In this document: positions 1-64,000 of the stretch, piece by piece | Layout of the letters: each line of letters opens with the position of its first letter | How positions within the stretch are numbered: the first letter of the stretch is position 1 | Assembly: GCF_004799515.1 (NCBI RefSeq) | Contig: NZ_SSMX01000021.1 | Coordinates: forward strand, 1 to 64,000 | From: Phenylobacterium sp. | Lineage (GTDB): Bacteria; Pseudomonadota; Alphaproteobacteria; Caulobacterales; Caulobacteraceae | Length of the DNA stretch: 64,000 nt | Reading direction: 5' to 3' | Position numbers and translations under genes: made by a program | The notes under the pieces: model-generated | Told to the model about the DNA's origin: nothing | The model's database searches: none | Seen by the model: the letters and a program-made list of their open reading frames with translations, nothing else

Positions 1-705
1 GGTCACGTCCAGGGAGAGCTGTTCGGGGTCGTGAATCATCGAGGCGCCAAGGCTCTGACAAAGCTGTTTGAAGTAAGGCCGAAGTTCAACCTCATTGAGT
101 GTCGAGGCCACCAATTGCTGCTGTACCGCCGCGACCGACATGACCCGCTCGTGCGCCTCATGCAGATGGGCGCGGACTTCTTCCGACTCCACCTTGCGGG
201 CATTTTGCAGGATCACGCTGGAGATGATCTGGAGGCTGTTGGCGACCCGATGCTGAAGCTCTTGAAGGAGGATGGCCTTCTCGCGGATCAGGTCGTCTTT
301 GACCCTCTCCGCATGGCGCGCGTCGGTGACGTCCGCCACTGTTAACAGCAGGCGAATCTGGTCGGCGTCATAGGCGAGGGCCTGCGCCTTGAGCACCAGC
401 CGGCGAGGTTCGCGGCCTTCCGCTTCGAGGTCCATTTCGTAGGCTTCGACCGAGGCGTGCCCGGTGATCGTCGCGGTAAGCAGGGAGCGGAGCCGGCGCG
501 CATTCCATTCCCCCTTGCCAAGGGAGAATACCGACTGGCCTGCGACGCTTGCCGGATCGATGTGGAAGGCTCCGCAGAACGAAGCGCTCGCCGCGACCAC
601 ATTCAGGTCGCCGTCCAGCAGAAGCAATGGGACATCGGACGACGCCACGAGCGCCATGGCCAGTGTGAGCGCCACTTCAGGATGGGCAGGAGGCTGGGCG
701 GTCAT
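1..705 (-). CDS. PAS-domain sensor histidine kinase of the HisKA_2/HWE-like type, 3' end outside window
   Basis: The first 235 codons of a soluble sensor kinase are present; the catalytic ATPase domain lies beyond the window edge. An N-terminal PAS-like region (about residues 15-120, ending LLLTVADVTDARHAERV) leads into LLQELQHRVANSLQII, the phospho-acceptor box of the HisKA_2 family, with the histidine in QHR. No membrane segment is seen, so it is probably cytoplasmic. The ORF track misses this gene because it has no stop inside the window. The start at 705 was chosen because GAAGGGG sits just upstream; an in-frame ATG at 720 is the alternative. In alphaproteobacteria such kinases often feed general stress or light responses, but nothing here shows the signal. 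Confidence 0.85.
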   Translation of the reverse strand, partial: MTAQPPAHPEVALTLAMALVASSDVPLLLLDGDLNVVAASASFCGAFHIDPASVAGQSVFSLGKGEWNARRLRSLLTATITGHASVEAYEMDLEAEGREPRRLVLKAQALAYDADQIRLLLTVADVTDARHAERVKDDLIREKAILLQELQHRVANSLQIISSVILQNARKVESEEVRAHLHEAHERVMSVAAVQQQLVASTLNEVELRPYFKQLCQSLGASMIHDPEQLSLDVT

Positions 706-1037
706 AGCCACCCCTTCCATGGGTTCCGGAGGCTCGCGAAGCGAAAGCCGTACCCGACAGAGGTCTCGAGGGAGGAAAGCGATCCAGGTTAGGGGCTCCG
801 TCCTCGTTTGGCGATCCTATCACACAACGGGCTCATCGGAGCGCCTATCTCGGCGACGAGACGTCATATTGAACCGTCATCGCCACTGCAACAGTGGATT
901 TTCGTCAATACCCATACCGATAAAATTTGATCACTTTTAATGGAACACATGTAAATCCGTCGAAATTGGTGGCGATTTCGAAATGAATATCGGAACTATA
1001 TCGGACTCAACGCGCTCTATGTGCAGAGGGTACCCGT
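706..1037. other. intergenic region between divergent signalling genes
   Basis: This 332-bp gap separates the minus-strand kinase from the plus-strand receiver gene. It is clearly more AT-rich than its flanks, especially from 880 to 1020, as expected for two divergent promoters. GGAAC occurs twice (about 942 and 984), but neither copy has a CGTT at the 16-17 nt spacing that the alphaproteobacterial EcfG promoter requires. No RNA gene or strong hairpin was recognised. Confidence 0.5.
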
Positions 1038-1784
1038 ATGGATATTATAAATGTCACGATATGCCAGGAATCGAATGGTTGGTTTGTGACGGCTTACAAT
1101 CGAATGGGGCCTTACAACTGCCGGGAGCAAGCCTCTGATATCGCCAACGGAATGGTTGGCGCCATCCGAATGTCGGGCGGCGAAGCCCAACTCTTCGTTC
1201 TGGACAGCAAGGCGATCCACCCGCTCGCCGCGGCTGCGGCTTTGCCGTTGGCGCCTCTCGGCTGGCGCAGCCCTTCGGCGCCGGGACCTCAGTCCTCGAT
1301 GTCCGGGTATTCCGGGGATGACGCCGCGCTTCCTATCCAGAGCCAGGCGTTGCGGGTGCTCTGCGCGGAGGACAATCCGACCAACCAGAAGGTGCTGAAG
1401 GTCTTCCTGGAGATGGCCGGCCTGACCTGCACCATGGTCGAGAACGGCGCGGAGGCGGTGGCGGCTTGGCGGCGCGAGACCTGGGACATCGTCCTGATGG
1501 ACATCCAGATGCCGGTGATGGACGGCCTGACCGCCACCCAGCACATCCGGGCGCTGGAGTCCGAGACCGGCCGCGCCCGCACGCCCATCCTGGCGGTCAC
1601 CGCGAACGACGCGCCCGACCGGGTCGCGGCCTATCTGGCGGCGGGCATCGACGCCATCGTCAGCAAGCCCCTCACGGCCACGACGCTCCTGGCCGAAATG
1701 GGCGCCGCGCTCGATACGCCCGTCGACCTGTTCGCCAGGAACGCCACGCTCGCGGAGGCGCGGCTCGCGCCCGTCCAAGGCTGA
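1038..1784 (+). CDS. response-regulator receiver protein with DUF2188-like N-terminal region
   Basis: This 248-residue protein has three parts. Residues 1-60 (ITICQESNGWFVTAYNR and following) resemble the small DUF2188 fold. Residues 60-105 form a Pro/Ala/Ser-rich linker. Residues 105-235 are a receiver domain of the kind usually found at the end of hybrid kinases (LRVLCAEDNPTNQKV, VLMDIQMPVMDG, AVTAN, VSKPL). The phospho-acceptor is D155 and the conserved lysine is in SKPL. No output domain follows, so it probably acts by protein contact or phosphate shuttling. The divergent PAS kinase upstream is a plausible but unproven partner. Confidence 0.8.
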   Translation: MDIINVTICQESNGWFVTAYNRMGPYNCREQASDIANGMVGAIRMSGGEAQLFVLDSKAIHPLAAAAALPLAPLGWRSPSAPGPQSSMSGYSGDDAALPIQSQALRVLCAEDNPTNQKVLKVFLEMAGLTCTMVENGAEAVAAWRRETWDIVLMDIQMPVMDGLTATQHIRALESETGRARTPILAVTANDAPDRVAAYLAAGIDAIVSKPLTATTLLAEMGAALDTPVDLFARNATLAEARLAPVQG

Positions 1785-1932
1785 TCGCGCGCTGTCCGTC
1801 GCTCCGGCGATGTGAGGGCTACACAACCGCTGAGTTTTCCGCTTCATCCAGCCGGCGCGGGCTGCGCGGCCGCCGGACAGGGTGTTCAAGGCGCGGATGG
1901 CGGCTTAGCCTGCGGCGGCGCGAAAGACACCG

Positions 1933-3189
1933 ATGGCGGATACGAACTACTACGGCGACAAACCGCTTTCCCTGCCCAGGCTGGCCTATCGCCGCTTGGC
2001 GAAGGGCGTGCAGGAGACTCCGGACCGGCGGGCCGAGTTGCTGGCGGCCGCGGCCGCCGAGCTGAACGGCGCTCCGGGCGACTTGCGGAAGATGAAGTTC
2101 GTCTTGCCGGACTATCTGCGACGGCTCCTGACCGCGGAAGAAGCCGCCAACCTTGAGGCCGGGATCGCGGCGCGGCACGCTCAGGCCCAGCGGTTGAAGA
2201 TGGCCTTCCCGCACGCCAGCGACGAGTTCAGCCTGAAGTCAGAGTTCCTGGGAACGGTGCTCGACCTCAGCGGCGGCCCAAGCCTGCGCGGCGGCGGGCG
2301 TTTCTTCACCATCGGCTCCTGTTTCGCCCGGAACATAGCCAAGTACCTGACCTCGCGCGGCTATGAGGCCCAGGCCTTTCAAATGGCGGAGGACCTCAAC
2401 TCACCCATATCCAACGCCGTGATCTTAGACCTGCTGCAGCGGCCCGAGGCCGAGCGCGGCGGGCTGATTGCCGACTGGGTCGGCCGGCTGTTCCCGGAGG
2501 CGGACGCGGCTCAGCATTCGGCGGCGGCGGAGGGCCTCCTGCGTCAGATCGGCGAGCTTGCCGTGTCCCTCGCCACGGCCGACTGCGTGGTCATGACCTT
2601 GGGCAACCTCGTCGACTTCTTCAGCGCCGATGGCGATGCGAGCCAACCGCTGCTTGAGAGAGTGTTCCCCAAGTTCGTGGCCGTCACCGCCATCGAGAAC
2701 CTGGAGAGCGCGGCGAACGCGGCGGCCCGGCTGAAGCGCCTGGGCGCGGTCCTGAGGCTCGCGACGCACGACGAGGCCGAGGAGGCCATCGGGCTCTGCG
2801 TCGCCGGTGTCCGCTCGGTCACCAGCGCGCCGCTGGTGATCACCCTGTCGCCGGTGCCGGTCGACAACGTCATGGGCCTGGCCGGTCCGCTCCGCAGCGC
2901 CATCGAGATCGACGCCGTCAGCAAGGGCCGCCTGCGTTCCGCCCTGGACGAGGCCTGGCCGGCGCTCGAGGCGGCGCACGCGCCGCTGGCCTACTATCCC
3001 TCCTTCGAGATTGTCCGCTGGATCGCGCCGATGGTGACGACGCCCATCTTCGGGCGGGAGGACGGCGCGGCGCGGCATGTCTCGGCGTCGATCCTCGACG
3101 CCGTCTGCGGCCTCTTCGTCGATCGATTCGTCGCCTGGACCCCGGACGCGGCCGCGCCGGAGCCCGCTCGAGTTCTGGACGCCACATGA
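1933..3189 (+). CDS. GSCFA-domain protein
   Basis: The 418-residue protein carries the family signature GSCFARN at residues 128-134, followed by a long alpha/beta region (VVMTLGNLVDFF, LVITLSPVPV) like SGNH-type hydrolase folds. GSCFA proteins are widespread but have no established reaction. No signal peptide or membrane helix is seen, so it is probably cytoplasmic. Its stop overlaps the start of the next gene (ATGA), which implies translational coupling with the 2OG-Fe(II) oxygenase, and an acyl-CoA ligase follows. The neighbourhood suggests modification of a small molecule, lipid or glycan; that is inference. Confidence 0.8.
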   Translation: MADTNYYGDKPLSLPRLAYRRLAKGVQETPDRRAELLAAAAAELNGAPGDLRKMKFVLPDYLRRLLTAEEAANLEAGIAARHAQAQRLKMAFPHASDEFSLKSEFLGTVLDLSGGPSLRGGGRFFTIGSCFARNIAKYLTSRGYEAQAFQMAEDLNSPISNAVILDLLQRPEAERGGLIADWVGRLFPEADAAQHSAAAEGLLRQIGELAVSLATADCVVMTLGNLVDFFSADGDASQPLLERVFPKFVAVTAIENLESAANAAARLKRLGAVLRLATHDEAEEAIGLCVAGVRSVTSAPLVITLSPVPVDNVMGLAGPLRSAIEIDAVSKGRLRSALDEAWPALEAAHAPLAYYPSFEIVRWIAPMVTTPIFGREDGAARHVSASILDAVCGLFVDRFVAWTPDAAAPEPARVLDAT

Positions 3190-3938
3190 ATCAGATCGCC
3201 CCCAAGGTGTCGGAGACAGATCCCGTCGAGCGGGAGACGCTCTACAACCTCATGAACGCGCCGATCCGGCCGTATCCCTATCCGCATTTCTACGCGCAGA
3301 ACGTGCTGCCGCCCGGGTTCTACGACGAGGTCCAGGCCAACATCCCGCGCCACGAGGCCATGGCCCCGATCAGCGAGGTCCGGCCGGTCAGGGGCTATAA
3401 GGACCGCTTCGTCATGCAGCTGGGCGGGCCGCTGGAGCAGCTCCAAGGGCCTCAGCGGACGTTCTGGGAAGGCGTCGGCGCCTGGATGCTCTCGGGCCGG
3501 CTGCGCGAGCACCTGCTGGCCAAGTTCCGGCCCTTGGTGGCGCACCGCTTCAGCGGCGTGGAGGGGATCGCCTTCTATGACGAGGCGATGCTGGTGGAGG
3601 ACCTCACCAACTACGCGCTGGGGCCGCACACCGATGCGATGAGCAAGGTCATCACCTTGTTGCTCTACCTGCCTCAGGACGACTCCCAGGCCCGTTATGG
3701 CACCTCGATCTACGCGCCTAAGGACCCGGCGCGCCGGTGCCCGGGCGGACCGCACTACGACCGTTCGGAGTTCGACCGCGTGACCACCATGCCGTTCACG
3801 CCGAACAGCGCCTTCGGCTTCGTGAAGTCCGACGATACCTGGCACGGGGTCGAGCCGGTGACCGAGCCGGACGTCCGGCGCTGGCTCTTGCTCTACGACA
3901 TCAAGGTCAGGCGGATGCCGCCGGCCGAGACGGCCTGA
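3186..3938 (+). CDS. 2-oxoglutarate/Fe(II)-dependent oxygenase family protein
   Basis: The 250-residue protein has a double-stranded beta-helix oxygenase pattern. GPHTDAMSK supplies the H148-x-D150 iron ligands, TWHGVEPV supplies the distal histidine H220, and RRWLLLYDI supplies the arginine expected to hold 2-oxoglutarate. The facial triad therefore looks intact. The family couples oxidation of 2-oxoglutarate to hydroxylation of a substrate that cannot be read from sequence. It starts inside the stop codon of the GSCFA gene, and the acyl-CoA ligase gene starts 19 bp after it, so the three genes look like one operon. Confidence 0.82.
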   Translation: MNQIAPKVSETDPVERETLYNLMNAPIRPYPYPHFYAQNVLPPGFYDEVQANIPRHEAMAPISEVRPVRGYKDRFVMQLGGPLEQLQGPQRTFWEGVGAWMLSGRLREHLLAKFRPLVAHRFSGVEGIAFYDEAMLVEDLTNYALGPHTDAMSKVITLLLYLPQDDSQARYGTSIYAPKDPARRCPGGPHYDRSEFDRVTTMPFTPNSAFGFVKSDDTWHGVEPVTEPDVRRWLLLYDIKVRRMPPAETA

Positions 3939-3957
3939 GGACAGGGAGGTCGGCGCC

Positions 3958-5595
3958 ATGCTGGGTCTGATGATGGATCGGGCGCTGACCCTGCCCTCGA
4001 TCCTGGAGTACGCCGCGCAGTACCATCCGGACCGCCAGGTGGTGGCCCGCACGGTCGAGGGGCCGATCCATCGGTATGGCTATGCTCAGGCGATGGCGCG
4101 GACCAAGCGGATGGCCAATGCGCTGATCGCCATGGGGGTGCGGCCGGGCGACCGGGTGGCGACGCTGGCCTGGTCGACGCACCGGCACTTCGAGCTCTAT
4201 TTCGCGGTGACCGGGATCGGGGCGGTGCTGCACACCATCAACCCGCGCCTGCACGCCGACCAGATCGTCTGGGTGGCCAACCACGCCGAGGACGCCTTCC
4301 TATTCTTCGACATCAGCTTCGCGGCCCAGGTCGAGGACCTGAAGGCCCGGCTGCCGCTGGTGAGGCGCTACGTGGCCATGACCGACCTGGCCCACCTGCC
4401 CGCCGACGGGCCGCCCGAGGCGCGGGTCTACGAGGACCTGATCGCCAGCCATTCGCCGGAATTCGATTGGCCGGAGCTCGACGAGCGGCAGGCCTCGGGG
4501 CTCTGCTACACCTCCGGCACCACGGGCAATCCCAAGGGGGTGCTCTATTCGCACCGCTCCACGGTGCTGCACGCCATAGCGCTGGGCCTGCCGGACGCCT
4601 TCGACCTCTCGGCGCGCGACGTGGTGATGCCGTGCGCGCAGATGTACCACGCCAACGCCTGGTGCACGCCCTACGCGGCCCCGCTGGTGGGCGCGAGCCT
4701 GGTGCTGCCGGGCCGGGCGCTGGACGGGGCCGGCATCGCCGGGCTGATCCAGCGCGAGGGCGTCACCTTCCTGCTGGGCGTGCCGACCATCTGGGTGGGC
4801 GTCGCCGACCACCTGGACCAGGCCGGCGAGCGCCTGACGTCTGTGAAGACCATCGCCATCGGCGGCTCCGCGCCGACCGCGGCGCTCGTCAGCCGCATCG
4901 AGCACCGGCTGGGCGGCCAGGTGCGCCAGATCTGGGGCATGACCGAGACCAGCCCGCTGGGGGTCATCAACACGCCGCTGCCGGAACATGCCGGCGAGGG
5001 CGCGGGGGCCGTTCTGCAGCGCAAGCTGAAGCAGGGCCGCGGGCTCTACGGCGTGGACCTGCGGATCGTGGGCGAGGACGGCGCCATCCTGCCGCGCGAC
5101 GGCAGGAGCGCCGGGCGGCTGCAGGTGCGCGGGCCCTGGGTCGCCAGCGCCTATTTCAAGCAGGATGGCGGCGAGGTGTTCACCGAGGACGGCTGGTTCG
5201 ACACCGGCGACATCGCCACCCTCGACGCCGAGGGCTATCTGCGTCTCACCGACCGGGCCAAGGACGTGATCAAGTCCGGCGGCGAGTGGATCTCCACCCT
5301 CGACCTGGAGGACGCGGTCTGCTCGCACCCCGCCGTCGCCATGGCCGCGGCGGTGGGCGTGCCGCACCCGAAGTGGGACGAGCGGCCGCTGCTGCTGGTC
5401 ACCCTGCGCCCCGGCCAGACGGCGGACCCGGAGGACCTCAAGGCCCATGTGGCGGCGCGGGTGGCCAAGTGGTGGACACCGGACGAGGTGCGCATCGTCG
5501 ACGCCCTGCCGATCGGGCCCACGGGCAAGGTGCTGAAGCGCGAATTGCGTGACCAGTTGGCCACGCCGGCGGCGGTTCCGGCTTCAGAAAGCTGA
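3958..5595 (+). CDS. AMP-dependent fatty acyl-CoA ligase
   Basis: This 545-residue adenylate-forming enzyme activates a carboxylic acid to acyl-AMP and then to acyl-CoA. Visible motifs are YTSGTTGNPKG (P-loop-like AMP-binding motif), GMTETSPLG, the hinge region GWFDTGDIATLD...GYLRLTDRAKD, and the C-terminal catalytic lysine in PTGKVLKREL. Overall sequence style and length fit medium/long-chain ligases of the FadD type. GGGAGG lies 8 nt before the chosen ATG. The gene is third in the run after the GSCFA and oxygenase genes; chain-length specificity is not readable. Confidence 0.9.
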   Translation: MLGLMMDRALTLPSILEYAAQYHPDRQVVARTVEGPIHRYGYAQAMARTKRMANALIAMGVRPGDRVATLAWSTHRHFELYFAVTGIGAVLHTINPRLHADQIVWVANHAEDAFLFFDISFAAQVEDLKARLPLVRRYVAMTDLAHLPADGPPEARVYEDLIASHSPEFDWPELDERQASGLCYTSGTTGNPKGVLYSHRSTVLHAIALGLPDAFDLSARDVVMPCAQMYHANAWCTPYAAPLVGASLVLPGRALDGAGIAGLIQREGVTFLLGVPTIWVGVADHLDQAGERLTSVKTIAIGGSAPTAALVSRIEHRLGGQVRQIWGMTETSPLGVINTPLPEHAGEGAGAVLQRKLKQGRGLYGVDLRIVGEDGAILPRDGRSAGRLQVRGPWVASAYFKQDGGEVFTEDGWFDTGDIATLDAEGYLRLTDRAKDVIKSGGEWISTLDLEDAVCSHPAVAMAAAVGVPHPKWDERPLLLVTLRPGQTADPEDLKAHVAARVAKWWTPDEVRIVDALPIGPTGKVLKRELRDQLATPAAVPASES

Positions 5596-5688
5596 ACAAC
5601 ACCGAACCAAGCCTTTCAGACGGCGTTCCACACACCCAGGTGACAGTTGGCAGGTGACCTTCGCCACCCACCTGAGGAGACCGGGAAC

Positions 5689-6621
5689 ATGCCGCGTAAA
5701 AGACCCAAGGGTGTCCTGGCCATGGGCTGGGCCAGCTTCGAGAGCGCCGCCCTGGGCCGCACCGAGCATGCGCCGACCTCCGCCGACTATCCCGAAAGCG
5801 TCGTCAGCCGCACCAGCTTCACGGCCGGCGGCGGCCTGGGCTGGCGCATCTCGGCGCTGGAGACCCCGCGGACAACGCCGGCGCCCTGGAAGATCGTGGT
5901 GATCACCGGCGCGCCGTCCTGGGCCGAGTACTGGGCTGAGACGCTGGCCGAGCTGCCGCAGGACCGCGAGATGATCGTGGTCGACCGGCCGGGCTATGGC
6001 GCCTCCGAGCCCGCCGAGCCGGTGAAGGACATCCGCACCCAGGCCCAGGCGCTGGCGCCGGTGCTGGAGGCCGCCAGGGGCCAGAAGGTGATGCTGGTCG
6101 GCCAGAGCTATGGCGCGGCGATCGCGACCCTGATGGCCGAGGCCAATCCCGGCAAGGTGCAGAGCCTGGTGCTGCTCTCCGGCTTCTTCGGCGAGACGGG
6201 CCCCACCTCGCGCTGGCTGATCGACGTCGGCCTGAAGGCGGTGAAGATGATCCCGCGCGACCTGCGCCACGCGGTGCTGGAGGCCTCCGGCCAACGCCCG
6301 CAGTTGGCCTACGCCAAGCGCGCCCTGGCCCGGCTGACCATCCCGATCCACATGGTGCATGGGGACAAGGACGACTTCGCCCCCATCGAGGCCGCCGAGC
6401 GGCTGGCGGCCGAAACGGTCACGCGCCATCCGATCCAGTTCCACCGGGTGGCCGACGCCAACCACTTCCTGAACGACGGGCCGGCCGAGGCGCTGATCGC
6501 GGCGCTGGAGGTCTGCATCCCGGCGACCAAGCGCTGGACCTTCCGCTGGCCGAGGCTGCCAGCCTTCGACCTGCCGCGGGCGCTGGGCCTGGGCGGTTCG
6601 AGGCAGGCGGCGGGCGCTTAA
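5689..6621 (+). CDS. alpha/beta hydrolase
   Basis: The 310-residue protein has a classic alpha/beta hydrolase fold. The oxyanion region reads VITGAPSWAEYW, the nucleophile elbow is GQSYGAA (serine), the acid lies in HGDKDDFAP, and the histidine is in DANHFLND. The track ORF begins at 5647, but the ATG at 5689 is preceded by GAGGAGA and gives a sensible N-terminus, so it was chosen. No signal peptide is seen. It follows the acyl-CoA ligase by about 90 bp on the same strand and may act on an ester or thioester from that pathway. The stop overlaps the convergent chromate transporter gene by 4 bp. Confidence 0.85.
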   Translation: MPRKRPKGVLAMGWASFESAALGRTEHAPTSADYPESVVSRTSFTAGGGLGWRISALETPRTTPAPWKIVVITGAPSWAEYWAETLAELPQDREMIVVDRPGYGASEPAEPVKDIRTQAQALAPVLEAARGQKVMLVGQSYGAAIATLMAEANPGKVQSLVLLSGFFGETGPTSRWLIDVGLKAVKMIPRDLRHAVLEASGQRPQLAYAKRALARLTIPIHMVHGDKDDFAPIEAAERLAAETVTRHPIQFHRVADANHFLNDGPAEALIAALEVCIPATKRWTFRWPRLPAFDLPRALGLGGSRQAAGA

Positions 6622-7823
6622 CGGCTGACCACGCCCACGAAGGCCGCGAAGCCCAGCACGACCGTCCACGGCGGCAGCTTGGCGACCTGCAGGAAGACGA
6701 AGGCGATGGCCGCCAGCGCCCAGTCGCTGGGCCGGCGGATGGCGGTGGTCAGGACCGGATTCCACAGCGCCGCGGCCAGCACGCCCACGACCACCGCATT
6801 CAGGCCCGCCATGGCCCCGCGCGCGGCAGGCGCGGTCTTGAGGCGGTCCCAGAACGGCAGGACGCCCAGGATCAGGAGCAGGCTCGGCAGGAAGATGGCG
6901 CCGAGCGCCACGAGGCCGCCGCGCCAGCCGCCGGGCGCCACGGTCTGCGCCGCGCCCACGAAGCCCGCGAAGCTGAACAGCGGGCCGGGCAGGGCCTGCG
7001 CCGCCCCGTAGCCGCCCAGGAAGCTGTCGAGGTCGAGCCAGCCGCGGTTGACCACCTCGCCCTGCAGCAGGGGCAGCACCACGTGGCCGCCGCCGAACAC
7101 CAGGGCGCCGGCCCGGTAGAAGACGCTGGCGAGGCCGAGGCTCGGGCTGTCCAGCCATGCGGCCAGGACCGGCAGCAGGCCCAGGAGCAGGACGAAGAGC
7201 GCCAGGGCCGCGCCGGAGACCGCAGGCGCCACCCTGTGCATCGCCGGGTCGTCCGGCGCCGTGGCGCCTGGCGGCTCGCGCAGGAGAGCCAGGCCGAAGA
7301 GCCCGCCGGCCGCCAGGGTCATCGCCTGGACCATCGGCCCGTGGGCGATCAAGAGGCCCGCCGCGCCGCCGATGGCGATGCCCGCGCGGATAGGCCCGAC
7401 CGCCAGGGTGCGGGCCATGGCGACGAGCGCCTGCAGCACCACGGCCGCCGCAGCGATCTGCAGGCCATGCAGCACGCCTTCGCCCAGGCCGCCCTCGATG
7501 CGCGGCGCGACATAGCCCAGCGCGATCATCGCCGCGCCCGCCGGCAGGGTGAAGCCCAGCCATGCGGCGAACAGGCCCAGATAGCCCGCGCGGCGCAGGC
7601 CGATGGCCATGCCGAGCTGGCTGGACGCGGGCCCGGGCAGGAACTGCGCCAACGCCAGCAGGTCGGCGAAGGCGTCCTCGGTGAGCCAGGCGCGGCGCTC
7701 GACGAACTCGCGGCGGAAATAGCCGATGTGGGCGACCGGTCCGCCGAAGGCGGTGAGGCCCTGGGCCAGGAAGGCGGCGAACACCTCCCCGACGCGGCTT
7801 GCCGGCGGCGCGCGCTCGTCCAT
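6618..7823 (-). CDS. chrA: chromate transporter (CHR family)
   Basis: The 401-residue membrane protein contains the two homologous halves of long CHR proteins. The N-terminal half has AFGGPVAHIGYFRREFVERRAWL and FLPGPASSQLG. The second half has YRAGALVFGGGHVVLPLLQGEVV and YGAAQALPGPLFSFAGFVGA. About ten hydrophobic helices are visible. The family exports chromate; related members may move other anions. The track ORF extends to 8033 into the promoter and start of the divergent alcohol dehydrogenase, so the start was placed at the ATG 7823, just before the conserved domain. No chromate-responsive regulator is adjacent. Confidence 0.87.
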   Translation of the reverse strand: MDERAPPASRVGEVFAAFLAQGLTAFGGPVAHIGYFRREFVERRAWLTEDAFADLLALAQFLPGPASSQLGMAIGLRRAGYLGLFAAWLGFTLPAGAAMIALGYVAPRIEGGLGEGVLHGLQIAAAAVVLQALVAMARTLAVGPIRAGIAIGGAAGLLIAHGPMVQAMTLAAGGLFGLALLREPPGATAPDDPAMHRVAPAVSGAALALFVLLLGLLPVLAAWLDSPSLGLASVFYRAGALVFGGGHVVLPLLQGEVVNRGWLDLDSFLGGYGAAQALPGPLFSFAGFVGAAQTVAPGGWRGGLVALGAIFLPSLLLILGVLPFWDRLKTAPAARGAMAGLNAVVVGVLAAALWNPVLTTAIRRPSDWALAAIAFVFLQVAKLPPWTVVLGFAAFVGVVSR

Positions 7824-8001
7824 CAGGTCTTGTCTTGCGGCGCTCCGCAGCACGTGTCGATTCCTTATGCGGACAAGGAAGCCGGGCTTTTGGGCGGGCT
7901 CAGGGCGAAAGCCCCTTGGCCGGGCAAGCTGATCGGCGATAAGGCTTTGCCCCGAAAGCCCGGGCCGCGGGCTCATCCCAGGGATCAGCGAGAGGAACGT
8001 C

Positions 8002-9087
8002 ATGAAGGCCGCCGTGCTGCGCGAAGTGGGCAAGCCGCTTCAGATCGAACAGGTGCAGATCAACAAGCCCGGCCCGCATGAGGTGCTGATCCGCACCGCC
8101 GCGGCCGGCCTCTGCCACTCCGACCTGCACTTCATGCAGGGCTCCTATCCGCATCCGCTGCCGGCGGTGCTGGGCCACGAGAGCGCCGGCATCGTCGAGC
8201 AGGTGGGCTCGGAAGTGCGCACGGTGAAGCCGGGCGATCATGTGATCACCTGCCTGTCGGCCTTCTGCGGCCACTGCGAGTTCTGCCTGCAGGGCCACAT
8301 GAGCCTGTGCGTCTCGCCGGAGACCCGGCGCGGCAAGGAAGACGAACCGCGCCTCTCGGCCGAGACCGGGCCGATGATGCAGTTCCTGAACCTCAGCTCC
8401 TTCGCCGAGCACATGCTGATCCACGAGCACGCCTGTGTGGCGATCCGCAAGGACATGCCGCTGGACCGCGCCGCCCTGATCGGCTGTTCGGTGACCACCG
8501 GAGTCGGCGCGGCGATCCACACCTCCAACGTGCGCCCGGGCGAAACGGTCGCGGTGATCGGCTGCGGCGGCGTGGGCCTCTCGGCGATCAACGGCGCGGC
8601 GATCGCCGGCGCGGGCCGGATCATCGCCATCGACATGGTCTCGTCGAAGGGCAACCTCGCCATGGAGTTCGGGGCCACCGACTTCATCGACGCTTCCCAG
8701 ACCGACGCGGTCAAGGAAGTGATCGAGATGACCAAGGGCGGCGTGCACCACGCCTTCGAGGCCATCGGCCTCGCCAAGACCGCCGAGCAGGCCTTCAACA
8801 TGCTGCGCCGCGGCGGCACGGCCAACATCATCGGCATGATCCCGATCGGCCAGATGGTCAGCGTGATGGGCGCGGCCTTCCTGGGCGAGAAGAAGCTGCA
8901 GGGCTCGCTGATGGGGTCGAACCGCTTCCCGGTCGACATGCCGCGCTTCGTCGACATGTACATGGCCGGCAAGCTGAAGCTCGACCAGATGATCTCCCAG
9001 CGCATCAAGCTGGAGGACGTCAACGAGGGCTTCGAGGAGATGAAGAAGGGCGAACTGGCCCGCTCGGTCATCGTGTTCGACACCTGA
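8002..9087 (+). CDS. zinc-dependent alcohol dehydrogenase (MDR superfamily)
   Basis: The 361-residue enzyme is a medium-chain dehydrogenase oxidising alcohols with NAD(P). The catalytic zinc site is in AGLCHSDLHF and LGHESAGIVE; the structural zinc site is CGHCEFCLQGHMSLC with the usual four cysteines; the nucleotide fold shows IGCGGVGLS followed by an acidic residue in IIAIDM. It resembles class III-like and mycothiol/NDMA-type alcohol dehydrogenases more than short plant-type ones, but the substrate is unknown. It is divergent from the chromate transporter across 178 bp and is followed by a large inverted repeat element. Confidence 0.88.
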   Translation: MKAAVLREVGKPLQIEQVQINKPGPHEVLIRTAAAGLCHSDLHFMQGSYPHPLPAVLGHESAGIVEQVGSEVRTVKPGDHVITCLSAFCGHCEFCLQGHMSLCVSPETRRGKEDEPRLSAETGPMMQFLNLSSFAEHMLIHEHACVAIRKDMPLDRAALIGCSVTTGVGAAIHTSNVRPGETVAVIGCGGVGLSAINGAAIAGAGRIIAIDMVSSKGNLAMEFGATDFIDASQTDAVKEVIEMTKGGVHHAFEAIGLAKTAEQAFNMLRRGGTANIIGMIPIGQMVSVMGAAFLGEKKLQGSLMGSNRFPVDMPRFVDMYMAGKLKLDQMISQRIKLEDVNEGFEEMKKGELARSVIVFDT

Positions 9088-9103
9088 GGTCTGGTCTGAT
9101 CGT

Positions 9104-9263
9104 TCCTCCTCCCCTGCTGGGAGGAGGTGGCCCGCGGAGCGGGTCGGAGGTGGGGTTTCTCAGGCGTCGCAGCAGCGGCGGAAGCTTCGTATCGCGGAGA
9201 GGTGAGCGCGACCCCACCTCCGTCAGCCTTCGGCCGACGCCTCCTCCCATAAGGGGAGGAGGA
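9104..9263. repeat. 160-bp nested inverted-repeat element
   Basis: The ends are an 11-bp perfect inverted repeat (TCCTCCTCCCC at 9104-9114 and its complement at 9253-9263). Inside is a second perfect 11-bp pair (GGAGGTGGGGT at 9146-9156 and its complement at 9211-9221). Each end also folds on itself as a short CCTCC/GGAGG hairpin. The layout is like small non-coding intergenic repeats in Caulobacterales genomes. It lies between two convergent genes and could also act as a two-way terminator. Confidence 0.75.
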
Positions 9264-9277
9264 GCAGCGCGTACTGC

Positions 9278-10090
9278 TCAGGCGTTGGGCGTCTTCGGCG
9301 TCATCACTAGCCACGGCGTCGGACGTATGCGCCATTCCCAGACCGCCAGCAGCTGGTCGAGGTGCGCGAAGGACTTCAGCCAATCCGGCATGTCGAAGGT
9401 CTTCGGCTGTTGGTCGACGCGGACGATGTCGTGGGTCGGCGAGAACCGCTGCAGCAACGTCGCCATGGCGCCAGGCCGGTAGAGGTCGTGGGTCTCGACG
9501 ATCACGTGCATGCCGCCGAGCGCCGGGCTCAGCGCCGGCTGCAGGATGTCGACCTCCGCGCCCTCGGCGTCGACCAGCACCAGCGCGCGGCGGCCGGCGA
9601 AGGCCTCGAAGCCGTCCGGCTTGAACTCCGCGCCGACCCGCACCCGGTCGCCCACCCCGTTGCGCCGGGCGAGGTCGGCGCAGGCGGCGCGCGCCTTCTC
9701 GTCGATGTCATAGGCGTGGACGGTGGCGTCCGGCATCAGCCGCGCCAGGCCCACGGCGTAGTAGCCCTCGGCGCAGCCCACATCGATCACGTCGTCCACC
9801 GCGCCGATCAGGGCGGCGAAATGCGGATGCAGCTCCGATTCGTAGGTCCCCAGCAGCTTGGGGATCAGCGCGCCCTCGGTGGAGGACTCCACAAAGTCCA
9901 TGCCGGCGAACGGACCGCCCCAGATACGGGGGCCGTGGTGGGAGATGTAAGTCCTGGCGAGGGCTCCGGACCGCCAGCGGGCGGCCAGGCGCAGGAGGTT
10001 GTTCAGGTGGTCGATATCAGGCTCAGGCGGCCAGCCGGCCACCATCTGGCGCACCAGGCCGGCGGCACGCGCCGTGAAGGGGCCGGCCAC
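9278..10090 (-). CDS. class I SAM-dependent methyltransferase
   Basis: The 270-residue protein contains a Rossmann methyltransferase core. The SAM-binding motif I is VIDVGCAEGYYAVGLAR, motif II is VHAYDIDEKARAAC, and a later strand reads ALVLVDAEGAEVDILQP, similar to FkbM-like enzymes. The acceptor is not evident. The start is GTG at 10090, giving a 13-bp gap from the upstream M23 peptidase gene on the same strand, so the two are probably co-transcribed. The next region downstream is the nested inverted repeat. Confidence 0.75.
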   Translation of the reverse strand: MAGPFTARAAGLVRQMVAGWPPEPDIDHLNNLLRLAARWRSGALARTYISHHGPRIWGGPFAGMDFVESSTEGALIPKLLGTYESELHPHFAALIGAVDDVIDVGCAEGYYAVGLARLMPDATVHAYDIDEKARAACADLARRNGVGDRVRVGAEFKPDGFEAFAGRRALVLVDAEGAEVDILQPALSPALGGMHVIVETHDLYRPGAMATLLQRFSPTHDIVRVDQQPKTFDMPDWLKSFAHLDQLLAVWEWRIRPTPWLVMTPKTPNA

Positions 10091-10103
10091 GGCGCGGCGG
10101 TCC

Positions 10104-11453
10104 TCAGCGGTCCAGGCGGACGGGGCCGGAAGCCGCGGCGGAGGCGAGCGTCGGGCCCGGCCGTTCGGCGCGGGCCAGCAAGAGGCCGTCGATGCGGGCC
10201 TTCTCGCCGTTGAAACGGGTGAGGTCGCCGCCCGCCAGCACAGAGCCCTGCGGCACCTTGGCGCCGATGGGGTTCACCCGCTCGCCGTTCTTCCAGATCT
10301 CGTAGTGCAGGTGCGGACCGGTCGCGAGGCCCGTGGCGCCGACATAGGCCACCACCTCGCCCTGGCGGACGTGGACGCCCGAATGGATGCCGGCGGCGAA
10401 ACGGGAGATGTGGCCGTAGCCGGTGTCCCAGCCCTCGGAATGGCGGATGCGCAGCCAGTTGCCGTAGCCGCCCCAGGGCCCGGCCTGGGCGACCACGCCA
10501 TCGCCCGCCGCCAGGATCGGCGTGCCCATGCCGGCGCCGAAGTCGATGCCCTGGTGGGCGCGGGTGTAGCCCAGGATCGGATGCTTGCGCATGCCGAACA
10601 GCGAGGTGATGTGCGCCCCGTCGACTGGCGTCTTCAGCAGGAAGCCTTTGATGTTCTTGCCGAACTCATCGAAGTACTCGACGTCGTCGCCGCGCGCGAA
10701 GCGGTAGAACTTGACCCCGTGCAGCTCGGCGTACTGCAGGTCGCCGGCCTCGACCGTACGGCCGGCCTCGGTGACCTTGCGGTCGAACACCAGCTTGAAA
10801 TCGTCGCCCGGCTGCAGGTCGCGCTGGAAGTCGAGCTTGTGGGAGAACAGCTTGACCACCTCCGCGGTGATCTGCGGCGTGGCGCCGATGCGCTCGGCGC
10901 TCTCGTAGAGCGAGCCGGTGATGGCGCCGTCGGCGACGGTGGTCTCATCGCGCAGCTTCTCGTCCAGCTCGCGCAGGCGAAGCGCCCCGTCGAAGCTGCG
11001 CGAGAGGGTGATGGCGGTGGCCGGGCCGGTGCGCAGGGATAGGCCGATCAGCTTGGCGTCGCCGGCGCTGGGCTGGGCGATGGCGGTCTGGATCAGCATC
11101 CCGGCCTTCAGGTGGACCGTGTCCATGGCCTTGGACAGCATCTCCACCGCGAGCTGGGCCTCGGCGGGGCCGACGCCGGCGCGGCGCACGGCGCCCTCCA
11201 GGGTCTCGCCGCGCTGCAGCTTGACCGGCACATTCTGCGGCGCAGCCAGGCCCGGCTGGACCTGGGCGCGGGTGAAGGCGGCGTTCTGCAGGGCGGCGAC
11301 GGCGGTGGGATCGAGCGGCGGCGGGGCCTTGGGCGCGCCGTGGGTCAGGAGAGCCCCGGCGCCAACGCCGGCGGCGATCATGACGGCCGCGCCAGCGGTC
11401 AGGAGGGCCGGAACCGGCCGAATGAGGAGCCGCCGCAGATCGAGTTGTCGCAT
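10104..11453 (-). CDS. M23-family peptidoglycan endopeptidase, membrane-anchored
   Basis: The roughly 449-residue protein has a short cytoplasmic tail, one N-terminal membrane segment (ALLTAGAAVMIAAGVGAGALL), a long linker, and a C-terminal M23 domain. The zinc site is complete: HQGIDFGAGMG gives H-x3-D, and GPHLHYEIW gives the HxH pair, with GYGHIS between. It should cleave peptide cross-links in the periplasmic wall, like MepM. The ATG at 11453 is preceded by GGGGGCG; the track starts one codon earlier at GTG. The methyltransferase follows directly. Confidence 0.87.
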   Translation of the reverse strand: MRQLDLRRLLIRPVPALLTAGAAVMIAAGVGAGALLTHGAPKAPPPLDPTAVAALQNAAFTRAQVQPGLAAPQNVPVKLQRGETLEGAVRRAGVGPAEAQLAVEMLSKAMDTVHLKAGMLIQTAIAQPSAGDAKLIGLSLRTGPATAITLSRSFDGALRLRELDEKLRDETTVADGAITGSLYESAERIGATPQITAEVVKLFSHKLDFQRDLQPGDDFKLVFDRKVTEAGRTVEAGDLQYAELHGVKFYRFARGDDVEYFDEFGKNIKGFLLKTPVDGAHITSLFGMRKHPILGYTRAHQGIDFGAGMGTPILAAGDGVVAQAGPWGGYGNWLRIRHSEGWDTGYGHISRFAAGIHSGVHVRQGEVVAYVGATGLATGPHLHYEIWKNGERVNPIGAKVPQGSVLAGGDLTRFNGEKARIDGLLLARAERPGPTLASAAASGPVRLDR

Positions 11454-11601
11454 CACGCCCCCACGCTGGATCAGTCTGGTTAAGGCCTCGTCGCCGTGAA
11501 GCCAAGTCTTCCGCAGCCCTAAGCCATCGCCGCGTCGGCGCCGAAAAGAAGGCGCGGCGGGCGAGAAGCTCCGTCCTCGGTCGATTTGCCGCGCGGCGGC
11601 G

Positions 11602-11952
11602 TCAGATCAGGCTGAGCACCAGCTCCGCGGGCCGGCAGAGGGCCGCGCCCCTGGGCGTGGTCACGATCGGCCGCTCGACCAGCGCCGGCTGCAGGATCAT
11701 CGCCGCGATCAGCATCTCGTCGGACGCGTTGGGGTCGGTGAGCCCAAGCTCATGGGCCTCGGTGCCGCGCACGCGCAGCACCTCATGAGCGGTTTTGCCC
11801 AGGCGTTTGAACAGGTCCTGAAGCTGCGGCCGGGTCCAGCCGACCTTCAGGTATTCCACCACGGTGGGCTCGATCCCGCGCTCGCGCAGCAGGGCCAGCG
11901 TGTTGCGGGAGGTCCCGCAGTTGGGGTTGTGGAAGATCGTGACGTCGCTCAT
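11602..11952 (-). CDS. arsC: arsenate reductase (glutaredoxin-type ArsC)
   Basis: The 116-residue protein has a thioredoxin-like fold. The catalytic cysteine is in IFHNPNCGTSRNTL, and the C-terminal ILQPALVERPIV carries the conserved arginine. The length fits the ArsC/YfgD family, which reduces arsenate to arsenite using glutathione and glutaredoxin; some members have other roles. The track begins at a TTG at 11982; the ATG at 11952 starts directly at the conserved MSDVTIFHNP and was preferred. No arsR or arsB gene is nearby, so a dedicated arsenic operon is not supported. Confidence 0.85.
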   Translation of the reverse strand: MSDVTIFHNPNCGTSRNTLALLRERGIEPTVVEYLKVGWTRPQLQDLFKRLGKTAHEVLRVRGTEAHELGLTDPNASDEMLIAAMILQPALVERPIVTTPRGAALCRPAELVLSLI

Positions 11953-11992
11953 GGCGGGCTGGCTTAGCGCGGCTTCCGGCAAGGGAAAAGCG

Positions 11993-14377
11993 TCACCAGG
12001 AAAAGCTCCGCGTTCCGGTCAGGACGGTGGAGTCGGAGGTGTCGAACGCCATGACGTCCGCCGGCCGGCGCGGCAGGGGCGGCGCGGCGGCGGGCCACTG
12101 CTCGACGGTGGCGGCATAGGCGACGGTCAGCCTGCCGGGGCCGGCCGGGCGCAGGATCAGATCGAAGCCATCGGGAGCCGCCGACCAGTTCACCCCGGCC
12201 GACTTGCCGGGCGGGATCGCCAGATGCACGGCCGCGCCGCCCACCGAGGTGACGGTGGCCACGGTGTTGCTGGTCAGGCGAAGCCCGATGGTCCGCGCGC
12301 CCGGCGGCGGGACCACATGCAGGACGAGGTCGCCGTCCGCGCCCCTGGCCAGCGACATCTGCGGGCCGGGCAGGTCGAGGTAGGGCGCGCTGGCCGCGTC
12401 CATCGGCCTGGTGAAACGCCAGTTGGAAAATTTGGTCAGGCTCGCCCCGCCGGTCTTCAGCACGCCCGCCGACCAGGGATCGAGCCCAGGCGTCACACTG
12501 ACCCGCCAGGCGCTGCGGGCGTCCTGGTCGATCTGGTAGACGACGTCGGTGGCCAGCGGATGGCGCGCATCATAGGGGTGGTTCAGGCGTACGGCCGCGG
12601 TCAGCGCCAGGCCCGCGACCAGCAGGATCGGTCCGACCAGCCGGGCGGGCGGCGCGCCCTCGTCAGGCTGGGCCAGCGGCCAGATCACCGGCAGGGCGAT
12701 CAGCAGCGGCAGGGCGAGCAGCTCGGGCAGGTCGAGGCTGAGGTAGGACGAATGTGCGAAGCCGGCGGCGAAGGCCAGGCCCACCGCGCCCAGGATCCCC
12801 AGGACGATCAGGCTGGCCGGGCCCCGGCGGGCGGCCAGGGCGGTGGCGGCGGCGCCCAAGGCGCCTAGCGTCAGCGGCCAGGCGAGCACGAAGGCGGCGG
12901 GCGGGGCCAGCGCCTGGGCGACGGCGCCCAAGACGAGCAGCAGGACCATCGCGCCGGCCCAGGCGCCCGCGCGGCTGACCGGGCGGCCATAGGCCAGCGC
13001 CCCGACCACGGCGGCCGCGGCGGCGATCTCCAGGGCCAGGACGTCGAGGCCGCCGGCCAGGCAGCTCAGGAGGGCCGCCAGCAGCGGCAGCAGGATCACC
13101 CGGCGCCGCCCGCGGGCCGCCTCGGCGATGGCCAGGAGCAGCATGCCGAGGCCGGTCAGGACCAGGGCCGCCTCCCAGCGCGGCGCCTGGGCCAGCAGGA
13201 ACCGCTGCGCCAGGAAGCCGAACGCGGCGCCGGTGGCGCGGCGGGTGAAGTGCATCAGGACGACGGCGCTCAGGACCGCGAACAGGGCCGCGCCGGCCCC
13301 GCGCGCCAGGTCGAGCCACGGGAAGGCCTCGACCCGCCGGGCGCGCATGACGCCCCAGGCCAGCAGGGCCGCGGAGACCGCCAGCACCAGCCAGCCCACG
13401 GCCGGCGGATAGGCCAGGGTCAGGCCTCCCGGCGTCTGGCCGAAGACCACGTCCGGCGCGCGGGCCGGCAGGACGGGCGAGAAGGCCACGGCGGCGGCGC
13501 TCGCCAGCACCTGCTGGCCGAGGTCCTGCAGGGTCCCGCGGTCGGTGGTGGCCGGCGTCGAAGAGGGCGAGTGGTAGTCGAACTGATGGCCGATGAAGGC
13601 GTAGTTCATCCCCGCCACGCCGGCCTTCCGCGACACCGTGAAGTCCGTGTCGTTGGGCATGTGCTGGTAGACGAAGCCGGTCAGCGACGAGGCCTGCGGC
13701 CTTACGGCGGTGCGCTGCAGCAAGGCCACGGTCTGGCCGTTGTCCTGGCCGGTCTGGAACATCTGCGCCCGGCCCGCCGAGCCGCGGGCCTCGAGGTTGA
13801 TGAGGAAGCCGATGCGCTTCGCCGACGGGTCACTGGCGAAGAAGGCGTTGGCGCCCAGCAGGCCGGCCTCTTCGCCGTCGGTCAGCAGCACCATGACGTC
13901 GCGGGCCGGGACGCCGCGCGCCTGGATCGCGCGCACGGTCTCCAGCACGGCGGCCACGCCCGCCGCGTCGTCGGCGGAGCCCGGCGAGGCCGGCACGCTG
14001 TCGTAGTGGGCCATGAGCGCCAGCGCCGGCAGGCTGCGGTCCTTGCCGGGCAAGACGCCCACGATGTTGTCGACGAAACCGCCGGCGGCGCGGGTGGGGT
14101 CGAAGCGGGAAACCTCGACGCCGGCGCCGCGCCGCACCTGCGGATCCAGGCCCATGGCGGCCATGCGTTGGACCAGCACGTCGCGGGCCGCGCGGTCGGC
14201 GGGCGAGCCTATCGGATGCGGGACCGAGGCGATGGCGCCGATGTCGGCCATCGCCCGCTCGGCGGAGAAGTCGGCGGCCGCGGCGGCAGCCGGCGCGGGC
14301 GCAGGCGTGCGCGCGTCCGCCCAGGCGATCAGGGCCGCGGCGATCAGGGCTGCGGCCAGCGCAAGCAGTCGTCCCAA
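11993..14377 (-). CDS. M28-family membrane metallopeptidase
   Basis: The 794-residue protein has an N-terminal signal-anchor, an M28 zinc aminopeptidase domain (about residues 40-310), then about nine hydrophobic helices and a C-terminal beta-rich region. Zinc-site motifs are LMAHYDSVPASPG, SADDAAGVAAVLE and TDGEEAGLLG. Architecture and size match the Fxna/ERMP1-like membrane peptidases in bacteria. The peptidase domain is expected in the periplasm. It starts at TTG, supported by GGAGGG 5 nt upstream. The substrate is not known. Confidence 0.85.
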   Translation of the reverse strand: MGRLLALAAALIAAALIAWADARTPAPAPAAAAAADFSAERAMADIGAIASVPHPIGSPADRAARDVLVQRMAAMGLDPQVRRGAGVEVSRFDPTRAAGGFVDNIVGVLPGKDRSLPALALMAHYDSVPASPGSADDAAGVAAVLETVRAIQARGVPARDVMVLLTDGEEAGLLGANAFFASDPSAKRIGFLINLEARGSAGRAQMFQTGQDNGQTVALLQRTAVRPQASSLTGFVYQHMPNDTDFTVSRKAGVAGMNYAFIGHQFDYHSPSSTPATTDRGTLQDLGQQVLASAAAVAFSPVLPARAPDVVFGQTPGGLTLAYPPAVGWLVLAVSAALLAWGVMRARRVEAFPWLDLARGAGAALFAVLSAVVLMHFTRRATGAAFGFLAQRFLLAQAPRWEAALVLTGLGMLLLAIAEAARGRRRVILLPLLAALLSCLAGGLDVLALEIAAAAAVVGALAYGRPVSRAGAWAGAMVLLLVLGAVAQALAPPAAFVLAWPLTLGALGAAATALAARRGPASLIVLGILGAVGLAFAAGFAHSSYLSLDLPELLALPLLIALPVIWPLAQPDEGAPPARLVGPILLVAGLALTAAVRLNHPYDARHPLATDVVYQIDQDARSAWRVSVTPGLDPWSAGVLKTGGASLTKFSNWRFTRPMDAASAPYLDLPGPQMSLARGADGDLVLHVVPPPGARTIGLRLTSNTVATVTSVGGAAVHLAIPPGKSAGVNWSAAPDGFDLILRPAGPGRLTVAYAATVEQWPAAAPPLPRRPADVMAFDTSDSTVLTGTRSFSW

Positions 14378-14458
14378 GGCGTCCCTCCGACGCGATTTTG
14401 CGCGGGAGCCTAGCCTCAGGGCCGGAAAACGGAAGCGTGCTTCGCCGACGGGCGAAAA

Positions 14459-14839
14459 TCAGTGGCCGAGCAACTCGCGGATGCAGGCTGGCAACTCGCC
14501 GCCCAGCAGGGGCTTTTCCAGGATCCGCGCGCCGAGCGCCTCGGCCTGGCTGCGCACCGCCGGCTTGGGCTGGGTGGTGATCAGGATGGCGGGGCAGGTC
14601 AGGCCGCGGCGGCGCAGCTCCGCCAGGGCCTCGACGCCCGTGCTCCCCGGCAGGTGCTGGTCCAGCACCAGACAAGCGGCGGCCAGCGGCCCGCAGCGGT
14701 CCAGCAGGGTCTCCGCCCGGTCGTGAACCTCGACGGCGAACCCCTCGATCTTCAAGGCGAATGTCAGGGCTTCGCGGACGGAGAGATCGTCCTCGACCAG
14801 CAGGATCAACGGTGCGGGCAGATCGCGAGCAGGCTCCAT
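14459..14839 (-). CDS. fixT: single-domain receiver protein, candidate FixT (FixL feedback inhibitor)
   Basis: The 126-residue protein is only a receiver domain, with the acidic pocket in LLVEDDLSV, phospho-site D60 in LVLDQHLPGSTG, T88 in ILITTQ and K109 in LEKPL. It carries four cysteines (49, 56, 82, 119). In Caulobacter, FixT is a receiver-only inhibitor of the FixL kinase that binds an iron-sulfur cluster through cysteines. The position, divergent from fixL-fixJ with a FixJ-type box upstream, supports the same role; the call is inference. The track starts at GTG 14848, but the ATG at 14839 has GGAG at good spacing. Confidence 0.68.
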   Translation of the reverse strand: MEPARDLPAPLILLVEDDLSVREALTFALKIEGFAVEVHDRAETLLDRCGPLAAACLVLDQHLPGSTGVEALAELRRRGLTCPAILITTQPKPAVRSQAEALGARILEKPLLGGELPACIRELLGH

Positions 14840-15300
14840 CGTCTCCACCGTGGGCCCGCGATGCGCTTCGGATCCCGACCGCTTTCCATGGGCGTCTTCG
14901 ACGGCGTTCGGCCGCCCTGAGGTCGCGTACTGCGCCCTTTAGCCCTCGGTAGCACCTGCCCGGGGCGGTCCAAATTTGGGACCGATCCCTAGGGAAATCT
15001 ACGTACCGGGACCCGCGGGGTACTCGAATTGCCCAGAGATATCATTGGTTTGCGGCTTCCAATTCCAGCGCGGAAAAGCAAGATTCCGCTCGACAAAAGG
15101 CCGCATCGGCTTAGGGAAGCAAAGAGAGATTATTCAACCCTGGGGGGAAATAGGCAACTGGGTGGCGTGACATGTGATCAAGTCGTCCTGATGCGTCGGC
15201 CATTGGGGCGCGTCGGCCTTCGGCTCCGCCGGTTTTCGGCGGGCGCCGACGTGGGCCGAGTTGTGCGTTCTCCAGCCGCCGACCATCGCGGAGGGTCGGC
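14840..15300. promoter_or_regulatory. divergent control region between fixT-like gene and fixL
   Basis: This 461-bp region has no convincing gene; the short track ORFs inside it have no recognisable domain. It contains a FixJ-type box on the minus strand at about 14990-15006 (listed separately) and an AT-richer patch at 15030-15180 that could hold the fixL promoter. No clear FNR/FixK palindrome of the TTGAT-N4-ATCAA type was found. The stretch near 15170-15180 (GTGACATGTGATCAA) has one good half-site only. Confidence 0.5.
14990..15006 (-). promoter_or_regulatory. candidate FixJ-binding box upstream of fixT-like gene
   Basis: Read on the minus strand, the sequence is GTACGTAGATTTCCCTA. The first eight bases match GTAMGTAG, the high-affinity FixJ consensus described for Sinorhizobium meliloti. 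The site faces the fixT-like gene and ends about 150 bp before its start codon. A single-gene feedback loop (FixJ activates fixT, FixT inhibits FixL) would follow. Confidence 0.55.
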
Positions 15301-17811
15301 ATGAACGACATCCACCGGACAAGTCGGTGGGCCTCGCGCTTGCTGCTGACCCTTGCCGTCATCCTGATCGCGGCGGGGGCGGCGATCCGGGTGCATGCCT
15401 GGAACGACAGCGACCGCGCCCTGCAGTCCGCCGTGCGGACCTTCCGGACCATGGACAGCGCCGAGGAACTGGCGATGCACCTGGTGCTGGCGCGGGCCGC
15501 CGGCCGCGGCGGGGCCGGTTTCGGCGACGACGTCCGCCAGGTCCGATCGCACGAGGCCGCGCTGGTCCGCCTGACGAAGAGCCAGCCGGCGCAGGCGGCG
15601 CGGGCCGCCCGCGCCACCGCCCTGGCCGAACAGGAGATCGCCGACCTTACCCGCGGCGCGCCGGTGGCGGACTCGGCCGCGGCGGCGCGGGCCGCCGGGG
15701 ACATCGTCGAGGCCGAGCGGGCCAAGGCCGGCGCCTACAGCGGCCAGTTCCGCGCCCAATGGGTCCAGACCATCCTGGCCTTGGCGGCGATCTGCGGCGG
15801 TTTGGCGGCCGGCTTCGCGGCTCTGCTGCTGTTCCTGCGCCGCATCGACCGCCAGGAGAACGCCCTCGCCCAGGCGGCGGAGGACCTGTCGGTCGCCGGC
15901 CGCGAGGCCCAACGCAACGCCGCCTTCCTGGAGGGCGTCGGCGCGGCGACGCCGGACGTCATCTACGCCAAGGACCGCGACCTGCGCTTCGTCTACGCCA
16001 ATCCCGCCGCCGCCGCGGCCATCGGCCATCCGCTGAGCGAGATCCTGGGCCGCCGGTCCGGCGAGCTGGCGACCGACCTGATCGAGCTGGAGGACCATGA
16101 GGCCGCCGATCTCGAGGTGCTGCAGACCGGCCGCCGGCGCGCGGTGGAGGGCCGGTTCACCGGGCCGGACGGGACCGTGCGGTTCCTGCGCTCGACCAAG
16201 TTCGCCCTGCGCGACCCGGCGGGCGCGATCACCGGCGTCGCCGGCCTGACCATCGACGTCACCGAGTCCTACGCCTTCCGCGAGGCCCTGGTGGAGTCGG
16301 AGGCCAAGTACCGTTCGGTCGCCAACGCCATGCCGGCGCTGGTCTGGTCGTCGGACGCCGAGGGCGAGCGAGACTTCTACAACGACCGCTGGCGCCAGTT
16401 CTTTGGCGAGGACCCTGAGGTCACCATGGGCTGGCGGTGGCTCTCCAAGGTGCATCCCGACGACCGCGCGCGGGTCGAGGCCCACGCGCGCGACAGCATC
16501 GCCGCGCGCGAGCCCTATGACATCGAGTACCGCCTGGTGGGCTCGAACGGCCCACGCTGGTTCCTGGAGCGGGCGGTGCCGGTGCGCAATGAGGACGGCC
16601 ACGTCCATCTCTGGAAGGGCGCCTGCATCGACATCGAGGAACTGGTCCAGAGCCGCCGGGCCAAGGAGCAGGCCTTCGCCGACCTGCAGGCGCGCGAGGC
16701 CCACCTGCAATCGATCCTGGGCGCGGTGCCCGACGCCATGATCGTCATCGACGACCGCGGGGAGGTGCAGTCGTTCAGCGCCGCGGCGGAACGCCAGTTC
16801 GGCTGGTCCGCGGCCGAGGCCATCGGCCGGAACGTCAGCTTCCTGATGCCCAGCCCCTACCGCGAGGGACACGACGGCTATCTGGCGCGTTACCTCGTAA
16901 CCGGCGAGCGCAAGGTGATCGGCATCGGCCGGGTGGTGGTGGGCTTGCGCAAGGACGGCTCGACCTTCCCGATGGAGCTGTCCGTGGGCGAGATGCAGTC
17001 GGGCGAGCGGCGGTTCTTCACCGGCTTCGTCCGCGACCTGACTGAGCGCCAGGCGGCCGAGCGCCGCTTCCAGGACGTGCAGGCCGAACTGGCCCACGTC
17101 TCGCGCCTGTCGGCCATGGGCGAAATGGCCTCGGCCCTGGCGCACGAGCTCAACCAGCCCTTGTCGGCGACCGCCAACTACATCCAGGGATCGCTGCGCC
17201 TCCTGAGGGAGGACCCTGTCGACGTCGTCATTGTCACAGAGGCGCTCACCGTCGCCGGCGAACAGATGTTCCGGGCCGGCGATATCATCCGCCGGCTGCG
17301 GGATTTCGTCTCCAAGGGTGAGACCGAGCGACAGATCGAAAACCTGCCGCAATTGCTGGAGGAGGCCGGCGCGTTGGCCATGGTCGGCGCCAAGGACCGC
17401 GGTGTGCGCCTGACCTATGACATTTCGCCCAAGATCGACCTGGTGATGGTCGACAAGGTGCAGATTCAGCAGGTGGTGCTGAACCTGATGCGCAACGCCG
17501 TCGAGGCGATGGCCGACAGCGAGCGCCGCGAACTGGTCGTGGCCGCCGGCTCGGCGCCCGACGACATGGTGCTGGTCTCGGTCAGAGACACCGGCAGCGG
17601 CCTCAACCCCGAGGTCGCCGCCCAACTGTTCCAACCCTTCGTGACCACCAAGCAGCAGGGCATGGGCGTGGGTCTGTCGATCTCGCGCACCATCGTCGAG
17701 GCGCACGGCGGCCGCATCTGGGCCGACAGCGAGCCCGGGCAGGGCACCACATTCCATTTCACGGTGCGAGCCGTGCGTGAGGAGGAGATGGCCGATGGCG
17801 AACTCGTCTGA
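15301..17811 (+). CDS. fixL: oxygen-sensing histidine kinase FixL, long form with extra PAS domains
   Basis: The 836-residue kinase has two membrane segments (about 13-33 and 157-180) flanking a roughly 120-residue segment, then three PAS domains (about 205-320, 330-455, 470-590), a HisKA domain with phospho-site H615 in AHELNQPL, and a HATPase domain ([16 protein letters not shown]). The third PAS has the FixL haem signature: [12 protein letters not shown] with H524 as likely iron ligand, then [20 protein letters not shown]. Oxygen release should switch on autophosphorylation and transfer to FixJ. Rhizobial FixL is about 505 residues; the extra PAS pair is unusual. The end overlaps fixJ by 17 bp. 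Confidence 0.9.
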
Positions 17812-18403
17812 GGTCTATGTCGTGGACGACGATGAGGCGATACGCCGGTCGCTGGCCTTCCTGTTGCGAACGGCGGGAATCACGTCGCACACCTATGAGA
17901 GCGCCGAGATCTTCCTGGCGCAGGCGCGGGACCTTCCGCCGGGATGCGTGGTCACCGACGTGCGCATGCCTGGCGTCGACGGCATCGAGCTGGTCCGCCG
18001 CCTGGGCGAGGAGAAGCTGCCGCTCTCCACCATCGTCATGACCGGCCACGGCGACATCGCGCTCGCGGTCGAGGCGATGAAGGCCGGCGCTGTGGACTTC
18101 ATCGAAAAGCCTTTCAAGGACGAGGTGATGCTGGGCGCGGTGCAGAAGGCCCTGGTGGTCGACGGCCGCACCGCGCAGGACGACAGCGCCAAGCAGGCCT
18201 ATCAGCAGGCCTTCGTCACCCTGTCGCGCCGCGAGCGGGAGGTGCTGGAGCAGGTGGTGGCCGGCAAGACCAGCAAGGTCATCGCCTACGACCTGGGCAT
18301 CAGCCCGCGCACCGTGGAGGTCTACCGGGCCGGGATGATGATGAAGACCGGCGCCAAGAGCCTGTCGGAGCTGGTGCGCATGGCGTTGTTGGCCGGGATC
18401 TGA
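17795..18403 (+). CDS. fixJ: response regulator FixJ
   Basis: The 202-residue regulator has an N-terminal receiver domain ([13 protein letters not shown], phospho-site D55 in [14 protein letters not shown] in EKPF) and a C-terminal LuxR-type helix-turn-helix ([36 protein letters not shown]). It is the expected DNA-binding partner of FixL under low oxygen. The track starts at GTG 17777; the ATG at 17795 follows GAGGAGG and matches FixJ N-termini, so it was chosen. It overlaps fixL, and a strong terminator follows. Confidence 0.92.
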
Positions 18404-18434
18404 CCGCGCCCGCAGGGTGGGAGCCCAGATAGCG

Positions 18435-18466
18435 AAAGGGCGCCCCGCTTGCGCGGGACGCCCTTT
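18435..18466. terminator. bidirectional hairpin terminator between fixJ and ctrA
   Basis: AAAGGGCG-x-CCCGC and its complement GCGGG-x-CGCCCTTT form a long stem with a GCAA-type loop. A-runs and T-runs flank the two sides, so it can end both fixJ (plus) and ctrA (minus) transcripts, whose stop codons face it. Confidence 0.8.
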
Positions 18467-18492
18467 CATTCAGCGACAGGTGTTGGCGGGCT

Positions 18493-19194
18493 TCAAGCCG
18501 CCGCGACGGCGCCGATTTCCTGCGGGTCGCGCAGCACGTAGCCGCGGCCCCAGACGGTTTCGATGTGATGCTTGCCCTCGGCGGCGGCGGCCAGCTTCTT
18601 GCGCAGCTTGCAGATGAAGACGTCGATGATCTTCAGCTCCGGCTCGTCCATGCCGCCATAGAGGTGGTTGAGGAACATTTCCTTGGTGAGCGTCGTGCCC
18701 TTCCGCAGGGAGAGCAGCTCCAGCATCTGGTATTCCTTGCCGGTCAGGTGCACCCGCAGGCCGTTCACTTCGACGGTCTTGGCGTCGAGGTTGACCAGGA
18801 TGTCGCCGGTCTTGATCACCGACTGGGCGTGGCCCTTGGAGCGGCGGACCACGGCGTGGATGCGCGCCACCAGCTCGTCCTTGTGGAACGGCTTGGTCAT
18901 GTAGTCGTCGGCGCCGCCCGAGAAGGTCTTCACCTTCGTGTCGATCTCGGCCGAGCCGGACAGGATCATGATCGGGGTGTTGATCTTGCCGACGCGCAGG
19001 GTGCGCAGGACGTCCATGCCGCTCATGTCGGGCAGGTTCAGATCCAGCAGGATCAGGTCGTAGTCGTAAATTTTGCCAAGATCGACGCCTTCCTCACCGA
19101 GATCGGTGGTGTAGACGTTGAAGCCCTCCGACTTGAGCATCAGTTCGATGCTCTGCGCGGTGGCGCTGTCGTCTTCTATCAACAGTACCCGCAT
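18493..19194 (-). CDS. ctrA: cell-cycle master response regulator CtrA
   Basis: The 233-residue OmpR-type regulator has a receiver with phospho-site D51 ([14 protein letters not shown]), K in [19 protein letters not shown], and a winged-helix domain ([56 protein letters not shown]). It ends in AAA-like residues (VAAA), as expected for ClpXP turnover at the cell cycle. In Caulobacterales it silences the replication origin and activates flagellar, division and methylation genes. Its upstream region has many GANTC and TTAA motifs, consistent with CcrM-sensitive and autoregulated promoters. Confidence 0.97.
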
Positions 19195-19420
19195 ATCGCT
19201 CTCCCAGTGCGTCCCCGCGTGGCCCGCGAATTCAGAGAATCCGCCCCAAACCTCGCCGTTAACCTGCCCAAGAGTTAATTTAAGACTGGTTAATCGGGAG
19301 TATCGGCCCAGGAAGAATCGTTAATCCGATGCGGATTCGGCAGCAAGAGTCGCAGGGTAGCCAACGAGTCGCAGGGGCGTTGAATCTTTTGTGATTGGAC
19401 AGTTAGGCCGAACCGGCGGG
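19195..19420 (-). promoter_or_regulatory. ctrA promoter region with GANTC and TTAA clusters
   Basis: The stretch holds six GANTC sites (starting near 19237, 19315, 19334, 19347, 19366 and 19383), the CcrM methylation target, and five TTAA tetramers between 19259 and 19324. One pair reads TTAACCAGTCTTAA on the ctrA strand, close to the CtrA box TTAA-N7-TTAA but with a 6-bp gap. In Caulobacter, ctrA P1 is repressed by full methylation and CtrA controls its own promoters; the same logic is likely here. Confidence 0.65.
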
Positions 19421-19502
19421 TTTGCGGGCGCCGCCGGAACAGGGCTTGGCCCGCAGCCGTTTGATCCCCAGATTCAAGCTGTCGGCGATGTCGGGAGGAT
19501 GC

Positions 19503-20318
19503 ATGCGCGGTGGGTTCAAGCCCCTGGAAGGGCAAGTGATTATCGTTACCGGAGCAGCGTCCGGCCTGGGCCTTGAGGCCGCGCGGCTGGCGGCCAAGGC
19601 GGGCGCGGCCGTCGTGCTGGCGGCTGGCGACGACCAGGCGGTGCGCGCAGTCTGCGCCGAGCTTGGCCAGTCCGGCGGCCGGGTCCATCCGGTGGCGGCC
19701 GACGCGGCGTCCGAGGCGGGCTGCGACCGTGTGGCGCGTGCGACCGCGGCGCGGTTCGGGCGCATCGACAGCTGGATCGAGGCCGGCGGCGGGGAAGCCG
19801 CCCTGGCTCACGCCGCCAAGGCGCTCTCTCTGCACCTGGGCGAACGCGACGAGCCGACCGCCCTCGTGGGCTTCGGCCGGCGCATGGGCCGTGCGGCGCG
19901 CGGCGAGCTGCGCCAGGCCAAGGGCCGTATCGCCGCGACCCTGATCCGCCTGCCGCGGGACTGGCGGCCCGACAGCCCGGCCAAGGCCGCGGCCCAAGCG
20001 GCGCTGCACGCGGTCGCCAGGCCGATGGGCTCCATGGCCGTGGCCGCCAAAGGCCAGCGGCTGAGCACTGTCACCGCGGCGCGCAAGCATCCCGGCGTGA
20101 TGGCGGGGCTGGGCGTCGGCGTCCTGGCCCTGGCCGGCGTGGCGTTGTGGCTCGGGCGGGGACGGCTGTCCGGTGCGGCGGAGGCGGTGCGTCCGCGGGT
20201 GGCGCGCGCGGTGCGGCCGGCGGTGCTGGGCGCGGTGCGCCGCAGGCCACTGCAGGCGGCGAAGCTGGCGGCGAAACACCCCCGTCAGGCGCTGAAAATC
20301 GCCCGGGCGCTGCGCTGA
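19503..20318 (+). CDS. degenerate SDR-like protein with C-terminal membrane segment
   Basis: The N-terminus (LEGQVIIVTGAASGLGLEAARLAAK) is a clear SDR nucleotide-binding motif, but after about residue 95 the sequence turns into an Ala/Arg-rich region. The SDR catalytic YxxxK motif is absent. A single hydrophobic helix (VMAGLGVGVLALAGVALWLG) lies near residues 200-220, followed by a strongly basic tail. The start at 19503 is supported by GGGAGGA; the track ORF begins further upstream. It lies between ctrA and fliI, divergent from ctrA. It may bind a nucleotide without catalysing a dehydrogenase reaction; function unknown. Confidence 0.65.
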   Translation: MRGGFKPLEGQVIIVTGAASGLGLEAARLAAKAGAAVVLAAGDDQAVRAVCAELGQSGGRVHPVAADAASEAGCDRVARATAARFGRIDSWIEAGGGEAALAHAAKALSLHLGERDEPTALVGFGRRMGRAARGELRQAKGRIAATLIRLPRDWRPDSPAKAAAQAALHAVARPMGSMAVAAKGQRLSTVTAARKHPGVMAGLGVGVLALAGVALWLGRGRLSGAAEAVRPRVARAVRPAVLGAVRRRPLQAAKLAAKHPRQALKIARALR

Positions 20319-20378
20319 TCTTCATGACGCCTTAATCACGTTTGGGCGATGCTGCGGCCCTCAAGTCGAGGGCTGTTC

Positions 20379-21716
20379 GTGAAGAGTCTGGTGGCCGCGG
20401 TCGAGCGGCTCGATCCCCTGACCGTCGCCGGCCGCGTGGCCGCGGTGAACGGCCTCCTGATCGAGGCCCGGGGCGGACTGACCAGGCTCGCCGTCGGCGC
20501 CCGCGCCGAGATCGACCGCCTGGGCGAACGCCCGGTCGCCGCCGAGGTGGTGGGCTTCCGCGACACCCGCGCGCTCCTGATGCCCTTCGGCTCCGTCGAG
20601 GGCGTGGCGCCGGGCGCGGAAATCCGTATCGAGCCGCAGGGCTCGGCGGTGCGCCCCACCAAGGCCTGGCTCGGCCGCATCGTCGACGCCTTTGGCCACC
20701 CCATCGACGGCAAGGGCCCGCTGACCCAGGGGCTCGCCGCCTATCCGCTGCGCGCATCGCCGCCCAGCGCGCACGCCCGCGCCCGGGTGGGCGAGCGGCT
20801 GGACCTGGGCGTCCGCGCCATGAACGTCTTCACCACCTGCTGCCGCGGCCAGCGCCTGGGCGTCTTCGCCGGCTCCGGCGTCGGCAAGTCGGTGCTGCTT
20901 TCCATGCTGGCCAAGAACGCCGACTGCGACGCGGTCGTGGTGGGGCTGATCGGCGAGCGGGGCCGCGAGGTCCGCGAGTTCATCGAGGAGACCCTGGGCG
21001 AAGAAGGCCTGAAGCGCGCCATCGTGGTGGTCGCCACCTCCGACGAGCCGGCGCTGAAGCGCAGGCAGGCCGCCTACATGACCATGGCCATCGCCGAGTA
21101 CCTGCGCGACCAGGACATGGAGGTCCTGTGCCTGATGGACTCGGTCACCCGCTTCGCGATGGCGCAGCGCGAGATCGGTCTGGCCGCCGGCGAACCGCCA
21201 ACGACCAAGGGCTATACGCCGACCGTCTTCACCGAATTGCCGAAACTGCTGGAGCGGGCCGGCCCCGGGCCGATCCGGCCGGACGGCACGCGGGCCGGGC
21301 CGATCACCGGCATCTTCACGGTGCTGGTGGACGGCGACGACCACAACGAGCCGATCGCCGACGCGGTGCGCGGCATCCTCGACGGCCACATCGTCATGGA
21401 GCGCGCCATCGCCGAGCGCGGCCGCTTCCCGGCGATCAATGTCCTGAAGTCGATCAGCCGGACCATGCCCGGCTGCCATAACCCGCAGGAGCGCGAGATC
21501 GTCAAGAACGCCCGCCAGACCTTGTCGGCCTACGCCAACATGGAGGAGCTGATCCGCATCGGCGCCTATCGCACCGGGGCCGACCCGCAGGTCGACCGCG
21601 CCATCAAGCTGAACCCGGCCCTGGAAGCCTTCCTGGGCCAGGACAAGGATGAGGTCACCAGCCTCTCCGCCGGCTTCGAGCGCCTGCACGGCATCCTGAA
21701 CAGCGTGGCCGCATGA
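20379..21716 (+). CDS. fliI: flagellar export ATPase FliI
   Basis: The 445-residue ATPase energises flagellar type III export. Motifs are the Walker [13 protein letters not shown], the strand [13 protein letters not shown], the Walker [26 protein letters not shown], and the F1-beta-like [16 protein letters not shown]. The GTG at 20379 is preceded by GAGGG and gives a length close to Caulobacter FliI; the ATG at 20349 (track) has no clear ribosome-binding site and adds ten residues. The stop overlaps fliJ by ATGA. A lone TTAA lies about 45 bp upstream and may be part of a CtrA-type promoter. Confidence 0.93.
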
Positions 21717-22129
21717 GCTGGGCCGACTCCTTGATCAAGCTCTCCACCTATGAAGTCGAGAACCGTCAGCTCCGCCTGACCGAGATCGCCCGCAAGCGCG
21801 CTGACGCCGAGACCCGGCTGCGGGTGCTGATCGCCGAGGGCGAGGCGGAGAGCAAGCGCGCGACCCAGGACGCCGAGGCCGGCTGGTACCACGCGGGCTT
21901 CGCCGCGGGCCTGAAGGTCCGCAAGGCCGCCATCCAGGCCGAGATCGACGCCCTGGAGGCCGAGGAGCGTGGGGCGCGCGAGGCCCTGGCGGAGGCCTTC
22001 GAGGAGCAGAAGAAGTACGAGCAGGTGGCCGAGAACATGCGGGTCGCCCAGGTCAAGGAAACCAACCGCCGCGAGAACGCCGAGCTCGACGAGGTCGGCA
22101 TGCGCGCGGCGAGGCGCCAGGCGAGCTAG
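21713..22129 (+). CDS. fliJ: flagellar export chaperone-like protein FliJ
   Basis: The 138-residue protein is almost entirely charged coiled coil ([30 protein letters not shown] and onward), typical of FliJ, which sits in the FliI hexamer and helps couple ATPase and export gate. It starts within the fliI stop (ATGA), so the two are translationally coupled. Its stop overlaps the convergent DUF4282 gene by 4 bp. Identity rests on position and coiled-coil pattern more than on strong motifs. Confidence 0.85.
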
Positions 22130-22488
22130 GGCGCGGTGCGCTTGCGCTCGGCGTCGACGTCGGCGCGCAGGACGGCGAGGTCCTCGCTGATCTTGAAGAT
22201 CGCCACGTAGAACTCGCAGAACGAGCGCCACAGCAGGACCAGCGCGCCCATCACCAGCAGGCCGCCGATCACCACCGGGACGGCCAGCAGCAGGCCGAAC
22301 GGGAACGGGTCGCGGATCGCCACGCCCACCGCGGCCCCGATGGTGCCGAAGGCGCCCAGCGCGATCAGCGAGAGGCCCGCCCAATAGATCACGTGGATCA
22401 CCTGGCTGGTCATCAGGTGCTCGAAGGTGAGCAGGTCCCAGAGGACCGCGGAGCCCGCGCCTTTTGGTCGGTTGAGAGGTCGCCGCAT
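22126..22488 (-). CDS. DUF4282 small membrane protein
   Basis: The 120-residue protein opens with LWDLLTFEHLMTSQVIHVIYW and has two hydrophobic helices (LSLIALGAFGTIGAAVGVA and LLLAVPVVIGGLLVMGALVLLW) followed by CEFYVAIFKISEDLAVLR, the pattern of the DUF4282 family. The start at 22488 follows GGGAAACGG; the longer track ORF adds an implausible N-terminus. Function is unknown. It sits between flagellar genes but has no evident link to motility. Confidence 0.75.
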   Translation of the reverse strand: MRRPLNRPKGAGSAVLWDLLTFEHLMTSQVIHVIYWAGLSLIALGAFGTIGAAVGVAIRDPFPFGLLLAVPVVIGGLLVMGALVLLWRSFCEFYVAIFKISEDLAVLRADVDAERKRTAP

Positions 22489-22574
22489 CCGTTTCCCAAG
22501 ACTCGTCCGGAGCTTCGCGCGGCTCCGGCTCGCACCGCTACCAGCCTGGGCGGGCGGCGGCAATGGCGGCCGGT

Positions 22575-23474
22575 TCAGCCCGGCAGCTTGACGCCGGCCT
22601 CTTCGGAGAGTGGGTCAGCCGCGGCCGGGCTGCGGGCGACAGCCGCCCGCAGCATCACCGCGCCGGCGTAGGTGACCACCACGACCACGCCCCAGCGGAG
22701 CCACTCCAGCGGCAGGGACTTCACGACCAGCGCGGCGATCAGCACCGCCGGGATACCGCCGAGCGCCATGCCAAGGACGAGGCGAAGGTCGAGCGGCCGG
22801 GCCGAGACGATCCTCGCGCCGCTGGTCACCATCAGCAGCGCCGCCGAACCCATCATGATCGGGAAGGCCGCCCGCGGGTCCATGCCCAAGAGGCTGACCA
22901 GGATCAGGGTCGGCGCGAAGTTGCCGACGCCCAGGTTCATGAGGCTCCCGAACACGAAGCTCGCGGCGACCACCAGGGCGAAGGCGAGCGGCGGCAGGCT
23001 GGTGGCGACGCCGCCGTGCGGCATCAGGCCCAGGTTGGAAAGCGTGAAGCTGGCTGCGGCGATCAGCAAGCCAAGGCCCATGGTCGCGCGGATCGGGGTG
23101 ATCGGCAGGCGCGCCCCCACCGAGACGCCCAGCACCGCGCCAGCCACGGAGGCGCCGATGGAGAGGCCGAGCAGCAGCGGATCCACCTGCACCGAGGTGA
23201 TGAACACGAACCCTTCCGTGGCCGCGGCCAGGGCGTAGCCGGAGATCATGGTCGCCGGGATCAGCTCATCCGGCACGCGGCGGCGGAACTTGAAATAGGC
23301 GGTGGTGGGCGCGAAGCAGCCGATGCCGAGGGCGTCGAAGAAGCTGGTCACCGCGCTTAAGGCCACGCCCTCCAGCGACGGCGCGGCCGGACGGCGGCGC
23401 AACGCCAGCCCGAGCGCCACGGCGAAGACCGCGCTGGCCACGCCCAGGGCGGTGAGGAGGAGGATCAGGATCAT
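22575..23474 (-). CDS. TauE/SafE-family membrane permease
   Basis: The 299-residue protein has about eight hydrophobic helices in the two-fold arrangement of sulfite/organosulfonate exporters (TauE/SafE), with typical segments GIGCFAPTTAYFKFRRRVPDELIPATM and LNLGVGNFAPTLILVSLLGMDPRAAFPIMMGSAAL. Substrates of the family include sulfoacetate, sulfite and related anions; none can be assigned here. The start at 23474 was chosen because it opens directly with the first membrane helix. It interrupts the flagellar cluster, between fliJ and flhA. Confidence 0.85.
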   Translation of the reverse strand: MILILLLTALGVASAVFAVALGLALRRRPAAPSLEGVALSAVTSFFDALGIGCFAPTTAYFKFRRRVPDELIPATMISGYALAAATEGFVFITSVQVDPLLLGLSIGASVAGAVLGVSVGARLPITPIRATMGLGLLIAAASFTLSNLGLMPHGGVATSLPPLAFALVVAASFVFGSLMNLGVGNFAPTLILVSLLGMDPRAAFPIMMGSAALLMVTSGARIVSARPLDLRLVLGMALGGIPAVLIAALVVKSLPLEWLRWGVVVVVTYAGAVMLRAAVARSPAAADPLSEEAGVKLPG

Positions 23475-23565
23475 GCCGGCTCTTCGGGCCCCCGCGCGGC
23501 GCAAGCCTCGACGGTAGCCTAAGGCTGGATGTCCGCACGGGATTTCTTGCGGGGCCGCGCCGGCG

Positions 23566-25662
23566 TCAGATCTGGCCGACGGTCTTCAGCTTGGCGCGGG
23601 GATGGACCTCGTTCTGGCTCATCACCGGGGTCTGGCCGCGGAAGCGCTCGATGATCGAACGGACATAGGGGCGGATGGTCGGGCTGGTCAGCAGCACCGG
23701 GCTGTCGCCGGAGAGGGCGGCGCGTTCGAACACCTCGCGGATGCCGCGCACGAAGTCCTGCAGGCGCGAGGGGGCGAGCGCCAGCTGCTTGTCGTCGCCC
23801 TGGCCCACAAGGCTGTCGGCGAAGGCGTTCTCCCACTCCGGCGTCAGGGTGACGATGGGCAGGGCGCCGTCGTCGCCGCGGTAGGCGAAGGAGAGCTGGC
23901 GGGCCAGGCGCGCGCGCACCTGCTCGACCAGCATGGTCACCGAGGTGGTGTGCGGCGCGGCCTCGCCGATGCCTTCCAGAATGGCCGGCAGGTCGCGGAT
24001 CGAGACGCGCTCGCGCAGCAGCGACTGCAGCACGCGCTGGATGGTGGTGGCCGTGACCACCGCGGGGACCAGGTCGTCCACCAGCTTCTTCTGCTCGGCG
24101 GGCAGGTCCTTCAGGAGTTTCTGGACTTCCGCATAGGAGAGCAGGTCCGGCATGTTCTCCTTGAGGATCTCGGTCAGATGGGTGGTCAGGACCGTGGCCG
24201 GATCGACGATGGTGTAGCCGCGGAAGGTGGCTTCCTCGCGCAGGTTCTCGTCCACCCAGGTGGCGGGCAGGCCGAAGGCGGGCTCCTTCACGTGCTCGCC
24301 GGGCAGGTCCACCTGGCCGCCGCGCGGGTCCATGGCCATCATGTGGCCCAGGCGCACCTCGCCGGCCCCGGCCTCCATCTCCTTGATGCGGATGCAGTAG
24401 CCCTGCGAGGGCAGGCGCATGTTGTCGAGGATCCGCACGCTCGGCATGACGAAGCCGTAGTCGGCGGCCAGCGTCTTGCGCAGCGCCTTGATCTGGTCGG
24501 TGAGCCGGCGGCCCTCCAAGTCGTTGATCAGGCCCAGCAGGCCATAGCCCAGCTCGATCTTGATCTCGTCGATGGCCAGCGTCTGGGTGATCGGCTCGTC
24601 GGCCGGCGCCGCCTCGGCGGGCTTCATCTCGACCGGCGGCGGCTCCTTGGACTTCTGCGAGCGCCGCCAGGCCAGGGTCCCCGCGCCCAGCGAGATGGCG
24701 GCGAACGGGATGATCGGCATGCCCGGCACGACAGCGATGACACCGGCGGCGGCGGCCACCATGCCCAACGCCACCGGGTTCATGGCCAGCTGGGTGACCA
24801 GCGCCTTGTCCGCCGAGCCCTCGACCCCGGACTTGGAGACCAGGAAGCCCGCGGCGATGGAGATGATCAGCGCCGGGATCTGGCTCACCAGGCCGTCGCC
24901 GATGGTCATGATGGTGTAGGTCGAAGCCGCCGTGGCGATCGGCACGTGATGCTGCAGCACCCCGATCAGGATGCCGCCGATGATGTTGATGGCCACGATG
25001 ATCAGGCCGGCGACCGCGTCGCCGCGCACGAATTTCGACGCGCCGTCCATGGCGCCGAAGAAGGTCGACTCCTGCTCGAGGTCCTTGCGGCGCTGCTTGG
25101 CCGTGGTCTCGTCGATCAGACCGGCCGACAGGTCGGCGTCGATGGCCATCTGCTTGCCCGGCATGGAGTCCAGGGTGAAGCGCGCCGCCACTTCCGCGAT
25201 CCGGCCGGAGCCCTTGGTGATGACCACGAAGTTCACGATCACCAGGATCGCGAAGACGATGATGCCGATGACGTAGTTGCCGCCCATCATCAGGCGGCCG
25301 AAGGATTCGATGATGTGGCCAGCCCCGTGCACGCCCTCGTGGCCATGGCCGAGGATCAGGCGGGTCGAGGCGATGCCCAGCGCCAGTCGATAGAGGGTGG
25401 TGACCAGCAGCACCATCGGGAAGCCGGTGAACTCCAGCGGCTTCTTGATGAGCAGCGAGGTCATCAGGATCAGCACGGCGCTGGTGATCGAGATCGACAG
25501 CAGCAGGTCCAGCAGGAACGCCGGGATCGGCAGGATCAACAGGACGACGATGCCGACGACGCCCAGCGCGAGCGCCACCTCGCCGCGCGCGACCCAACCC
25601 AGCATCTCGCGGGCGCTGGGGGCCTCGCCAGGCCTGGACGAAGGAAGGGACGCGTCAGCCAT
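23566..25662 (-). CDS. flhA: flagellar type III export gate protein FlhA
   Basis: The 698-residue protein has eight membrane helices in the N-terminal half and a large cytoplasmic domain. Landmarks are LLSISITSAVLILMTSLLIKKPLEFTGFP, the FHIPEP-type loop region KQMAIDADLSAGLIDE, and GYGLLGLIND with a C-terminal export-substrate platform. FlhA forms the inner-membrane ring receiving subunits for export. It is the last gene of the fliF-led run, 12 bp after flbD, and is expected to depend on CtrA through that operon. Confidence 0.96.
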   Translation of the reverse strand: MADASLPSSRPGEAPSAREMLGWVARGEVALALGVVGIVVLLILPIPAFLLDLLLSISITSAVLILMTSLLIKKPLEFTGFPMVLLVTTLYRLALGIASTRLILGHGHEGVHGAGHIIESFGRLMMGGNYVIGIIVFAILVIVNFVVITKGSGRIAEVAARFTLDSMPGKQMAIDADLSAGLIDETTAKQRRKDLEQESTFFGAMDGASKFVRGDAVAGLIIVAINIIGGILIGVLQHHVPIATAASTYTIMTIGDGLVSQIPALIISIAAGFLVSKSGVEGSADKALVTQLAMNPVALGMVAAAAGVIAVVPGMPIIPFAAISLGAGTLAWRRSQKSKEPPPVEMKPAEAAPADEPITQTLAIDEIKIELGYGLLGLINDLEGRRLTDQIKALRKTLAADYGFVMPSVRILDNMRLPSQGYCIRIKEMEAGAGEVRLGHMMAMDPRGGQVDLPGEHVKEPAFGLPATWVDENLREEATFRGYTIVDPATVLTTHLTEILKENMPDLLSYAEVQKLLKDLPAEQKKLVDDLVPAVVTATTIQRVLQSLLRERVSIRDLPAILEGIGEAAPHTTSVTMLVEQVRARLARQLSFAYRGDDGALPIVTLTPEWENAFADSLVGQGDDKQLALAPSRLQDFVRGIREVFERAALSGDSPVLLTSPTIRPYVRSIIERFRGQTPVMSQNEVHPRAKLKTVGQI

Positions 25663-25674
25663 CGTGCTCAGTCA

Positions 25675-27045
<1,371 letters not shown>

Positions 27046-27071
27046 GGCTCTTCTCCCTCAGACGGCGGCTC

Positions 27072-27422
27072 TTAAGCCTGCGCGTCGCCGTCCTTGATGA
27101 TTTCCGTCATGGTCACGCCCAGCCGCTCGTCGACGATCACGACCTCGCCGCGCGCCACCAGGCGGTTGTTCACATAGATGTCGATGGCCTCGCCGACCTT
27201 GCGGTCGAGCTCCAGCACGCTGCCTTGGCCGAGCTGCAGCAGCTGGGCGACCGACAGGCTGGCGCGGCCGAGGACCGCGGAGATGTTCACCGGCACGTCG
27301 AAGACCGGCGCCAGGTCGGTGGCGGTCTTTTCCTCGTCGCCCAGGATTTCGGGCAGGGCGCCGTCGCCGGCGGCGAACTCGTCGAGCTTCAGCTCTTCGG
27401 TTGTGTCGGGGGTTTCGGACAT
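27072..27422 (-). CDS. fliN: flagellar motor switch protein FliN
   Basis: The 116-residue protein has a variable acidic N-terminus (about 1-40) and a C-terminal SpoA domain (VFDVPVNISAVLGRASLSVAQLLQLGQGSVLELDRKVGEAIDIYVNNRLVARGEVVIVDERLGV), the core of the cytoplasmic C-ring. It works with FliG and FliM in torque and switching. The gene lies between flbE/fliH and flbD, as in Caulobacter. fliM is not in the window. Confidence 0.95.
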   Translation of the reverse strand: MSETPDTTEELKLDEFAAGDGALPEILGDEEKTATDLAPVFDVPVNISAVLGRASLSVAQLLQLGQGSVLELDRKVGEAIDIYVNNRLVARGEVVIVDERLGVTMTEIIKDGDAQA

Positions 27423-27430
27423 GGCGGCTC

Positions 27431-28099
27431 TTAGCTTCCTTGGGCGTCAGGGGCAGGCGCGCCCGGGATCAGGGGTTCGGCGTGCAGGCCCTCGGCGGCC
27501 AGGGCCGCGTGCAGGGCCTGGGAGACGCGCTCGGCGGCGGCGGCGGGGTCGAAGCTCGCCGAGCCGTCGCCGAAGTCGAGGGTGAAGGCGTTGGCGCCCA
27601 GGGCCGGGCTCACGCGCACCTGCACGGCACCGGGGAAGCCGATGGCCTGGGCGGTCTCGTCCAGAGCCGCCTGCAGGCCCTGGGCCAGCTCGGCGTCGGC
27701 GGAGACGATCAGGCGCGGGGCGGCCTCGATCTCGCGAGCCAGGGCCTCGAGGGCTGCGCGGACCGGGGCCTGGGGAGCGGCGTCGAGGGCGGCGCCGGCG
27801 ATGGCGCGGCCGCAGGCGAGCGCCAGCTCCGCGGAGCCGACGCGGTGGTCATGGGCGACGCCGGCCAGGCTGGGCAGGGCCTGCTGGACCACGTGGGCGA
27901 TGACGGCCAGGGCCTCGGCCTGGCGGTTGGCGACGCTGGCCATGGCGCGGGCCTCGCCGGCCGCCTCGGAGGCGCGGCGGATCTGCTCGACCTCGTCGGT
28001 GGTGTAGGTGCGCTTGGGCCGCGGCGCGGCCGCGATCACCCGCCCGGTGGCCTCGAACACCGTGTCGAACTTGAATTTCTCGAGGGGCTCACCGGTCAT
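27431..28099 (-). CDS. flbE: FliH-like export ATPase regulator (FlbE type)
   Basis: The 222-residue protein occupies the Caulobacter flbE/fliH position between fliG and fliN. It opens EPLEKFKFDTVFEA, has a charged central helix, and a C-terminal region with VSPALGANAFTLDFGDGSA reminiscent of FliH and V-type E subunits. FliH holds the FliI ATPase in check and docks it on the C-ring. The start overlaps the fliG stop by one base. Alanine-rich composition makes the motif evidence weak; assignment rests mostly on operon position. Confidence 0.8.
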   Translation of the reverse strand: MTGEPLEKFKFDTVFEATGRVIAAAPRPKRTYTTDEVEQIRRASEAAGEARAMASVANRQAEALAVIAHVVQQALPSLAGVAHDHRVGSAELALACGRAIAGAALDAAPQAPVRAALEALAREIEAAPRLIVSADAELAQGLQAALDETAQAIGFPGAVQVRVSPALGANAFTLDFGDGSASFDPAAAAERVSQALHAALAAEGLHAEPLIPGAPAPDAQGS

Positions 28100-29127
28100 C
28101 AGTACACCAGCTCGTCATCGTCGCCGCCGGCGCCGACCAGGACGATCTCGCCCTTGTTGGCCAGGTCCTTGGCGGCCTGCACCATGGCCATCTGCGCCTG
28201 CTCGACCTCGCGCAGGCGGACCGGGCCCATGGTCTCCATGTCCTCGCGCATGATCTTGGCGGCGCGCTCGCTCATGTTGGAGAAGAACATGTCGCGCAGC
28301 CCGTCGGAGGCGCCCTTCAGCGCCAGCGCCAGCTGGTCCTTCTCCACCGTGCGCAGCAGGGTCTGCACGCCGCCCGGATCGAGCTTGTTGAGGTCCTCGA
28401 AGACGAACATCAGGGCCCGGATGCGCTCGGCGGCCTCGCGGTTGCGCTCTTCCAGGGCGGTGATGAAGCGGGTCTCGGTTTGGCGGTCGAAGGCGTTGAA
28501 GATGTCGGCCATCATCTCGTGGCTGTCGCGCTTCGACGTGCGCGCCAGGTTCGACATGAATTCGGTGCGCAGGGTCTGTTCGATCTTGTCGAGGATCTCG
28601 CGCTGCACCGGCTCCATGCGCAGCATGCGGGTGACGCACTCCAGCGCGAAGTCCTCGGGCAGGCAGGTGAGCACGCGCGCGGCGTGCTCGGATTTGATCT
28701 TCGACAGCACCACCGCGACGGTCTGCGGGTATTCGTTCTTCAGGTAGTTGGCGAGCACGGCCTCGTTCACGTTGCCGAGCTTGTCCCACATGGTGCGACC
28801 CGCCGGACCGCGGATCTCCTCCATCAGGCTGTCGACCTTGTCGCCGGGCATGATCGAGGCCAGCAGCTTCTGGGTCAGCTCCACCGAGCCGGTGATCGCG
28901 CCGCCGCCCATGCCGGAGACGAACTCGACCAGCAGGTCCTCCACCACCGCGGCGGTGACCTGGCCGAGGCCGGCCATGGCCTGGGAGATCACCTTGATCT
29001 CCTCCTCCTCCAGGCCGCGCCAGACGCTGGCGTGGTCCTCGCCCAGCGCCAACAGCACCACCGCGGCCTTTTCGGGTCCGGTCAGCTTGGCGGCGTCGGC
29101 GACGCCTTTCATCTTAGGAGCGGCCAT
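28099..29127 (-). CDS. fliG: flagellar motor switch protein FliG
   Basis: The 342-residue protein has the three alpha-helical domains of FliG: an N-terminal domain bound by FliF ([23 protein letters not shown]), a middle domain with [22 protein letters not shown] (near the EHPQ motif), and the C-terminal torque domain ([42 protein letters not shown]). It interacts with stator MotA. It follows fliF by two bases and overlaps the FliH-like gene. Confidence 0.96.
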
Positions 29128-29129
29128 GG

Positions 29130-30782
29130 TCAGGCGGACTCATGCAGCCAGCCGCGGATGATCGCGACGGACTCATCGGGGTGCTTGTCGACGAACTCGG
29201 CGACGCGCTTGACGGAGCTGGCCTTCACCTGGCCCTCGATGCGGGCGATGTCGATCTTCTGCTCCAGGCCCTCGTTGACCGGGGCGGGCAGGGCCATCTG
29301 CTGGCCGGTGACCGGATCGACGCTGATCTGCATCGGCTGGCCGTCGGGGCTGGTGACGATGCGGGTCGCGCCGCCGCCGGCCAGGGCCAGCGGATTGCCG
29401 CCGCCGCCCGTCGCGCCCTTCAGGAGCGGGCGCACGATGAACAGCATCATCAGGATCGCGACGATGGCCATCACGCCCAGTTCGGCGGCGCGCATGATGT
29501 CGTTCTTGTCGAAGCCCATCAGCGGGTTGGCGGCGGTGACGCCCTCGGCGTCATCGGCGGTGGGGAACTTGACGTTGACCACGGTCACCTGGTCGCCGCG
29601 GTCCTTGTCGTAGCCGACGGCGGTCTGCACCAGGGACTGGATCTGGGCCATCTCAGCGGCCGAGCGGGCGGAGTAGGCGCCGGGCTTGCCGGTCTTCTTG
29701 TCGGCCGGGCCATAGGCGCCGTCGACGGCGACCGCGACCGCGATCTTCTTCACGGCGCCAGGCTCGCGCACCTCGGTCGTGGTGGTCTTGGAGATCTCGT
29801 AGTTGGTCGTCGACTCCTGTTTGCCGCTGGCGTTGGAGGAGTCACCGCCAGGGTCGACGGACGAGCCGCCGGGGATCTTGGCCGCGGCCGAGGACTGGGT
29901 CGTGCCGCCGCTGGAGCCTTCCTTGGAGTTCTCGTCGGTGGTGCTCTCCGAGCGGACCACCTGGCCGTCCGGGTCGAAGCTTTCCTTCTGTGTGGTGATG
30001 TGGGCCAGGTCGACGTCGGCGGTGACGTTCACCCGCGCCTTGCCGGCGCCCACAACGCCTTCGACCAGGGTCTTCACCTGCTTGGCGATGCGCTGCTCGA
30101 CCTCGCTCTTGCGGCCATCGGCCTCGGCGGCCATGCCGGTGTCGCCGCCGGAGAGCGTCTTGGCGTGCTGGTCGATGACGGTGACGCGGTCGGGCTTCAG
30201 GTTGGGGACGGCGCCGGCCACCAGGTTCTGCACACCGCGCACCTGGTCGGGGCCGGGCTCGCGCCCGCCGACGCCCAGGGTGACGGAGGCCGACGGCTGC
30301 TCGGCGTCGTCCTCGAACAACTGACGCTTGGGCAGCACCAGGTGGACGCGCACGGAGGTGATGCCGTCCAGGCCGCGGATGGTGCGGCCGAGCTCGCCTT
30401 CCAGGGCGCGCTGGCGGTTCAGCTGCTGGACGAAGTCCGTCTGGCCCATGGCCGAGGAGTTGTCGAAGATCTCGTAGCCGACCGAGCCCGCGGTCGGCAG
30501 GCCCTTGGACGAGAGCATCAGGCGGGTGGAGGCGACCTGGTCGCGGTTGACCAGGATGGTCGAGCCGTCGCCCTTGACCTCGTACTTGATGCCGCCCTGG
30601 TCGAGGGCCTGGGTGATGGTCCCGGCTTCCTTCAGGTCGAGGTTGGAATAGAGCAGGGCCTTGGGCTGGCCCAGGCCCATGGTCACGGCGAACAGGGCCG
30701 CGGCCACGCCGGCGCCGATGCCGAGGATGGCGGCCAGGCGGCCGATCCCGAACCTCTGAAGCGCAGCCAGGATCTGGTTCAA
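29130..30782 (-). CDS. fliF: flagellar MS-ring protein FliF
   Basis: The 550-residue protein has N-terminal (about 15-35) and C-terminal (about 440-460) membrane helices and a large periplasmic part with ring-building motifs ([39 protein letters not shown]). A long Gly/Ser-rich insert follows the ring-building domains. The C-terminal cytoplasmic tail binds FliG. It leads the operon fliF-fliG-flbE-fliN-flbD-flhA. In Caulobacter this operon is CtrA-activated and FlbD-repressed; inverted repeats upstream may be the operator. Confidence 0.96.
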
Positions 30783-30907
30783 CGCCGGCGTCCTTCCAAA
30801 ACCAATTCGCGGCCGGGCGTGCGGTTCTTGCCTAGCGCTAGGCAGGATTTACCCAGTGCTTGGTAAACGCGAGGTTTAGGCGGAGCCGTTTCGGCGGGGC
30901 TGGAGGG
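30783..30907 (-). promoter_or_regulatory. fliF operon promoter region with two palindromes
   Basis: Two dyads lie upstream of fliF: the perfect 14-bp GCCTAGCGCTAGGC (30830-30843) and the 20-bp TTTACCCAGTGCTTGGTAAA (30848-30867, arms 6 bp). In Caulobacter the fliF promoter carries a CtrA site and a FlbD (ftr) site. Neither palindrome is a clear match to those sites; which protein binds here is not established. Confidence 0.45.
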
Positions 30908-33187
30908 TCAGCCGCTCCAGGGGCTGAGCGCGCCCCAAAGGGCCAGGTCCGCCGAGAAGGCGGCGTAGATCAGCACCGTCGCCGTGAAGAAGGCTTTCCG
31001 CAGGTGCGACCAACTGTCCACCCGCCGGCCGCCGCGCCAGATGGAGGGGACGACGAGGACGGTCGTGGCGGTGAGGCCCGCGGCCACCAGGGCGCAGGCC
31101 GAGGCGGTGATCATCAGGATCCCTGGCCAACGGTACATGACCTGGGCCTGGTCGCCGCTCTTCGAGGACCAGAAGCCGAAGAGGACGAGGGCCAGGAGCC
31201 AGAGCACCGCCTGGATGTTCTGCACCAGGCTGGCGCGGCTCTGGATCTGGTTCTCGCGGAACTCCCGGCGGTTGCGGGCCGCGACGCCGGCCAGGGTCGC
31301 GACGGCGGCGGCGGCGGTGAAGGCGGCCAGCAGGGCCAGCATCCGCGGCTCGCGCCAGATGGGCGCGCGGATGAAGGCCTGGGTGCCGTTGGCGACGTGG
31401 AAGGCCCGGGCGCGGCCGTCGGCCAGGTCGAAGGCGATGCGCTCGGCGCCCTGGGTGCGGATGAAGCGGCCCTCGGCGGGATCGCCCTCCGGCGCCCAGG
31501 CGGCCATGCCGGAGCTGTCGCTGGTCACCAGATGGCCGTCGCGGCTGACGTCGACGCTGGCTCCGCCCTGCAGGGCGTCCACGAAGCCCTCGAGCCCCGA
31601 ATAGGTCCGCCGAGTGGTCAGGTAGTAGCCGGCGTAGTCGCTTCGCCGTTGGGCGAGGTCGGGCGAGCCGGGGCGCGGGAACAGGTCGGGCGCGGCGTAG
31701 AAGCGCTGCACGATCCGCTCCGGCAGGCGGTTCACCAGCGACCGCCCGGTGTCGGTGTTGGTGGAGACGAAAATCCCCAGGTTCAGGTCGGGGACCACCA
31801 CCATGTTGGAGAAGAAGGACAGCGTCGCCCCGCCGTGACCGTAGCCGCGGTGGCCGCCGGGCAGGTCGAAGACCATGAAGCCGTGCGCCCAGCCGTTGAT
31901 CCCGATCGGCGTCTGGCGCAGCGGCGTGCGGAAGGCTTGCGCGGTCGTCGGGCCATAGACGGTGACGCCGCTGAGCTGTCCGCCGCCCAGTTGCATCAGC
32001 ATGTAGCGGGCCATGTCGCCGGCGGTGGACGACCCGGCGCCGGCCGGCGCGATCTGCTCGATGAACTCATAGTCGCGGCGCTGGAAGCCGCCCGGCGTCC
32101 AGCGGTAGCCGTCGGAGACGTCCGCCGCCAGGGCGGGGCTCATGGGCGCCGGCAGGCCCGCCTTCGGATCGTGCGGCTCGCGGAAGGTGGTGTGGGCCAT
32201 GCCCAGCGGGTTGATGATCTCATCTTCGACCAGCCGTTCGTAGGGCTTGCCGGCGACATAGCTCGCCGCTTCGCCGGCCAGGGCCGCGCCGTAGTTGGAG
32301 TAGGACGAGACCACGCCCGGCGCATGCACCCGCTTGGGCCGCTCCTGGCGCAGGTAGAGGTCGAGCGGCCGCACCCGGTCGAACTTGCGTTCGAAGAGCT
32401 GGCCCAGCGCCCGGTCCTCGAAGCCCGCCGAATGGTCCATCAGGTTGGCGACCCGCACCGGCTGGTCGTAGCCCTGGTCCTTCACCTGCGCCTTTTCCGG
32501 CAGGTAGAGGTTCACGGGCTGGTTCAGGCGCAGGCGGCCGGCCTCGACCTCCTTCATCACCGCGATCCAGGTGAAGGTCTTGGAGATCGAGCCCACGCGG
32601 AACAGGGTGCGGTCCGGGTCGACCGGCCGCTGCGGGTTGAGGTTGGAAAAGCCGTAGCCCTTCTTGAGCAGCACCTGGCCATTCTGCACCACCGAGACCG
32701 TGGCGCCGGCGATGTGCTCGCGGGCCATGGCGTCGTTCATCACCCCGTCGACGAAGGCTTCCAGCTCGGCGGCCGGCAGGGGCTGGCCCGGCGCGAGGCG
32801 GGCGCTGGGCGCTGGCGGCCCAGGCGGCGGCGCGGCGGGCGGGGATGCCACTGGCGCGGGCGGCGGCGCGGCGTCCGGCTGGGCGGCGTCGACGTCGGGC
32901 GCCGGAGCAGAGATGACCGGCTTCGGGGCCGCAGCGGCTGGAGGCGCGGGCTTGGGCGTCGTGGGCGGCGGCTTGGGACTGCCGGCGCTCGCCTGGGCAT
33001 CCGCCGGTTTAGGTTTCGGCTTGGCGGGCTTGGCGTTCAGCTTGGCGTAGGGGATCGGCCGTTTGGGCAGGGCGGGCGCGTCGGCCTGATGCGCCGGTTT
33101 GGCCGTGTCATCCTGGGCAAGCGCAATCGTCTGCGGAAGGAGCAGCAGCGCCAGGGCGGCGGCGGCGAAGACGGCGGATCGGATCAA
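30908..33187 (-). CDS. secreted/membrane serine hydrolase, beta-lactamase family (class C-like)
   Basis: The 759-residue protein has a signal peptide (VFAAAALALLLLPQTIALA), a Pro/Ala/Lys-rich linker (about 30-140), a beta-lactamase-like domain with SISK (S-x-x-K), YSNYGAAL (Y-x-N) and HGGATLSF, then a long region ending in about four membrane helices. The family includes penicillin-binding esterases and D-aminopeptidase-like enzymes. The first codon is TTG and has no obvious ribosome-binding site, so the start is uncertain. The catalytic domain is expected on the outer face of the membrane. Confidence 0.8.
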   Translation of the reverse strand: MIRSAVFAAAALALLLLPQTIALAQDDTAKPAHQADAPALPKRPIPYAKLNAKPAKPKPKPADAQASAGSPKPPPTTPKPAPPAAAAPKPVISAPAPDVDAAQPDAAPPPAPVASPPAAPPPGPPAPSARLAPGQPLPAAELEAFVDGVMNDAMAREHIAGATVSVVQNGQVLLKKGYGFSNLNPQRPVDPDRTLFRVGSISKTFTWIAVMKEVEAGRLRLNQPVNLYLPEKAQVKDQGYDQPVRVANLMDHSAGFEDRALGQLFERKFDRVRPLDLYLRQERPKRVHAPGVVSSYSNYGAALAGEAASYVAGKPYERLVEDEIINPLGMAHTTFREPHDPKAGLPAPMSPALAADVSDGYRWTPGGFQRRDYEFIEQIAPAGAGSSTAGDMARYMLMQLGGGQLSGVTVYGPTTAQAFRTPLRQTPIGINGWAHGFMVFDLPGGHRGYGHGGATLSFFSNMVVVPDLNLGIFVSTNTDTGRSLVNRLPERIVQRFYAAPDLFPRPGSPDLAQRRSDYAGYYLTTRRTYSGLEGFVDALQGGASVDVSRDGHLVTSDSSGMAAWAPEGDPAEGRFIRTQGAERIAFDLADGRARAFHVANGTQAFIRAPIWREPRMLALLAAFTAAAAVATLAGVAARNRREFRENQIQSRASLVQNIQAVLWLLALVLFGFWSSKSGDQAQVMYRWPGILMITASACALVAAGLTATTVLVVPSIWRGGRRVDSWSHLRKAFFTATVLIYAAFSADLALWGALSPWSG

Positions 33188-33283
33188 CAGGAAACCCAGC
33201 GGCGAGCGGAACGCTGCAACCTTGTAGGGCGCCCTGCCGAGTCATTCCAAGTGTCGCTGGCCAAGCGCGGCGGAGACTGACGG

Positions 33284-34069
33284 TCAGTTTCGTGGCGGCG
33301 GCGCGGCCAGGGGATAGAAGGGCAGCATCGGCCTGAGCCCCGCGCCGATGAACAGCTGCGGCTCCGAGGCGGGCTTCAGGCCCTCCCGGGTCTCCCGCGC
33401 CGCGACACAGGCCTGCGCCGCCGTCCCGAGCGCCGCGAAGTCGGGGGCGTGCGGCAGGCTCTCCAGGATGCACTGGTCGAAGTAGGGGTACTTGTCGGCC
33501 TCGCCGCAGCCGAAGGACGAGCGGTCGGGCCGCGCGGCGGTCAGCACCATGCGGTTGGAGCCGGCCAGCGGCGGGACGAAGACGCCGGAGAAGCAGGCCG
33601 AGATGATCACGACGGTCGGGCGCTTGCCGCAGGTGGTGTCGACCATGTTGGCCAGCACGCCGGGCGGCAGGAACTGCTGGTCGACCACCACGCCCATCGG
33701 CGCGCCATGCGAGCTGAAATAGATCAGGCAGCCGCCCCTGGCCTTGGCCGTCAGGTCGGAGAGCGCGTCATAGATGCCCTGCGGCGCGGACTTCTCCGGA
33801 TGGGCGTCGGGATAGCGCTCGGGGCGGACGGAGAACTGCTTGAGGTTGGCCGCGTCGAAGCCCGCGTCCTCGAAGGCCCGGATCACGTCGCGGCGGGTGT
33901 TGTCGAAGGCCTCCGACGGGCCGCCGGAGTGGGCGTGCCAGTCGCCGGCCACCACCACCCAGCTCCAGTCGGCGAAGGGCGAGGCGGCGGCCTCGGCGGT
34001 GCGGACGGCGCCGGCGGCGGCCATCAGCAGCGCGCCGATCAGCCAGGCCAGACGCGCGACCGACCGCAC
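33284..34069 (-). CDS. caspase-like peptidase C13-family protein
   Basis: The 261-residue protein has an N-terminal signal (LAWLIGALLMAAAGAV) and a caspase-fold core: WVVVAGDWHAHSGGPSEAFDNTRRDVIRAFEDAGF, catalytic-type histidine in IYFSSHGAPMG, and cysteine in VIISACFSGVFVPPLAG. The pattern matches legumain/GPI8-like C13 peptidases found in proteobacteria. It is probably periplasmic; the target is unknown. GTG is the start, 3 bp after the stop of the upstream thioesterase gene, which suggests an operon with that gene and sspB. Confidence 0.78.
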   Translation of the reverse strand: MRSVARLAWLIGALLMAAAGAVRTAEAAASPFADWSWVVVAGDWHAHSGGPSEAFDNTRRDVIRAFEDAGFDAANLKQFSVRPERYPDAHPEKSAPQGIYDALSDLTAKARGGCLIYFSSHGAPMGVVVDQQFLPPGVLANMVDTTCGKRPTVVIISACFSGVFVPPLAGSNRMVLTAARPDRSSFGCGEADKYPYFDQCILESLPHAPDFAALGTAAQACVAARETREGLKPASEPQLFIGAGLRPMLPFYPLAAPPPRN

Positions 34070-34072
34070 GGC

Positions 34073-34543
34073 TTACTTCTTGTAGGTCTGGAACGGCGTC
34101 GGGATGGCCGTGCCTGTGGCCTTGGCCAGGAGCCGGCCCTCCGCGTCGTAGAGCTCGCCCTCGGTGAAGGCCACCTGGCGGCCCCACTTGGCCACCCGGC
34201 CGACGCCGCGCAGCTTCCCCGGCAGGCCGGGGCGGAAGAAGCTGGTCTTCATCTCCAGGGTGGGCGCGACGGCGGTCATGCCCGAGGCCACCATGCAGGC
34301 CACGCTCATGCACTCGTCCAGCATGGCGCAGATGTAGCCGCCCTGGATCTGCTTCATCGGATTGAGCAGGAACTCGGCCCGGGCCTCGAACTCCACCTCG
34401 ACGGTCTTGGTCGCCTGGCTCACCGACAGCATCCTGAAGCCCAGGGTCTGGGAGCCGGTGGGCGGGTTCTTGGCGTTCAGGAACCGCTGCAGGATGGCGT
34501 CGTCGGTCAGGCTCACGGGCTCAGCGGCGGCGACATCATCCAT
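34073..34543 (-). CDS. PaaI-type hotdog thioesterase
   Basis: The 156-residue protein has the hotdog signature QIQGGYICAMLDECMSVACMV and a sheet region VAPTLEMKTSFFRPGLPGKLRGVGRV, as in PaaI/YbgC-like acyl-CoA thioesterases. Its substrate is unknown. The start at 34543 lies 11 bp after the sspB stop; the longer track ORF reads through sspB in another frame and is a shadow. Together with sspB and the C13 peptidase it forms a close minus-strand run. Confidence 0.8.
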   Translation of the reverse strand: MDDVAAAEPVSLTDDAILQRFLNAKNPPTGSQTLGFRMLSVSQATKTVEVEFEARAEFLLNPMKQIQGGYICAMLDECMSVACMVASGMTAVAPTLEMKTSFFRPGLPGKLRGVGRVAKWGRQVAFTEGELYDAEGRLLAKATGTAIPTPFQTYKK

Positions 34544-34554
34544 CGGCGGCAGGC

Positions 34555-35046
34555 TCACTTCTTCCGGAATTGGTCCAGGGAGACGATCTTGGCCTCGCCG
34601 TCGCCGCCGCCTTCGGGCGGTTCGCGGTCGGTCTCGTCGGCCGGGTCGGGCTCCGGCGTCCTGGCCTCGGCGGCCGGCGGCTCGAACTGCAGCAGGAACT
34701 GCACGCTCGGATCGTAGAAACGGGTCACCGCGGCGTAGGGCACCGACAGCCGCTTGGGCTGGCCGCCGAACTGCAGGGTCACCGAGAAGAAGGTCTCGCC
34801 CGGCGCCAGGTCCCAGTACTGGTGCTGCAGGACGATGGTCATCTCGTCCGGGTACTTGCCCAGAAGGTCGATCGGGCCGGAGACGCCCGGGGCGTCGGTC
34901 TTGAAGGTGATGTAGAAATGGTGCGCGCCGGGCAGGCCCTCGGGCGCGGCCGCCCGCTTCAGCGCCGTCTTCACGACCCCGCGCAGGGCGTCCTGGGCCA
35001 TGGCCTCGTAGCGCATCAAGTCCTGGGCCGGCGGGTCCTGGGCCAT
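34555..35046 (-). CDS. sspB: ClpXP adaptor SspB (alphaproteobacterial type)
   Basis: The 163-residue adaptor has a substrate-binding domain (ALKRAAAPEGLPGAHHFYITFKTDAPGVSGP, YPDEMTIVLQHQYWDL, FGGQPKRLSVPYAAVTRFYDPSVQF), an acidic linker, and a C-terminal ClpX-docking tail (KIVSLDQFRKK). In Caulobacter this protein grips ssrA-tagged proteins at the ANDNF part of the tag and hands them to ClpXP. It lies next to the ssrA gene whose RNA writes that tag. Confidence 0.92.
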   Translation of the reverse strand: MAQDPPAQDLMRYEAMAQDALRGVVKTALKRAAAPEGLPGAHHFYITFKTDAPGVSGPIDLLGKYPDEMTIVLQHQYWDLAPGETFFSVTLQFGGQPKRLSVPYAAVTRFYDPSVQFLLQFEPPAAEARTPEPDPADETDREPPEGGGDGEAKIVSLDQFRKK

Positions 35047-35130
35047 GGGGTCTCCAACGAACAGGGCGCGAACGTAACGCCTGGACCGCCGGGCGCAAAG
35101 CGCTTGATGCAGGGCCGCGATGGGGAAAGT

Positions 35131-35158
35131 GGGAGGCTTCTGTTGGCAGGCGCCTCCC
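35131..35158 (-). terminator. hairpin downstream of ssrA
   Basis: A perfect 7-bp stem (GGGAGGC with GCCTCCC) and a 14-nt loop follow the tmRNA coding piece; on the minus strand ACTTTCCCC comes next. The T-run is weak, so it may be a processing or rho-assisted end. Confidence 0.5.
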
Positions 35159-35164
35159 GGGCCC

Positions 35165-35450
35165 CGCCTAAGGATCTGAACCCCTAGGACTTAGGTGAGA
35201 CTAGTCGCACCGCTTACGCGGCGAGACGGATGTCTCCAGCGAAGTTATCGTTCGCAGTTAGTTTAAAACCCGGAACGGTGGGTCAGGCCGAGAGAAAGCA
35301 ACACCTTTAGACGTCTGTCGATGCTGATCGGCCCCATACCGTCTGGCGATAACCCAGGCTGGAAAATGGTGGAGCCGCCGGGAATCGCACCCGGGTCCAG
35401 TCCGCTTATTACGTGCGCGTTTATCTCCATAGACAGGGCGAACCCTGACC
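35165..35450 (-). ncRNA. ssrA: tmRNA, circularly permuted two-piece ssrA gene
   Basis: On the minus strand the acceptor piece comes first: its T-arm GGACCCGGGTGCGATTCC and the end CGGCTCCACCA finish at 35367. After a 31-nt spacer the coding piece starts at 35335 with GGGGCCGATC; its first seven bases pair with CGGCTCC of the acceptor (one G-U). The tag reading frame is 35255-35214 and reads ANDNFAGDIRLAA then TAA. A CCTAAG/CTTAGG hairpin (35167-35195) closes the coding RNA. A candidate -10 (TATATT, 35461-35456) sets the 5' end. tmRNA rescues stalled ribosomes. Confidence 0.9.
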
Positions 35451-35616
35451 CGTGCAATATAGACCGGAAGGGTTCAAAAAAGAAGAAGCGTCCGTTCGCG
35501 AAGCGTGGACGGCGGGGCGTTTTCCGCCAATCGCCGCCGTGGCTTCGTGAGCGGCCTGGGGCGGCGAGGAGCGCGGCGATAGGGTTGCAGGCATAAGATT
35601 TTACTGGAGAAATTCG

Positions 35617-36216
35617 ATGAAAGACCTGCTCTTCGCCATCCGGCCGCTGGTGTCGGACTTCTTCCCCACCATCGTGTTCGCGATCCTGATGGCCCTGCAC
35701 GTGGATGTGCGCCTGGCCACCGGAGTGGCGCTGTTGATCGGGGTCGGCCAGGTGATCTTCCAGAAGGCGACCCATCGGCCGGTGGAGCTTCTTCAGTGGG
35801 CCTCGCTGGGTCTGGTGATCGTGTTCGGCAGCGTCGCTATGGCCACCAACGACCCGCGCTTCCTGATGATCAAGCCCAGCATCATCTACCTCGCCATCGG
35901 CGCGGTGATGCTGCGCCGCGGCTGGATGCTGCGCTACCTGCCGGCGGATGCGGTGGAGCTGGTCAGCGACCTGCAGATCCGCTGGGGCTACGCCTGGTCG
36001 GCGTTGATGTTCGCCACCGGGATCGCCAACGGCGTGATCGCCTGGAAGGCGCCCGCCTACTGGCCCGCCTTCATCGCCATCGTCCCGCTGGCCTCGAAGA
36101 TCGCCCTGTTCGCCGTGCACTTCGGCAGCGTCCGCTACATCGGCTACCGCCGCCACGCCCGCCTCCAGCAGGAAGCGGCGGCGGAGGCGTCGATCGGGGA
36201 AGCCCAGGCCGCCTAG
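35617..36216 (+). CDS. yciB: YciB/IspZ-family inner-membrane protein
   Basis: The 199-residue protein has about five membrane helices and the family opening LLFAIRPLVSDFFPTIVF, with FQKATHRPVELLQWASLGLVIVFGS and FLMIKPSIIYLAIGAVMLRRGWMLRYLP in the middle. The family is associated with septation and envelope integrity in gamma-proteobacteria and is also called septation protein A. The exact role here is unknown. Its stop overlaps the convergent ilvH stop by 4 bp. Confidence 0.85.
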   Translation: MKDLLFAIRPLVSDFFPTIVFAILMALHVDVRLATGVALLIGVGQVIFQKATHRPVELLQWASLGLVIVFGSVAMATNDPRFLMIKPSIIYLAIGAVMLRRGWMLRYLPADAVELVSDLQIRWGYAWSALMFATGIANGVIAWKAPAYWPAFIAIVPLASKIALFAVHFGSVRYIGYRRHARLQQEAAAEASIGEAQAA

Positions 36217-36761
36217 AACACCTCGACGCCGCGCTGGATGGAGAGCACCCCGGTGCGGGAGATCTCCACCAGCCCGAGCGGGCGCATCAGGTCGGCGAAC
36301 TTGTCGATCTTCGACGGCGCGCCGGTCAGCTCGAAGACGAAGCTCTCGTGGGTGGTGTCGATCACCTTGGCGCGGAAGATGTCGGCGACACGCAGGGCCT
36401 CGACCCGCTCGGGGCCCGAGCCGCGCACCTTCACCAGCGCCAGCTCGCGCTCCAGGCCATTGGGATCGCGGGTCACGTCCTGCACGTGGCGGGTCGAGAC
36501 CATCTTGGTCAGCTGGGCCTCGATCTGGCCCAGCACATGCGGGGTGCCGCGGGTGACAATGGTGACGCGGCTGGTGTGCGCGTTGTGGTCGGTCTCGGCG
36601 ACCGTCAGGCTCTCGATGTTGTAGCCGCGCGCCGCGAACAGCCCGACCAGCCGGTGCAGCACGCCCGGCTCGTTGTCCACCAGGACGGCGAAGGTGGCCA
36701 GGTTCTCGGCCTCCTCAGTGCGGGCGAGGTCGTAGACGGAGGCGGGCTGGGCGTCGGTCAT
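36213..36761 (-). CDS. ilvH: acetolactate synthase small (regulatory) subunit
   Basis: The 182-residue subunit has an ACT domain (LATFAVLVDNEPGVLHRLVGLFAARGYNIESLTVAETD) that binds valine or another branched-chain amino acid, and a C-terminal half (VSTRHVQDVTRD, FVFELTGAPSKIDKFADLMRPLGLVEISRTG). It activates and feedback-regulates the large subunit IlvB. The start at 36761 is preceded by AAAGG. It lies 1.35 kb from ilvB on the same strand with three unrelated genes between, which is unusual. Confidence 0.94.
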   Translation of the reverse strand: MTDAQPASVYDLARTEEAENLATFAVLVDNEPGVLHRLVGLFAARGYNIESLTVAETDHNAHTSRVTIVTRGTPHVLGQIEAQLTKMVSTRHVQDVTRDPNGLERELALVKVRGSGPERVEALRVADIFRAKVIDTTHESFVFELTGAPSKIDKFADLMRPLGLVEISRTGVLSIQRGVEVF

Positions 36762-36901
36762 GGGGGGCCTTTCGTGGCGGGCCTTATAGCCTCGCCCGCG
36801 CCGCTGCTGCCAGCACGCTGTCACGATGAGGGTCCAGAAGGGGCGATGTCGCAGCCGCGCCCACCGGCGCGTCTTCCAGGCGGGACAACAAGGAGATCGT
36901 C

Positions 36902-37270
36902 ATGACCACCACCCTCGATATCGCCAATGACCTCGTCGCGCTCTGCAAGGCCGGCAAGTTCGCCGAATGCGGCGAGAAGTACTGGGCCCCGGACGTGATC
37001 AGCGTCGAGGCCGGCGCGCCTCCCGGCGGCGATCCGGTCAGCCGCGGCCTCAGCGAGGTGCGCGGGAAGGGCCAGTGGTGGGCCGCCAACCACGAGGTCC
37101 ACAGCGTCGAGGTCGAAGGCCCCTACGCCAACGGCGACCAGTTCGTGGTCCGCTTCAAGATGGAGGTCACGCCCAAGGCCAGCGGCCAGCGCATGACCAT
37201 GGACGAGATGGCCGTCTACACGCTGAAGGACGGCAAGATCGCCGAGGAGCGGTTCTTCTACAACATGTAG
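36902..37270 (+). CDS. SnoaL-like/NTF2-fold protein
   Basis: The 122-residue protein begins TLDIANDLVALCKAGKFAECGEKYWAPDVISVEAG and has the curved-sheet pattern of SnoaL-like proteins (FVVRFKMEVTPKASGQRMTMDEMAVYTLKDGKIAEERFFY). Members bind or isomerise small molecules or serve as scaffold domains. No catalytic set can be named. AAGGAG lies about 8 bp before the ATG. It is divergent from ilvH. Confidence 0.75.
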   Translation: MTTTLDIANDLVALCKAGKFAECGEKYWAPDVISVEAGAPPGGDPVSRGLSEVRGKGQWWAANHEVHSVEVEGPYANGDQFVVRFKMEVTPKASGQRMTMDEMAVYTLKDGKIAEERFFYNM

Positions 37271-37335
37271 CTTTCGCGGGGTCCGTGAGCAGGCCTCGCT
37301 TGCGCGGCGGCGGCTGGGCGCCGACATTGGCGGCC

Positions 37336-37647
37336 ATGTCGTCGTTCCGCATGCCCCAGAGCCTGAATGCCCGCCTCGGCGTCGAGACCGGCGAGACAGT
37401 GCTGCGCCACGAGATCATCCAGGAGCAGGCCGCCTCCCTGGCGCGCATGGGAGAGAAGACGGAAAAGGCGCTGGCGGCCCTGCGCAACCATCAGGGCGAG
37501 GGCCGCGCCGAGGTGCTGAAGGCCGCCGCCGACACGGTCTGGTGCTTCCTGGTGCAGCGCGAGGTCATGGGCCTGCGCGACCGCGCCCGGGTGGTGGCCG
37601 ACTACGACATCCCCAAGGAGGTGATGGTGCGGCTGGGCGCGCGCTAG
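37336..37647 (+). CDS. small conserved protein of unknown function
   Basis: The 103-residue protein (SSFRMPQSLNARLGVETGETVLRHEI...) is mostly helical with a conserved-looking core TVWCFLVQREVMGLRDRARVVADYDIP. It resembles a family of about 100 residues in alphaproteobacteria, but no function is recognised. The ATG at 37336 was chosen inside a longer track ORF whose 5' part runs through the SnoaL-like gene in another frame. Its stop overlaps the ybaK stop by 4 bp, convergently. Confidence 0.6.
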   Translation: MSSFRMPQSLNARLGVETGETVLRHEIIQEQAASLARMGEKTEKALAALRNHQGEGRAEVLKAAADTVWCFLVQREVMGLRDRARVVADYDIPKEVMVRLGAR

Positions 37648-38117
37648 GCGGCGATCTCCGCCACCGCCGCCTCCAGCACCCGCACCAGGTCCGCCGGCGC
37701 CAGACGCGCCTGCAGGCCGCGCTGGCCGCCGTTGACATAGGCTTGCGGCAGGGCGGCCGCGGCCGCGTCGATCACGGTCGGCAGGCGCTTCTTCTGGCCG
37801 AAGGGGCTGACGCCGCCGACGCGGTAGCCGGTGGTCCGCTCGGCCTCGGCGACGGGCGCCATCTCGCAGGCCTTGGCGCCCAGGGCCGCCGCCAGCTTCT
37901 TCATGGAGACCTCGCGGTCGGAGGCCAGGACCACGCAGGCGAACCGGCCGTCGGCCTTGACGATGAGGGTCTTCAGCACCTCGGACGCGGGCGCGCCCAG
38001 GGCCTCGGCCGCCGCCAGGCCGATGCGGTCGGCGGCGGGGTCGTAGGCGTAGGTCGCCAGCGTATGGGCGACGCCGGCGCGGTCCAGCGTCAGGGTGGCC
38101 GGGGTGGTCCGGCTCAC
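37644..38117 (-). CDS. ybaK: YbaK/EbsC-type Cys-tRNA(Pro) deacylase
   Basis: The 157-residue protein has the YbaK fold: LIVKADGRFACVVLASDREVSMKKLAAALGAK, the lysine-containing core, TTGYRVGGVSPFGQKKRLPTVIDAAA, YVNGGQRGLQARLAPADL. The family clears mischarged Cys-tRNA(Pro). It starts with GTG overlapping the ilvB stop by 4 bp (GTGA), so it is translationally coupled to ilvB. This is an unusual partner; in most genomes ilvH would follow here. Confidence 0.9.
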   Translation of the reverse strand: MSRTTPATLTLDRAGVAHTLATYAYDPAADRIGLAAAEALGAPASEVLKTLIVKADGRFACVVLASDREVSMKKLAAALGAKACEMAPVAEAERTTGYRVGGVSPFGQKKRLPTVIDAAAAALPQAYVNGGQRGLQARLAPADLVRVLEAAVAEIAA

Positions 38118-39907
38118 ACCAGCCGTTTCCCCGCCTCGTCGATGATCGTGCCCAGGTCGCGGGCTTCCTCGGCCATGATCATCTCGTTGTGGGCCTTGCC
38201 GGAGGGGATCATCGGGAAGCAGTTCTCTTCCTTGGTCACCCGGCAGTCGAAGATCACCGGCTTGTCGACGGCGATCATCGCGCGGATCTTGTCGTCGAGT
38301 TCGTCGGGATGCTCGGCGCGGAAGCCGACGCCGCCGTAGGCCTCGGCCAGCTTCACGAAGTCGGGCAGGCTGGCGGAGTAGGAGTGCGAATAGCGCTCCC
38401 CGTGCAGCAGCTGCTGCCATTGGCGCACCATGCCCATCCACTCGTTGTTGAGGATGAAGATCTTGATCGGCAGGCCGTACTGCACGGCCGTCGACATCTC
38501 CTGCATGGTCATCTGGATGGAGGCGTCGCCGGCGATGTCGATGACCAGGCTCTTGGGGTGCGCCATCTGCACGCCCACGGCGGCGGGCAGGCCATAGCCC
38601 ATGGTGCCGAGGCCCCCGGAGGTCATCCAGCGGTTGGGCTCCTCGAAGCGGTAGAACTGGGCGGCCCACATCTGGTGCTGGCCGACCTCGGTGGTGATGT
38701 AGACATCCCTGTCCTTGGTCAGCTCGTAGAGCCGCTGGATGGCGTGCTGCGGCTTGATCAGCTTGGCGTCGGGCCGGTAGCGGAAGCTGTCGCGGGCGCG
38801 CCAGGCGTCGATCTGCTTCCACCAGTCGGCCAGGGCCGTTTGATCCACTCCGTAGCGCTTGGCCTTCCAGACCTCGATCAGGTCGGCCAGCACCGAGCCC
38901 GCGTCGCCGACGATGCCGATGTCGGCGCGCACGTTCTTGCCGATCGAGCTGGCGTCGATATCGACATGGATCTTGCGCGAGCCGGGCGCGAAGGCGTCCA
39001 GGCGGCCGGTCACCCGGTCGTCGAACCGCGCGCCGATGGCCACCATGACGTCGCAGTCGTGCATGGCGTTGTTGGCCTCGAAGGAGCCGTGCATCCCCAG
39101 CATGCCCAGCCACTGCGGGCTGGAGGCCGGGAAGGCGCCCAGGCCCATCAGCGTCGAGGTGACCGGCGCGCCGGTCAGCGCCGCGAACTCGCGCAGCAGC
39201 TCGGCCGCCTTGGGCCCGGCGTTGATCACGCCGCCGCCGGTATAGAGGATCGGCCGCTTGGCCTTGGCGATCATCGCCGCAGCCTCGGCGATGCGGCTGG
39301 GGTCGCCCTTGGTGCGCGGATTGTAGTTGTGGACGTGCTTGACCTCGGCGGGGCCGCGGTAGGCGCCCTTGGCGAACTGCACGTCCTTCGGGACGTCGAT
39401 GACCACCGGGCCGGGCCGGCCGGAGGTGGCGATGTGGAAGGCCTCGTGCAGCACGCGGGGCAGGTCGGCCACGTCCTTCACCAGGTAGTTGTGCTTGGTG
39501 CAGGGCCTGGTGATGCCGATGGTGTCACATTCCTGGAAGGCGTCGGTGCCGATCAGGTGGGTGGCGACTTGGCCGGTGATGACGATCAGCGGAATGGAGT
39601 CCATCAAGGCGTCGACGATGCCGGTCACCGCATTGGTGGCGCCGGGGCCGGAGGTGACCAGCACCACCCCGGGCTTGCCGGTAGAGCGGGCGTAGCCCTC
39701 CGCCGCATGGGTCGCGCCCTGCTCGTGGCGCACCAGCACGTGGGTCAGGCGCGGCTCGGCGAAGAGGGCGTCGTAGATCGGCAGCACCGCGCCGCCCGGA
39801 TAGCCGAACAGCACCTCGACGCCCTGATCCACAAGCGCGCGCACCACCATCTCGGCGCCGGAGAGGGTGACGGTTTCGGCTTCGATGGTCGGCGTATGGG
39901 CGGTCAT
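38114..39907 (-). CDS. ilvB: acetolactate synthase large subunit
   Basis: The 597-residue ThDP enzyme condenses pyruvate to acetolactate (or with 2-ketobutyrate) at the head of valine, leucine and isoleucine synthesis. Motifs: GYPGGAVLPIYDAL, catalytic glutamate in RHEQGATHAAEGYARSTGKPGV, and the ThDP-binding GDASIQMTMQEMSTAV...ILNNEWMGMVRQWQ. Expression is likely governed by the leader peptide and terminator upstream. The partner ilvH is encoded 1.35 kb downstream, after three unrelated genes. Confidence 0.95.
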   Translation of the reverse strand: MTAHTPTIEAETVTLSGAEMVVRALVDQGVEVLFGYPGGAVLPIYDALFAEPRLTHVLVRHEQGATHAAEGYARSTGKPGVVLVTSGPGATNAVTGIVDALMDSIPLIVITGQVATHLIGTDAFQECDTIGITRPCTKHNYLVKDVADLPRVLHEAFHIATSGRPGPVVIDVPKDVQFAKGAYRGPAEVKHVHNYNPRTKGDPSRIAEAAAMIAKAKRPILYTGGGVINAGPKAAELLREFAALTGAPVTSTLMGLGAFPASSPQWLGMLGMHGSFEANNAMHDCDVMVAIGARFDDRVTGRLDAFAPGSRKIHVDIDASSIGKNVRADIGIVGDAGSVLADLIEVWKAKRYGVDQTALADWWKQIDAWRARDSFRYRPDAKLIKPQHAIQRLYELTKDRDVYITTEVGQHQMWAAQFYRFEEPNRWMTSGGLGTMGYGLPAAVGVQMAHPKSLVIDIAGDASIQMTMQEMSTAVQYGLPIKIFILNNEWMGMVRQWQQLLHGERYSHSYSASLPDFVKLAEAYGGVGFRAEHPDELDDKIRAMIAVDKPVIFDCRVTKEENCFPMIPSGKAHNEMIMAEEARDLGTIIDEAGKRLV

Positions 39908-39931
39908 GGCTGGGCTCGGGTTCGGGACAAT

Positions 39932-39953
39932 AAAAAAGGCCCGCGAGGGGCCT
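39932..39953 (-). terminator. ilvB attenuator terminator
   Basis: On the minus strand AGGCCC-CTCGC-GGGCCT is followed directly by TTTTTTATT, a textbook intrinsic terminator, 25 bp before the ilvB start codon. It lies downstream of a leader peptide with branched-chain codons. Confidence 0.85.
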
Positions 39954-39985
39954 GGGGCAAGCGACCGTTGACGGGCTGAACCAAG

Positions 39986-40030
39986 TCAGTCCGCGGCGGG
40001 CCGCCTGCCGAGTACAAGAATGATGCGCAC
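39986..40030 (-). CDS. ilvB leader peptide (attenuation)
   Basis: A 14-codon ORF starts with GTG and reads MRIILVLGRRPAAD. Its codons 3-7 are Ile-Ile-Leu-Val-Leu, the end products of the pathway. GAGGAA sits at good spacing upstream. Stalling at these codons when branched-chain aminoacyl-tRNA is scarce should prevent the downstream terminator from forming. The ORF is too short for the track and was found by reading the leader. Confidence 0.8.
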   Translation of the reverse strand: MRIILVLGRRPAAD

Positions 40031-40075
40031 GAGAATTCCTCAGAATTGTCGGATCAGGCGTTTCGCATGGCGCGC

Positions 40076-41005
40076 CTAGGGCGTCAAGCCGGGGCGTAGC
40101 GCAAGAAACTGCCTCCATTGGCCATTTGCGCCGATTTCGGAGAGCCGTGGCCAGTCCGCCATCTGGCCGCGCATCCAGGTCACCTGGCGTTTGACGTAGC
40201 GGCGGGTCTCCTGCTGGGCGGCGGCCAGGGCGTCGGCGAGGTCCGTCTCGCCGCGCAGATGGGCGGAGAACTCGCGGAAGCCCACGGCCTTCATCAGCGG
40301 CAGGGCCGGGTCGAGGGCGCGGGCGGCGAGGGCGGCCACTTCATCGAGCACGCCGGCGTCCAGCATGGCGGCCAGGCGGGCGTCGCAGCGGTCGTAGAGC
40401 GCCTCGCGCGGCGGATCGAGGGCGACGGCGGCCCAGGACCCGGCGGACAGGGCCAGGCGGCTGTCGGCCTGCCAGTCGGAGAGCGCCCGGCCGGTGGCGG
40501 CGAACACCTCCCAGGCCCGCGTCAGGCGCTGGCGGTCGGCGGCGGGAATGCGCGCGGCGGCGAGCGGGTCGGCGACGGCCAGGCGGGCGTGGAAGGCCTC
40601 GGCGCCCAGGGCCTCGAGTTCGGCGGCGGCGGCGCGGCGGGCCTCGGCGGGGATCGGCGGCACCTCGGCCAGGCCGTGGGTCAGGGCGCGGAAGTAGAGG
40701 CCGGTGCCGCCGACCACGACGGCGGGGCGGCCGCGCGCGGCGATGGCTTCGAGGGTCTCGTGCGCCGCCCTCAGCCAGCGGCCGACCGACCAGCCGTCGG
40801 CCGCGTCGACGGTCCCGAACAGGTGATGCGGCGCCTTGGCCTCGTCCTTAGGCGAGGGGCGCGCGGTCAGGATACGCAGGTCCGCATAGAGCTGCATGGA
40901 GTCGGCGTTGACGATTTCCGCGCCCAGGACCTCGGCCAGCCGCAGGGCCAATGCCGACTTGCCGCTTGCCGTGGGTCCGGCGATCAGCCAGATGCGGGGC
41001 GCCAT
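40076..41005 (-). CDS. miaA: tRNA dimethylallyltransferase MiaA
   Basis: The 309-residue enzyme adds dimethylallyl to A37 of tRNAs reading UNN codons. The P-loop [16 protein letters not shown], the metal-binding [31 protein letters not shown] and the C-terminal [10 protein letters not shown] are all present. The track ORF extends N-terminally into serB in another frame; the ATG at 41005 is the natural start and overlaps the divergent serB ATG by two bases. It ends 46 bp before the ilvB leader start. Confidence 0.95.
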
Positions 41006-41900
41006 GGAGCTTGTCCTTACCGTCGTGGCCCCGCCCGGCGTGGGGGCCGTCTCGCTGAACCTGCGCGATGTCTTCGCGAGCGTTGGCGCGCGAGGCAAGG
41101 AGTCTCGCAAGCTGGAGGCGGGCGACAGCGGCGTCACCGACGTGATCCTGGAGGCCGAGGACCTGGCCGCCGTGCGCGCCGCGCTGGCGCCGGCCATCGA
41201 GGGCCAGGGCGTCGACTGGTGCCTGCAGCCCACTGCGGGGCGGCGCAAGGCGCTGCTGGTGGCCGATATGGATTCCACCATCATCAACGTCGAATGCCTG
41301 GACGAGCTGGCCGACTTCGCGGGCCTGAAGGCGGAGATCTCGGCGATCACCGAGCGGGCCATGCGCGGCGAGCTACCCTTCGAGGCGGCCCTGCGCGAGC
41401 GCGTGGCCATGCTGAAGGGCCTGCCGGTCGCGGCCCTGCAGCAGGCCTATGACGAGCGGGTGCGGCTGAACCCGGGCGCACGGACCCTGGTACGCACCAT
41501 GGCCGCCAATGGCGCGCGCTGCGTGCTGGTCTCCGGCGGCTTTTCCTTCTTTACAGCCCGCGTGGCGCAGGCGGCCCTGTTCCATGCCCACCGCGCCAAC
41601 AGCCTGATCGAGGCGGATGGCCTGCTCGTGGGCGAGGTGGGCGAACCGATCATGGGCCGCGAGGCCAAGCTGGCGGCGCTGACGCAAGAGGCCGCAGCCC
41701 TGCGGCTGCCGCTCTCGGCCACGGTGGCCCTGGGCGACGGGGCCAACGACCTGGCGATGATCGAGGCCGCCGGCCTGGGCGTCGCCTACCGCGCCAAGCC
41801 CATCGTCGCGGCCCAGGCCGATGCGCGCATCGACCACAGCGACCTGACCAGCCTGCTCTACTTCCAGGGCTATGAGGCCGACGCCTTCGTGACGGACTGA
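41004..41900 (+). CDS. serB: phosphoserine phosphatase SerB
   Basis: The 298-residue enzyme makes serine from phosphoserine. HAD motifs: [20 protein letters not shown] (nucleophile D), [10 protein letters not shown] (S), and [12 protein letters not shown] (acidic pair), with an N-terminal ACT-like domain of about 85 residues. The start ATG shares the CATG of miaA, so the serB promoter must lie within the miaA coding region. The HAD gene follows with 2 bp between, suggesting co-transcription. Confidence 0.94.
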
Positions 41901-41902
41901 CG

Positions 41903-42580
41903 ATGAGCCTGCCGCGCCCCGTCAAAGCCGTCGTTTTCGACATGGACGGCCTGTTGGTCGACACCGAGACGGTGGTGTTCGCCGCCATGCGCCATGCCGC
42001 CGCGGCGATCGGCGGGGAGATCCCATTCGCCACCTTCCAGCGGATGGTGGGCCTGACGCACGCCTCCAGCGACCTGATCCTGGCGGAGCACTTCGGCGAG
42101 GGCTTCGACCTGGAGGCCTTTTCCGCGGCGGTCAGCGGCTATTTCCGCCAGGAGCAGGCCGCCGGCATCGCGCTCAAGGCGGGTGTCGTGGAGATCCTGG
42201 ACGAACTGGACCGTTTGGGGCTGCCGCGCGCGGTGGCGACCTCTTCCAGCCGTTACGCCGTGGAGCAGAGCCTTGGACCGCACGGCCTCCTGGGCCGCTT
42301 CGACGCCATCGTCCCGCGCGAGATGCAGGACCACGGCAAGCCGCACCCCGACCCCTTCCTGAAGGCCGCCGCGGCCCTGGGCGTCACGCCAGAGGACTGC
42401 CTGGCCCTGGAGGACAGCCACAACGGCGTCCGCGCCGCCCACGCCGCCGGCATGATGACCATCATGGTCCCCGACATGCTCGACCCGACCGAGGAGATGC
42501 AGACGCTCACCGTGCGCATCGCCGCCGATCTGCACGAGGTGCGGGAACTGCTGGCCGATCAGCGAAGCGCGATCCAGTAG
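41903..42580 (+). CDS. HAD-family phosphatase, beta-phosphoglucomutase-like subclass
   Basis: The 225-residue protein has HAD motif I VVFDMDGLLVDTETVV, motif II in VATSSSRYAVE, motif III K in GKPHPDPFLKAA, and motif IV LALEDSHNGVRAAHAAGM. The cap domain is the small helical type used by phosphoglycolate/sugar phosphatases and phosphatase-mutases. The substrate is unknown. It follows serB closely and its 3' end overlaps the convergent GNAT gene by 22 bp. Confidence 0.88.
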   Translation: MSLPRPVKAVVFDMDGLLVDTETVVFAAMRHAAAAIGGEIPFATFQRMVGLTHASSDLILAEHFGEGFDLEAFSAAVSGYFRQEQAAGIALKAGVVEILDELDRLGLPRAVATSSSRYAVEQSLGPHGLLGRFDAIVPREMQDHGKPHPDPFLKAAAALGVTPEDCLALEDSHNGVRAAHAAGMMTIMVPDMLDPTEEMQTLTVRIAADLHEVRELLADQRSAIQ

Positions 42581-43101
42581 CGCCGACCGCGCAGGCCTTC
42601 GATCCACGGATGGTCGACCTCGTCGCGGACGGCCCCGCCGTTCTTCTCGATCACCCGCATGGAGGCGGGGTTGTCGAGGTGAACAGTCAGCGTCACCCGA
42701 TCCAGCGGCAGGGTCTCGCCGATGTGGTCCAGCATGGCGGCCAGCATGGCGCTGGCGTGGCCCTGGCCGCGCGCCGAGGGACGCACCGTGTAGCCCACGT
42801 GGCCGCCCCAGGCTTCCAGCGCCTCGTCCAGCTTGGGGCGGACGCTGATCGAGCCCAGGAAGGTCTCGCCCTCGACGTACCAGAGTTCAGTCTCGGGCGT
42901 GCGTTCGCCGAGGCTGCCGTCGGAGAGCACGACGTGGTGCGGCGGCTGGGCGAGGAGGCGGACGAACCACTCCGCCTGGCGTTCGATCTGGTCGATGATC
43001 GGCGGCGTCTCGGGCTGCAGAGGGTCGCGCGTATAGCCCTCGCGCAACGCCTCGACATAGCTCGGCATGAAGGCCATCGCCGGCCGCACAAGCCGTGGCA
43101 T
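42559..43101 (-). CDS. GNAT-family N-acetyltransferase
   Basis: The 180-residue protein has the acetyl-CoA motif GYTVRPSARGQGHASAMLAAML and a last strand VTLTVHLDNPASMRVIEKNGG, typical of RimJ/RimL-like GNAT enzymes. The substrate may be a small molecule or a protein terminus. The start at 43101 lies 4 bp after the hflC stop, so it is probably the third gene of the hflK-hflC operon. The track ORF begins inside hflC and was shortened. Confidence 0.85.
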   Translation of the reverse strand: MPRLVRPAMAFMPSYVEALREGYTRDPLQPETPPIIDQIERQAEWFVRLLAQPPHHVVLSDGSLGERTPETELWYVEGETFLGSISVRPKLDEALEAWGGHVGYTVRPSARGQGHASAMLAAMLDHIGETLPLDRVTLTVHLDNPASMRVIEKNGGAVRDEVDHPWIEGLRGRRYWIALR

Positions 43102-43105
43102 CGGC

Positions 43106-44029
43106 TCAGCGCTTGGCCGGGCCGCCGCCCCCGGCGCCCGCGTTCGGCCCCTGTTCGAAATACTTGAAGAAGGCGCTGTCGGGGGAAAGCACGAGGGTGG
43201 TGTCGCCCTGGCCCAAACCCGTCTCATAGGCCTGCATGGAGCGGTAGAAGGCCGCGAAGCTCGGGTCCTTGCCGAAGGCCTCGCCGAAGATGCGGGTCCG
43301 CTGGGCGTCGCCCTGGCCCTTGGTGGTCTCGCCCTCCTGGCGGGCGGTGGCGAGCGTGATGGCCACTTCCTTGTCGGCGGAGGCGATGATCTCGCGCTTC
43401 TGCTGCTCGCCCTGGGCGCGGTACTGGGCCGCGATCTGGGCGCGCTGGGTCTGCATGCGGCGGAACACCGAGGCCTGGTTGGCGGCGGGCAGGTCGGCGC
43501 GCTTGATGCGCAGGTCGATGACCTCGATGCCGAGGTTGGATTCCTTGGCGCGGCGGGTCACGTCGACCTTCGACTGCTGCATGAGCTGGTCACGGCGGAG
43601 CGAGATGATGTCGTCGGTGCTGGCCGAGCCCAGCACCTGGCGCAGGGAGGAGTTCACCAGCCGCTCCAGCCGGTCCTGCGCCGTGCGGTCGTCGCGCAGG
43701 GTGCGGTAGTACTGCAGCGGGTCGGAGATGCGGTAGCGGAGGAAGGCGTCGACCACCAGCCGCTGCTGGTTGCCGTCGACGATCTCTTCCTGGTCGGCCT
43801 CCATCGCCTGGTTGCGGCGGTCGAAGAGGATGACGTTCTCGACGAAGGGCTCTTTCAGGTGCAGGCCGGCGCCGGGCTGGCCGGGAGCGTGGATCACCCG
43901 CTCGGGCTGGCCGAAGCGCAGGACGATGGCCTCCTCGCGCTGCTCGACGACGAACAGGGAATTGTAGAGGGTCAGGAGGGCGGCGAAGGCCACGATGGCC
44001 CAGACCACAAGGACGGTGGAGCGGCTCAT
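43106..44029 (-). CDS. hflC: HflC, FtsH-modulating band-7 membrane protein
   Basis: The 307-residue protein has an N-terminal membrane helix (STVLVVWAIVAFAALLTLYNSLF), an SPFH/band-7 domain (VVEQREEAIVLRFGQPERV..., YRISDPLQYYRTLRDDRTAQDRLERLVNSSLRQVLG), and a coiled coil (RAQIAAQYRAQGEQQKREIIASADKE). With HflK it forms a periplasmic cage around FtsH. The true start overlaps the hflK stop (ATGA); the longer track ORF runs through hflK in another frame. Confidence 0.93.
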   Translation of the reverse strand: MSRSTVLVVWAIVAFAALLTLYNSLFVVEQREEAIVLRFGQPERVIHAPGQPGAGLHLKEPFVENVILFDRRNQAMEADQEEIVDGNQQRLVVDAFLRYRISDPLQYYRTLRDDRTAQDRLERLVNSSLRQVLGSASTDDIISLRRDQLMQQSKVDVTRRAKESNLGIEVIDLRIKRADLPAANQASVFRRMQTQRAQIAAQYRAQGEQQKREIIASADKEVAITLATARQEGETTKGQGDAQRTRIFGEAFGKDPSFAAFYRSMQAYETGLGQGDTTLVLSPDSAFFKYFEQGPNAGAGGGGPAKR

Positions 44030-45264
44030 TGTTGCGCTCCCGGCGATTGCACCTGCGGTTGCGCCTGGCCCTGGCTCTGCGCCTGGGGCTGCGGGCTGGG
44101 CGTCGCGGTCTGCGGCTGGACGGTCTCGGCGTTGCGTGGCCGGAAGACGTCGGGCGGCAGGATCACCGGGGCGGTGATGCCCTTGCCGGAAATCACCACC
44201 TTGTTGGAGCGGGCCAGCACGCGTTCCATGGTCTCCAGATAGAGGCGGTCGCGGGTGGCTTGCGGCGCGCGCTTGTACTCGGCGTAGATCGAATTGAAGC
44301 GGGCGGCGTCGCCGGTGGCGGTGAGCACCGCCTGCTGGCGGTAGCCCTCGGCGTACTGGACGATCCGCGCCGCGTCGCCCTTGGCCTCGTTGACCACCCG
44401 GTTGCGGTAGGCGTCGGCCTCGTTGACCGCGGAGTCGCGGTCCTGCTCGGCGCTCTGCACGTCGCGGAAGGCGGCGACCACATCCTGCGGCGGGTTCACC
44501 GAGCGGATCTGCACCTCGACGATGCGGACGCCGGCGCCCCAGCTGTCGAGGGTCTTCTGCATCAGGTCGGCGGTCTCCAGCTGCACCTGGCCGCGGCCGT
44601 TGGTGAGGATCGGGTCGAGCTGGGTCTTGCCGATGACCTCGCGCATGGCGCTCTCGGCCACGGCCTTCACCGCCTCGTCGGGGCTGCGGGTGGAGAAGAC
44701 GTAGCGCGCGGCGTCCGAGACCCGCCAGGTGACGCTGAAGGTCAGGTCGACGATGTTCTCGTCGCTGGTCAGCATCAGGCTTTCCTGCGGGATGTCGCTG
44801 TCGGTGGTGCCGCCGCCGCCGATGTCGATGCGGTTCAGGCTGGTGACCGGCACCTTCTCGGCGTGCTCGATGGGCCAGGGCAGGTGGTAGCGCAGGCCCG
44901 GCGCCTCGTCGCGGGAATAGGCCCCAAAGGTGGTGACCACCGCCTCCTCGTTGGGCTGCACCTGGTAGATGCCGGAGAGCGCCCAGAGCAGGAAGACCGC
45001 GCCGGCGACGGCGAGGAGCACGCCGGGACGCACGCCGCCGCCGCCCGATCCGCTGAATGCGTTGCGAAGGCGCTGGCGCAGCTGGTCCATGCCGGCGCCC
45101 AGGTCCGGGCCCGGGCCGCCGGGACGGCCGGGTCCGCGCCCGCCGCCATTGCCGCCGCCCCCGCCGCCTTGCGGGCGGCGCGGCGGGTCCTTGCGTCCAT
45201 CGTCGCCACCCCCGGAAGGGGGCGAGCCCCACGGGCCGGGGTTGGCGTTGTCGTTCCAGGGCAT
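44026..45264 (-). CDS. hflK: HflK, FtsH-modulating band-7 membrane protein
   Basis: The 412-residue protein has a Gly/Pro-rich cytoplasmic N-terminus (about 1-65), one membrane helix (VLLAVAGAVFLLWALSGIY), the SPFH domain (VQPNEEAVVTTFGAYSRDEAPGLRYHLPWPIEHAEKV), a coiled coil and a Gln/Pro-rich tail. With HflC it regulates FtsH access to membrane proteins. It is translationally coupled to hflC. Downstream is a GNAT gene rather than a protease gene. Confidence 0.93.
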   Translation of the reverse strand: MPWNDNANPGPWGSPPSGGGDDGRKDPPRRPQGGGGGGNGGGRGPGRPGGPGPDLGAGMDQLRQRLRNAFSGSGGGGVRPGVLLAVAGAVFLLWALSGIYQVQPNEEAVVTTFGAYSRDEAPGLRYHLPWPIEHAEKVPVTSLNRIDIGGGGTTDSDIPQESLMLTSDENIVDLTFSVTWRVSDAARYVFSTRSPDEAVKAVAESAMREVIGKTQLDPILTNGRGQVQLETADLMQKTLDSWGAGVRIVEVQIRSVNPPQDVVAAFRDVQSAEQDRDSAVNEADAYRNRVVNEAKGDAARIVQYAEGYRQQAVLTATGDAARFNSIYAEYKRAPQATRDRLYLETMERVLARSNKVVISGKGITAPVILPPDVFRPRNAETVQPQTATPSPQPQAQSQGQAQPQVQSPGAQQ

Positions 45265-45383
45265 GTGCCGGGTCGGCCTTGGTTTTGAGCTTGGTTGTTG
45301 TCGATCCAGCCGGCGGGGCCATGTAAACCGCGCCGTTCATCGGATATGAGACCCAACACCCCTCAAAGCAAGCTTAAGGCGCC

Positions 45384-46496
45384 ATGAGCGAAACGCCCGT
45401 CCCCGACCGCGACGCCCTGATGACCGCCCTCGACGGCGTCGCCGACCCGAAGTCGGGGCGCGGGCTGGCGGCGGCGGGCCTGGTGCGGGGCCTGACGATC
45501 CGCGGCGACCGGGTGGGCTTCATGCTGGAGATCCCCGCGGCCGAGGCCGACCTCTATGCGCCGGTGCGTGACGCCGCCGAGCGCGTCCTGGCCGCCCAGC
45601 CCGGGGTCGCCGCCGCCCAGGTGGTGCTGACCGCCGAGGCCACAGGCCCGCAGCTTTCGGTCGCGCCCCGCCGCAAGCCGGCCCCGCGCGTGCAGGAGGA
45701 CCCGCAGGCCAAGCTCGCGCCCATGGCCGAGGCCGAGCGGCCGCCCTTCGTCGGCAAGGTGATCGCGGTGGCCAGCGGCAAGGGCGGGGTCGGCAAGTCC
45801 ACCGTCGCGGTGAACCTGGCCTGCGCCTTCGCCCGCCTGGGCCTGAAGGCCGGCCTGCTGGACGCCGACATCTACGGCCCCTCGGCGCCGCACATGATGG
45901 GGATCAAGGACGAACCCACCTTCGACGAGGACAAGCGGCTGATCCCGCTGATGGCCTGGGGCGTGAAGGTAATGTCCATCGGCTTCATCGTCGAGGACGG
46001 GACGGCCAACATCTGGCGCGGGCCGATGGCGTCCTCGGCGCTGCGCACCCTGATGAACAGCGTCTGGGGCACGGAGGCGGAACCGCTCGACGTGCTGGTC
46101 ATCGACCTGCCGCCCGGCACCGGCGACATCCAGCTGACCCTGGTCCAGCGGCTGCAGCTCGACGGAGTGGTGATCGTCTCCACGCCGCAGGAGATCGCGC
46201 TGATCGACGCGCGCCGCGCGGCCACCATGTTCCGCAAGACCGGGACGGCGATCCTGGGGGTGGTGGAGAACATGGCCTGGTTCCCCGACCCGGCCACCGG
46301 CGCGCGCATCCCGATCTTCGGCGAGGGCGGCGCGGCGCGGGAGGCCCAGCGGCTGGGCGTGCCGCTGCTGGGTCAGGCGCCCATCGACATGGCGCTGCGC
46401 CAGGCCTGCGACGATGGCGAGCCCCTGGTGGCGGCCAAGCCCGAAAGCCCGGCCGCCCAGGTGTTCATGGACGTGGCGCGCCGGCTGATCGACTAG
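45384..46496 (+). CDS. apbC: Mrp/ApbC-family iron-sulfur carrier ATPase
   Basis: The 370-residue protein has an N-terminal MIP18/DUF59 domain (about 1-85), an Ala/Pro-rich linker, and a ParA/MinD-type P-loop domain with VASGKGGVGKSTVAVNLACAFA, DADIYGPSAPHMMGI, and DLPPGTGDIQLTL. The family carries Fe-S clusters. The CxxC pair found after VVENM in enteric Mrp is replaced by FPDPATGAR, so the C-terminal cluster ligands are absent. The gene stands alone, divergent from hflK. Confidence 0.9.
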   Translation: MSETPVPDRDALMTALDGVADPKSGRGLAAAGLVRGLTIRGDRVGFMLEIPAAEADLYAPVRDAAERVLAAQPGVAAAQVVLTAEATGPQLSVAPRRKPAPRVQEDPQAKLAPMAEAERPPFVGKVIAVASGKGGVGKSTVAVNLACAFARLGLKAGLLDADIYGPSAPHMMGIKDEPTFDEDKRLIPLMAWGVKVMSIGFIVEDGTANIWRGPMASSALRTLMNSVWGTEAEPLDVLVIDLPPGTGDIQLTLVQRLQLDGVVIVSTPQEIALIDARRAATMFRKTGTAILGVVENMAWFPDPATGARIPIFGEGGAAREAQRLGVPLLGQAPIDMALRQACDDGEPLVAAKPESPAAQVFMDVARRLID

Positions 46497-46499
46497 GCC

Positions 46500-47936
46500 T
46501 CAGCTGGCGCGCGCCGCGATGTTCTCCCCGGGGCCGCCCAGCACCTCGATCCCGGCCGCGTAGTCCCGCGATTCCAGCGCCTCGAGCTCCTGGCGGATCT
46601 CACTCTGCCGCTGGGCGGTGAGCTTGTAGCCGATCAGGCAGGCCGACCCGATGACCACCAGGATGATCGGGGCGAAGACGTAGCACATCTCCAGCCCCCG
46701 GATGGCTTCGGGCGTGTTGTGATAGCCGGGCTTGGCGACGAAGCCGACCATGTCGAGGATCGGATAGATGATGGTCACCGCCAGGGACGACCCCAGCTTC
46801 TGGGTCAGGGTGACCAGGGCGTAGAGGACGCCGGCCCGCTCCTGGCCGGTCTCCAGCCGAAGCTGGTCGGCCACGTCGGCGACCATGGCGCGGATCAGGA
46901 CGATGAAGGCCGACCCGCAGAAGCCGACCGAGAACATGCTGACGAAGGTCGGCCAGAACAGGCCCGCCGGGATCAGCATCAGGATGGTCTGGGTGATCGC
47001 ATAGCCGAGGCCGGCCAGTTGCACGGTGCGGTGCTTGCCCAGGCGCTGGGCGACCTTGGCCCAGACCGGCGCGCCGACGATGCCGGACGCGCCGTAGGGG
47101 ATCAGGAGGATGCTCACCAGCCCGAGCTCGAAGCCCTTCGCCTCGTGGAAGAAGAACAGGTAGATCGGCGCGCTGGCGCCGGGCCCCAGGATCAGGAACA
47201 GGTCGGCCAGGACCAGGCGGAACATCGAGGGATTGGTGATGACCGCCAGATAGTCCTTCAGCGTCGTGCGATCCTTGCGGGCCACCGGCGCCGTGCGTTC
47301 CGGCGTCGACAACAGCGTGATCAGGACGGCGACGGTGGCCGCCACGATGATGATCCAGCCGATGGTCGGGATGCTGTTGGGGTCCGCCGGCTTGATCTTG
47401 CCGTGGGTGATCAGCGGCAGGGCGCTAATCATCGAGGAGCCGAAGACGCCGATGCCCAGCATCCAGCCGAACATCCGCGAGCGCTCGTTGTACTTGCCGC
47501 TCAGCGCCGCCGCCCAGGCCGAGTGGCCAAGCACCAGCATCGAGTAGGCGATGTAGAGCAGGATGTACCAAGTGAAGAGGTAGCTGGCGTCCACGCCCGT
47601 CGGCGGGTTGAACACCTTGTAGACCGCCACCCACAGCACCGGCAGGCCGGCGACGAACCACGGGCGATAGCGGCCGAACGGCGTCTTGGTGATGTCCATG
47701 AGCCAGCCGAGGAAGAGGTCGACGCCCAGGTCGGCCAGCCGCAGCGCCCCGATGGTCAGGCCGATGGCGGTCAGCGAGATGCCCATCTTGCCGGCGTAGA
47801 AGGGCGGCAGGTAGGTCGAGAGCATGCCGACGAGGAGGTAGGCCGGGATGCTGCCGGCGGAAAATGCGAGCAAACGCGGAAGGGGCATGCGGCCGTCGGC
47901 CGTTCCGGAACGGACTGTCCCCGAATGTAGGGTCAC
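46500..47936 (-). CDS. MFS transporter, GPH (glycoside-pentoside-hexuronide) type
   Basis: The roughly 478-residue protein has twelve hydrophobic helices with GPH landmarks LADLGVDLFLGWLMDITKTPFGRYRPWFVAG and a second-half repeat near GAPVWAKVAQRLGKHRTV. The family imports sugars or conjugates with cations. The GTG at 47936 is preceded by AGGGAG; the track start at 47963 is less likely. A paralogue follows upstream on the same strand at 48042-49475. Confidence 0.8.
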   Translation of the reverse strand: MTLHSGTVRSGTADGRMPLPRLLAFSAGSIPAYLLVGMLSTYLPPFYAGKMGISLTAIGLTIGALRLADLGVDLFLGWLMDITKTPFGRYRPWFVAGLPVLWVAVYKVFNPPTGVDASYLFTWYILLYIAYSMLVLGHSAWAAALSGKYNERSRMFGWMLGIGVFGSSMISALPLITHGKIKPADPNSIPTIGWIIIVAATVAVLITLLSTPERTAPVARKDRTTLKDYLAVITNPSMFRLVLADLFLILGPGASAPIYLFFFHEAKGFELGLVSILLIPYGASGIVGAPVWAKVAQRLGKHRTVQLAGLGYAITQTILMLIPAGLFWPTFVSMFSVGFCGSAFIVLIRAMVADVADQLRLETGQERAGVLYALVTLTQKLGSSLAVTIIYPILDMVGFVAKPGYHNTPEAIRGLEMCYVFAPIILVVIGSACLIGYKLTAQRQSEIRQELEALESRDYAAGIEVLGGPGENIAARAS

Positions 47937-48041
47937 TGAACGTCTCCCTAAATCAATGGTCACCCTCTTTTGGGGTGCTTATGTGAGCAGGAGAGACCAC
48001 AGACTGCCGGACGCGCAAGGGCTTTCGGACCGGGCGGGCGG

Positions 48042-49475
48042 TCACGGACCGGTGACAAGGGTCTCGCCCGGCGAGGCCGAAAGGCTCTCCACCACGGGGC
48101 TTTCGCCATAGACGGCGTCGCGGGCGTCGAGCTGGCGGCGGATGTCGGCGTGGCGCTCGGCGGAGAGTTTGTAGCCCACGAAGCAGGCCCCCGCGATCAT
48201 CACGAAGACGATCGGGCCGATGGTGTAGGCGAGCTCCAGGCCCAGGATCTGGCGGGGGCCGTTCACCGCGTGCTCGGCGGGATTGTAGCCGACCAGGGAC
48301 AGGACCCAGAAGGTCAGGGTGACGGCCAGGGCGCCGGCCATCTTGCTGGAGCCGCTGGTCAGCGCATAGAGCAGGCCGATCTGCTGCTGGCCGTTCTCCA
48401 GCCGGATCTCGTCGCCCACGTCGGCGGTGATCGAGCGGATCATCACGATGGAGCCTGCGGCGAACGCGCCCGCCACCAGCATCGTCGGGGCGGCGATCCA
48501 GAAGCTGGCCCTGGGCGACAGGAAGATCACGATCAGCATCAGCGAATAGCCGGTGGTGGTGACCATCAGCGCGCGGTGCTTGTTGATGCGGTTGGCGAGC
48601 CAGGCGGTCAGCGGCGCGCCGATCAGGCCGGCCGCCAGGTAGATCACCAGCAGGCCATTGGCTGCTGAGGTGGAGAAGCCGCGGCTGTCGGTGAAGAAGA
48701 ACAGGTAGAGCGCGCTCATCCAGCCGGGGCCCAGGATGACGAAGAAGTCGGCCGCCAGGATGCGCAGCACATTGGGCCGAGCCAGCAGGCGCGCGTAGTC
48801 GCTGAGCCGCACCTGGGCCTCGGGCGCGCGCCCCACCGGCTCCGGCGTGCGCAGGGTGACGAGCGCGATGACCAGGGGCGACATGATCACCAGGAACCAG
48901 CCCACCGCCTGGATGCCCTGGGCGTCGGTCTTGTGCTGCAATTGGGCGGTGAGGATCGGGATCACCAGGACGGCGACGGCGCCAAGGGTGCCCAGGCCCT
49001 GCAGGGCGCCGAAGATCCGCGAGCGCTGGGTGTAGCTGGCGGCCAGCATCGCCGCCCAGGCGTTGGCCGCCAGCAACAGGAACGACATGCCGAGGTACAT
49101 GATCAGCAGCCAGACCAGCAGGTAGGTCCCGCTCGCGCCCACCGGCGCCTCGTACATCATGTAGATGGCGACCATCAGCACCGGCGCGCCCAGCATCATC
49201 CACGGCCGGTAGCGGCCGAGCGGCGTGCGCGTGCGGTCCATCACCAGGCCCAGCAAGGGGTCCAGCGGGATGTCGATCAGCCGCACCAGGCCGAACACCG
49301 CCCCGACCGCCAGGCCCAGGCCGATGTGGCGGGCGAAGTAGTTCGGCACCTGCACCGCGACGGAGGTGTTGAGCGCGGCGAACGGCAGGTAGCAGCAGGC
49401 GAAGGTCAGGACCGAGGCCAGCGACAGCTCACCGGGCGCCGCGGATTTCCCCGTGGGCGATGGGGCCTGGGACAA
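48042..49475 (-). CDS. MFS transporter, GPH type (paralogue of neighbour)
   Basis: The 477-residue twelve-helix transporter shares the pattern LVRLIDIPLDPLLGLVMDRTRTPLGRYRPWMMLGAP and IGAPLTAWLANRINKHRALMV with the adjacent gene. It starts at TTG, supported by a strong AGGAGG 6 nt upstream. The substrate is unknown. Tandem placement suggests duplication followed by divergence. No glycosidase or sugar catabolic gene is beside it. Confidence 0.82.
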   Translation of the reverse strand: MSQAPSPTGKSAAPGELSLASVLTFACCYLPFAALNTSVAVQVPNYFARHIGLGLAVGAVFGLVRLIDIPLDPLLGLVMDRTRTPLGRYRPWMMLGAPVLMVAIYMMYEAPVGASGTYLLVWLLIMYLGMSFLLLAANAWAAMLAASYTQRSRIFGALQGLGTLGAVAVLVIPILTAQLQHKTDAQGIQAVGWFLVIMSPLVIALVTLRTPEPVGRAPEAQVRLSDYARLLARPNVLRILAADFFVILGPGWMSALYLFFFTDSRGFSTSAANGLLVIYLAAGLIGAPLTAWLANRINKHRALMVTTTGYSLMLIVIFLSPRASFWIAAPTMLVAGAFAAGSIVMIRSITADVGDEIRLENGQQQIGLLYALTSGSSKMAGALAVTLTFWVLSLVGYNPAEHAVNGPRQILGLELAYTIGPIVFVMIAGACFVGYKLSAERHADIRRQLDARDAVYGESPVVESLSASPGETLVTGP

Positions 49476-49577
49476 CGCGATCCTCCTGGTCCGCCACGCC
49501 TCTGGCGGGCGCGATCAGGAGGCAAGGTTAGCCGTTCCTCCTTGCGGGGGCGCAAGTTGATTCGGCGTAATGCGGAT

Positions 49578-49604
49578 ATCCTCCCCCCCTCGGAGGGGGA
49601 GGAT
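49578..49604. repeat. 10-bp perfect inverted repeat (terminator-like)
   Basis: ATCCTCCCCC and its complement GGGGGAGGAT enclose a 7-bp loop just after the SDR stop codon on the minus strand. It lacks a T-run. The CCTCCCC/GGGGAGG composition matches the ends of the 9.1-kb nested repeat. Confidence 0.6.
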
Positions 49605-49609
49605 TTGGT

Positions 49610-50512
49610 TCAGCCGCCCATCAGGCGGAAGAACTTGGCGCTCTGCTCGCCGCCGGCCTGGTAGGCCTGCTGGCCGGCCGGGTCGGTGATCTTGGCCCAG
49701 TTGTCGCGGACCTCTTCGACGGACAGGCCGCCTTCGCCCAGGTAGACGCCCTCGGTCTCGACGATGCGGGCCAGGGCGAAGGCGCCTGCGCCGGCGGTCA
49801 GGATGCAACCGGTGGGCGCCTCGTCCGAGCAGAGGAAGACCACGCCAGGGGTCACGTACTCCGGCTTCAGCCGCTCCAGGATGGCGGGCGGCATCAGGTT
49901 CTCGGTCATCCGGGTGGCGGCCACCGGAGCGATGGCGTTGACGTGGATGTTGTTCTTCTGGCCCTCGAGCTTCAGCGTGTTCATGAAGCCGATGATGCCG
50001 AGCTTGGCCGCGCCGTAGTTCGACTGGCCGAAGTTGCCGTAGAGGCCGGACGACGACGTCGTGCAGACGATGCGGCCGTAATTCTGTTCGCGCATGATCT
50101 CCCAGACCGCCTTGGCGGGCTTCACCGTGCCCATCAGGTGGACGCCGAGCACGAACTCGAAGTCGGCGATCTCCATCTTGGCGAAGGTCTTGTCGCGCAG
50201 CACCCCGGCGTTGGCGACCAGGACGTCGATGCGGCCCCAGGCGTCCATGGCCTGCTTGACCATCAGGGCGACGCCGGCGTCGTCGGTGACCGAGCTGCCG
50301 TTGGCGATGGCCTCGCCGCCCAGGGCCTTGATCTCGTCGACGACCCTGTGGCTGGCCTCCGAGCCGCCGCCGGAGCCGTCCATGGAGCCGCCCAGGTCGT
50401 TGACCACCACCTTGGCCCCGCGCCGGGCGAGCTCGAGCGCATGCTGGCGGCCGAGGCCCCCGCCAGCGCCGGTGACGATGGCCACTTTGCCGTCGAAGCG
50501 GATGTCCGCCAT
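49610..50512 (-). CDS. SDR-family dehydrogenase, MFE/hydroxyacyl-CoA dehydrogenase-like
   Basis: The 300-residue protein has the NAD-binding GKVAIVTGAGGGLGRQHALELARRGAKVVVNDLGG, NAG in VLVANAGVLRD, and the catalytic set S..YGAAK in TTSSSGLYGNFGQSNYGAAKLG. The VVNDLGG stretch and the overall pattern are like the 3-hydroxyacyl-CoA dehydrogenase part of multifunctional beta-oxidation enzymes. Substrate probably acyl-CoA, by inference. The start at 50512 follows GAGGACTTCTC; the longer track start is not needed. Confidence 0.85.
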   Translation of the reverse strand: MADIRFDGKVAIVTGAGGGLGRQHALELARRGAKVVVNDLGGSMDGSGGGSEASHRVVDEIKALGGEAIANGSSVTDDAGVALMVKQAMDAWGRIDVLVANAGVLRDKTFAKMEIADFEFVLGVHLMGTVKPAKAVWEIMREQNYGRIVCTTSSSGLYGNFGQSNYGAAKLGIIGFMNTLKLEGQKNNIHVNAIAPVAATRMTENLMPPAILERLKPEYVTPGVVFLCSDEAPTGCILTAGAGAFALARIVETEGVYLGEGGLSVEEVRDNWAKITDPAGQQAYQAGGEQSAKFFRLMGG

Positions 50513-50644
50513 GAGAAGTCCTCTCTGGATAAGCCCGCGGGCCCGCGCAGATGCGGGGCCTCGAATTCGGCGGCGGTTTTGCGGGCTCACGGCAGAGGCG
50601 TCAAGGCGCGGCTGGCGTTGCTCGCCGCCCCGAAACCCAGAGTG

Positions 50645-50681
50645 GGCCTCCTCCGCCCGCTGGCGGAAGGCGGAGGAGGCC
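50645..50681. terminator. 13-bp perfect stem hairpin after the exporter operon
   Basis: GGCCTCCTCCGCC and its complement form a perfect 13-bp stem with an 11-nt loop, 13 bp beyond the stop of the HlyD-like gene. No T-run follows, so its role as a terminator is likely but not certain. Confidence 0.6.
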
Positions 50682-50693
50682 AGCGGACCTAGC

Positions 50694-51668
50694 CTATCCC
50701 ACTGCAGGCGGGGTGGTTTGCGCCTGCTGCTGGGTCCGCATGAATTTGACCAGCACCCGCTGGCCGATCAGGAAGGGCGCGTCGGTGGCGCCGACCACCA
50801 CCTCGACGACGCGCTCGTCGGTCTTTTCGGTCGGGTCGTCCGACTGCAGCTTGCGCGCCCCGAACACCTCGGCCCGGCGCAGCACCTTGCCGGTGAAGAC
50901 CCGCGTCGGGTCGGCTTCCGGCGAGAGCTGCACGGTCTGGCCGATCTCGACGAAGGGCAGGGAGCTCTCGGTGATCTCGGCGCGCACGATGCGGCTGGAC
51001 TTGGGCTCGAGGTCGAACATGTTGGAGACGTTCAGCGTCGAGGCGCCGGCGCCGGGGTTGGCGTAGCGGCGCACGATCCGCCCGTCGGCCGGGGCGCGGA
51101 TGATGGTGAGTTCCTGGTTGTACTTGGCCTGGCTGAGCTTGGCCTGGGCGGTGGCGATGGCGGCGTTCTGCGCCTCCAGGCTGGCCTCGGCGCCGCGGAT
51201 GGCGTCCTGCGCCTGATCCACCGACTGGCGGGAGATGAACTGCTTGTCGATCAGGCCCTGGACGCGGCCGAATTCGCGCTTGGCGGTGGAGATCTGCACC
51301 TGCAGCAGGGCGACCTGGGCCTGGGCCTGGCGCAGTTCGGCCTCGGCCTCCATGGCCTGCAGGCGAGGCTGCTCGTCCTCCAGGCGGGCCAGCACCTGGC
51401 CCTTCTTCACGTCGTCGCCTTCCTGGACGTTGACGTCCTCGACCACGCCGGAGGTGCGGGCGGCGACCTGGATCATGCCGCCTTCCACGTCGGCCTTGCC
51501 GTTGGCGATGGCGACGTAGGGGCTCTTGGGCGCGGACGCGGCGGCGGCCTTGGCCTGCTCGGCCTTCTTGGCGTTGGCCTGGTGCGACATGAAGAGGCCG
51601 CCGCCGGCCGCGAGCGCGACGAGCACGACGGCGATCCAGACGAAACGGTTGCGGAGAAAGGCGAACAT
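50694..51668 (-). CDS. HlyD/DevB-like membrane fusion protein
   Basis: The 324-residue protein has an N-terminal membrane anchor (FVWIAVVLVALAAGGGLFM), a lipoyl half-motif (IQVAARTSGVVEDVNVQEGDDVKKGQVLARLEDEQ), a long coiled coil (about 90-190) and a second half-motif (TIIRAPADGRIVRRYANPGA). It should link an inner-membrane ABC exporter to the outer membrane. The gene order permease-ATPase-fusion protein, all minus strand, resembles DevBCA systems. Confidence 0.85.
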   Translation of the reverse strand: MFAFLRNRFVWIAVVLVALAAGGGLFMSHQANAKKAEQAKAAAASAPKSPYVAIANGKADVEGGMIQVAARTSGVVEDVNVQEGDDVKKGQVLARLEDEQPRLQAMEAEAELRQAQAQVALLQVQISTAKREFGRVQGLIDKQFISRQSVDQAQDAIRGAEASLEAQNAAIATAQAKLSQAKYNQELTIIRAPADGRIVRRYANPGAGASTLNVSNMFDLEPKSSRIVRAEITESSLPFVEIGQTVQLSPEADPTRVFTGKVLRRAEVFGARKLQSDDPTEKTDERVVEVVVGATDAPFLIGQRVLVKFMRTQQQAQTTPPAVG

Positions 51669-51678
51669 GACGGTGTCC

Positions 51679-52434
51679 TCAGGCCTCGACGAGTTCGGGG
51701 CGGTGGTGAAGGGGATCGGCGGGGGCCTCGGCGCGGTCGACCCGGTGGTCGTCCAGGATGTGGCCGTCCTCAATGTGGATGATGCGGTCGGCGTAGGCCT
51801 CCAGCCGCGGGTCGTGGGTCACGCAGATCACGGCCGCGCCATGGCTCTTGGCGGCGCGCTGCAGGAGACGGATGACGATCTGGCCGTTTTCGCCGTCGAG
51901 CGCGCTGGTGGGCTCGTCGGCGAACAGGAGCTGGGGCTGTTTGGCCAGGGCCCGGGCGATGGCGACGCGCTGCTTCTCGCCGCCCGACATCTCGGCGGGG
52001 CGCGAGTTCATGCGCATCTCCAGGCCCACTTCGGCCAGGGCGTCAGCGGCGCGGCGGCGGGCGTCGCGCTTAGGGACGCCCTGGTACTTGAGCACGATCT
52101 CCACCTGCTGCAGGGCGGTGAGGGCCGAGAACAGGTTGAAGCCCTGGAAGATGAAGCCGCAGTGGTCGAGCCGGAAGCGGTCGATGCGGTTCTGGCGCAG
52201 GCCCCAGAGGTCCTGGCCCAGCGCGCTCACCTGGCCCTCGTCGGGCTTCAGGAGGCCCGACAGCGCCGCGACCAGGGTCGACTTGCCCGAGCCCGAGGGG
52301 CCCATGACCATGGTCACGTCGCCGTGCAGGGCGTCGAAGTCGACCCGCTTCAGCACCTCGATATGGGTGCGGCCGGTCTTGAAGCGCTTGTAGAGGCCGT
52401 GCGCCTTGATGGCGTGTTCGCTGGCAGAGCTCAT
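51679..52434 (-). CDS. ABC transporter ATPase, LolD/MacB/DevA-like
   Basis: The 251-residue ATPase has Walker A MGPSGSGKSTLVAALSGL, the Q-loop FIFQGFNLFSALTAL, signature MSGGEKQRVAIARALAKQPQLLFADEPTSALD, and switch histidine in VICVTHDPRLEAYADRI. It belongs to the MacB/LolD branch that drives extrusion or lipid transfer. Its start overlaps the permease stop (ATGA), and the fusion-protein gene follows 10 bp later. Confidence 0.92.
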   Translation of the reverse strand: MSSASEHAIKAHGLYKRFKTGRTHIEVLKRVDFDALHGDVTMVMGPSGSGKSTLVAALSGLLKPDEGQVSALGQDLWGLRQNRIDRFRLDHCGFIFQGFNLFSALTALQQVEIVLKYQGVPKRDARRRAADALAEVGLEMRMNSRPAEMSGGEKQRVAIARALAKQPQLLFADEPTSALDGENGQIVIRLLQRAAKSHGAAVICVTHDPRLEAYADRIIHIEDGHILDDHRVDRAEAPADPLHHRPELVEA

Positions 52435-53573
52435 CGCAGCAGGTCCGCAGGTTGGCTTCTCTTCAGCACGCCCAGGGAGAACAGTCCCGACAGGACGGAG
52501 ATGACGAGGAGGAGCACGGTGACGGTGATGATCCAGGGCATGGGGAAGCCCATCGGCATGCCCAGGCTCTGGCCCAGCATGTAGACGCCGAAGGTGAAGA
52601 GCGCCGTGGCCAGGAGGCCCGCGACGCCCACCCAGAGCGCCAGCTCCAGGACGATGCGGCTGAGCGAGCCCATAGAGACGCCGAGCGCCCGCAGGCTGGC
52701 GAATTCCTTGATGCTGGCCAGGATCGCGCCGCGCAGGGTCTGCGAGGTGATGCCGACCCCGATCAGCAGGCCCAGGAACAGGGAGAAGCCCAGGAAGATG
52801 CCGATGATCTGCTCGCCCATCAGGGCGCTCTCATTGGCCTTCGAGAGGTCCTCGCGGGTCCAGGCGCGGTAGAGGCCGCCGGACACCTTGTTGAGCTGCT
52901 CCACCACCTGGCGCGCCTGGGTCGGATCGCGCAGGCGCACCATCAGGGGGCCGGTCTTGCCGCCCTTCGCGCCCATGCCCAGGAGATGCATGGTGTCCCG
53001 CGACATGTAGACCGAGGGCTGGTCGACGTTGGGATAGTTCTCCAGCACGCCGCGCACATGGACGGTCTTGCCGCTCAGGGACGCGGTCGCCCCGAGACTG
53101 GTGCCCAGCCGGGGCAGGGCGGTCTTGTCGATCACCACCGCGTAGGGCTCCATCAGCGCCAGGCGGATGGATTCTGGAAAGTCGGTCGGCAGGGTCACCG
53201 AGCCGGGGCGCGGATCGACGTCGAAGGTGTTGACGTAGGTGGTGACGGCCTTCTTGCCGGGCGCGGGCGTGTTGACCCAGCGCGCGCCATCGCCGTCGAG
53301 GCTTTCGACCTCGGCCACCTGCGGGTTCAGGTAGAGCAAGGGCTCGACCCGCTCGGGCAGGGAGTCCGGCCCGGCGTTGATCATGCTCTCGTTCTTGGGC
53401 GCCAGGACCATGATGTCGGCGCGGCTGCGGTCGATGGTGGCGGTGGCGGCCTGGACGATGCCGGTGAACATGCCGACCTGGGCCAGGATCAGCAGGCCGG
53501 AAAAGGCCAGCGCGACCATGGCGGCACTGTAGCGCTTCCATTCGAACAGCAGCGTGGCGAGAGCCAGCGACAT
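52431..53573 (-). CDS. ABC transporter permease, FtsX/DevC-like
   Basis: The 380-residue permease has one N-terminal membrane helix, a large extracytoplasmic loop (about 45-250), and three C-terminal helices (IGIFLGFSLFLGLLIGVGI, LVLVGVAGLLATAL-like, ITVTVLLLVISVLSGLFSLGVL), the FtsX/MacB layout. The N-terminus LATLLFEWKRYSAAMVALAFSGLLILAQVGMF is like DevC permeases. The ATG at 53573 is preceded by GGAGGT; the longer track start lacks one. It heads the three-gene operon. Confidence 0.85.
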   Translation of the reverse strand: MSLALATLLFEWKRYSAAMVALAFSGLLILAQVGMFTGIVQAATATIDRSRADIMVLAPKNESMINAGPDSLPERVEPLLYLNPQVAEVESLDGDGARWVNTPAPGKKAVTTYVNTFDVDPRPGSVTLPTDFPESIRLALMEPYAVVIDKTALPRLGTSLGATASLSGKTVHVRGVLENYPNVDQPSVYMSRDTMHLLGMGAKGGKTGPLMVRLRDPTQARQVVEQLNKVSGGLYRAWTREDLSKANESALMGEQIIGIFLGFSLFLGLLIGVGITSQTLRGAILASIKEFASLRALGVSMGSLSRIVLELALWVGVAGLLATALFTFGVYMLGQSLGMPMGFPMPWIITVTVLLLVISVLSGLFSLGVLKRSQPADLLR

Positions 53574-53771
53574 AACCACCTCCGGGTTGAGCGCGGGAAT
53601 GTCGCCGACCTGCCCGGAGGAGCCAGTTAAATCCCGGTAAGGGAGATCGCCCGGCAAACCCCGCGCAGCCGCAGCCCACGCTCACTTGCAAGGAGACGCG
53701 AGGCGCTACGCCCGGATGCGGCGGGCGGGATTAAACCTTCGTAATCCGGGCGGCGGCGAGCCGAAGCGCGG

Positions 53772-54875
53772 TTATTCGCCGCCTTTGGACTTCTCGGGGA
53801 TCGGTGTGCCGAAGATGCCGGGGCCCATGGTGGGCTTGATTCCCTGGGCCTCCTGCTGGCGCGCGCCGCCCAGGATGCCGGCCATGGCGTAGTTGCCTTC
53901 GTGGCAGGCGTATTCGAACACCCGGTCCTTGCGCCCGTTCAGGCTCTCCTCGGCCTTCCAGGTCTGGGTGTAGTAGACCGGGTCCTCGACCTGGAACTGG
54001 TAGAAGATCTGGGTCGGCGAGGTGCGGGTGAAGCGCTCAGTGACCCGCGCCTTCTCGGAGAGGTAGATCGGCCCGGTCCGGCCCTCTTCCGGGTTCACGT
54101 TGACGGTGTCGACCACCAGGGTCTCGCCCTCCCACCAGCCGACGCTGTCGCCGAGCCAGGCGGTCATCACCGCGGGGCGGTGGTGGGCGAGCGCCGTCGC
54201 CTTGTCCTTGAACAGCGGGATGACCCGGGCGTCGTGGACCATCTCCACCTCGATCACCACGGCGTCAGGCGTCTCCACGATCTGATAGTTGTTGTTGTAG
54301 ATGGTGTTCAGCATGCCCGGCCCGCCGGCGCCGGTGAAGCCGATCAGGCACCGCTCGGACACCGGCAGGTACTCCGGCCCCGCGAACAGGTTCTTGGCCC
54401 GGTCGCTGCGGTAGTCGGCCAGCAGCGTCTTGCCGGCGTCGGACAACGGCAGCTGGCCGTTGGCCGGCTCGACGATCCAGGACGTGCGGAACTCGCCCTT
54501 CACGTTGGCCAGGCTCATGCCCGGGTCGATCCAGAAGGTGTTGTAGCCGCGGTCGCTGTTGCCGTCCTTCAGGAGGTTGTCGTTGAAGTTAGAAGGACCT
54601 TCCTCGGCCGCGGCCAGCTTCTCGAAGGGGCTGTCCTTGGCGAGCTTGGCGGCCTCGTCCTTGTCCACCACCAGCTTCGCGACGCCGGGGCTGCGGGTGA
54701 GGTTGGTCACAGAGGCGTTGGACCAGACGCCGGTGAGGTCCGGCCGGCCGTAGCCGGTGCGCGGCGCGAGATAGGGCTTGGCCTTGGCGGGCTGCGCCGG
54801 CGGGTCGGCGGCCTGGGCCGCGCCCACGATCCCCAAAGCCAACGCCCATACGACAACGGAGACGCCGTTCCTCAT
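53772..54875 (-). CDS. exported protein of unknown function
   Basis: The 367-residue protein has a signal peptide ending AQA (GVSVVVWALALGIVGAAQA), then a mature part with PDLTGVWSNASVTNLTR near the start and EYACHEGNYAMAGILGGARQ near the end. It resembles a large family of exported proteins common in Caulobacterales and sphingomonads, with no assigned function. No catalytic motif is evident. It is probably periplasmic or secreted. It stands alone between the exporter operon and the nucleoside transporter. Confidence 0.75.
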   Translation of the reverse strand: MRNGVSVVVWALALGIVGAAQAADPPAQPAKAKPYLAPRTGYGRPDLTGVWSNASVTNLTRSPGVAKLVVDKDEAAKLAKDSPFEKLAAAEEGPSNFNDNLLKDGNSDRGYNTFWIDPGMSLANVKGEFRTSWIVEPANGQLPLSDAGKTLLADYRSDRAKNLFAGPEYLPVSERCLIGFTGAGGPGMLNTIYNNNYQIVETPDAVVIEVEMVHDARVIPLFKDKATALAHHRPAVMTAWLGDSVGWWEGETLVVDTVNVNPEEGRTGPIYLSEKARVTERFTRTSPTQIFYQFQVEDPVYYTQTWKAEESLNGRKDRVFEYACHEGNYAMAGILGGARQQEAQGIKPTMGPGIFGTPIPEKSKGGE

Positions 54876-55057
54876 CGTCCTGCTCCCTGTTGCGGGCGTC
54901 CTGACGGTTAGGCCGGCGCCCGTCGTTTTGAGAGAGGGAGTCTAGCAGAACCGGCGCCTTGGCGCAGGCTGCAAACTTGCGCCACCGCCCCAACTGCTCC
55001 TCTATCGGCGGCGGGGGCCGCGAGGGGGAATCGCGGCCGGCGGGGATTAGGTCGTCG

Positions 55058-56341
55058 ATGTTCGGTCTTCAGAACGCGCAGAGCCTGGTGGGCGTCGCGC
55101 TGACCATCGGAATCTGCTGGGCGCTGTCGGAGAACCGCCGGGCCTTCCCTTGGAAGCTGGCGATCGGGGCGGTGCTGGTGCAGGCGGCGCTGGTGCTGGC
55201 GTTGTTCGGGGTCGCGCCGCTGCGGGCCGGGCTGGTGGGCGTCGGCCATGCGGTGGACGGCCTGGCCGCCAGCACCCAGGCGGGCGTCGCCTTCGTGTTC
55301 GGCTTCCTGGCCGGGACGCCGGACCAGCCCTACGCGCTGACCAATCCCGGCGGCCTGTTCATCCTGGCCTTCCGCGTCCTGCCGGTGATCCTGGTGGTCT
55401 GCGCCCTGGCGGCCCTGCTCTGGCACTGGCGAATCCTGAAGTGGATCACCCAGGGCTTCGGCCTGCTCTTCGAGAAGACCATGGGGCTGCGCGGGCCGCC
55501 GGCGCTCGCCACCGCCGCCACGGTGTTCATGGGCCAGGTGGAGGGTCCGATCTTCATCCGCAGCTACCTGCCGCGCCTGTCGCGCTCGGAGCTGTTCATG
55601 CTGCTCGGGGTGGGGATGAGCTGCGTCTCCGGCTCGACCATGGTGGCCTATGCGACGATCCTGAAGGACGTCCTGCCGAACGCCGCCAGCCACGTGCTGA
55701 CCGCCTCGATCATCTCCGCCCCGGCCGGGGTGCTGCTGGCCCGCATCCTGGTGCCGCGCCAGCCGCAGGACGAGGTCTCCGAGCCGCTGAGCGAGGAAGA
55801 GGACAAGGTCTACGAAAGCTCCATCGACGCCCTGATCAAGGGCACGTCGGACGGGCTATCCATCGTGCTGAACGTCGCCGCGACCCTGATCGTCTTCGTG
55901 GCCCTGGTGGCGATGCTGAACGGGCTCCTGGGCCTGGCGGGCAGCGTCGGCGGTGCCCCGATCTCCGTGGAGCGGATGCTGGGGGTGATCTTCGCGCCGC
56001 TCGCCTGGGCGTTGGGCATCCGCTGGGCCGACGCGCCGACCGCGGGCTCGCTCTTAGGCGTAAAGCTGGTGCTGACCGAGTTCACCGCCTTCATCCGCCT
56101 GGGCACCCTGCCGGCCGGGACCATCGACGAGCGCACCCGGGTGATCATGACCTATGCGCTCTGCGGCTTCGCCAACATCGCCTCGGTCGGCATCAACGTC
56201 GCCGGTTACTCCGTGCTGGTCCCGGAGCGGCGCGCGGAGATCATGGGCATGGTCTGGAAGGCGATGATGGCCGGCTTCCTGGCCACCTGCTTGACCGCTT
56301 CGGTGGTGGGCGTCATGCCCTCCATCCTGTTCGGCCACTGA
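55058..56341 (+). CDS. nupC: concentrative nucleoside transporter (CNT/NupC family)
   Basis: The 427-residue transporter has about ten helices and CNT motifs GQVEGPIFIRSYLPRLSRSELFMLLGVGMSCVSGSTMVAY, VLTEFTAFIRLG and YALCGFANIASVGI. It imports nucleosides with Na+ or H+. The start at 55058 was chosen because the protein then begins with LQNAQSLVGVALTIGICWAL, the usual CNT N-terminus; the track ORF begins 99 bp earlier. A GST gene follows 14 bp after the stop. Confidence 0.93.
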   Translation: MFGLQNAQSLVGVALTIGICWALSENRRAFPWKLAIGAVLVQAALVLALFGVAPLRAGLVGVGHAVDGLAASTQAGVAFVFGFLAGTPDQPYALTNPGGLFILAFRVLPVILVVCALAALLWHWRILKWITQGFGLLFEKTMGLRGPPALATAATVFMGQVEGPIFIRSYLPRLSRSELFMLLGVGMSCVSGSTMVAYATILKDVLPNAASHVLTASIISAPAGVLLARILVPRQPQDEVSEPLSEEEDKVYESSIDALIKGTSDGLSIVLNVAATLIVFVALVAMLNGLLGLAGSVGGAPISVERMLGVIFAPLAWALGIRWADAPTAGSLLGVKLVLTEFTAFIRLGTLPAGTIDERTRVIMTYALCGFANIASVGINVAGYSVLVPERRAEIMGMVWKAMMAGFLATCLTASVVGVMPSILFGH

Positions 56342-56355
56342 CCGGAGCCTCCGCC

Positions 56356-56967
56356 ATGAAGCTCTACGACGCCCCCGTCGCGCCCAACCCCCGCAGGGTC
56401 CGCTGGGTGATGGCCGAGAAAGGCATCACCGATATCGAGGTCGTGCAGGTCTCGATCCCGGACAGCGAGCACAAGTCTGCGGACTACCTGGCCAAGGCCG
56501 GCCTGCCGCAGTTGCCGATGCTGGAGATGGACGACGGCGCGGCGGTCACCGAGTCTCTGGCCATCTGCCGCTATCTGGAAAGCCGATATCCCGAGCCCAA
56601 TCTGTTCGGCCGCACGCCGGAGGAGACCGCGGTCATCGAGATGTGGACCCGCCGCGCCGAGATGCTGGTGGCCACGCCCTTCATGCTGGGCGTCCGTCTG
56701 GCGCATCCCGCCTTCGCGCCGCTGGAGACGCCGGCGCCCGAAGTCGCCGAATGGAACCAGAAGACTGCCATGAACGCGCTGAAGGTGCTGGACCGGCGGC
56801 TGGGCGAGAGCGCTTTCCTGGCCACCGAGAGGATCACCATCGCCGACATCGTGGCCGTGATCGGCATCGACTTCGCCCGCATCGTGCGCCTGCGGCCGCC
56901 GGAAGAACTCGCCCACCTCAATCGCTGGCTGGCCGCCATGCGCGAGCGGCCGGCCGCTGGAGTCTGA
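56356..56967 (+). CDS. glutathione S-transferase
   Basis: The 203-residue protein has a thioredoxin-like domain (LYDAPVAPNPRRVRWVMAEKG, GLPQLPMLEMDDGAAVTESLAICRYLESRYP) and an all-helical C-terminal domain (LATERITIADIVAVIGIDFARIV). Such proteins conjugate glutathione or act as peroxidases. It starts 14 bp after the nupC stop and may be co-transcribed. The larger track ORF reads nupC in another frame and is a shadow. Confidence 0.9.
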   Translation: MKLYDAPVAPNPRRVRWVMAEKGITDIEVVQVSIPDSEHKSADYLAKAGLPQLPMLEMDDGAAVTESLAICRYLESRYPEPNLFGRTPEETAVIEMWTRRAEMLVATPFMLGVRLAHPAFAPLETPAPEVAEWNQKTAMNALKVLDRRLGESAFLATERITIADIVAVIGIDFARIVRLRPPEELAHLNRWLAAMRERPAAGV

Positions 56968-56989
56968 GAGCCTCGGGCCCGATCGGGCG

Positions 56990-57916
56990 TCAGCCGCCCG
57001 GCTTCGAGGAGGGCGGGTCCGGCGGCCGGGGCGGTACGGGGGAGACGATGAAGTCGTCGTGGACGTCGCGCGCGACGCTGTCGCCCATTCGGTGCAGCGC
57101 CGCCTGCAGCTCCAGCAGATCGGAATAAGGCAGCTCCAGCACATGTTCGTTCGGATGCGCCGGCGCGGCCTGCGGATAGTCCTTGCCGGACGTGGCGGTC
57201 ATCTCGATGTGGGCGCCCAGGATGTGGCTGACGTGGCGGTCCTTGGTGAAGCCCGCCACCCGGTCGATGCTGTCGCGGTAGTCGGTGAAGAGGTTCAGCG
57301 GCACATAGAGCCGGCCCGGATAGAGGCTGTCGCCGGAGAGCAGCAGCCGCGTCTTCGGGTCGAAGATCATGATGTGCGACGGATGGTGGCCGGGCGCCGG
57401 GATGACGGTCAGGGCGCGGCCGCCCAGGTCGAAGGTGACGATGTCGCGCGGCCAGGCGGCGATCTTGAAGAAGGTCGCGACGTCGCGGGCGGTCCAGCCC
57501 ACCACGACGGTGTCCGGCCGGTCCTTGAACTCCGGGTCGCCGGCGGTGTGGTCGCCGTGGCTGTGGCTGTGGGCGACCACCAGCGGGATCGAGGCGCGGT
57601 GGTGCGCGGCCAGCCAGTCGGCGATCACCCCGTCGACGGTCGGGCGCACCTTGAGGCCGCCCGCGCCGGTGTCGAGCAGCAGGGCGCGGTCCTTGCCGAA
57701 CAGCAGGTAGAGGAAGGGCGCCTCGAAGTCGGTCTTCACCGACTGGCGGATGACGAAGGTGTCGGCGTCGTAGCGCTGCACTTGCATCTGCGGCTCGCTG
57801 GCCGCCGTCCCGTCGATCCAGGGGGCGAACAGCGGCTTGGCCAGGGCCGTAGCGGGGAGGGCGGCGGCGGGGAAGGCCAGGACCAGGGCCGCGGCGATCA
57901 GACCGGCGAGCTTCAT
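56990..57916 (-). CDS. MBL-fold metallo-hydrolase, exported
   Basis: The 308-residue protein has a signal peptide (LIAAALVLAFPAAALPATALA) and the metallo-beta-lactamase fold with HSHSHGDHTAGD (H-x-H-x-D-H), PGHHPSHIMIF, LLLSGDSLYPG, and a further histidine in HILGAHIEMT. Two zinc ions are expected. Substrate unknown; lactonase- or B3-type activities are possible. The ATG overlaps the probable former end of the upstream LLM gene, whose reading frame now runs through it. Confidence 0.83.
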   Translation of the reverse strand: MKLAGLIAAALVLAFPAAALPATALAKPLFAPWIDGTAASEPQMQVQRYDADTFVIRQSVKTDFEAPFLYLLFGKDRALLLDTGAGGLKVRPTVDGVIADWLAAHHRASIPLVVAHSHSHGDHTAGDPEFKDRPDTVVVGWTARDVATFFKIAAWPRDIVTFDLGGRALTVIPAPGHHPSHIMIFDPKTRLLLSGDSLYPGRLYVPLNLFTDYRDSIDRVAGFTKDRHVSHILGAHIEMTATSGKDYPQAAPAHPNEHVLELPYSDLLELQAALHRMGDSVARDVHDDFIVSPVPPRPPDPPSSKPGG

Positions 57917-58922
57917 GTGCGCGGCTCCGGTGGGCGTCGGCGATCAGTTCAAGGGAGCGGATTCGGGCGTCGAGGGAAGGCCCGACCGCCATGACGAAGA
58001 CCTCGTCGGCATGGGCCTCGCTAGCCTTGTCCACGAGCCGCGCGTGGACGGCGGGGGCGTCGGCGGCGATGGTGCGCGTCTCCACCAGGGTCCGCACCGG
58101 CGTGCTCGCGAACTCCGCCAGGAAGGTCTCGGCGCTCTCCAGGTCGAGGAAGCGGCGCCGGCGGCCGGCCAGCATGGAGACGTTGGCCGCGCGGCGCAGG
58201 GCGTCCTCGCGCCAAGCCTGCTCGGCGGTGTCGGCGGCGTAGGCGACCAACGCGATCCCGGACCAGGGCCCGCTGCGGAATTGCGACGGCTGGAAGGCCG
58301 CGCGGTAGGCCGCCACCGCCGGCCCGCCGTCGGTCCGAGCGATGAACTCGGCGAACACCATGCCGACGCCCATCTGGCCGGCGAAGGCGGCGCTCTCCTC
58401 CGAGGTGCAGAGCACGAAGACGTCCGGGTGCGAGGGCCCGGCGGGATTGGCGTGGATGTCGTGCAGCGGATGGTCGTCGCCGATCGGCGCCTTGCCCGAG
58501 GCGTCGAGCAGCCAGGTGGTCAGGAGGTGGAAATACTGCGGGAACGCCTCCGAGCCCACGGAGCGAAGCGCGCCGCCGGTGCGCGCGTCGGCGCCGAGCG
58601 CGCGGCCCAGGCCCAGGTCGATGCGGCCCGGCGCCAGGGCCTCCAACGCCATGAACACCTCCGCCACCTTCAGCGGCGAATAATTGACCAGCATGACGCC
58701 GCCGGAGCCCAGCCGCAGGGTGGTGGTCGCCTGGGTCAGGGCCGCGATCAGGATCTCCGGCGCGGCCGAGCCCAGGCCCGCGATGCTGTGGTGCTCGGAC
58801 AGCCAGAGCCGATGATAGCCGAGGCGCTCGACGGCTCGGGCGATCTCGATCGTCTCGCGCACCGCCTGCGCCTGGGTGGCCTCGCCGGTCACCGGCGACA
58901 GGTCGAGGGCCGACAGGATCAC
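57913..58922 (-). CDS. LLM-class flavin-dependent monooxygenase, apparent 3' frameshift or lost stop
   Basis: About 336 codons encode a luciferase-like flavin monooxygenase (ILSALDLSPVTGEATQAQAV, LGYHRLWLSEHHSIAGL, LGSGGVMLVNYSPLKVAEVF, DLGLGRALGADARTGGALR). Its frame has no stop near 57913; it continues to 56571 through the MBL gene as GC-type nonsense sequence. A one-base deletion would let it end in the TGA overlapping the MBL ATG, the normal coupling. The end given is that predicted TGA. Start is GTG, 4 bp after the GFA gene. Confidence 0.75.
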
Positions 58923-58926
58923 CGGC

Positions 58927-59283
58927 TCACTCGTCCAGATACTTCCAGGTGTCGGCGCCGTCGAAGGGGCGGACGCGCGTGTTGGGCCAGTCGATGGCGT
59001 CCATCAGCCGCGCGTTGATCCCCATGCGGTCGCGGGCGCCGTCGAGGCTCTGCCAGTGGGTGGTGACGCCGCAGGTCTTGCAGCGGTGGAAGGCCAGCAT
59101 CCGGTCGCCCCAGACATAGGGCTGGGTCGAGCCGGCCTTTGGCATCCCAACCTCCGATTGCTTGTAGTAGGCCCAGCGCGCCGCGAGCTTGCGGCAGATC
59201 GAACAGTTGCATTCGGTGACGGCTTCCGGCGGCTCGGGCGCGGTCAGGCGCACGGCTCCGCAGTGGCAGGCGGCCTCGATCAT
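58927..59283 (-). CDS. GFA/CENP-V family zinc protein
   Basis: The 118-residue protein carries the paired zinc-binding cysteines CHCGAVRL, CNCSICRKL and CKTCGVTTHW typical of glutathione-dependent formaldehyde-activating-like proteins. Catalytic function in this family is mostly unproven. The start at 59283 opens with IEAACHCGAV; the longer track ORF was trimmed. It leads a close minus-strand run with the LLM monooxygenase and MBL genes. Confidence 0.88.
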   Translation of the reverse strand: MIEAACHCGAVRLTAPEPPEAVTECNCSICRKLAARWAYYKQSEVGMPKAGSTQPYVWGDRMLAFHRCKTCGVTTHWQSLDGARDRMGINARLMDAIDWPNTRVRPFDGADTWKYLDE

Positions 59284-59349
59284 CGGCGGCGGCTCCCTAT
59301 GGTCGCTCTTTGTTTGGACGGGGCCGCTTGGCCTGTCCCTCACGCCTAC

Positions 59350-59841
59350 TTAGGAACCCAGTCCTGTCTTTTTGAGCACCCCGGTCTTTTTGAGCACCGA
59401 GGAGAAACTCATCATCGGGGCGCCGTCCCGCGACGCATTGGAGATGATCCCGCGCACGAAGACCATGGAGCGCGCGGCCTTCACCACCTCGCCGCGGCAT
59501 TCCACGAGGTCGCCGATCCCCGCCGAGCCGACGAACTCGCCGTTGAAGGTGGCTGTGACGCTGTTCGTGCCGTCGATGGCCTCGCGGGCGATCCAGAACA
59601 GGCAGAAGTCGGCGAAGGTCATGACGCAGCCACCGTGCATGAACATCCCGCCGTTCATGTGTTTGCGCTCGGCGCGGAAGGCGCAGACCCGCGCGCCCGC
59701 TTCGTCGATCCGGCAGTAGAACGGCCCCGCCAGGTCCTCGAATGGGTCGCCGCCCGGATACGAGCTCCAGCCCGCCCACTCGCCCTCGGTCACGACCCGC
59801 AGCTTCGAGGCGTAGTTGTTGTCTTCGGCCGCGCCGTCCAT
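59350..59841 (-). CDS. PaaI-family hotdog thioesterase with repeated C-terminal tail
   Basis: The 163-residue protein has the hotdog pattern NGGMFMHGGCVMTFADFCLFW and FNGEFVGSAGIGDLVECRGEVVKAARSMVFVRG, as in acyl-CoA thioesterases. The C-terminus is VLKKTGVLKKTG, two copies of an 18-bp unit, likely replication slippage. Substrate unknown. The gene is separated from the GFA gene by 66 bp and is divergent from the unassigned gene at 59900. Confidence 0.82.
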   Translation of the reverse strand: MDGAAEDNNYASKLRVVTEGEWAGWSSYPGGDPFEDLAGPFYCRIDEAGARVCAFRAERKHMNGGMFMHGGCVMTFADFCLFWIAREAIDGTNSVTATFNGEFVGSAGIGDLVECRGEVVKAARSMVFVRGIISNASRDGAPMMSFSSVLKKTGVLKKTGLGS

Positions 59842-59899
59842 GTTCCCAATCTGTTCCAGTTGAGCTAGAGGTCATATCCTCAAAGCATGGGGGAGATGC

Positions 59900-60691
59900 A
59901 TGGGAAAGGGTGGGTTGTTTGGATTCCTGGGTCGCGGGCGCACAGCGCCGCTTACGATCGAGGAGTTCAGGGGTCGCGTGATCGCAGAGGTCTCCAGACG
60001 GGACCCGAGCGTCAAAGCGGAGACCGATGGTGAGGCCGCACTGGTCCGAGAGAACGGCGATTGGACCACGGTGACGCATCCGTATCACTTGTATCGACAA
60101 CATCCGCGCGCGTTGGATTCGCTCGTGGAACAGGCTGCGAATTTCTTTTTCGACAAACCGGTTTCGGCGACGCCCGAAGGTCTCGTTGTCGTCGTGCGTT
60201 CGACGGACAGCTCAGCTGAGGACTATCAAGCCAATGACAGAGGCTTGGCTCGACCCATCTTGGGAAATCTCATCGCCATCGCTGTGATGGACACGCCAGA
60301 GCGGAGCGCATTCCTCAGAGCGAGCGTGTTGCGAAATCAGCTTGGAATGGATGACGCCGCGATTTGGGCGCGAGCTTTGGGGAATCTTCGAACCCGTGTG
60401 AAAATGGTCCCGCCCATACTAGAGCCGGGACGCGTGGCCACCCTGGCTACGAAGGTCGGACTGGCCTCCAGCCTTCTTGCGGATGACGCCTTCTGGAACC
60501 ATTCCAATCTGGCGGGCGCCGGCGATCTGGTGGTTTCTCCCATCGAACTCGACAAGCTCATTGTCGCCAAAGTGAGCGAGGGCGAACTCATCCAAACCCT
60601 GAGGCGCGTCGCTGAGGGCTATAGGACGGCGAACTTCCTCAGCGACCGCCTGCTGCTTCGTCGGAATGGCGTCTGGGAGGAATTCGAATAG
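59900..60691 (+). CDS. DUF1444-like protein of uncertain function
   Basis: The 263-residue protein (LTIEEFRGRVIAEVSRRDPSVKAE, VVSPIELDKLIVAKVSEGELI, LLLRRNGVWEEFE) is soluble and mixed alpha/beta. The pattern is similar to the DUF1444 (YtpQ-like) proteins, but I am not certain. GGGGAG precedes the ATG. Base composition is clearly less GC-rich than the neighbours, which may indicate later acquisition. No functional partner is evident nearby. Confidence 0.6.
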   Translation: MGKGGLFGFLGRGRTAPLTIEEFRGRVIAEVSRRDPSVKAETDGEAALVRENGDWTTVTHPYHLYRQHPRALDSLVEQAANFFFDKPVSATPEGLVVVVRSTDSSAEDYQANDRGLARPILGNLIAIAVMDTPERSAFLRASVLRNQLGMDDAAIWARALGNLRTRVKMVPPILEPGRVATLATKVGLASSLLADDAFWNHSNLAGAGDLVVSPIELDKLIVAKVSEGELIQTLRRVAEGYRTANFLSDRLLLRRNGVWEEFE

Positions 60692-60766
60692 GGCGCGCCG
60701 AAGGGTTTGCTGCGGGCGGGTTCAAACACTAGTTTGCCGGCGCTCCAACGCCTGCGAGGACCTGTC

Positions 60767-61963
60767 ATGAAGCGCGCCGCCATCGTCTCTCCCATCCGCA
60801 CCGCCGTCGGCAAATACATGGGCGCGCTGTCGGACATGACCGCCGGCGACCTGGGTGCGGTGGTGCTGAAGGCGTTGGTGGAGCGCACGGGCGTCGATCC
60901 GGGCAGGATCGACGACGTGATCTTCGCCCAGGGCTACGGCTCGGGCGAGGCGCCGTGCATCGCGCGGTGGTCGGCGCTGGCGGCGGGCCTGCCGATCGAG
61001 GTGCCGGGCTACCAGCTCGACCGCCGTTGCGGATCGGGCCTGCAGGCGGTGGTGGACGCCGCGATGATGGTGCAGACCGGCGTCGCCGACGTGGTGGTGG
61101 CCGGCGGCGTCGAGAGCATGAGCAACGTCGAGTACTACACCACCGACATGCGCAAGGGCGCGCGGGCCGGGTCGGTGACCATGCACGACCGCCTGGCGCG
61201 CGGGCGGGTGATGAGCCAGCCCATCGAGCGCTTCGGGGTGATCAGCGGTATGATCGAGACCGCCGACAACCTGGCGCGCGACTACCAGATCAGCCGCGAG
61301 GCCTCGGACGAATACGCCGCCGAGAGCCACAAGCGCGCCGCAGCCGCTTGGGCGGACGGCAAGTTCGACGATGAGGTCGTGCCGGTCTCGGTGCCCCAGA
61401 AGAAGGGCGATCCGATCGTCTTCGCCAAGGATGAGGGCGTGCGGCCCGACGCGACGGCGGAGAGCCTCGGCAAGCTGCGCCCCATCGAGAAGGACGGCGT
61501 GGTCACCGCCGGCAACGCCAGCCAGCAGAATGACGCCGCCGCCGCCTGCCTGGTGGTCGCCGAGGACAAGCTGGAGGAGCTCGGCCTGGAGCCCATGGGC
61601 TATTTCGTGAGCTGGGCGGCGGCGGGCTGCGACCCCTCGCGCATGGGCATCGGCCCGGTGCCGGCGGTGAAGCGCCTGTTCGAACGCACCGGCCTCTCCT
61701 GGGACGACATCGACCTCGTGGAGTTGAACGAGGCCTTCGCGCCGCAGGTGTTGGCGGTGCTCAAGGGCTGGGGCTGGGACGAGCGCGACCGGCTGAACGT
61801 CAACGGTTCCGGCATCTCGCTCGGCCACCCGATCGGCGCCACCGGCGGACGCATCCTCGCCAACCTGCTGCGCGAGCTGCAGCGGCGTGACGGCAAGTAT
61901 GGCCTGGAGACCATGTGCATCGGCGGCGGCCAGGGCATCGCCGCCATCTTCGAGCGCGCCTGA
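60767..61963 (+). CDS. acetyl-CoA C-acyltransferase (thiolase)
   Basis: The 398-residue enzyme cleaves 3-ketoacyl-CoA in beta-oxidation or condenses acetyl-CoA. The active cysteine is in LDRRCGSGLQAV, the loop VVAGGVESMSNV is present, and the C-terminal NGSGISLGHPIGATGGRI and CIGGGQGIAAIFE carry the catalytic histidine and cysteine. The start at 60767 opens with the standard KRAAIVSPIRTAVG. An acyl-CoA dehydrogenase gene follows 3 bp later. Confidence 0.93.
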   Translation: MKRAAIVSPIRTAVGKYMGALSDMTAGDLGAVVLKALVERTGVDPGRIDDVIFAQGYGSGEAPCIARWSALAAGLPIEVPGYQLDRRCGSGLQAVVDAAMMVQTGVADVVVAGGVESMSNVEYYTTDMRKGARAGSVTMHDRLARGRVMSQPIERFGVISGMIETADNLARDYQISREASDEYAAESHKRAAAAWADGKFDDEVVPVSVPQKKGDPIVFAKDEGVRPDATAESLGKLRPIEKDGVVTAGNASQQNDAAAACLVVAEDKLEELGLEPMGYFVSWAAAGCDPSRMGIGPVPAVKRLFERTGLSWDDIDLVELNEAFAPQVLAVLKGWGWDERDRLNVNGSGISLGHPIGATGGRILANLLRELQRRDGKYGLETMCIGGGQGIAAIFERA

Positions 61964-61966
61964 CCC

Positions 61967-63115
61967 ATGGCGCTGGATCCCGAAACCCGCGAACAGCTGA
62001 TCGACACCGTCGCCCGCTTCGTCGCCGAACGCTTGCGGCCTTTGGAGGCGAAGGTGTCGGAAGACGACGCCATCTCGCCGGAGGTGATCGAGGAGATGAA
62101 GGGCCTGGGGCTCTTCGGCCTGTCGATCCCCGAAGCCTATGGCGGCCTGGACCTCTCGATGGAGGACGAGTGCCTGGTGGCCGTGGAGCTCGGCCGCACA
62201 AGCCCGGCCTTCCGCTCGGCCTTCGGCACCAACGTCGGCATCGGCAGCCAGGGGCTGGTGATGTTCGGCACCGAGGATCAGAAGCAGAAGTACCTGCCGG
62301 GCATCGCCTCGGGCGAGATCATCACCTCCTTCGCGCTCACCGAACCCGAGGCGGGGTCGGACAGCGCCAACGTCCAGACCCGCGCCATCCTGGACGGCGA
62401 CCACTATGTGCTGAACGGGTCGAAGCGGTACATCACCAACGCCAACAAGGCCGACCTTTTCACGGTCATGGCGCGGTCCGATCCCGACAAGCCCGGCGCG
62501 GGCGGCGTCTCGGCCTTCCTGGTGGAGCGCAATCTGCCCGGCCTGTCGGTGGGCAAGCCCGAGAAGAAGATGGGCCAACAGGGCGCCCACATCTGCGACG
62601 TGATCTTCGACAATGTCCGCGTGCCCGTGGAGAACCGCCTGGGACGCGAAGGCGAAGGCTTCAAGGTCGCCATGCAGGTGCTGGACCGCGGCCGGCTGCA
62701 CATCTCGGCGGTCTGCATCGGCGTCGCCGAGCGGCTGATCAAGGACTGCGTGGCCTACATGGGCGAGCGCAAGCAGTTCGGCCAGGCGCTGTCGAACTTC
62801 CAGCTGCTGCAGGGGATGATCGCCGACTCCAAGACCGAGAGCCTGGCGGCTAAGGCGCTCACCATGGAGACCGCCCGCAAGCGCGACGCCGGCCAGAACA
62901 TTACGATGGAGGCCGCGGCCGCGAAGTATTTTGCTTCGGAAATGGTGGGGCGGGTGGCGGACCGGGCGGTGCAGATCTTCGGCGGCGCCGGCTATGTCGC
63001 TGATTACGGCATAGAGCGGTTCTACCGCGACGTGCGCATCTTCCGTATCTACGAGGGCGCCAGCCAGATCCAGCAGGTGGTCATCGCCCGCGAGACCCTG
63101 AAGCGGGGCGGCTGA
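61967..63115 (+). CDS. acyl-CoA dehydrogenase
   Basis: The 382-residue flavoenzyme oxidises acyl-CoA to enoyl-CoA. Motifs FALTEPEAGSDSANVQT, YITNANKADLFTVMAR and the C-terminal YGIERFYRDVRIFRIYEGASQIQQVVIARETL are typical. It is co-transcribed with the thiolase upstream and, through a one-base stop/start overlap, with a DUF3253 gene downstream. Together they look like part of a fatty- or branched-acid degradation set. Confidence 0.93.
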   Translation: MALDPETREQLIDTVARFVAERLRPLEAKVSEDDAISPEVIEEMKGLGLFGLSIPEAYGGLDLSMEDECLVAVELGRTSPAFRSAFGTNVGIGSQGLVMFGTEDQKQKYLPGIASGEIITSFALTEPEAGSDSANVQTRAILDGDHYVLNGSKRYITNANKADLFTVMARSDPDKPGAGGVSAFLVERNLPGLSVGKPEKKMGQQGAHICDVIFDNVRVPVENRLGREGEGFKVAMQVLDRGRLHISAVCIGVAERLIKDCVAYMGERKQFGQALSNFQLLQGMIADSKTESLAAKALTMETARKRDAGQNITMEAAAAKYFASEMVGRVADRAVQIFGGAGYVADYGIERFYRDVRIFRIYEGASQIQQVVIARETLKRGG

Positions 63116-63435
63116 TGAGCGAGGTCCTGGAGACCGCGATCTTCGACCTCCTGGCGAAGGTCGCGCCGGGCAAATCGGTGTCGCCGGAGGAGGTGGCCCG
63201 CGCCGCCGATCCGGAGGGTTGGCGTCGCACCCTGGGCCACGTCCGCGCCGTGGCCCGCGGGCTGGCGCGGCAGGGCAAGCTCGTGATCCTGCGGCACAAC
63301 AAGGCGGCCGACCCGGACGACTTCAAGGGCGTCTACCGCCTGCGCCTGCCGCTGGCGGGCGAGGGCGTGGTCGAGGAGGGCTCAGAGGGCGACCCTGGGG
63401 GCGACCTTGAGGCGGATGGCGGCGCTGCGACCTGA
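63115..63435 (+). CDS. DUF3253 small protein
   Basis: The 106-residue protein matches the DUF3253 pattern: AIFDLLAKVAPGKSVSPEEVARAADPEGWRRTLGHVRAVARGLARQGKLVILRHNKAADP followed by GVYRLRLP. The fold is winged-helix-like. Function is unknown; it may regulate or be incidental. The start overlaps the dehydrogenase stop by one base, so it is translationally coupled to that gene. Confidence 0.8.
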   Translation: MSEVLETAIFDLLAKVAPGKSVSPEEVARAADPEGWRRTLGHVRAVARGLARQGKLVILRHNKAADPDDFKGVYRLRLPLAGEGVVEEGSEGDPGGDLEADGGAAT

Positions 63436-63481
63436 AGGCGCCTCGAAACCGCCGGACCGATATGGCATTGCGAAGCCGACG

Positions 63482-64000
63482 ATGACGCATTTCGCCGCCC
63501 TGATCCTAGCCGCCCTGATGCTCGGGGCCTGCACCCCGCTCATGGTGCAGCAGGCCGGCAATCCGCCGATGGGGTTCTCAGGCCCTCGCATCGAGGCCAC
63601 CGACATCGTCAGCTTCGACGGCGCCAAGCTCGGCCTGTCGGAATGGGACGCTACAAGCGGCGATCCCTGGGCGGTGATCGTCGGCGTCCACGGCATGAAC
63701 GACTACGCCAACGCCTTCCACATGGCCGCGCCCTGGTGGGCCGAGCAGGGCGTCACCACCATCGCCTACGACCAGCGCGGCTTCGGCCGCTCGCCGGGCC
63801 GCGGCATCTGGGCCGGCGACGACCTGATGGTCGAGGACCTGCGCACCGTCGCCGCGCTGGCCCGCGCCAAGTATCCGCGCGCCCTCATCGTGGTGGCCGG
63901 CGAGAGCCTGGGCGGGGCGGTGGCGGCGGAAGCCTTCGCCTCCGACCGGCCGCCCACCGCCGACCGGCTGGTGCTGCTGTCGCCGGCCGTCTGGGGCTGG
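63482..64000 (+). CDS. alpha/beta hydrolase lipoprotein (lysophospholipase-like), 3' end outside window
   Basis: The first 173 codons are present. The N-terminus is a lipoprotein signal with lipobox LMLGAC, so the protein is expected in an envelope membrane. The hydrolase core shows VIVGVHGMNDYANAFHM, AYDQRGFGRSPG and the nucleophile elbow AGESLGGAVAAE, as in monoacylglycerol lipase/lysophospholipase proteins. The acid and histidine lie beyond the window. The track omits it because no stop is present. Confidence 0.85.
   Translation, partial: MTHFAALILAALMLGACTPLMVQQAGNPPMGFSGPRIEATDIVSFDGAKLGLSEWDATSGDPWAVIVGVHGMNDYANAFHMAAPWWAEQGVTTIAYDQRGFGRSPGRGIWAGDDLMVEDLRTVAALARAKYPRALIVVAGESLGGAVAAEAFASDRPPTADRLVLLSPAVWGW

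Follow-up and report, generated by a model that had tools for sequence, protein, structure and literature searches.

Upstream of fixL and fixJ, the window (a stretch of 64,000 nucleotides from Phenylobacterium sp., analysed as a whole) encodes a small receiver protein with four cysteine residues. FixT of Caulobacter crescentus and of Sinorhizobium meliloti inhibits the autophosphorylation of FixL (PMC7078487). This leads to the question whether the protein is a FixT, and whether its cysteine residues bind an iron-sulphur cluster, as an earlier note on this DNA had suggested. The following features were assigned.

14459 to 14839, minus strand: putative fixT, coding for a receiver-only protein of 126 aa from the ATG at 14839 (Response_reg domain, FixT clade, receiver model, dN/dS)
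14982 to 15006, minus strand: FixJ-type box (GTACGTAGATTTCCC...) upstream of fixT (match to the SELEX consensus, conserved block, likeness to Caulobacter)
15301 to 17811, plus strand: fixL, coding for a haem-PAS histidine kinase of 836 aa (FixL model; PAS, HisKA and HATPase_c domains; haem-PAS pattern)
17795 to 18403, plus strand: fixJ, coding for a response regulator with a receiver and a GerE/LuxR DNA-binding domain (NCBIfam FixJ model, 276.8 bits, cut-off 255)

The fixT start codon at 14839 is preceded directly by a GGAG and gives the residue numbering already used in the earlier note; an alternative GTG at 14848 would extend the gene to 14459-14848 (minus strand) and the protein to 129 aa. 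In the ATG form the receiver residues D17, D18, D60, T88, and K109 constitute a complete set, and cysteines are found at positions 49, 56, 82, and 119. Pfam Response_reg matched residues 15-121 of the 129-aa form (E=1.5e-15), and the protein consists of this one receiver domain without an output domain. An AlphaFold2 model has a complete and regular receiver fold (pLDDT 87.9, pTM 0.82), and the Foldseek matches listed were receiver domains, including that of FixJ. Thus, the open reading frame at 14459-14839 (minus strand), Pfam, and the model confirm the complete receiver with D60 and four cysteines that had been described before, and the claimed divergent orientation to haem-PAS fixL, which is followed by fixJ, was also confirmed. 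Comparison with the two closest relatives (G015 and G058) gave dN/dS values of 0.31-0.42, indicating a real gene under purifying selection. The end coordinate previously given for the locus, 15006, lies about 165 bp upstream of the fixT start codon and is the end of the FixJ-type box.

The neighbouring kinase scored 615 bits with the NCBIfam FixL model, below the cut-off of 850, and contains PAS, HisKA, and HATPase_c domains. A haem-PAS signature, HDGYLARY...GIGR, begins at residue 524 of FixL; by analogy with Bradyrhizobium FixL, we take the residues of this pattern to be the haem histidine and arginines. The protein has 836 aa as against about 500 in most relatives, and its N-terminal half shows two predicted membrane segments with a domain predicted between them, followed by two additional PAS domains ahead of the haem PAS. 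fixT is thus encoded together with fixLJ. The locus is flanked by ctrA and fliI past fixJ and by genes for an M28 peptidase and an ArsC-like protein past fixT, and the order ctrA-fixJ-fixL-fixT-M28 is common to both closest relatives. Genes similar to fixT adjoin fixLJ in nearly all loci for which flanks were available. Most loci examined have the order fixL, fixJ, fixT, whereas in this genome and its two closest relatives fixT lies upstream, divergent, and next to the M28 gene. An upstream divergent copy is likewise present in two further genomes (G004 and G022).

Descent was assessed with a tree of 95 rows, in which the columns were few and many forks unresolved, yet the branches cited here for the placement of FixT were supported. 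All FixT rows formed one clade (100/94) separate from the FixJ receivers. The protein grouped with the four-cysteine Caulobacter type within a set of 69 rows (99/91), and with the proteins of its two closest relatives at 100/95. Common descent with a characterised FixT, that of Caulobacter, separate from FixJ, was thereby found. Relatives of this FixT were detected in 48 of 60 Phenylobacterium genomes (E<=1e-18). On the other hand, only 34 of 118 aligned residues are identical to Caulobacter FixT, and the NCBIfam equivalog model for FixT (NF051882, OxRespNegRegFixT) gave 46.9 bits, below its cut-off of 150. C. vibrioides does attain that score, as do 17 of 75 Caulobacter genomes; most genomes of Caulobacter have nothing above it. 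Because the tree groups the protein with FixT, the low score was not taken as exclusion.

Generic receiver models score the protein about as high as the FixT model does, as would be expected if an unrelated CheY-like or orphan receiver adjoined fixLJ by chance. This is very improbable given the supported FixT clade and the conserved position beside fixLJ. Moreover, the next best receiver in the same genome is 38% identical, scores 49.9 as against 266 bits, and is not a member of the clade. A closer match to CheY-like or other orphan receivers had been named as grounds for giving up the FixT assignment; the paralogue comparison and the tree reject such an identity. The gene at 14459-14839 (minus strand) thus quite probably encodes a FixT, as judged by descent and gene context, and would by inference encode an inhibitor of FixL. 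The neighbourhood, a cysteine shared with Caulobacter FixT, and the FixJ-type box support the same assignment.

The cysteine residues of C. crescentus FixT are C53, C56, C59, and C64; C64 is broadly conserved and is the only one whose single replacement (C64S) weakens FixT in that organism, and the four-cysteine motif was reported absent outside Caulobacter (PMC7078487). As stand-ins for the C. crescentus sequence, two Caulobacter proteins (L169 and L170) with cysteines exactly at the published positions 53, 56, 59, and 64 were aligned with the Phenylobacterium protein. At these columns the latter has L, R, P, and C, so that the C-x2-C-x2-C-x4-C arrangement is lacking and C56 of the ATG form, the equivalent of Caulobacter C64, is the only cysteine in common. 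This residue is present in 37/37 rows of the Phenylobacterium type and in 13/13 of the four-cysteine type. C82 occurs, among the 37 Phenylobacterium-type rows, in this protein and those of the two closest relatives alone. C49 and C119 are confined to this species, the relatives having Q/S and S/L there. Thus, the four-cysteine set is not conserved, and 35 of the 37 rows have one or two cysteines only.

In the AlphaFold2 model, C49 and C56 lie in the alpha2-beta3 region, where the Caulobacter motif is also located, and C82 comes before the adjacent strand beta4. Together with the number of cysteines, this placement would fit an iron-sulphur cluster that controls FixT stability as in C. crescentus. 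Such a cluster is nevertheless highly unlikely: three of the four cysteines do not coincide with those of Caulobacter, C49 and C119 are replaced in both closest relatives, C119 sits within helix 5 of the model, and the motif is a reported Caulobacter peculiarity. The suggestion of an iron-sulphur set was therefore not upheld, with L, R, and P at positions 53, 56, and 59 and with C82, C49, and C119 so narrowly distributed. Cysteines that fail to align with those of FixT were what the earlier note itself had named as a refutation, and this applies to three of the four. C56 and C82 might conceivably serve together in some other metal or redox function, although nothing supports this. The comparison instead suggests that this FixT probably works without an iron-sulphur cluster, with C56 as its only counterpart of the Caulobacter residues. 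Five Caulobacter proteins within the four-cysteine branch (L181, L182, L185, L186, and L187) possess none of the four cysteines, the entire cysteine loop being absent; as read from these sequences, the motif comes and goes within its own branch. Within a wider FixT family, marked by a single conserved cysteine and a complete phospho-pocket, the four-cysteine site appears to have been added in Caulobacter. A FixT separated from the cluster lets the roles of C56 and D60 be asked cluster-free in this lineage.

The earlier note had also asked whether phosphorylation and cluster state both matter. The cluster half of that question lost ground with the alignment, whereas the phosphorylation half gained weight from the conservation of the entire acidic pocket in this lineage of FixT: 36-37 of 37 Phenylobacterium-type rows have D17, D18, D60, T88, and K109. 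In the four-cysteine Caulobacter type, the first acidic residue is variable and the segment past the phospho-site is shortened. FixT might accordingly act through its phospho-pocket, either draining phosphate from FixL as a sink or inhibiting it solely in the phosphorylated state, and the conservation of the pocket, set against the variable first acidic residue of the four-cysteine type, speaks for this. However, work on S. meliloti and C. crescentus detected no phosphorylation of FixT and no influence of FixT on the transfer to FixJ (PMC7078487). The conservation may equally reflect the fold or Mg2+ binding, and we regard action through the pocket as rather unlikely.

Control of fixT was approached through the FixJ SELEX consensus GTAMGTAG, as quoted in PMC4999443. 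The box contains the one exact match in the 64 kb, with 0.17 expected. The block most conserved among the three divergent fixT loci contains GTACGTAGATTTCCC in this genome, and this box resembles blocks in the Caulobacter fixK-fixT regions. Longer FixJ patterns were written after the site had been seen, so their statistics are post hoc and illustrative only. Scanned over the genome, the longer pattern gave no excess over a reversed-pattern control; it had one exact match, here, and one match with one mismatch. The latter lies upstream of an open reading frame that does not resemble fixK. No FixK box with one mismatch or fewer was found in the fixT-fixL region, whereas Caulobacter fixK-fixT regions have one. 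No convincing FixJ box was found at the bd-oxidase genes of this genome and its two closest relatives.

We infer a negative feedback loop. Under low oxygen FixL would phosphorylate FixJ, phosphorylated FixJ would bind the box at about 14982-15006 and switch on the divergent fixT, and FixT would in turn act on FixL to lower its autophosphorylation. Both the induction by FixJ and the inhibition of FixL are carried over from characterised FixT proteins. From the present analysis come the common descent, the neighbourhood, the haem-PAS motif, the conserved box, and the purifying selection. Against these stand the low NF051882 score and low identity to Caulobacter FixT, the post hoc box statistics with no genome-wide excess over the control pattern, and the absence of the usual relay FixK from the genome. 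We put the probability of the feedback explanation as a whole at roughly 75%.

In the FixLJ circuit, FixK is the usual relay and the cbb3 oxidase the normal target. The present genome is 99.4% complete, but ccoN is absent from it, a FixK query found no match in it, and none of its Crp/Fnr-type genes, examined as candidates, has a FixK-type helix. Of 30 Phenylobacterium genomes, four are without a FixK orthologue (E<1e-44): this one, its two closest relatives, and G020, for which no FixT match was found at 1e-18. These four, and also G034 and G041, lack ccoN. This genome and its two closest relatives retain FixL-FixJ-FixT without FixK and the cbb3 oxidase, and they keep the bd oxidase. They form one clade, and a search of 101 genomes of the genus found no others of this kind; they therefore represent one evolutionary event, not a statistical association. 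Thus, FixLJ-FixT persists although its usual relay and target are missing, fixT is under purifying selection, and the clade is a natural case for seeking other FixLJ targets. More tentatively, FixL-FixJ-FixT may here be uncoupled from FixK and cbb3 as a short loop with a multi-PAS FixL, with fixT as the clearest FixJ target and with feedback through the phospho-pocket or phosphorylation rather than an iron-sulphur cluster; we consider this combination improbable.

The fixT described here adds a member to a known kind and has an unusual regulatory setting. It shares with C. crescentus FixT the receiver-only architecture beside fixLJ, the clade, the C64 equivalent, an EKPLL segment, and an upstream FixJ-type box. 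Unlike that protein, it lacks equivalents of C53, C56, and C59, and has a full-length receiver with a complete acidic pocket in place of a shortened one. Its gene is divergent from fixL, whereas that of C. crescentus is divergent from fixK, and the FixK box of the Caulobacter fixK-fixT regions is missing. Full-receiver FixT proteins of other Phenylobacterium and of part of Caulobacter (from fixLJT loci such as L014, L016, and L074) belong to the same clade and have the single conserved cysteine and the pocket, with about 50% identity within Phenylobacterium. In those loci, fixT is mostly found 3' of fixJ in the same orientation, and both FixK and the cbb3 oxidase are present, in contrast to the upstream divergent fixT and the absence of both here. 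By its description, S. meliloti FixT is also alike, as a receiver-only FixL inhibitor without the four-cysteine motif (PMC7078487). By sequence profile, the nearest proteins of known structure are FixJ receivers; FixJ, however, carries a DNA-binding domain and occupies a separate branch, whereas this FixT is a receiver only.

The wider set of loci contained some further arrangements. Two Phenylobacterium loci (L079 and L080, from G024 and G056) have the order fixT-fixL-fixJ-fixT, with two copies from two FixT lineages flanking fixLJ. The fixLJT genes of G025 are 100% identical to those of the Phenylobacterium zucineum HLK1 plasmid NC_011143. On that plasmid (L086), a second fixLJT set is accompanied by its own fixK, and the FixT encoded there has four cysteines, placed differently. 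FixT proteins from Sphingobium and Hephaestia (L093, L094, and L095) are nearly identical across these different sphingomonad genera, which suggests recent transfer.

Follow-up and report, generated by a model that had tools for sequence, protein, structure and literature searches.

What controls transcription of ilvB in Phenylobacterium, and does the short, unannotated reading frame just upstream of it take part? The window analysed here, a 64,000-nt stretch of a Phenylobacterium contig, encodes the large subunit of acetolactate synthase on its minus strand. This ilvB scores 1117.8 bits against NCBIfam NF006581 (cut-off 974), and its closest named relatives are from Phenylobacterium MAGs (87–92% identity). 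The original prediction read a short ORF and a terminator before the gene as a signature of translational attenuation by branched-chain amino acids. Our analysis indicates, with high confidence, that this leader controls ilvB by ribosome-mediated transcription attenuation and is the ortholog of the Caulobacter crescentus ilvBN leader. Attenuation and its link to branched-chain amino acids are upheld by the conservation of the leader and by the described Caulobacter leader (PMC4117421). The word ‘translational’ is to be amended to transcription attenuation, because the output is an intrinsic terminator.

Anatomy of the ilvB leader

The 14-codon, GTG-started ORF that had been predicted with a good ribosome-binding site is present on the minus strand, with the position and peptide (MRIILVLGRRPAAD) correctly given (Table 1). 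Its codons are GTG CGC ATC ATT CTT GTA CTC GGC AGG CGG CCC GCC GCG GAC TGA, and we propose the name ilvL. The intrinsic terminator, placed 25 bp before ilvB in the original prediction, is likewise there, with a gap of ∼24 nt to the ATG at 39907. This was the only site returned by a terminator scan of 1 kb, against 0.3 expected, and its hairpin has a folding energy of ∼ −10.3 kcal/mol. Upstream of it, segment 1 (GGCAGGCGGCC) pairs with GGUCGCUUGCC, in the interval of segment 2, around a hairpin that contains the stop codon. This protector stem shares sequence with the leader ORF and is incompatible with the predicted antiterminator, and its inner stem covaries among relatives. Together, protector stem and terminator make up the minimum free energy (MFE) fold of the leader (−51.8 kcal/mol; z −2.24, for a longer stretch). 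No match to a riboswitch aptamer or T-box family was found in Rfam 15, even at E-values up to 10.

Table 1. Features of the ilvB leader and neighbouring genes (positions in the window)
Feature	Position	Strand	Basis or remark
Leader peptide ORF MRIILVLGRRPAAD (proposed ilvL)	39986–40030	−	GTG start at 40030, TGA stop at 39988–39986
Shine-Dalgarno GAGGA of the leader ORF	40037–40041	−	Sequence; GGAG-like motif at an equal position in most relatives
GTA (Val, codon 6), likely main control codon, then CTC (Leu)	40013–40015	−	In frame in 36/36 leaders
Segment 1 GGCAGGCGGCC, protector stem 5′ side, within the ORF	39999–40009	−	Pairs with segment 2 in the leader MFE fold
Inner hairpin, enclosed by segments 1 and 2, contains stop codon UGA	39971–39994	−	Compensatory changes in relatives
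Segment 2 GGTCGCTTGCC, protector stem 3′ side	39956–39966	−	GGTCGC identical in 35/36 leaders
GGUC within segment 2, predicted antiterminator 5′ side	39963–39966	−	
GGCC in terminator 5′ arm, predicted partner of GGUC	39949–39952	−	Computed pairing probability
Intrinsic terminator	39932–39953	−	Hairpin AGGCCC-CTCGC-GGGCCT at 39953–39937, T run to 39932
Likely −35 element TTGACG of the leader promoter	40082–40087	−	Overlaps last miaA codons
−10-like sequence	near 40063–40069	−	Sequence
ilvB, acetolactate synthase large subunit, regulated gene	38114–39907	−	NCBIfam NF006581 and TIGR00118 above cut-off
miaA, tRNA A37 dimethylallyltransferase	40076–41410	−	Directly upstream of leader, same strand as ilvB
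ybaK	about 37644–38100	−	Between ilvB and ilvN
SnoaL-like gene	36902–37270	opposite	Between ilvB and ilvN

The leader probably has a promoter of its own. TTGACG is a likely −35 element, and TTGAC lies 55–62 nt 5′ of the leader start codon in 34 of the 36 Caulobacterales leaders, including loci at which miaA was not found in the fetched stretch. Loss of miaA relieves attenuation in E. coli, but MiaA is not known to act on the tRNA that reads GUA, and the position of miaA here is probably a coincidence of neighbourhood. On the other side of ilvB, ilvN is not adjacent; ybaK and opposite-strand genes lie between them (36213–38114), unlike in many relatives, where ilvN is at most about 100 nt from ilvB. 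For the attenuator to act on ilvN, transcription would then have to read through a long stretch; alternatively, ilvN has a promoter of its own.

These elements suggest how the leader would respond to amino acid supply. With branched-chain amino acids plentiful, the ribosome would translate through the Ile-Ile-Leu-Val-Leu codons and complete the ORF. Segments 1 and 2 would then pair as the protector, segment 3 would be left free, and the terminator would form and end transcription 5′ of ilvB. Were charged tRNA to run short, above all the tRNA-Val that reads GTA, the ribosome would stall at GTA/CTC and mask segment 1. The GGUC of segment 2 could then pair with the GGCC of the terminator 5′ arm, and RNA polymerase would enter ilvB.

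Conservation of the leader and its probable control codon

Every complete Caulobacteraceae ilvB ortholog that we fetched has the leader ORF, protector and terminator upstream, and the ORF is kept in all 36 Caulobacterales leaders. We searched a sample of 40 Caulobacteraceae genomes with both protein and RNA models. The leader is present in 26/26 genomes with an ilvB ortholog (at least 72% identity) and absent, with no full-length match, in 14/14 genomes lacking one; two of these 14 encode only a paralog, 46–48% identical. A covariance model, R1, built from 32 leaders including that of the window, gave strong matches in 120 of 199 Caulobacteraceae genomes; the window leader, itself in the training set, scores 107.8 bits. 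Searching the window’s own genome with R1 returned this single good match and no second copy before other ilv or leu genes. Across 289 alphaproteobacterial genomes there were few remote R1 matches, and five of the seven outside the window’s own genome lie just upstream of ilvB. By these searches, the recurrence of the leader before ilvB across Caulobacteraceae is far beyond chance. As judged from the matches, the leader in this form of its sequence belongs mainly to Caulobacteraceae; ilvB leaders of similar design and diverged sequence occur in other alphaproteobacteria.

The alignment of 32 leaders has ten consensus pairs, six of them with compensatory changes, and these are strongest in the inner stem (for example, one pair is GC in 16 leaders, CG in 10 and UA in 2; another is CG in 16, UA in 11 and GC in 3). 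The UGA:UCA pairs of the inner stem are retained even in leaders that stop at an earlier TAA or TAG, which argues that the helix itself is under selection. Protector regions also fold better than shuffled sequences (mean z −3.9, 36 leaders), a value to be read with the fact that segments 1 and 2 are part of the leader search pattern, which in part presupposes their pairing; the inner stem lies outside the pattern. In leaders with 12-nt spacing, MAFFT moved segment 1 by one base, and the outer protector helix is consequently missing from the automatic consensus. This outer helix was assessed from single-sequence folds, in leaders picked using segments 1 and 2.

The codon run is conserved at its core across the 36 leaders, in a form that differs from the predicted Ile-Ile-Leu-Val-Leu signature. 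The conserved element is Ile or Leu, Val (GTA), then Leu or Ile, and the Ile-Ile pair of the window is not part of it. An in-frame GTA lies 9–12 nt 5′ of segment 1 in 36/36 leaders; leader selection required a GTA near segment 1, and no leader was discarded for want of one. Among the Val codons of the leader cores, 44 of 46 are GTA, whereas GTA supplies 0.67% of the Val codons across the genes of the window and 1.5% across the 36 ilvB genes. Leader Leu codons are mostly CTT or CTC instead of CTG. The bias extends to 27 leaders outside Caulobacteraceae chosen on amino acid content alone, 24 of which contain GTA; over all 27, GTA makes up 34 of 55 Val codons. We conclude that GTA (codon 6) is likely the main control codon. 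Attenuators are known for codon bias of this sort, for which selective charging of tRNA isoacceptors has been given as the explanation (Elf and Ehrenberg, PMC1183508).

Predicted alternative pairing on ribosome stalling

The original prediction would be refuted by the lack of a mutually exclusive antiterminator. A candidate was found in the window and in most relatives, but it is short: segment 2 GGUC with GGCC of the terminator 5′ arm forms ∼4 bp, worth about −4 kcal/mol in most leaders, opposed by a terminator of about −10 to −13 kcal/mol. The GGUC:GGCC pairing has no covariation among the aligned leaders, and it is weak, nearly absent, in Caulobacter-genus leaders, where the terminator arm reads GGUC. 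In most stalled states the terminator still prevails at equilibrium, as it also does in most E. coli controls. Equilibrium terminator probability was rejected as an antitermination test, since it stays at about 0.97 in most of the E. coli positive controls as well (phe excepted); we scored instead how far the terminator 5′ arm is paired in nascent RNA.

By this measure, the computed GGUC:GGCC pairing probability in the window rises from 0.00 in the protected state to 0.61 with a ribosome on the codon after GTA. With the ribosome just past GTA, segment 2:3 pairing is higher in 27/36 leaders (median 0.08 to 0.39; Wilcoxon p 9e-6, which overstates independence since the leaders are related). The same kind of test gave 0.05 to 0.62 for E. 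coli trp, 0.17 to 0.46 for leu, 0.28 to 0.62 for thr, and 0.26 to 0.84 for phe. Terminator-arm sequestration on stalling in the window, 0.66, is comparable to the 0.62 of trp, so in the model the window leader behaves like a real attenuator.

The calculations also point to a difference in how the leader would be switched off. In the E. coli trp and leu leaders, a ribosome at the stop codon masks segment 2, whereas the window stop codon lies within the protector loop and leaves segment 2 unmasked. Segment 2 remains available in the window leader (0.69) when a ribosome occupies the stop codon; for trp the value drops to 0.01. We infer that a low basal or off state would depend on ribosome release and protector formation.

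Attenuation might also proceed with a different antiterminating RNA structure or with none, through ribosome–RNA polymerase coupling or through pairing of segment 1 with the terminator 3′ arm. The shortness and invariance of the 2:3 pairing speak for such a scheme, as does the window itself, where a ribosome exactly on GTA allows a 7-bp pairing of segments 1 and 4 and reduces P(terminator) to 0.01. However, a ribosome stalled on GTA weakens the terminator like this in just 2/36 leaders, and we rejected the 1:4 pairing as a general antiterminator; 2:3 pairing rises in the 27 leaders noted above. We therefore regard another antiterminator, or none, as unlikely, and retain the predicted 2:3 antiterminator in our preferred account.

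Related leaders and known attenuators

The best Rfam match of the window leader is RF02502 (Atu_C8), a Rhizobiales family typed as sRNA. The leader scores 21.6 bits, where the gathering score is 50, and so is not a member by the Rfam rule, although the family aligns with it end to end, with both the terminator and the run of branched-chain codons covered. This match, and the ∼110–130 nt RNA that a terminated leader would leave, favor a reading in which the leader is processed or terminated into a trans-acting small RNA, or encodes a functional small peptide; a trans role could also accompany attenuation. Against this reading, RF02502 matches in related genomes fall directly 5′ of ilvB (seven loci examined), and the peptide shows no constraint beyond its I/L-V-L core and the Arg-Pro codons that segment 1 imposes. 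Either product as the main function of the leader is thus very improbable. Still less credible, and refuted by the conservation of the leader, is the view that the ORF is there by chance and that an ordinary terminator of miaA transcription follows it: miaA lies upstream on the same strand and GC-rich genomes have many terminators of this type of sequence, but miaA was found at 22/36 loci and the leader at all 36, with a codon bias and stem covariation unexpected by chance.

The positions of the matches also bear on how RF02502 is classified. In Pannonibacter, Kaistia, Methylobacterium, and others, the best RF02502 matches are the ilvB leaders themselves, one of them above the gathering score. 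Since the seven loci (L145–L150 and L152, matches near position 1501) lie just 5′ of ilvB orthologs, the sRNA type looks like a mislabel of what appears from these positions to be an attenuator-leader family. We suggest that RF02502, at present classed among trans-acting sRNAs, be relabelled a cis-acting attenuator leader.

Two further sets of matches were observed. A Rhizobiaceae locus (L155, 1480–1640) has a weak RF02502 match and a short ORF before ilvB (ATG TTG GTA CTT ATT TGC ...), with GTA (Val) and CTT (Leu) codons once more. In four loci of one alphaproteobacterial order (L118, L122, L124, and L125, ∼1499–1660), the RF02502 match marks a leader immediately 5′ of a Bcr/CflA-family MFS transporter gene; this leader has a protector stem, a terminator and an ORF rich in Val codons (e.g., MRMMQVSVVVGRRMGKAA, MNGLLTIVVVGRRMGEAA). 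This transporter is possibly an amino acid exporter under attenuation control. It is tempting to join these observations, and we do so tentatively, as a possibility that we hold to be doubtful in its entirety: alphaproteobacterial ilvB leaders may form one widespread attenuator class, with a single rare GTA as key sensor, a minimal 4-bp antiterminator and a switch that needs the ribosome to leave a stop codon located within the protector hairpin, of which Atu_C8 would be a member and whose design would be reused before the Bcr/CflA exporter gene.

Regulation of this kind is already known. An attenuation leader with Ile and Val codons before Caulobacter crescentus ilvBN is described in PMC4117421, which cites Tarleton, Malakooti and Ely 1994, and the ilvL leader coding sequence was seen there in genome-wide ribosome profiling. 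As that source outlines it, the Caulobacter leader shares with the window leader the gene, the bacterial family, an Ile/Val leader peptide, and a rho-independent terminator. Two Caulobacter-genus leaders (MRTTMIVLMERPFTA in L045 and MRNTMIVLMERPFTA in L047) can be aligned with that of the window. The window differs in its core run (IILVL versus MIVL in Caulobacter) and in that ilvN does not directly follow ilvB.

More distant parallels are the E. coli ilvBN (ivbL), ilvGMEDA (ilvL), leu, and trp attenuators, which likewise have a leader peptide with control codons and a terminator whose 5′ arm is sequestered when the ribosome stalls; the window leader is unrelated to them in sequence, and its antiterminator and terminator are shorter. 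A cis-regulatory element upstream of Sinorhizobium ilvIH is attributed to Vitreschak et al. 2004 in PMC2573895; the alphaproteobacterial ilvIH attenuators enter our comparison through that citation. The window leader is a well supported but ordinary counterpart of the Caulobacter crescentus ilvBN leader.

Its invariant GTA offers a sharp, testable case for theories on which tRNA isoacceptor senses starvation (PMC1183508). For the organism and its family, the leader would account for the regulation of ilvB across Caulobacteraceae, and a short gene that had gone unannotated gains a clear role.
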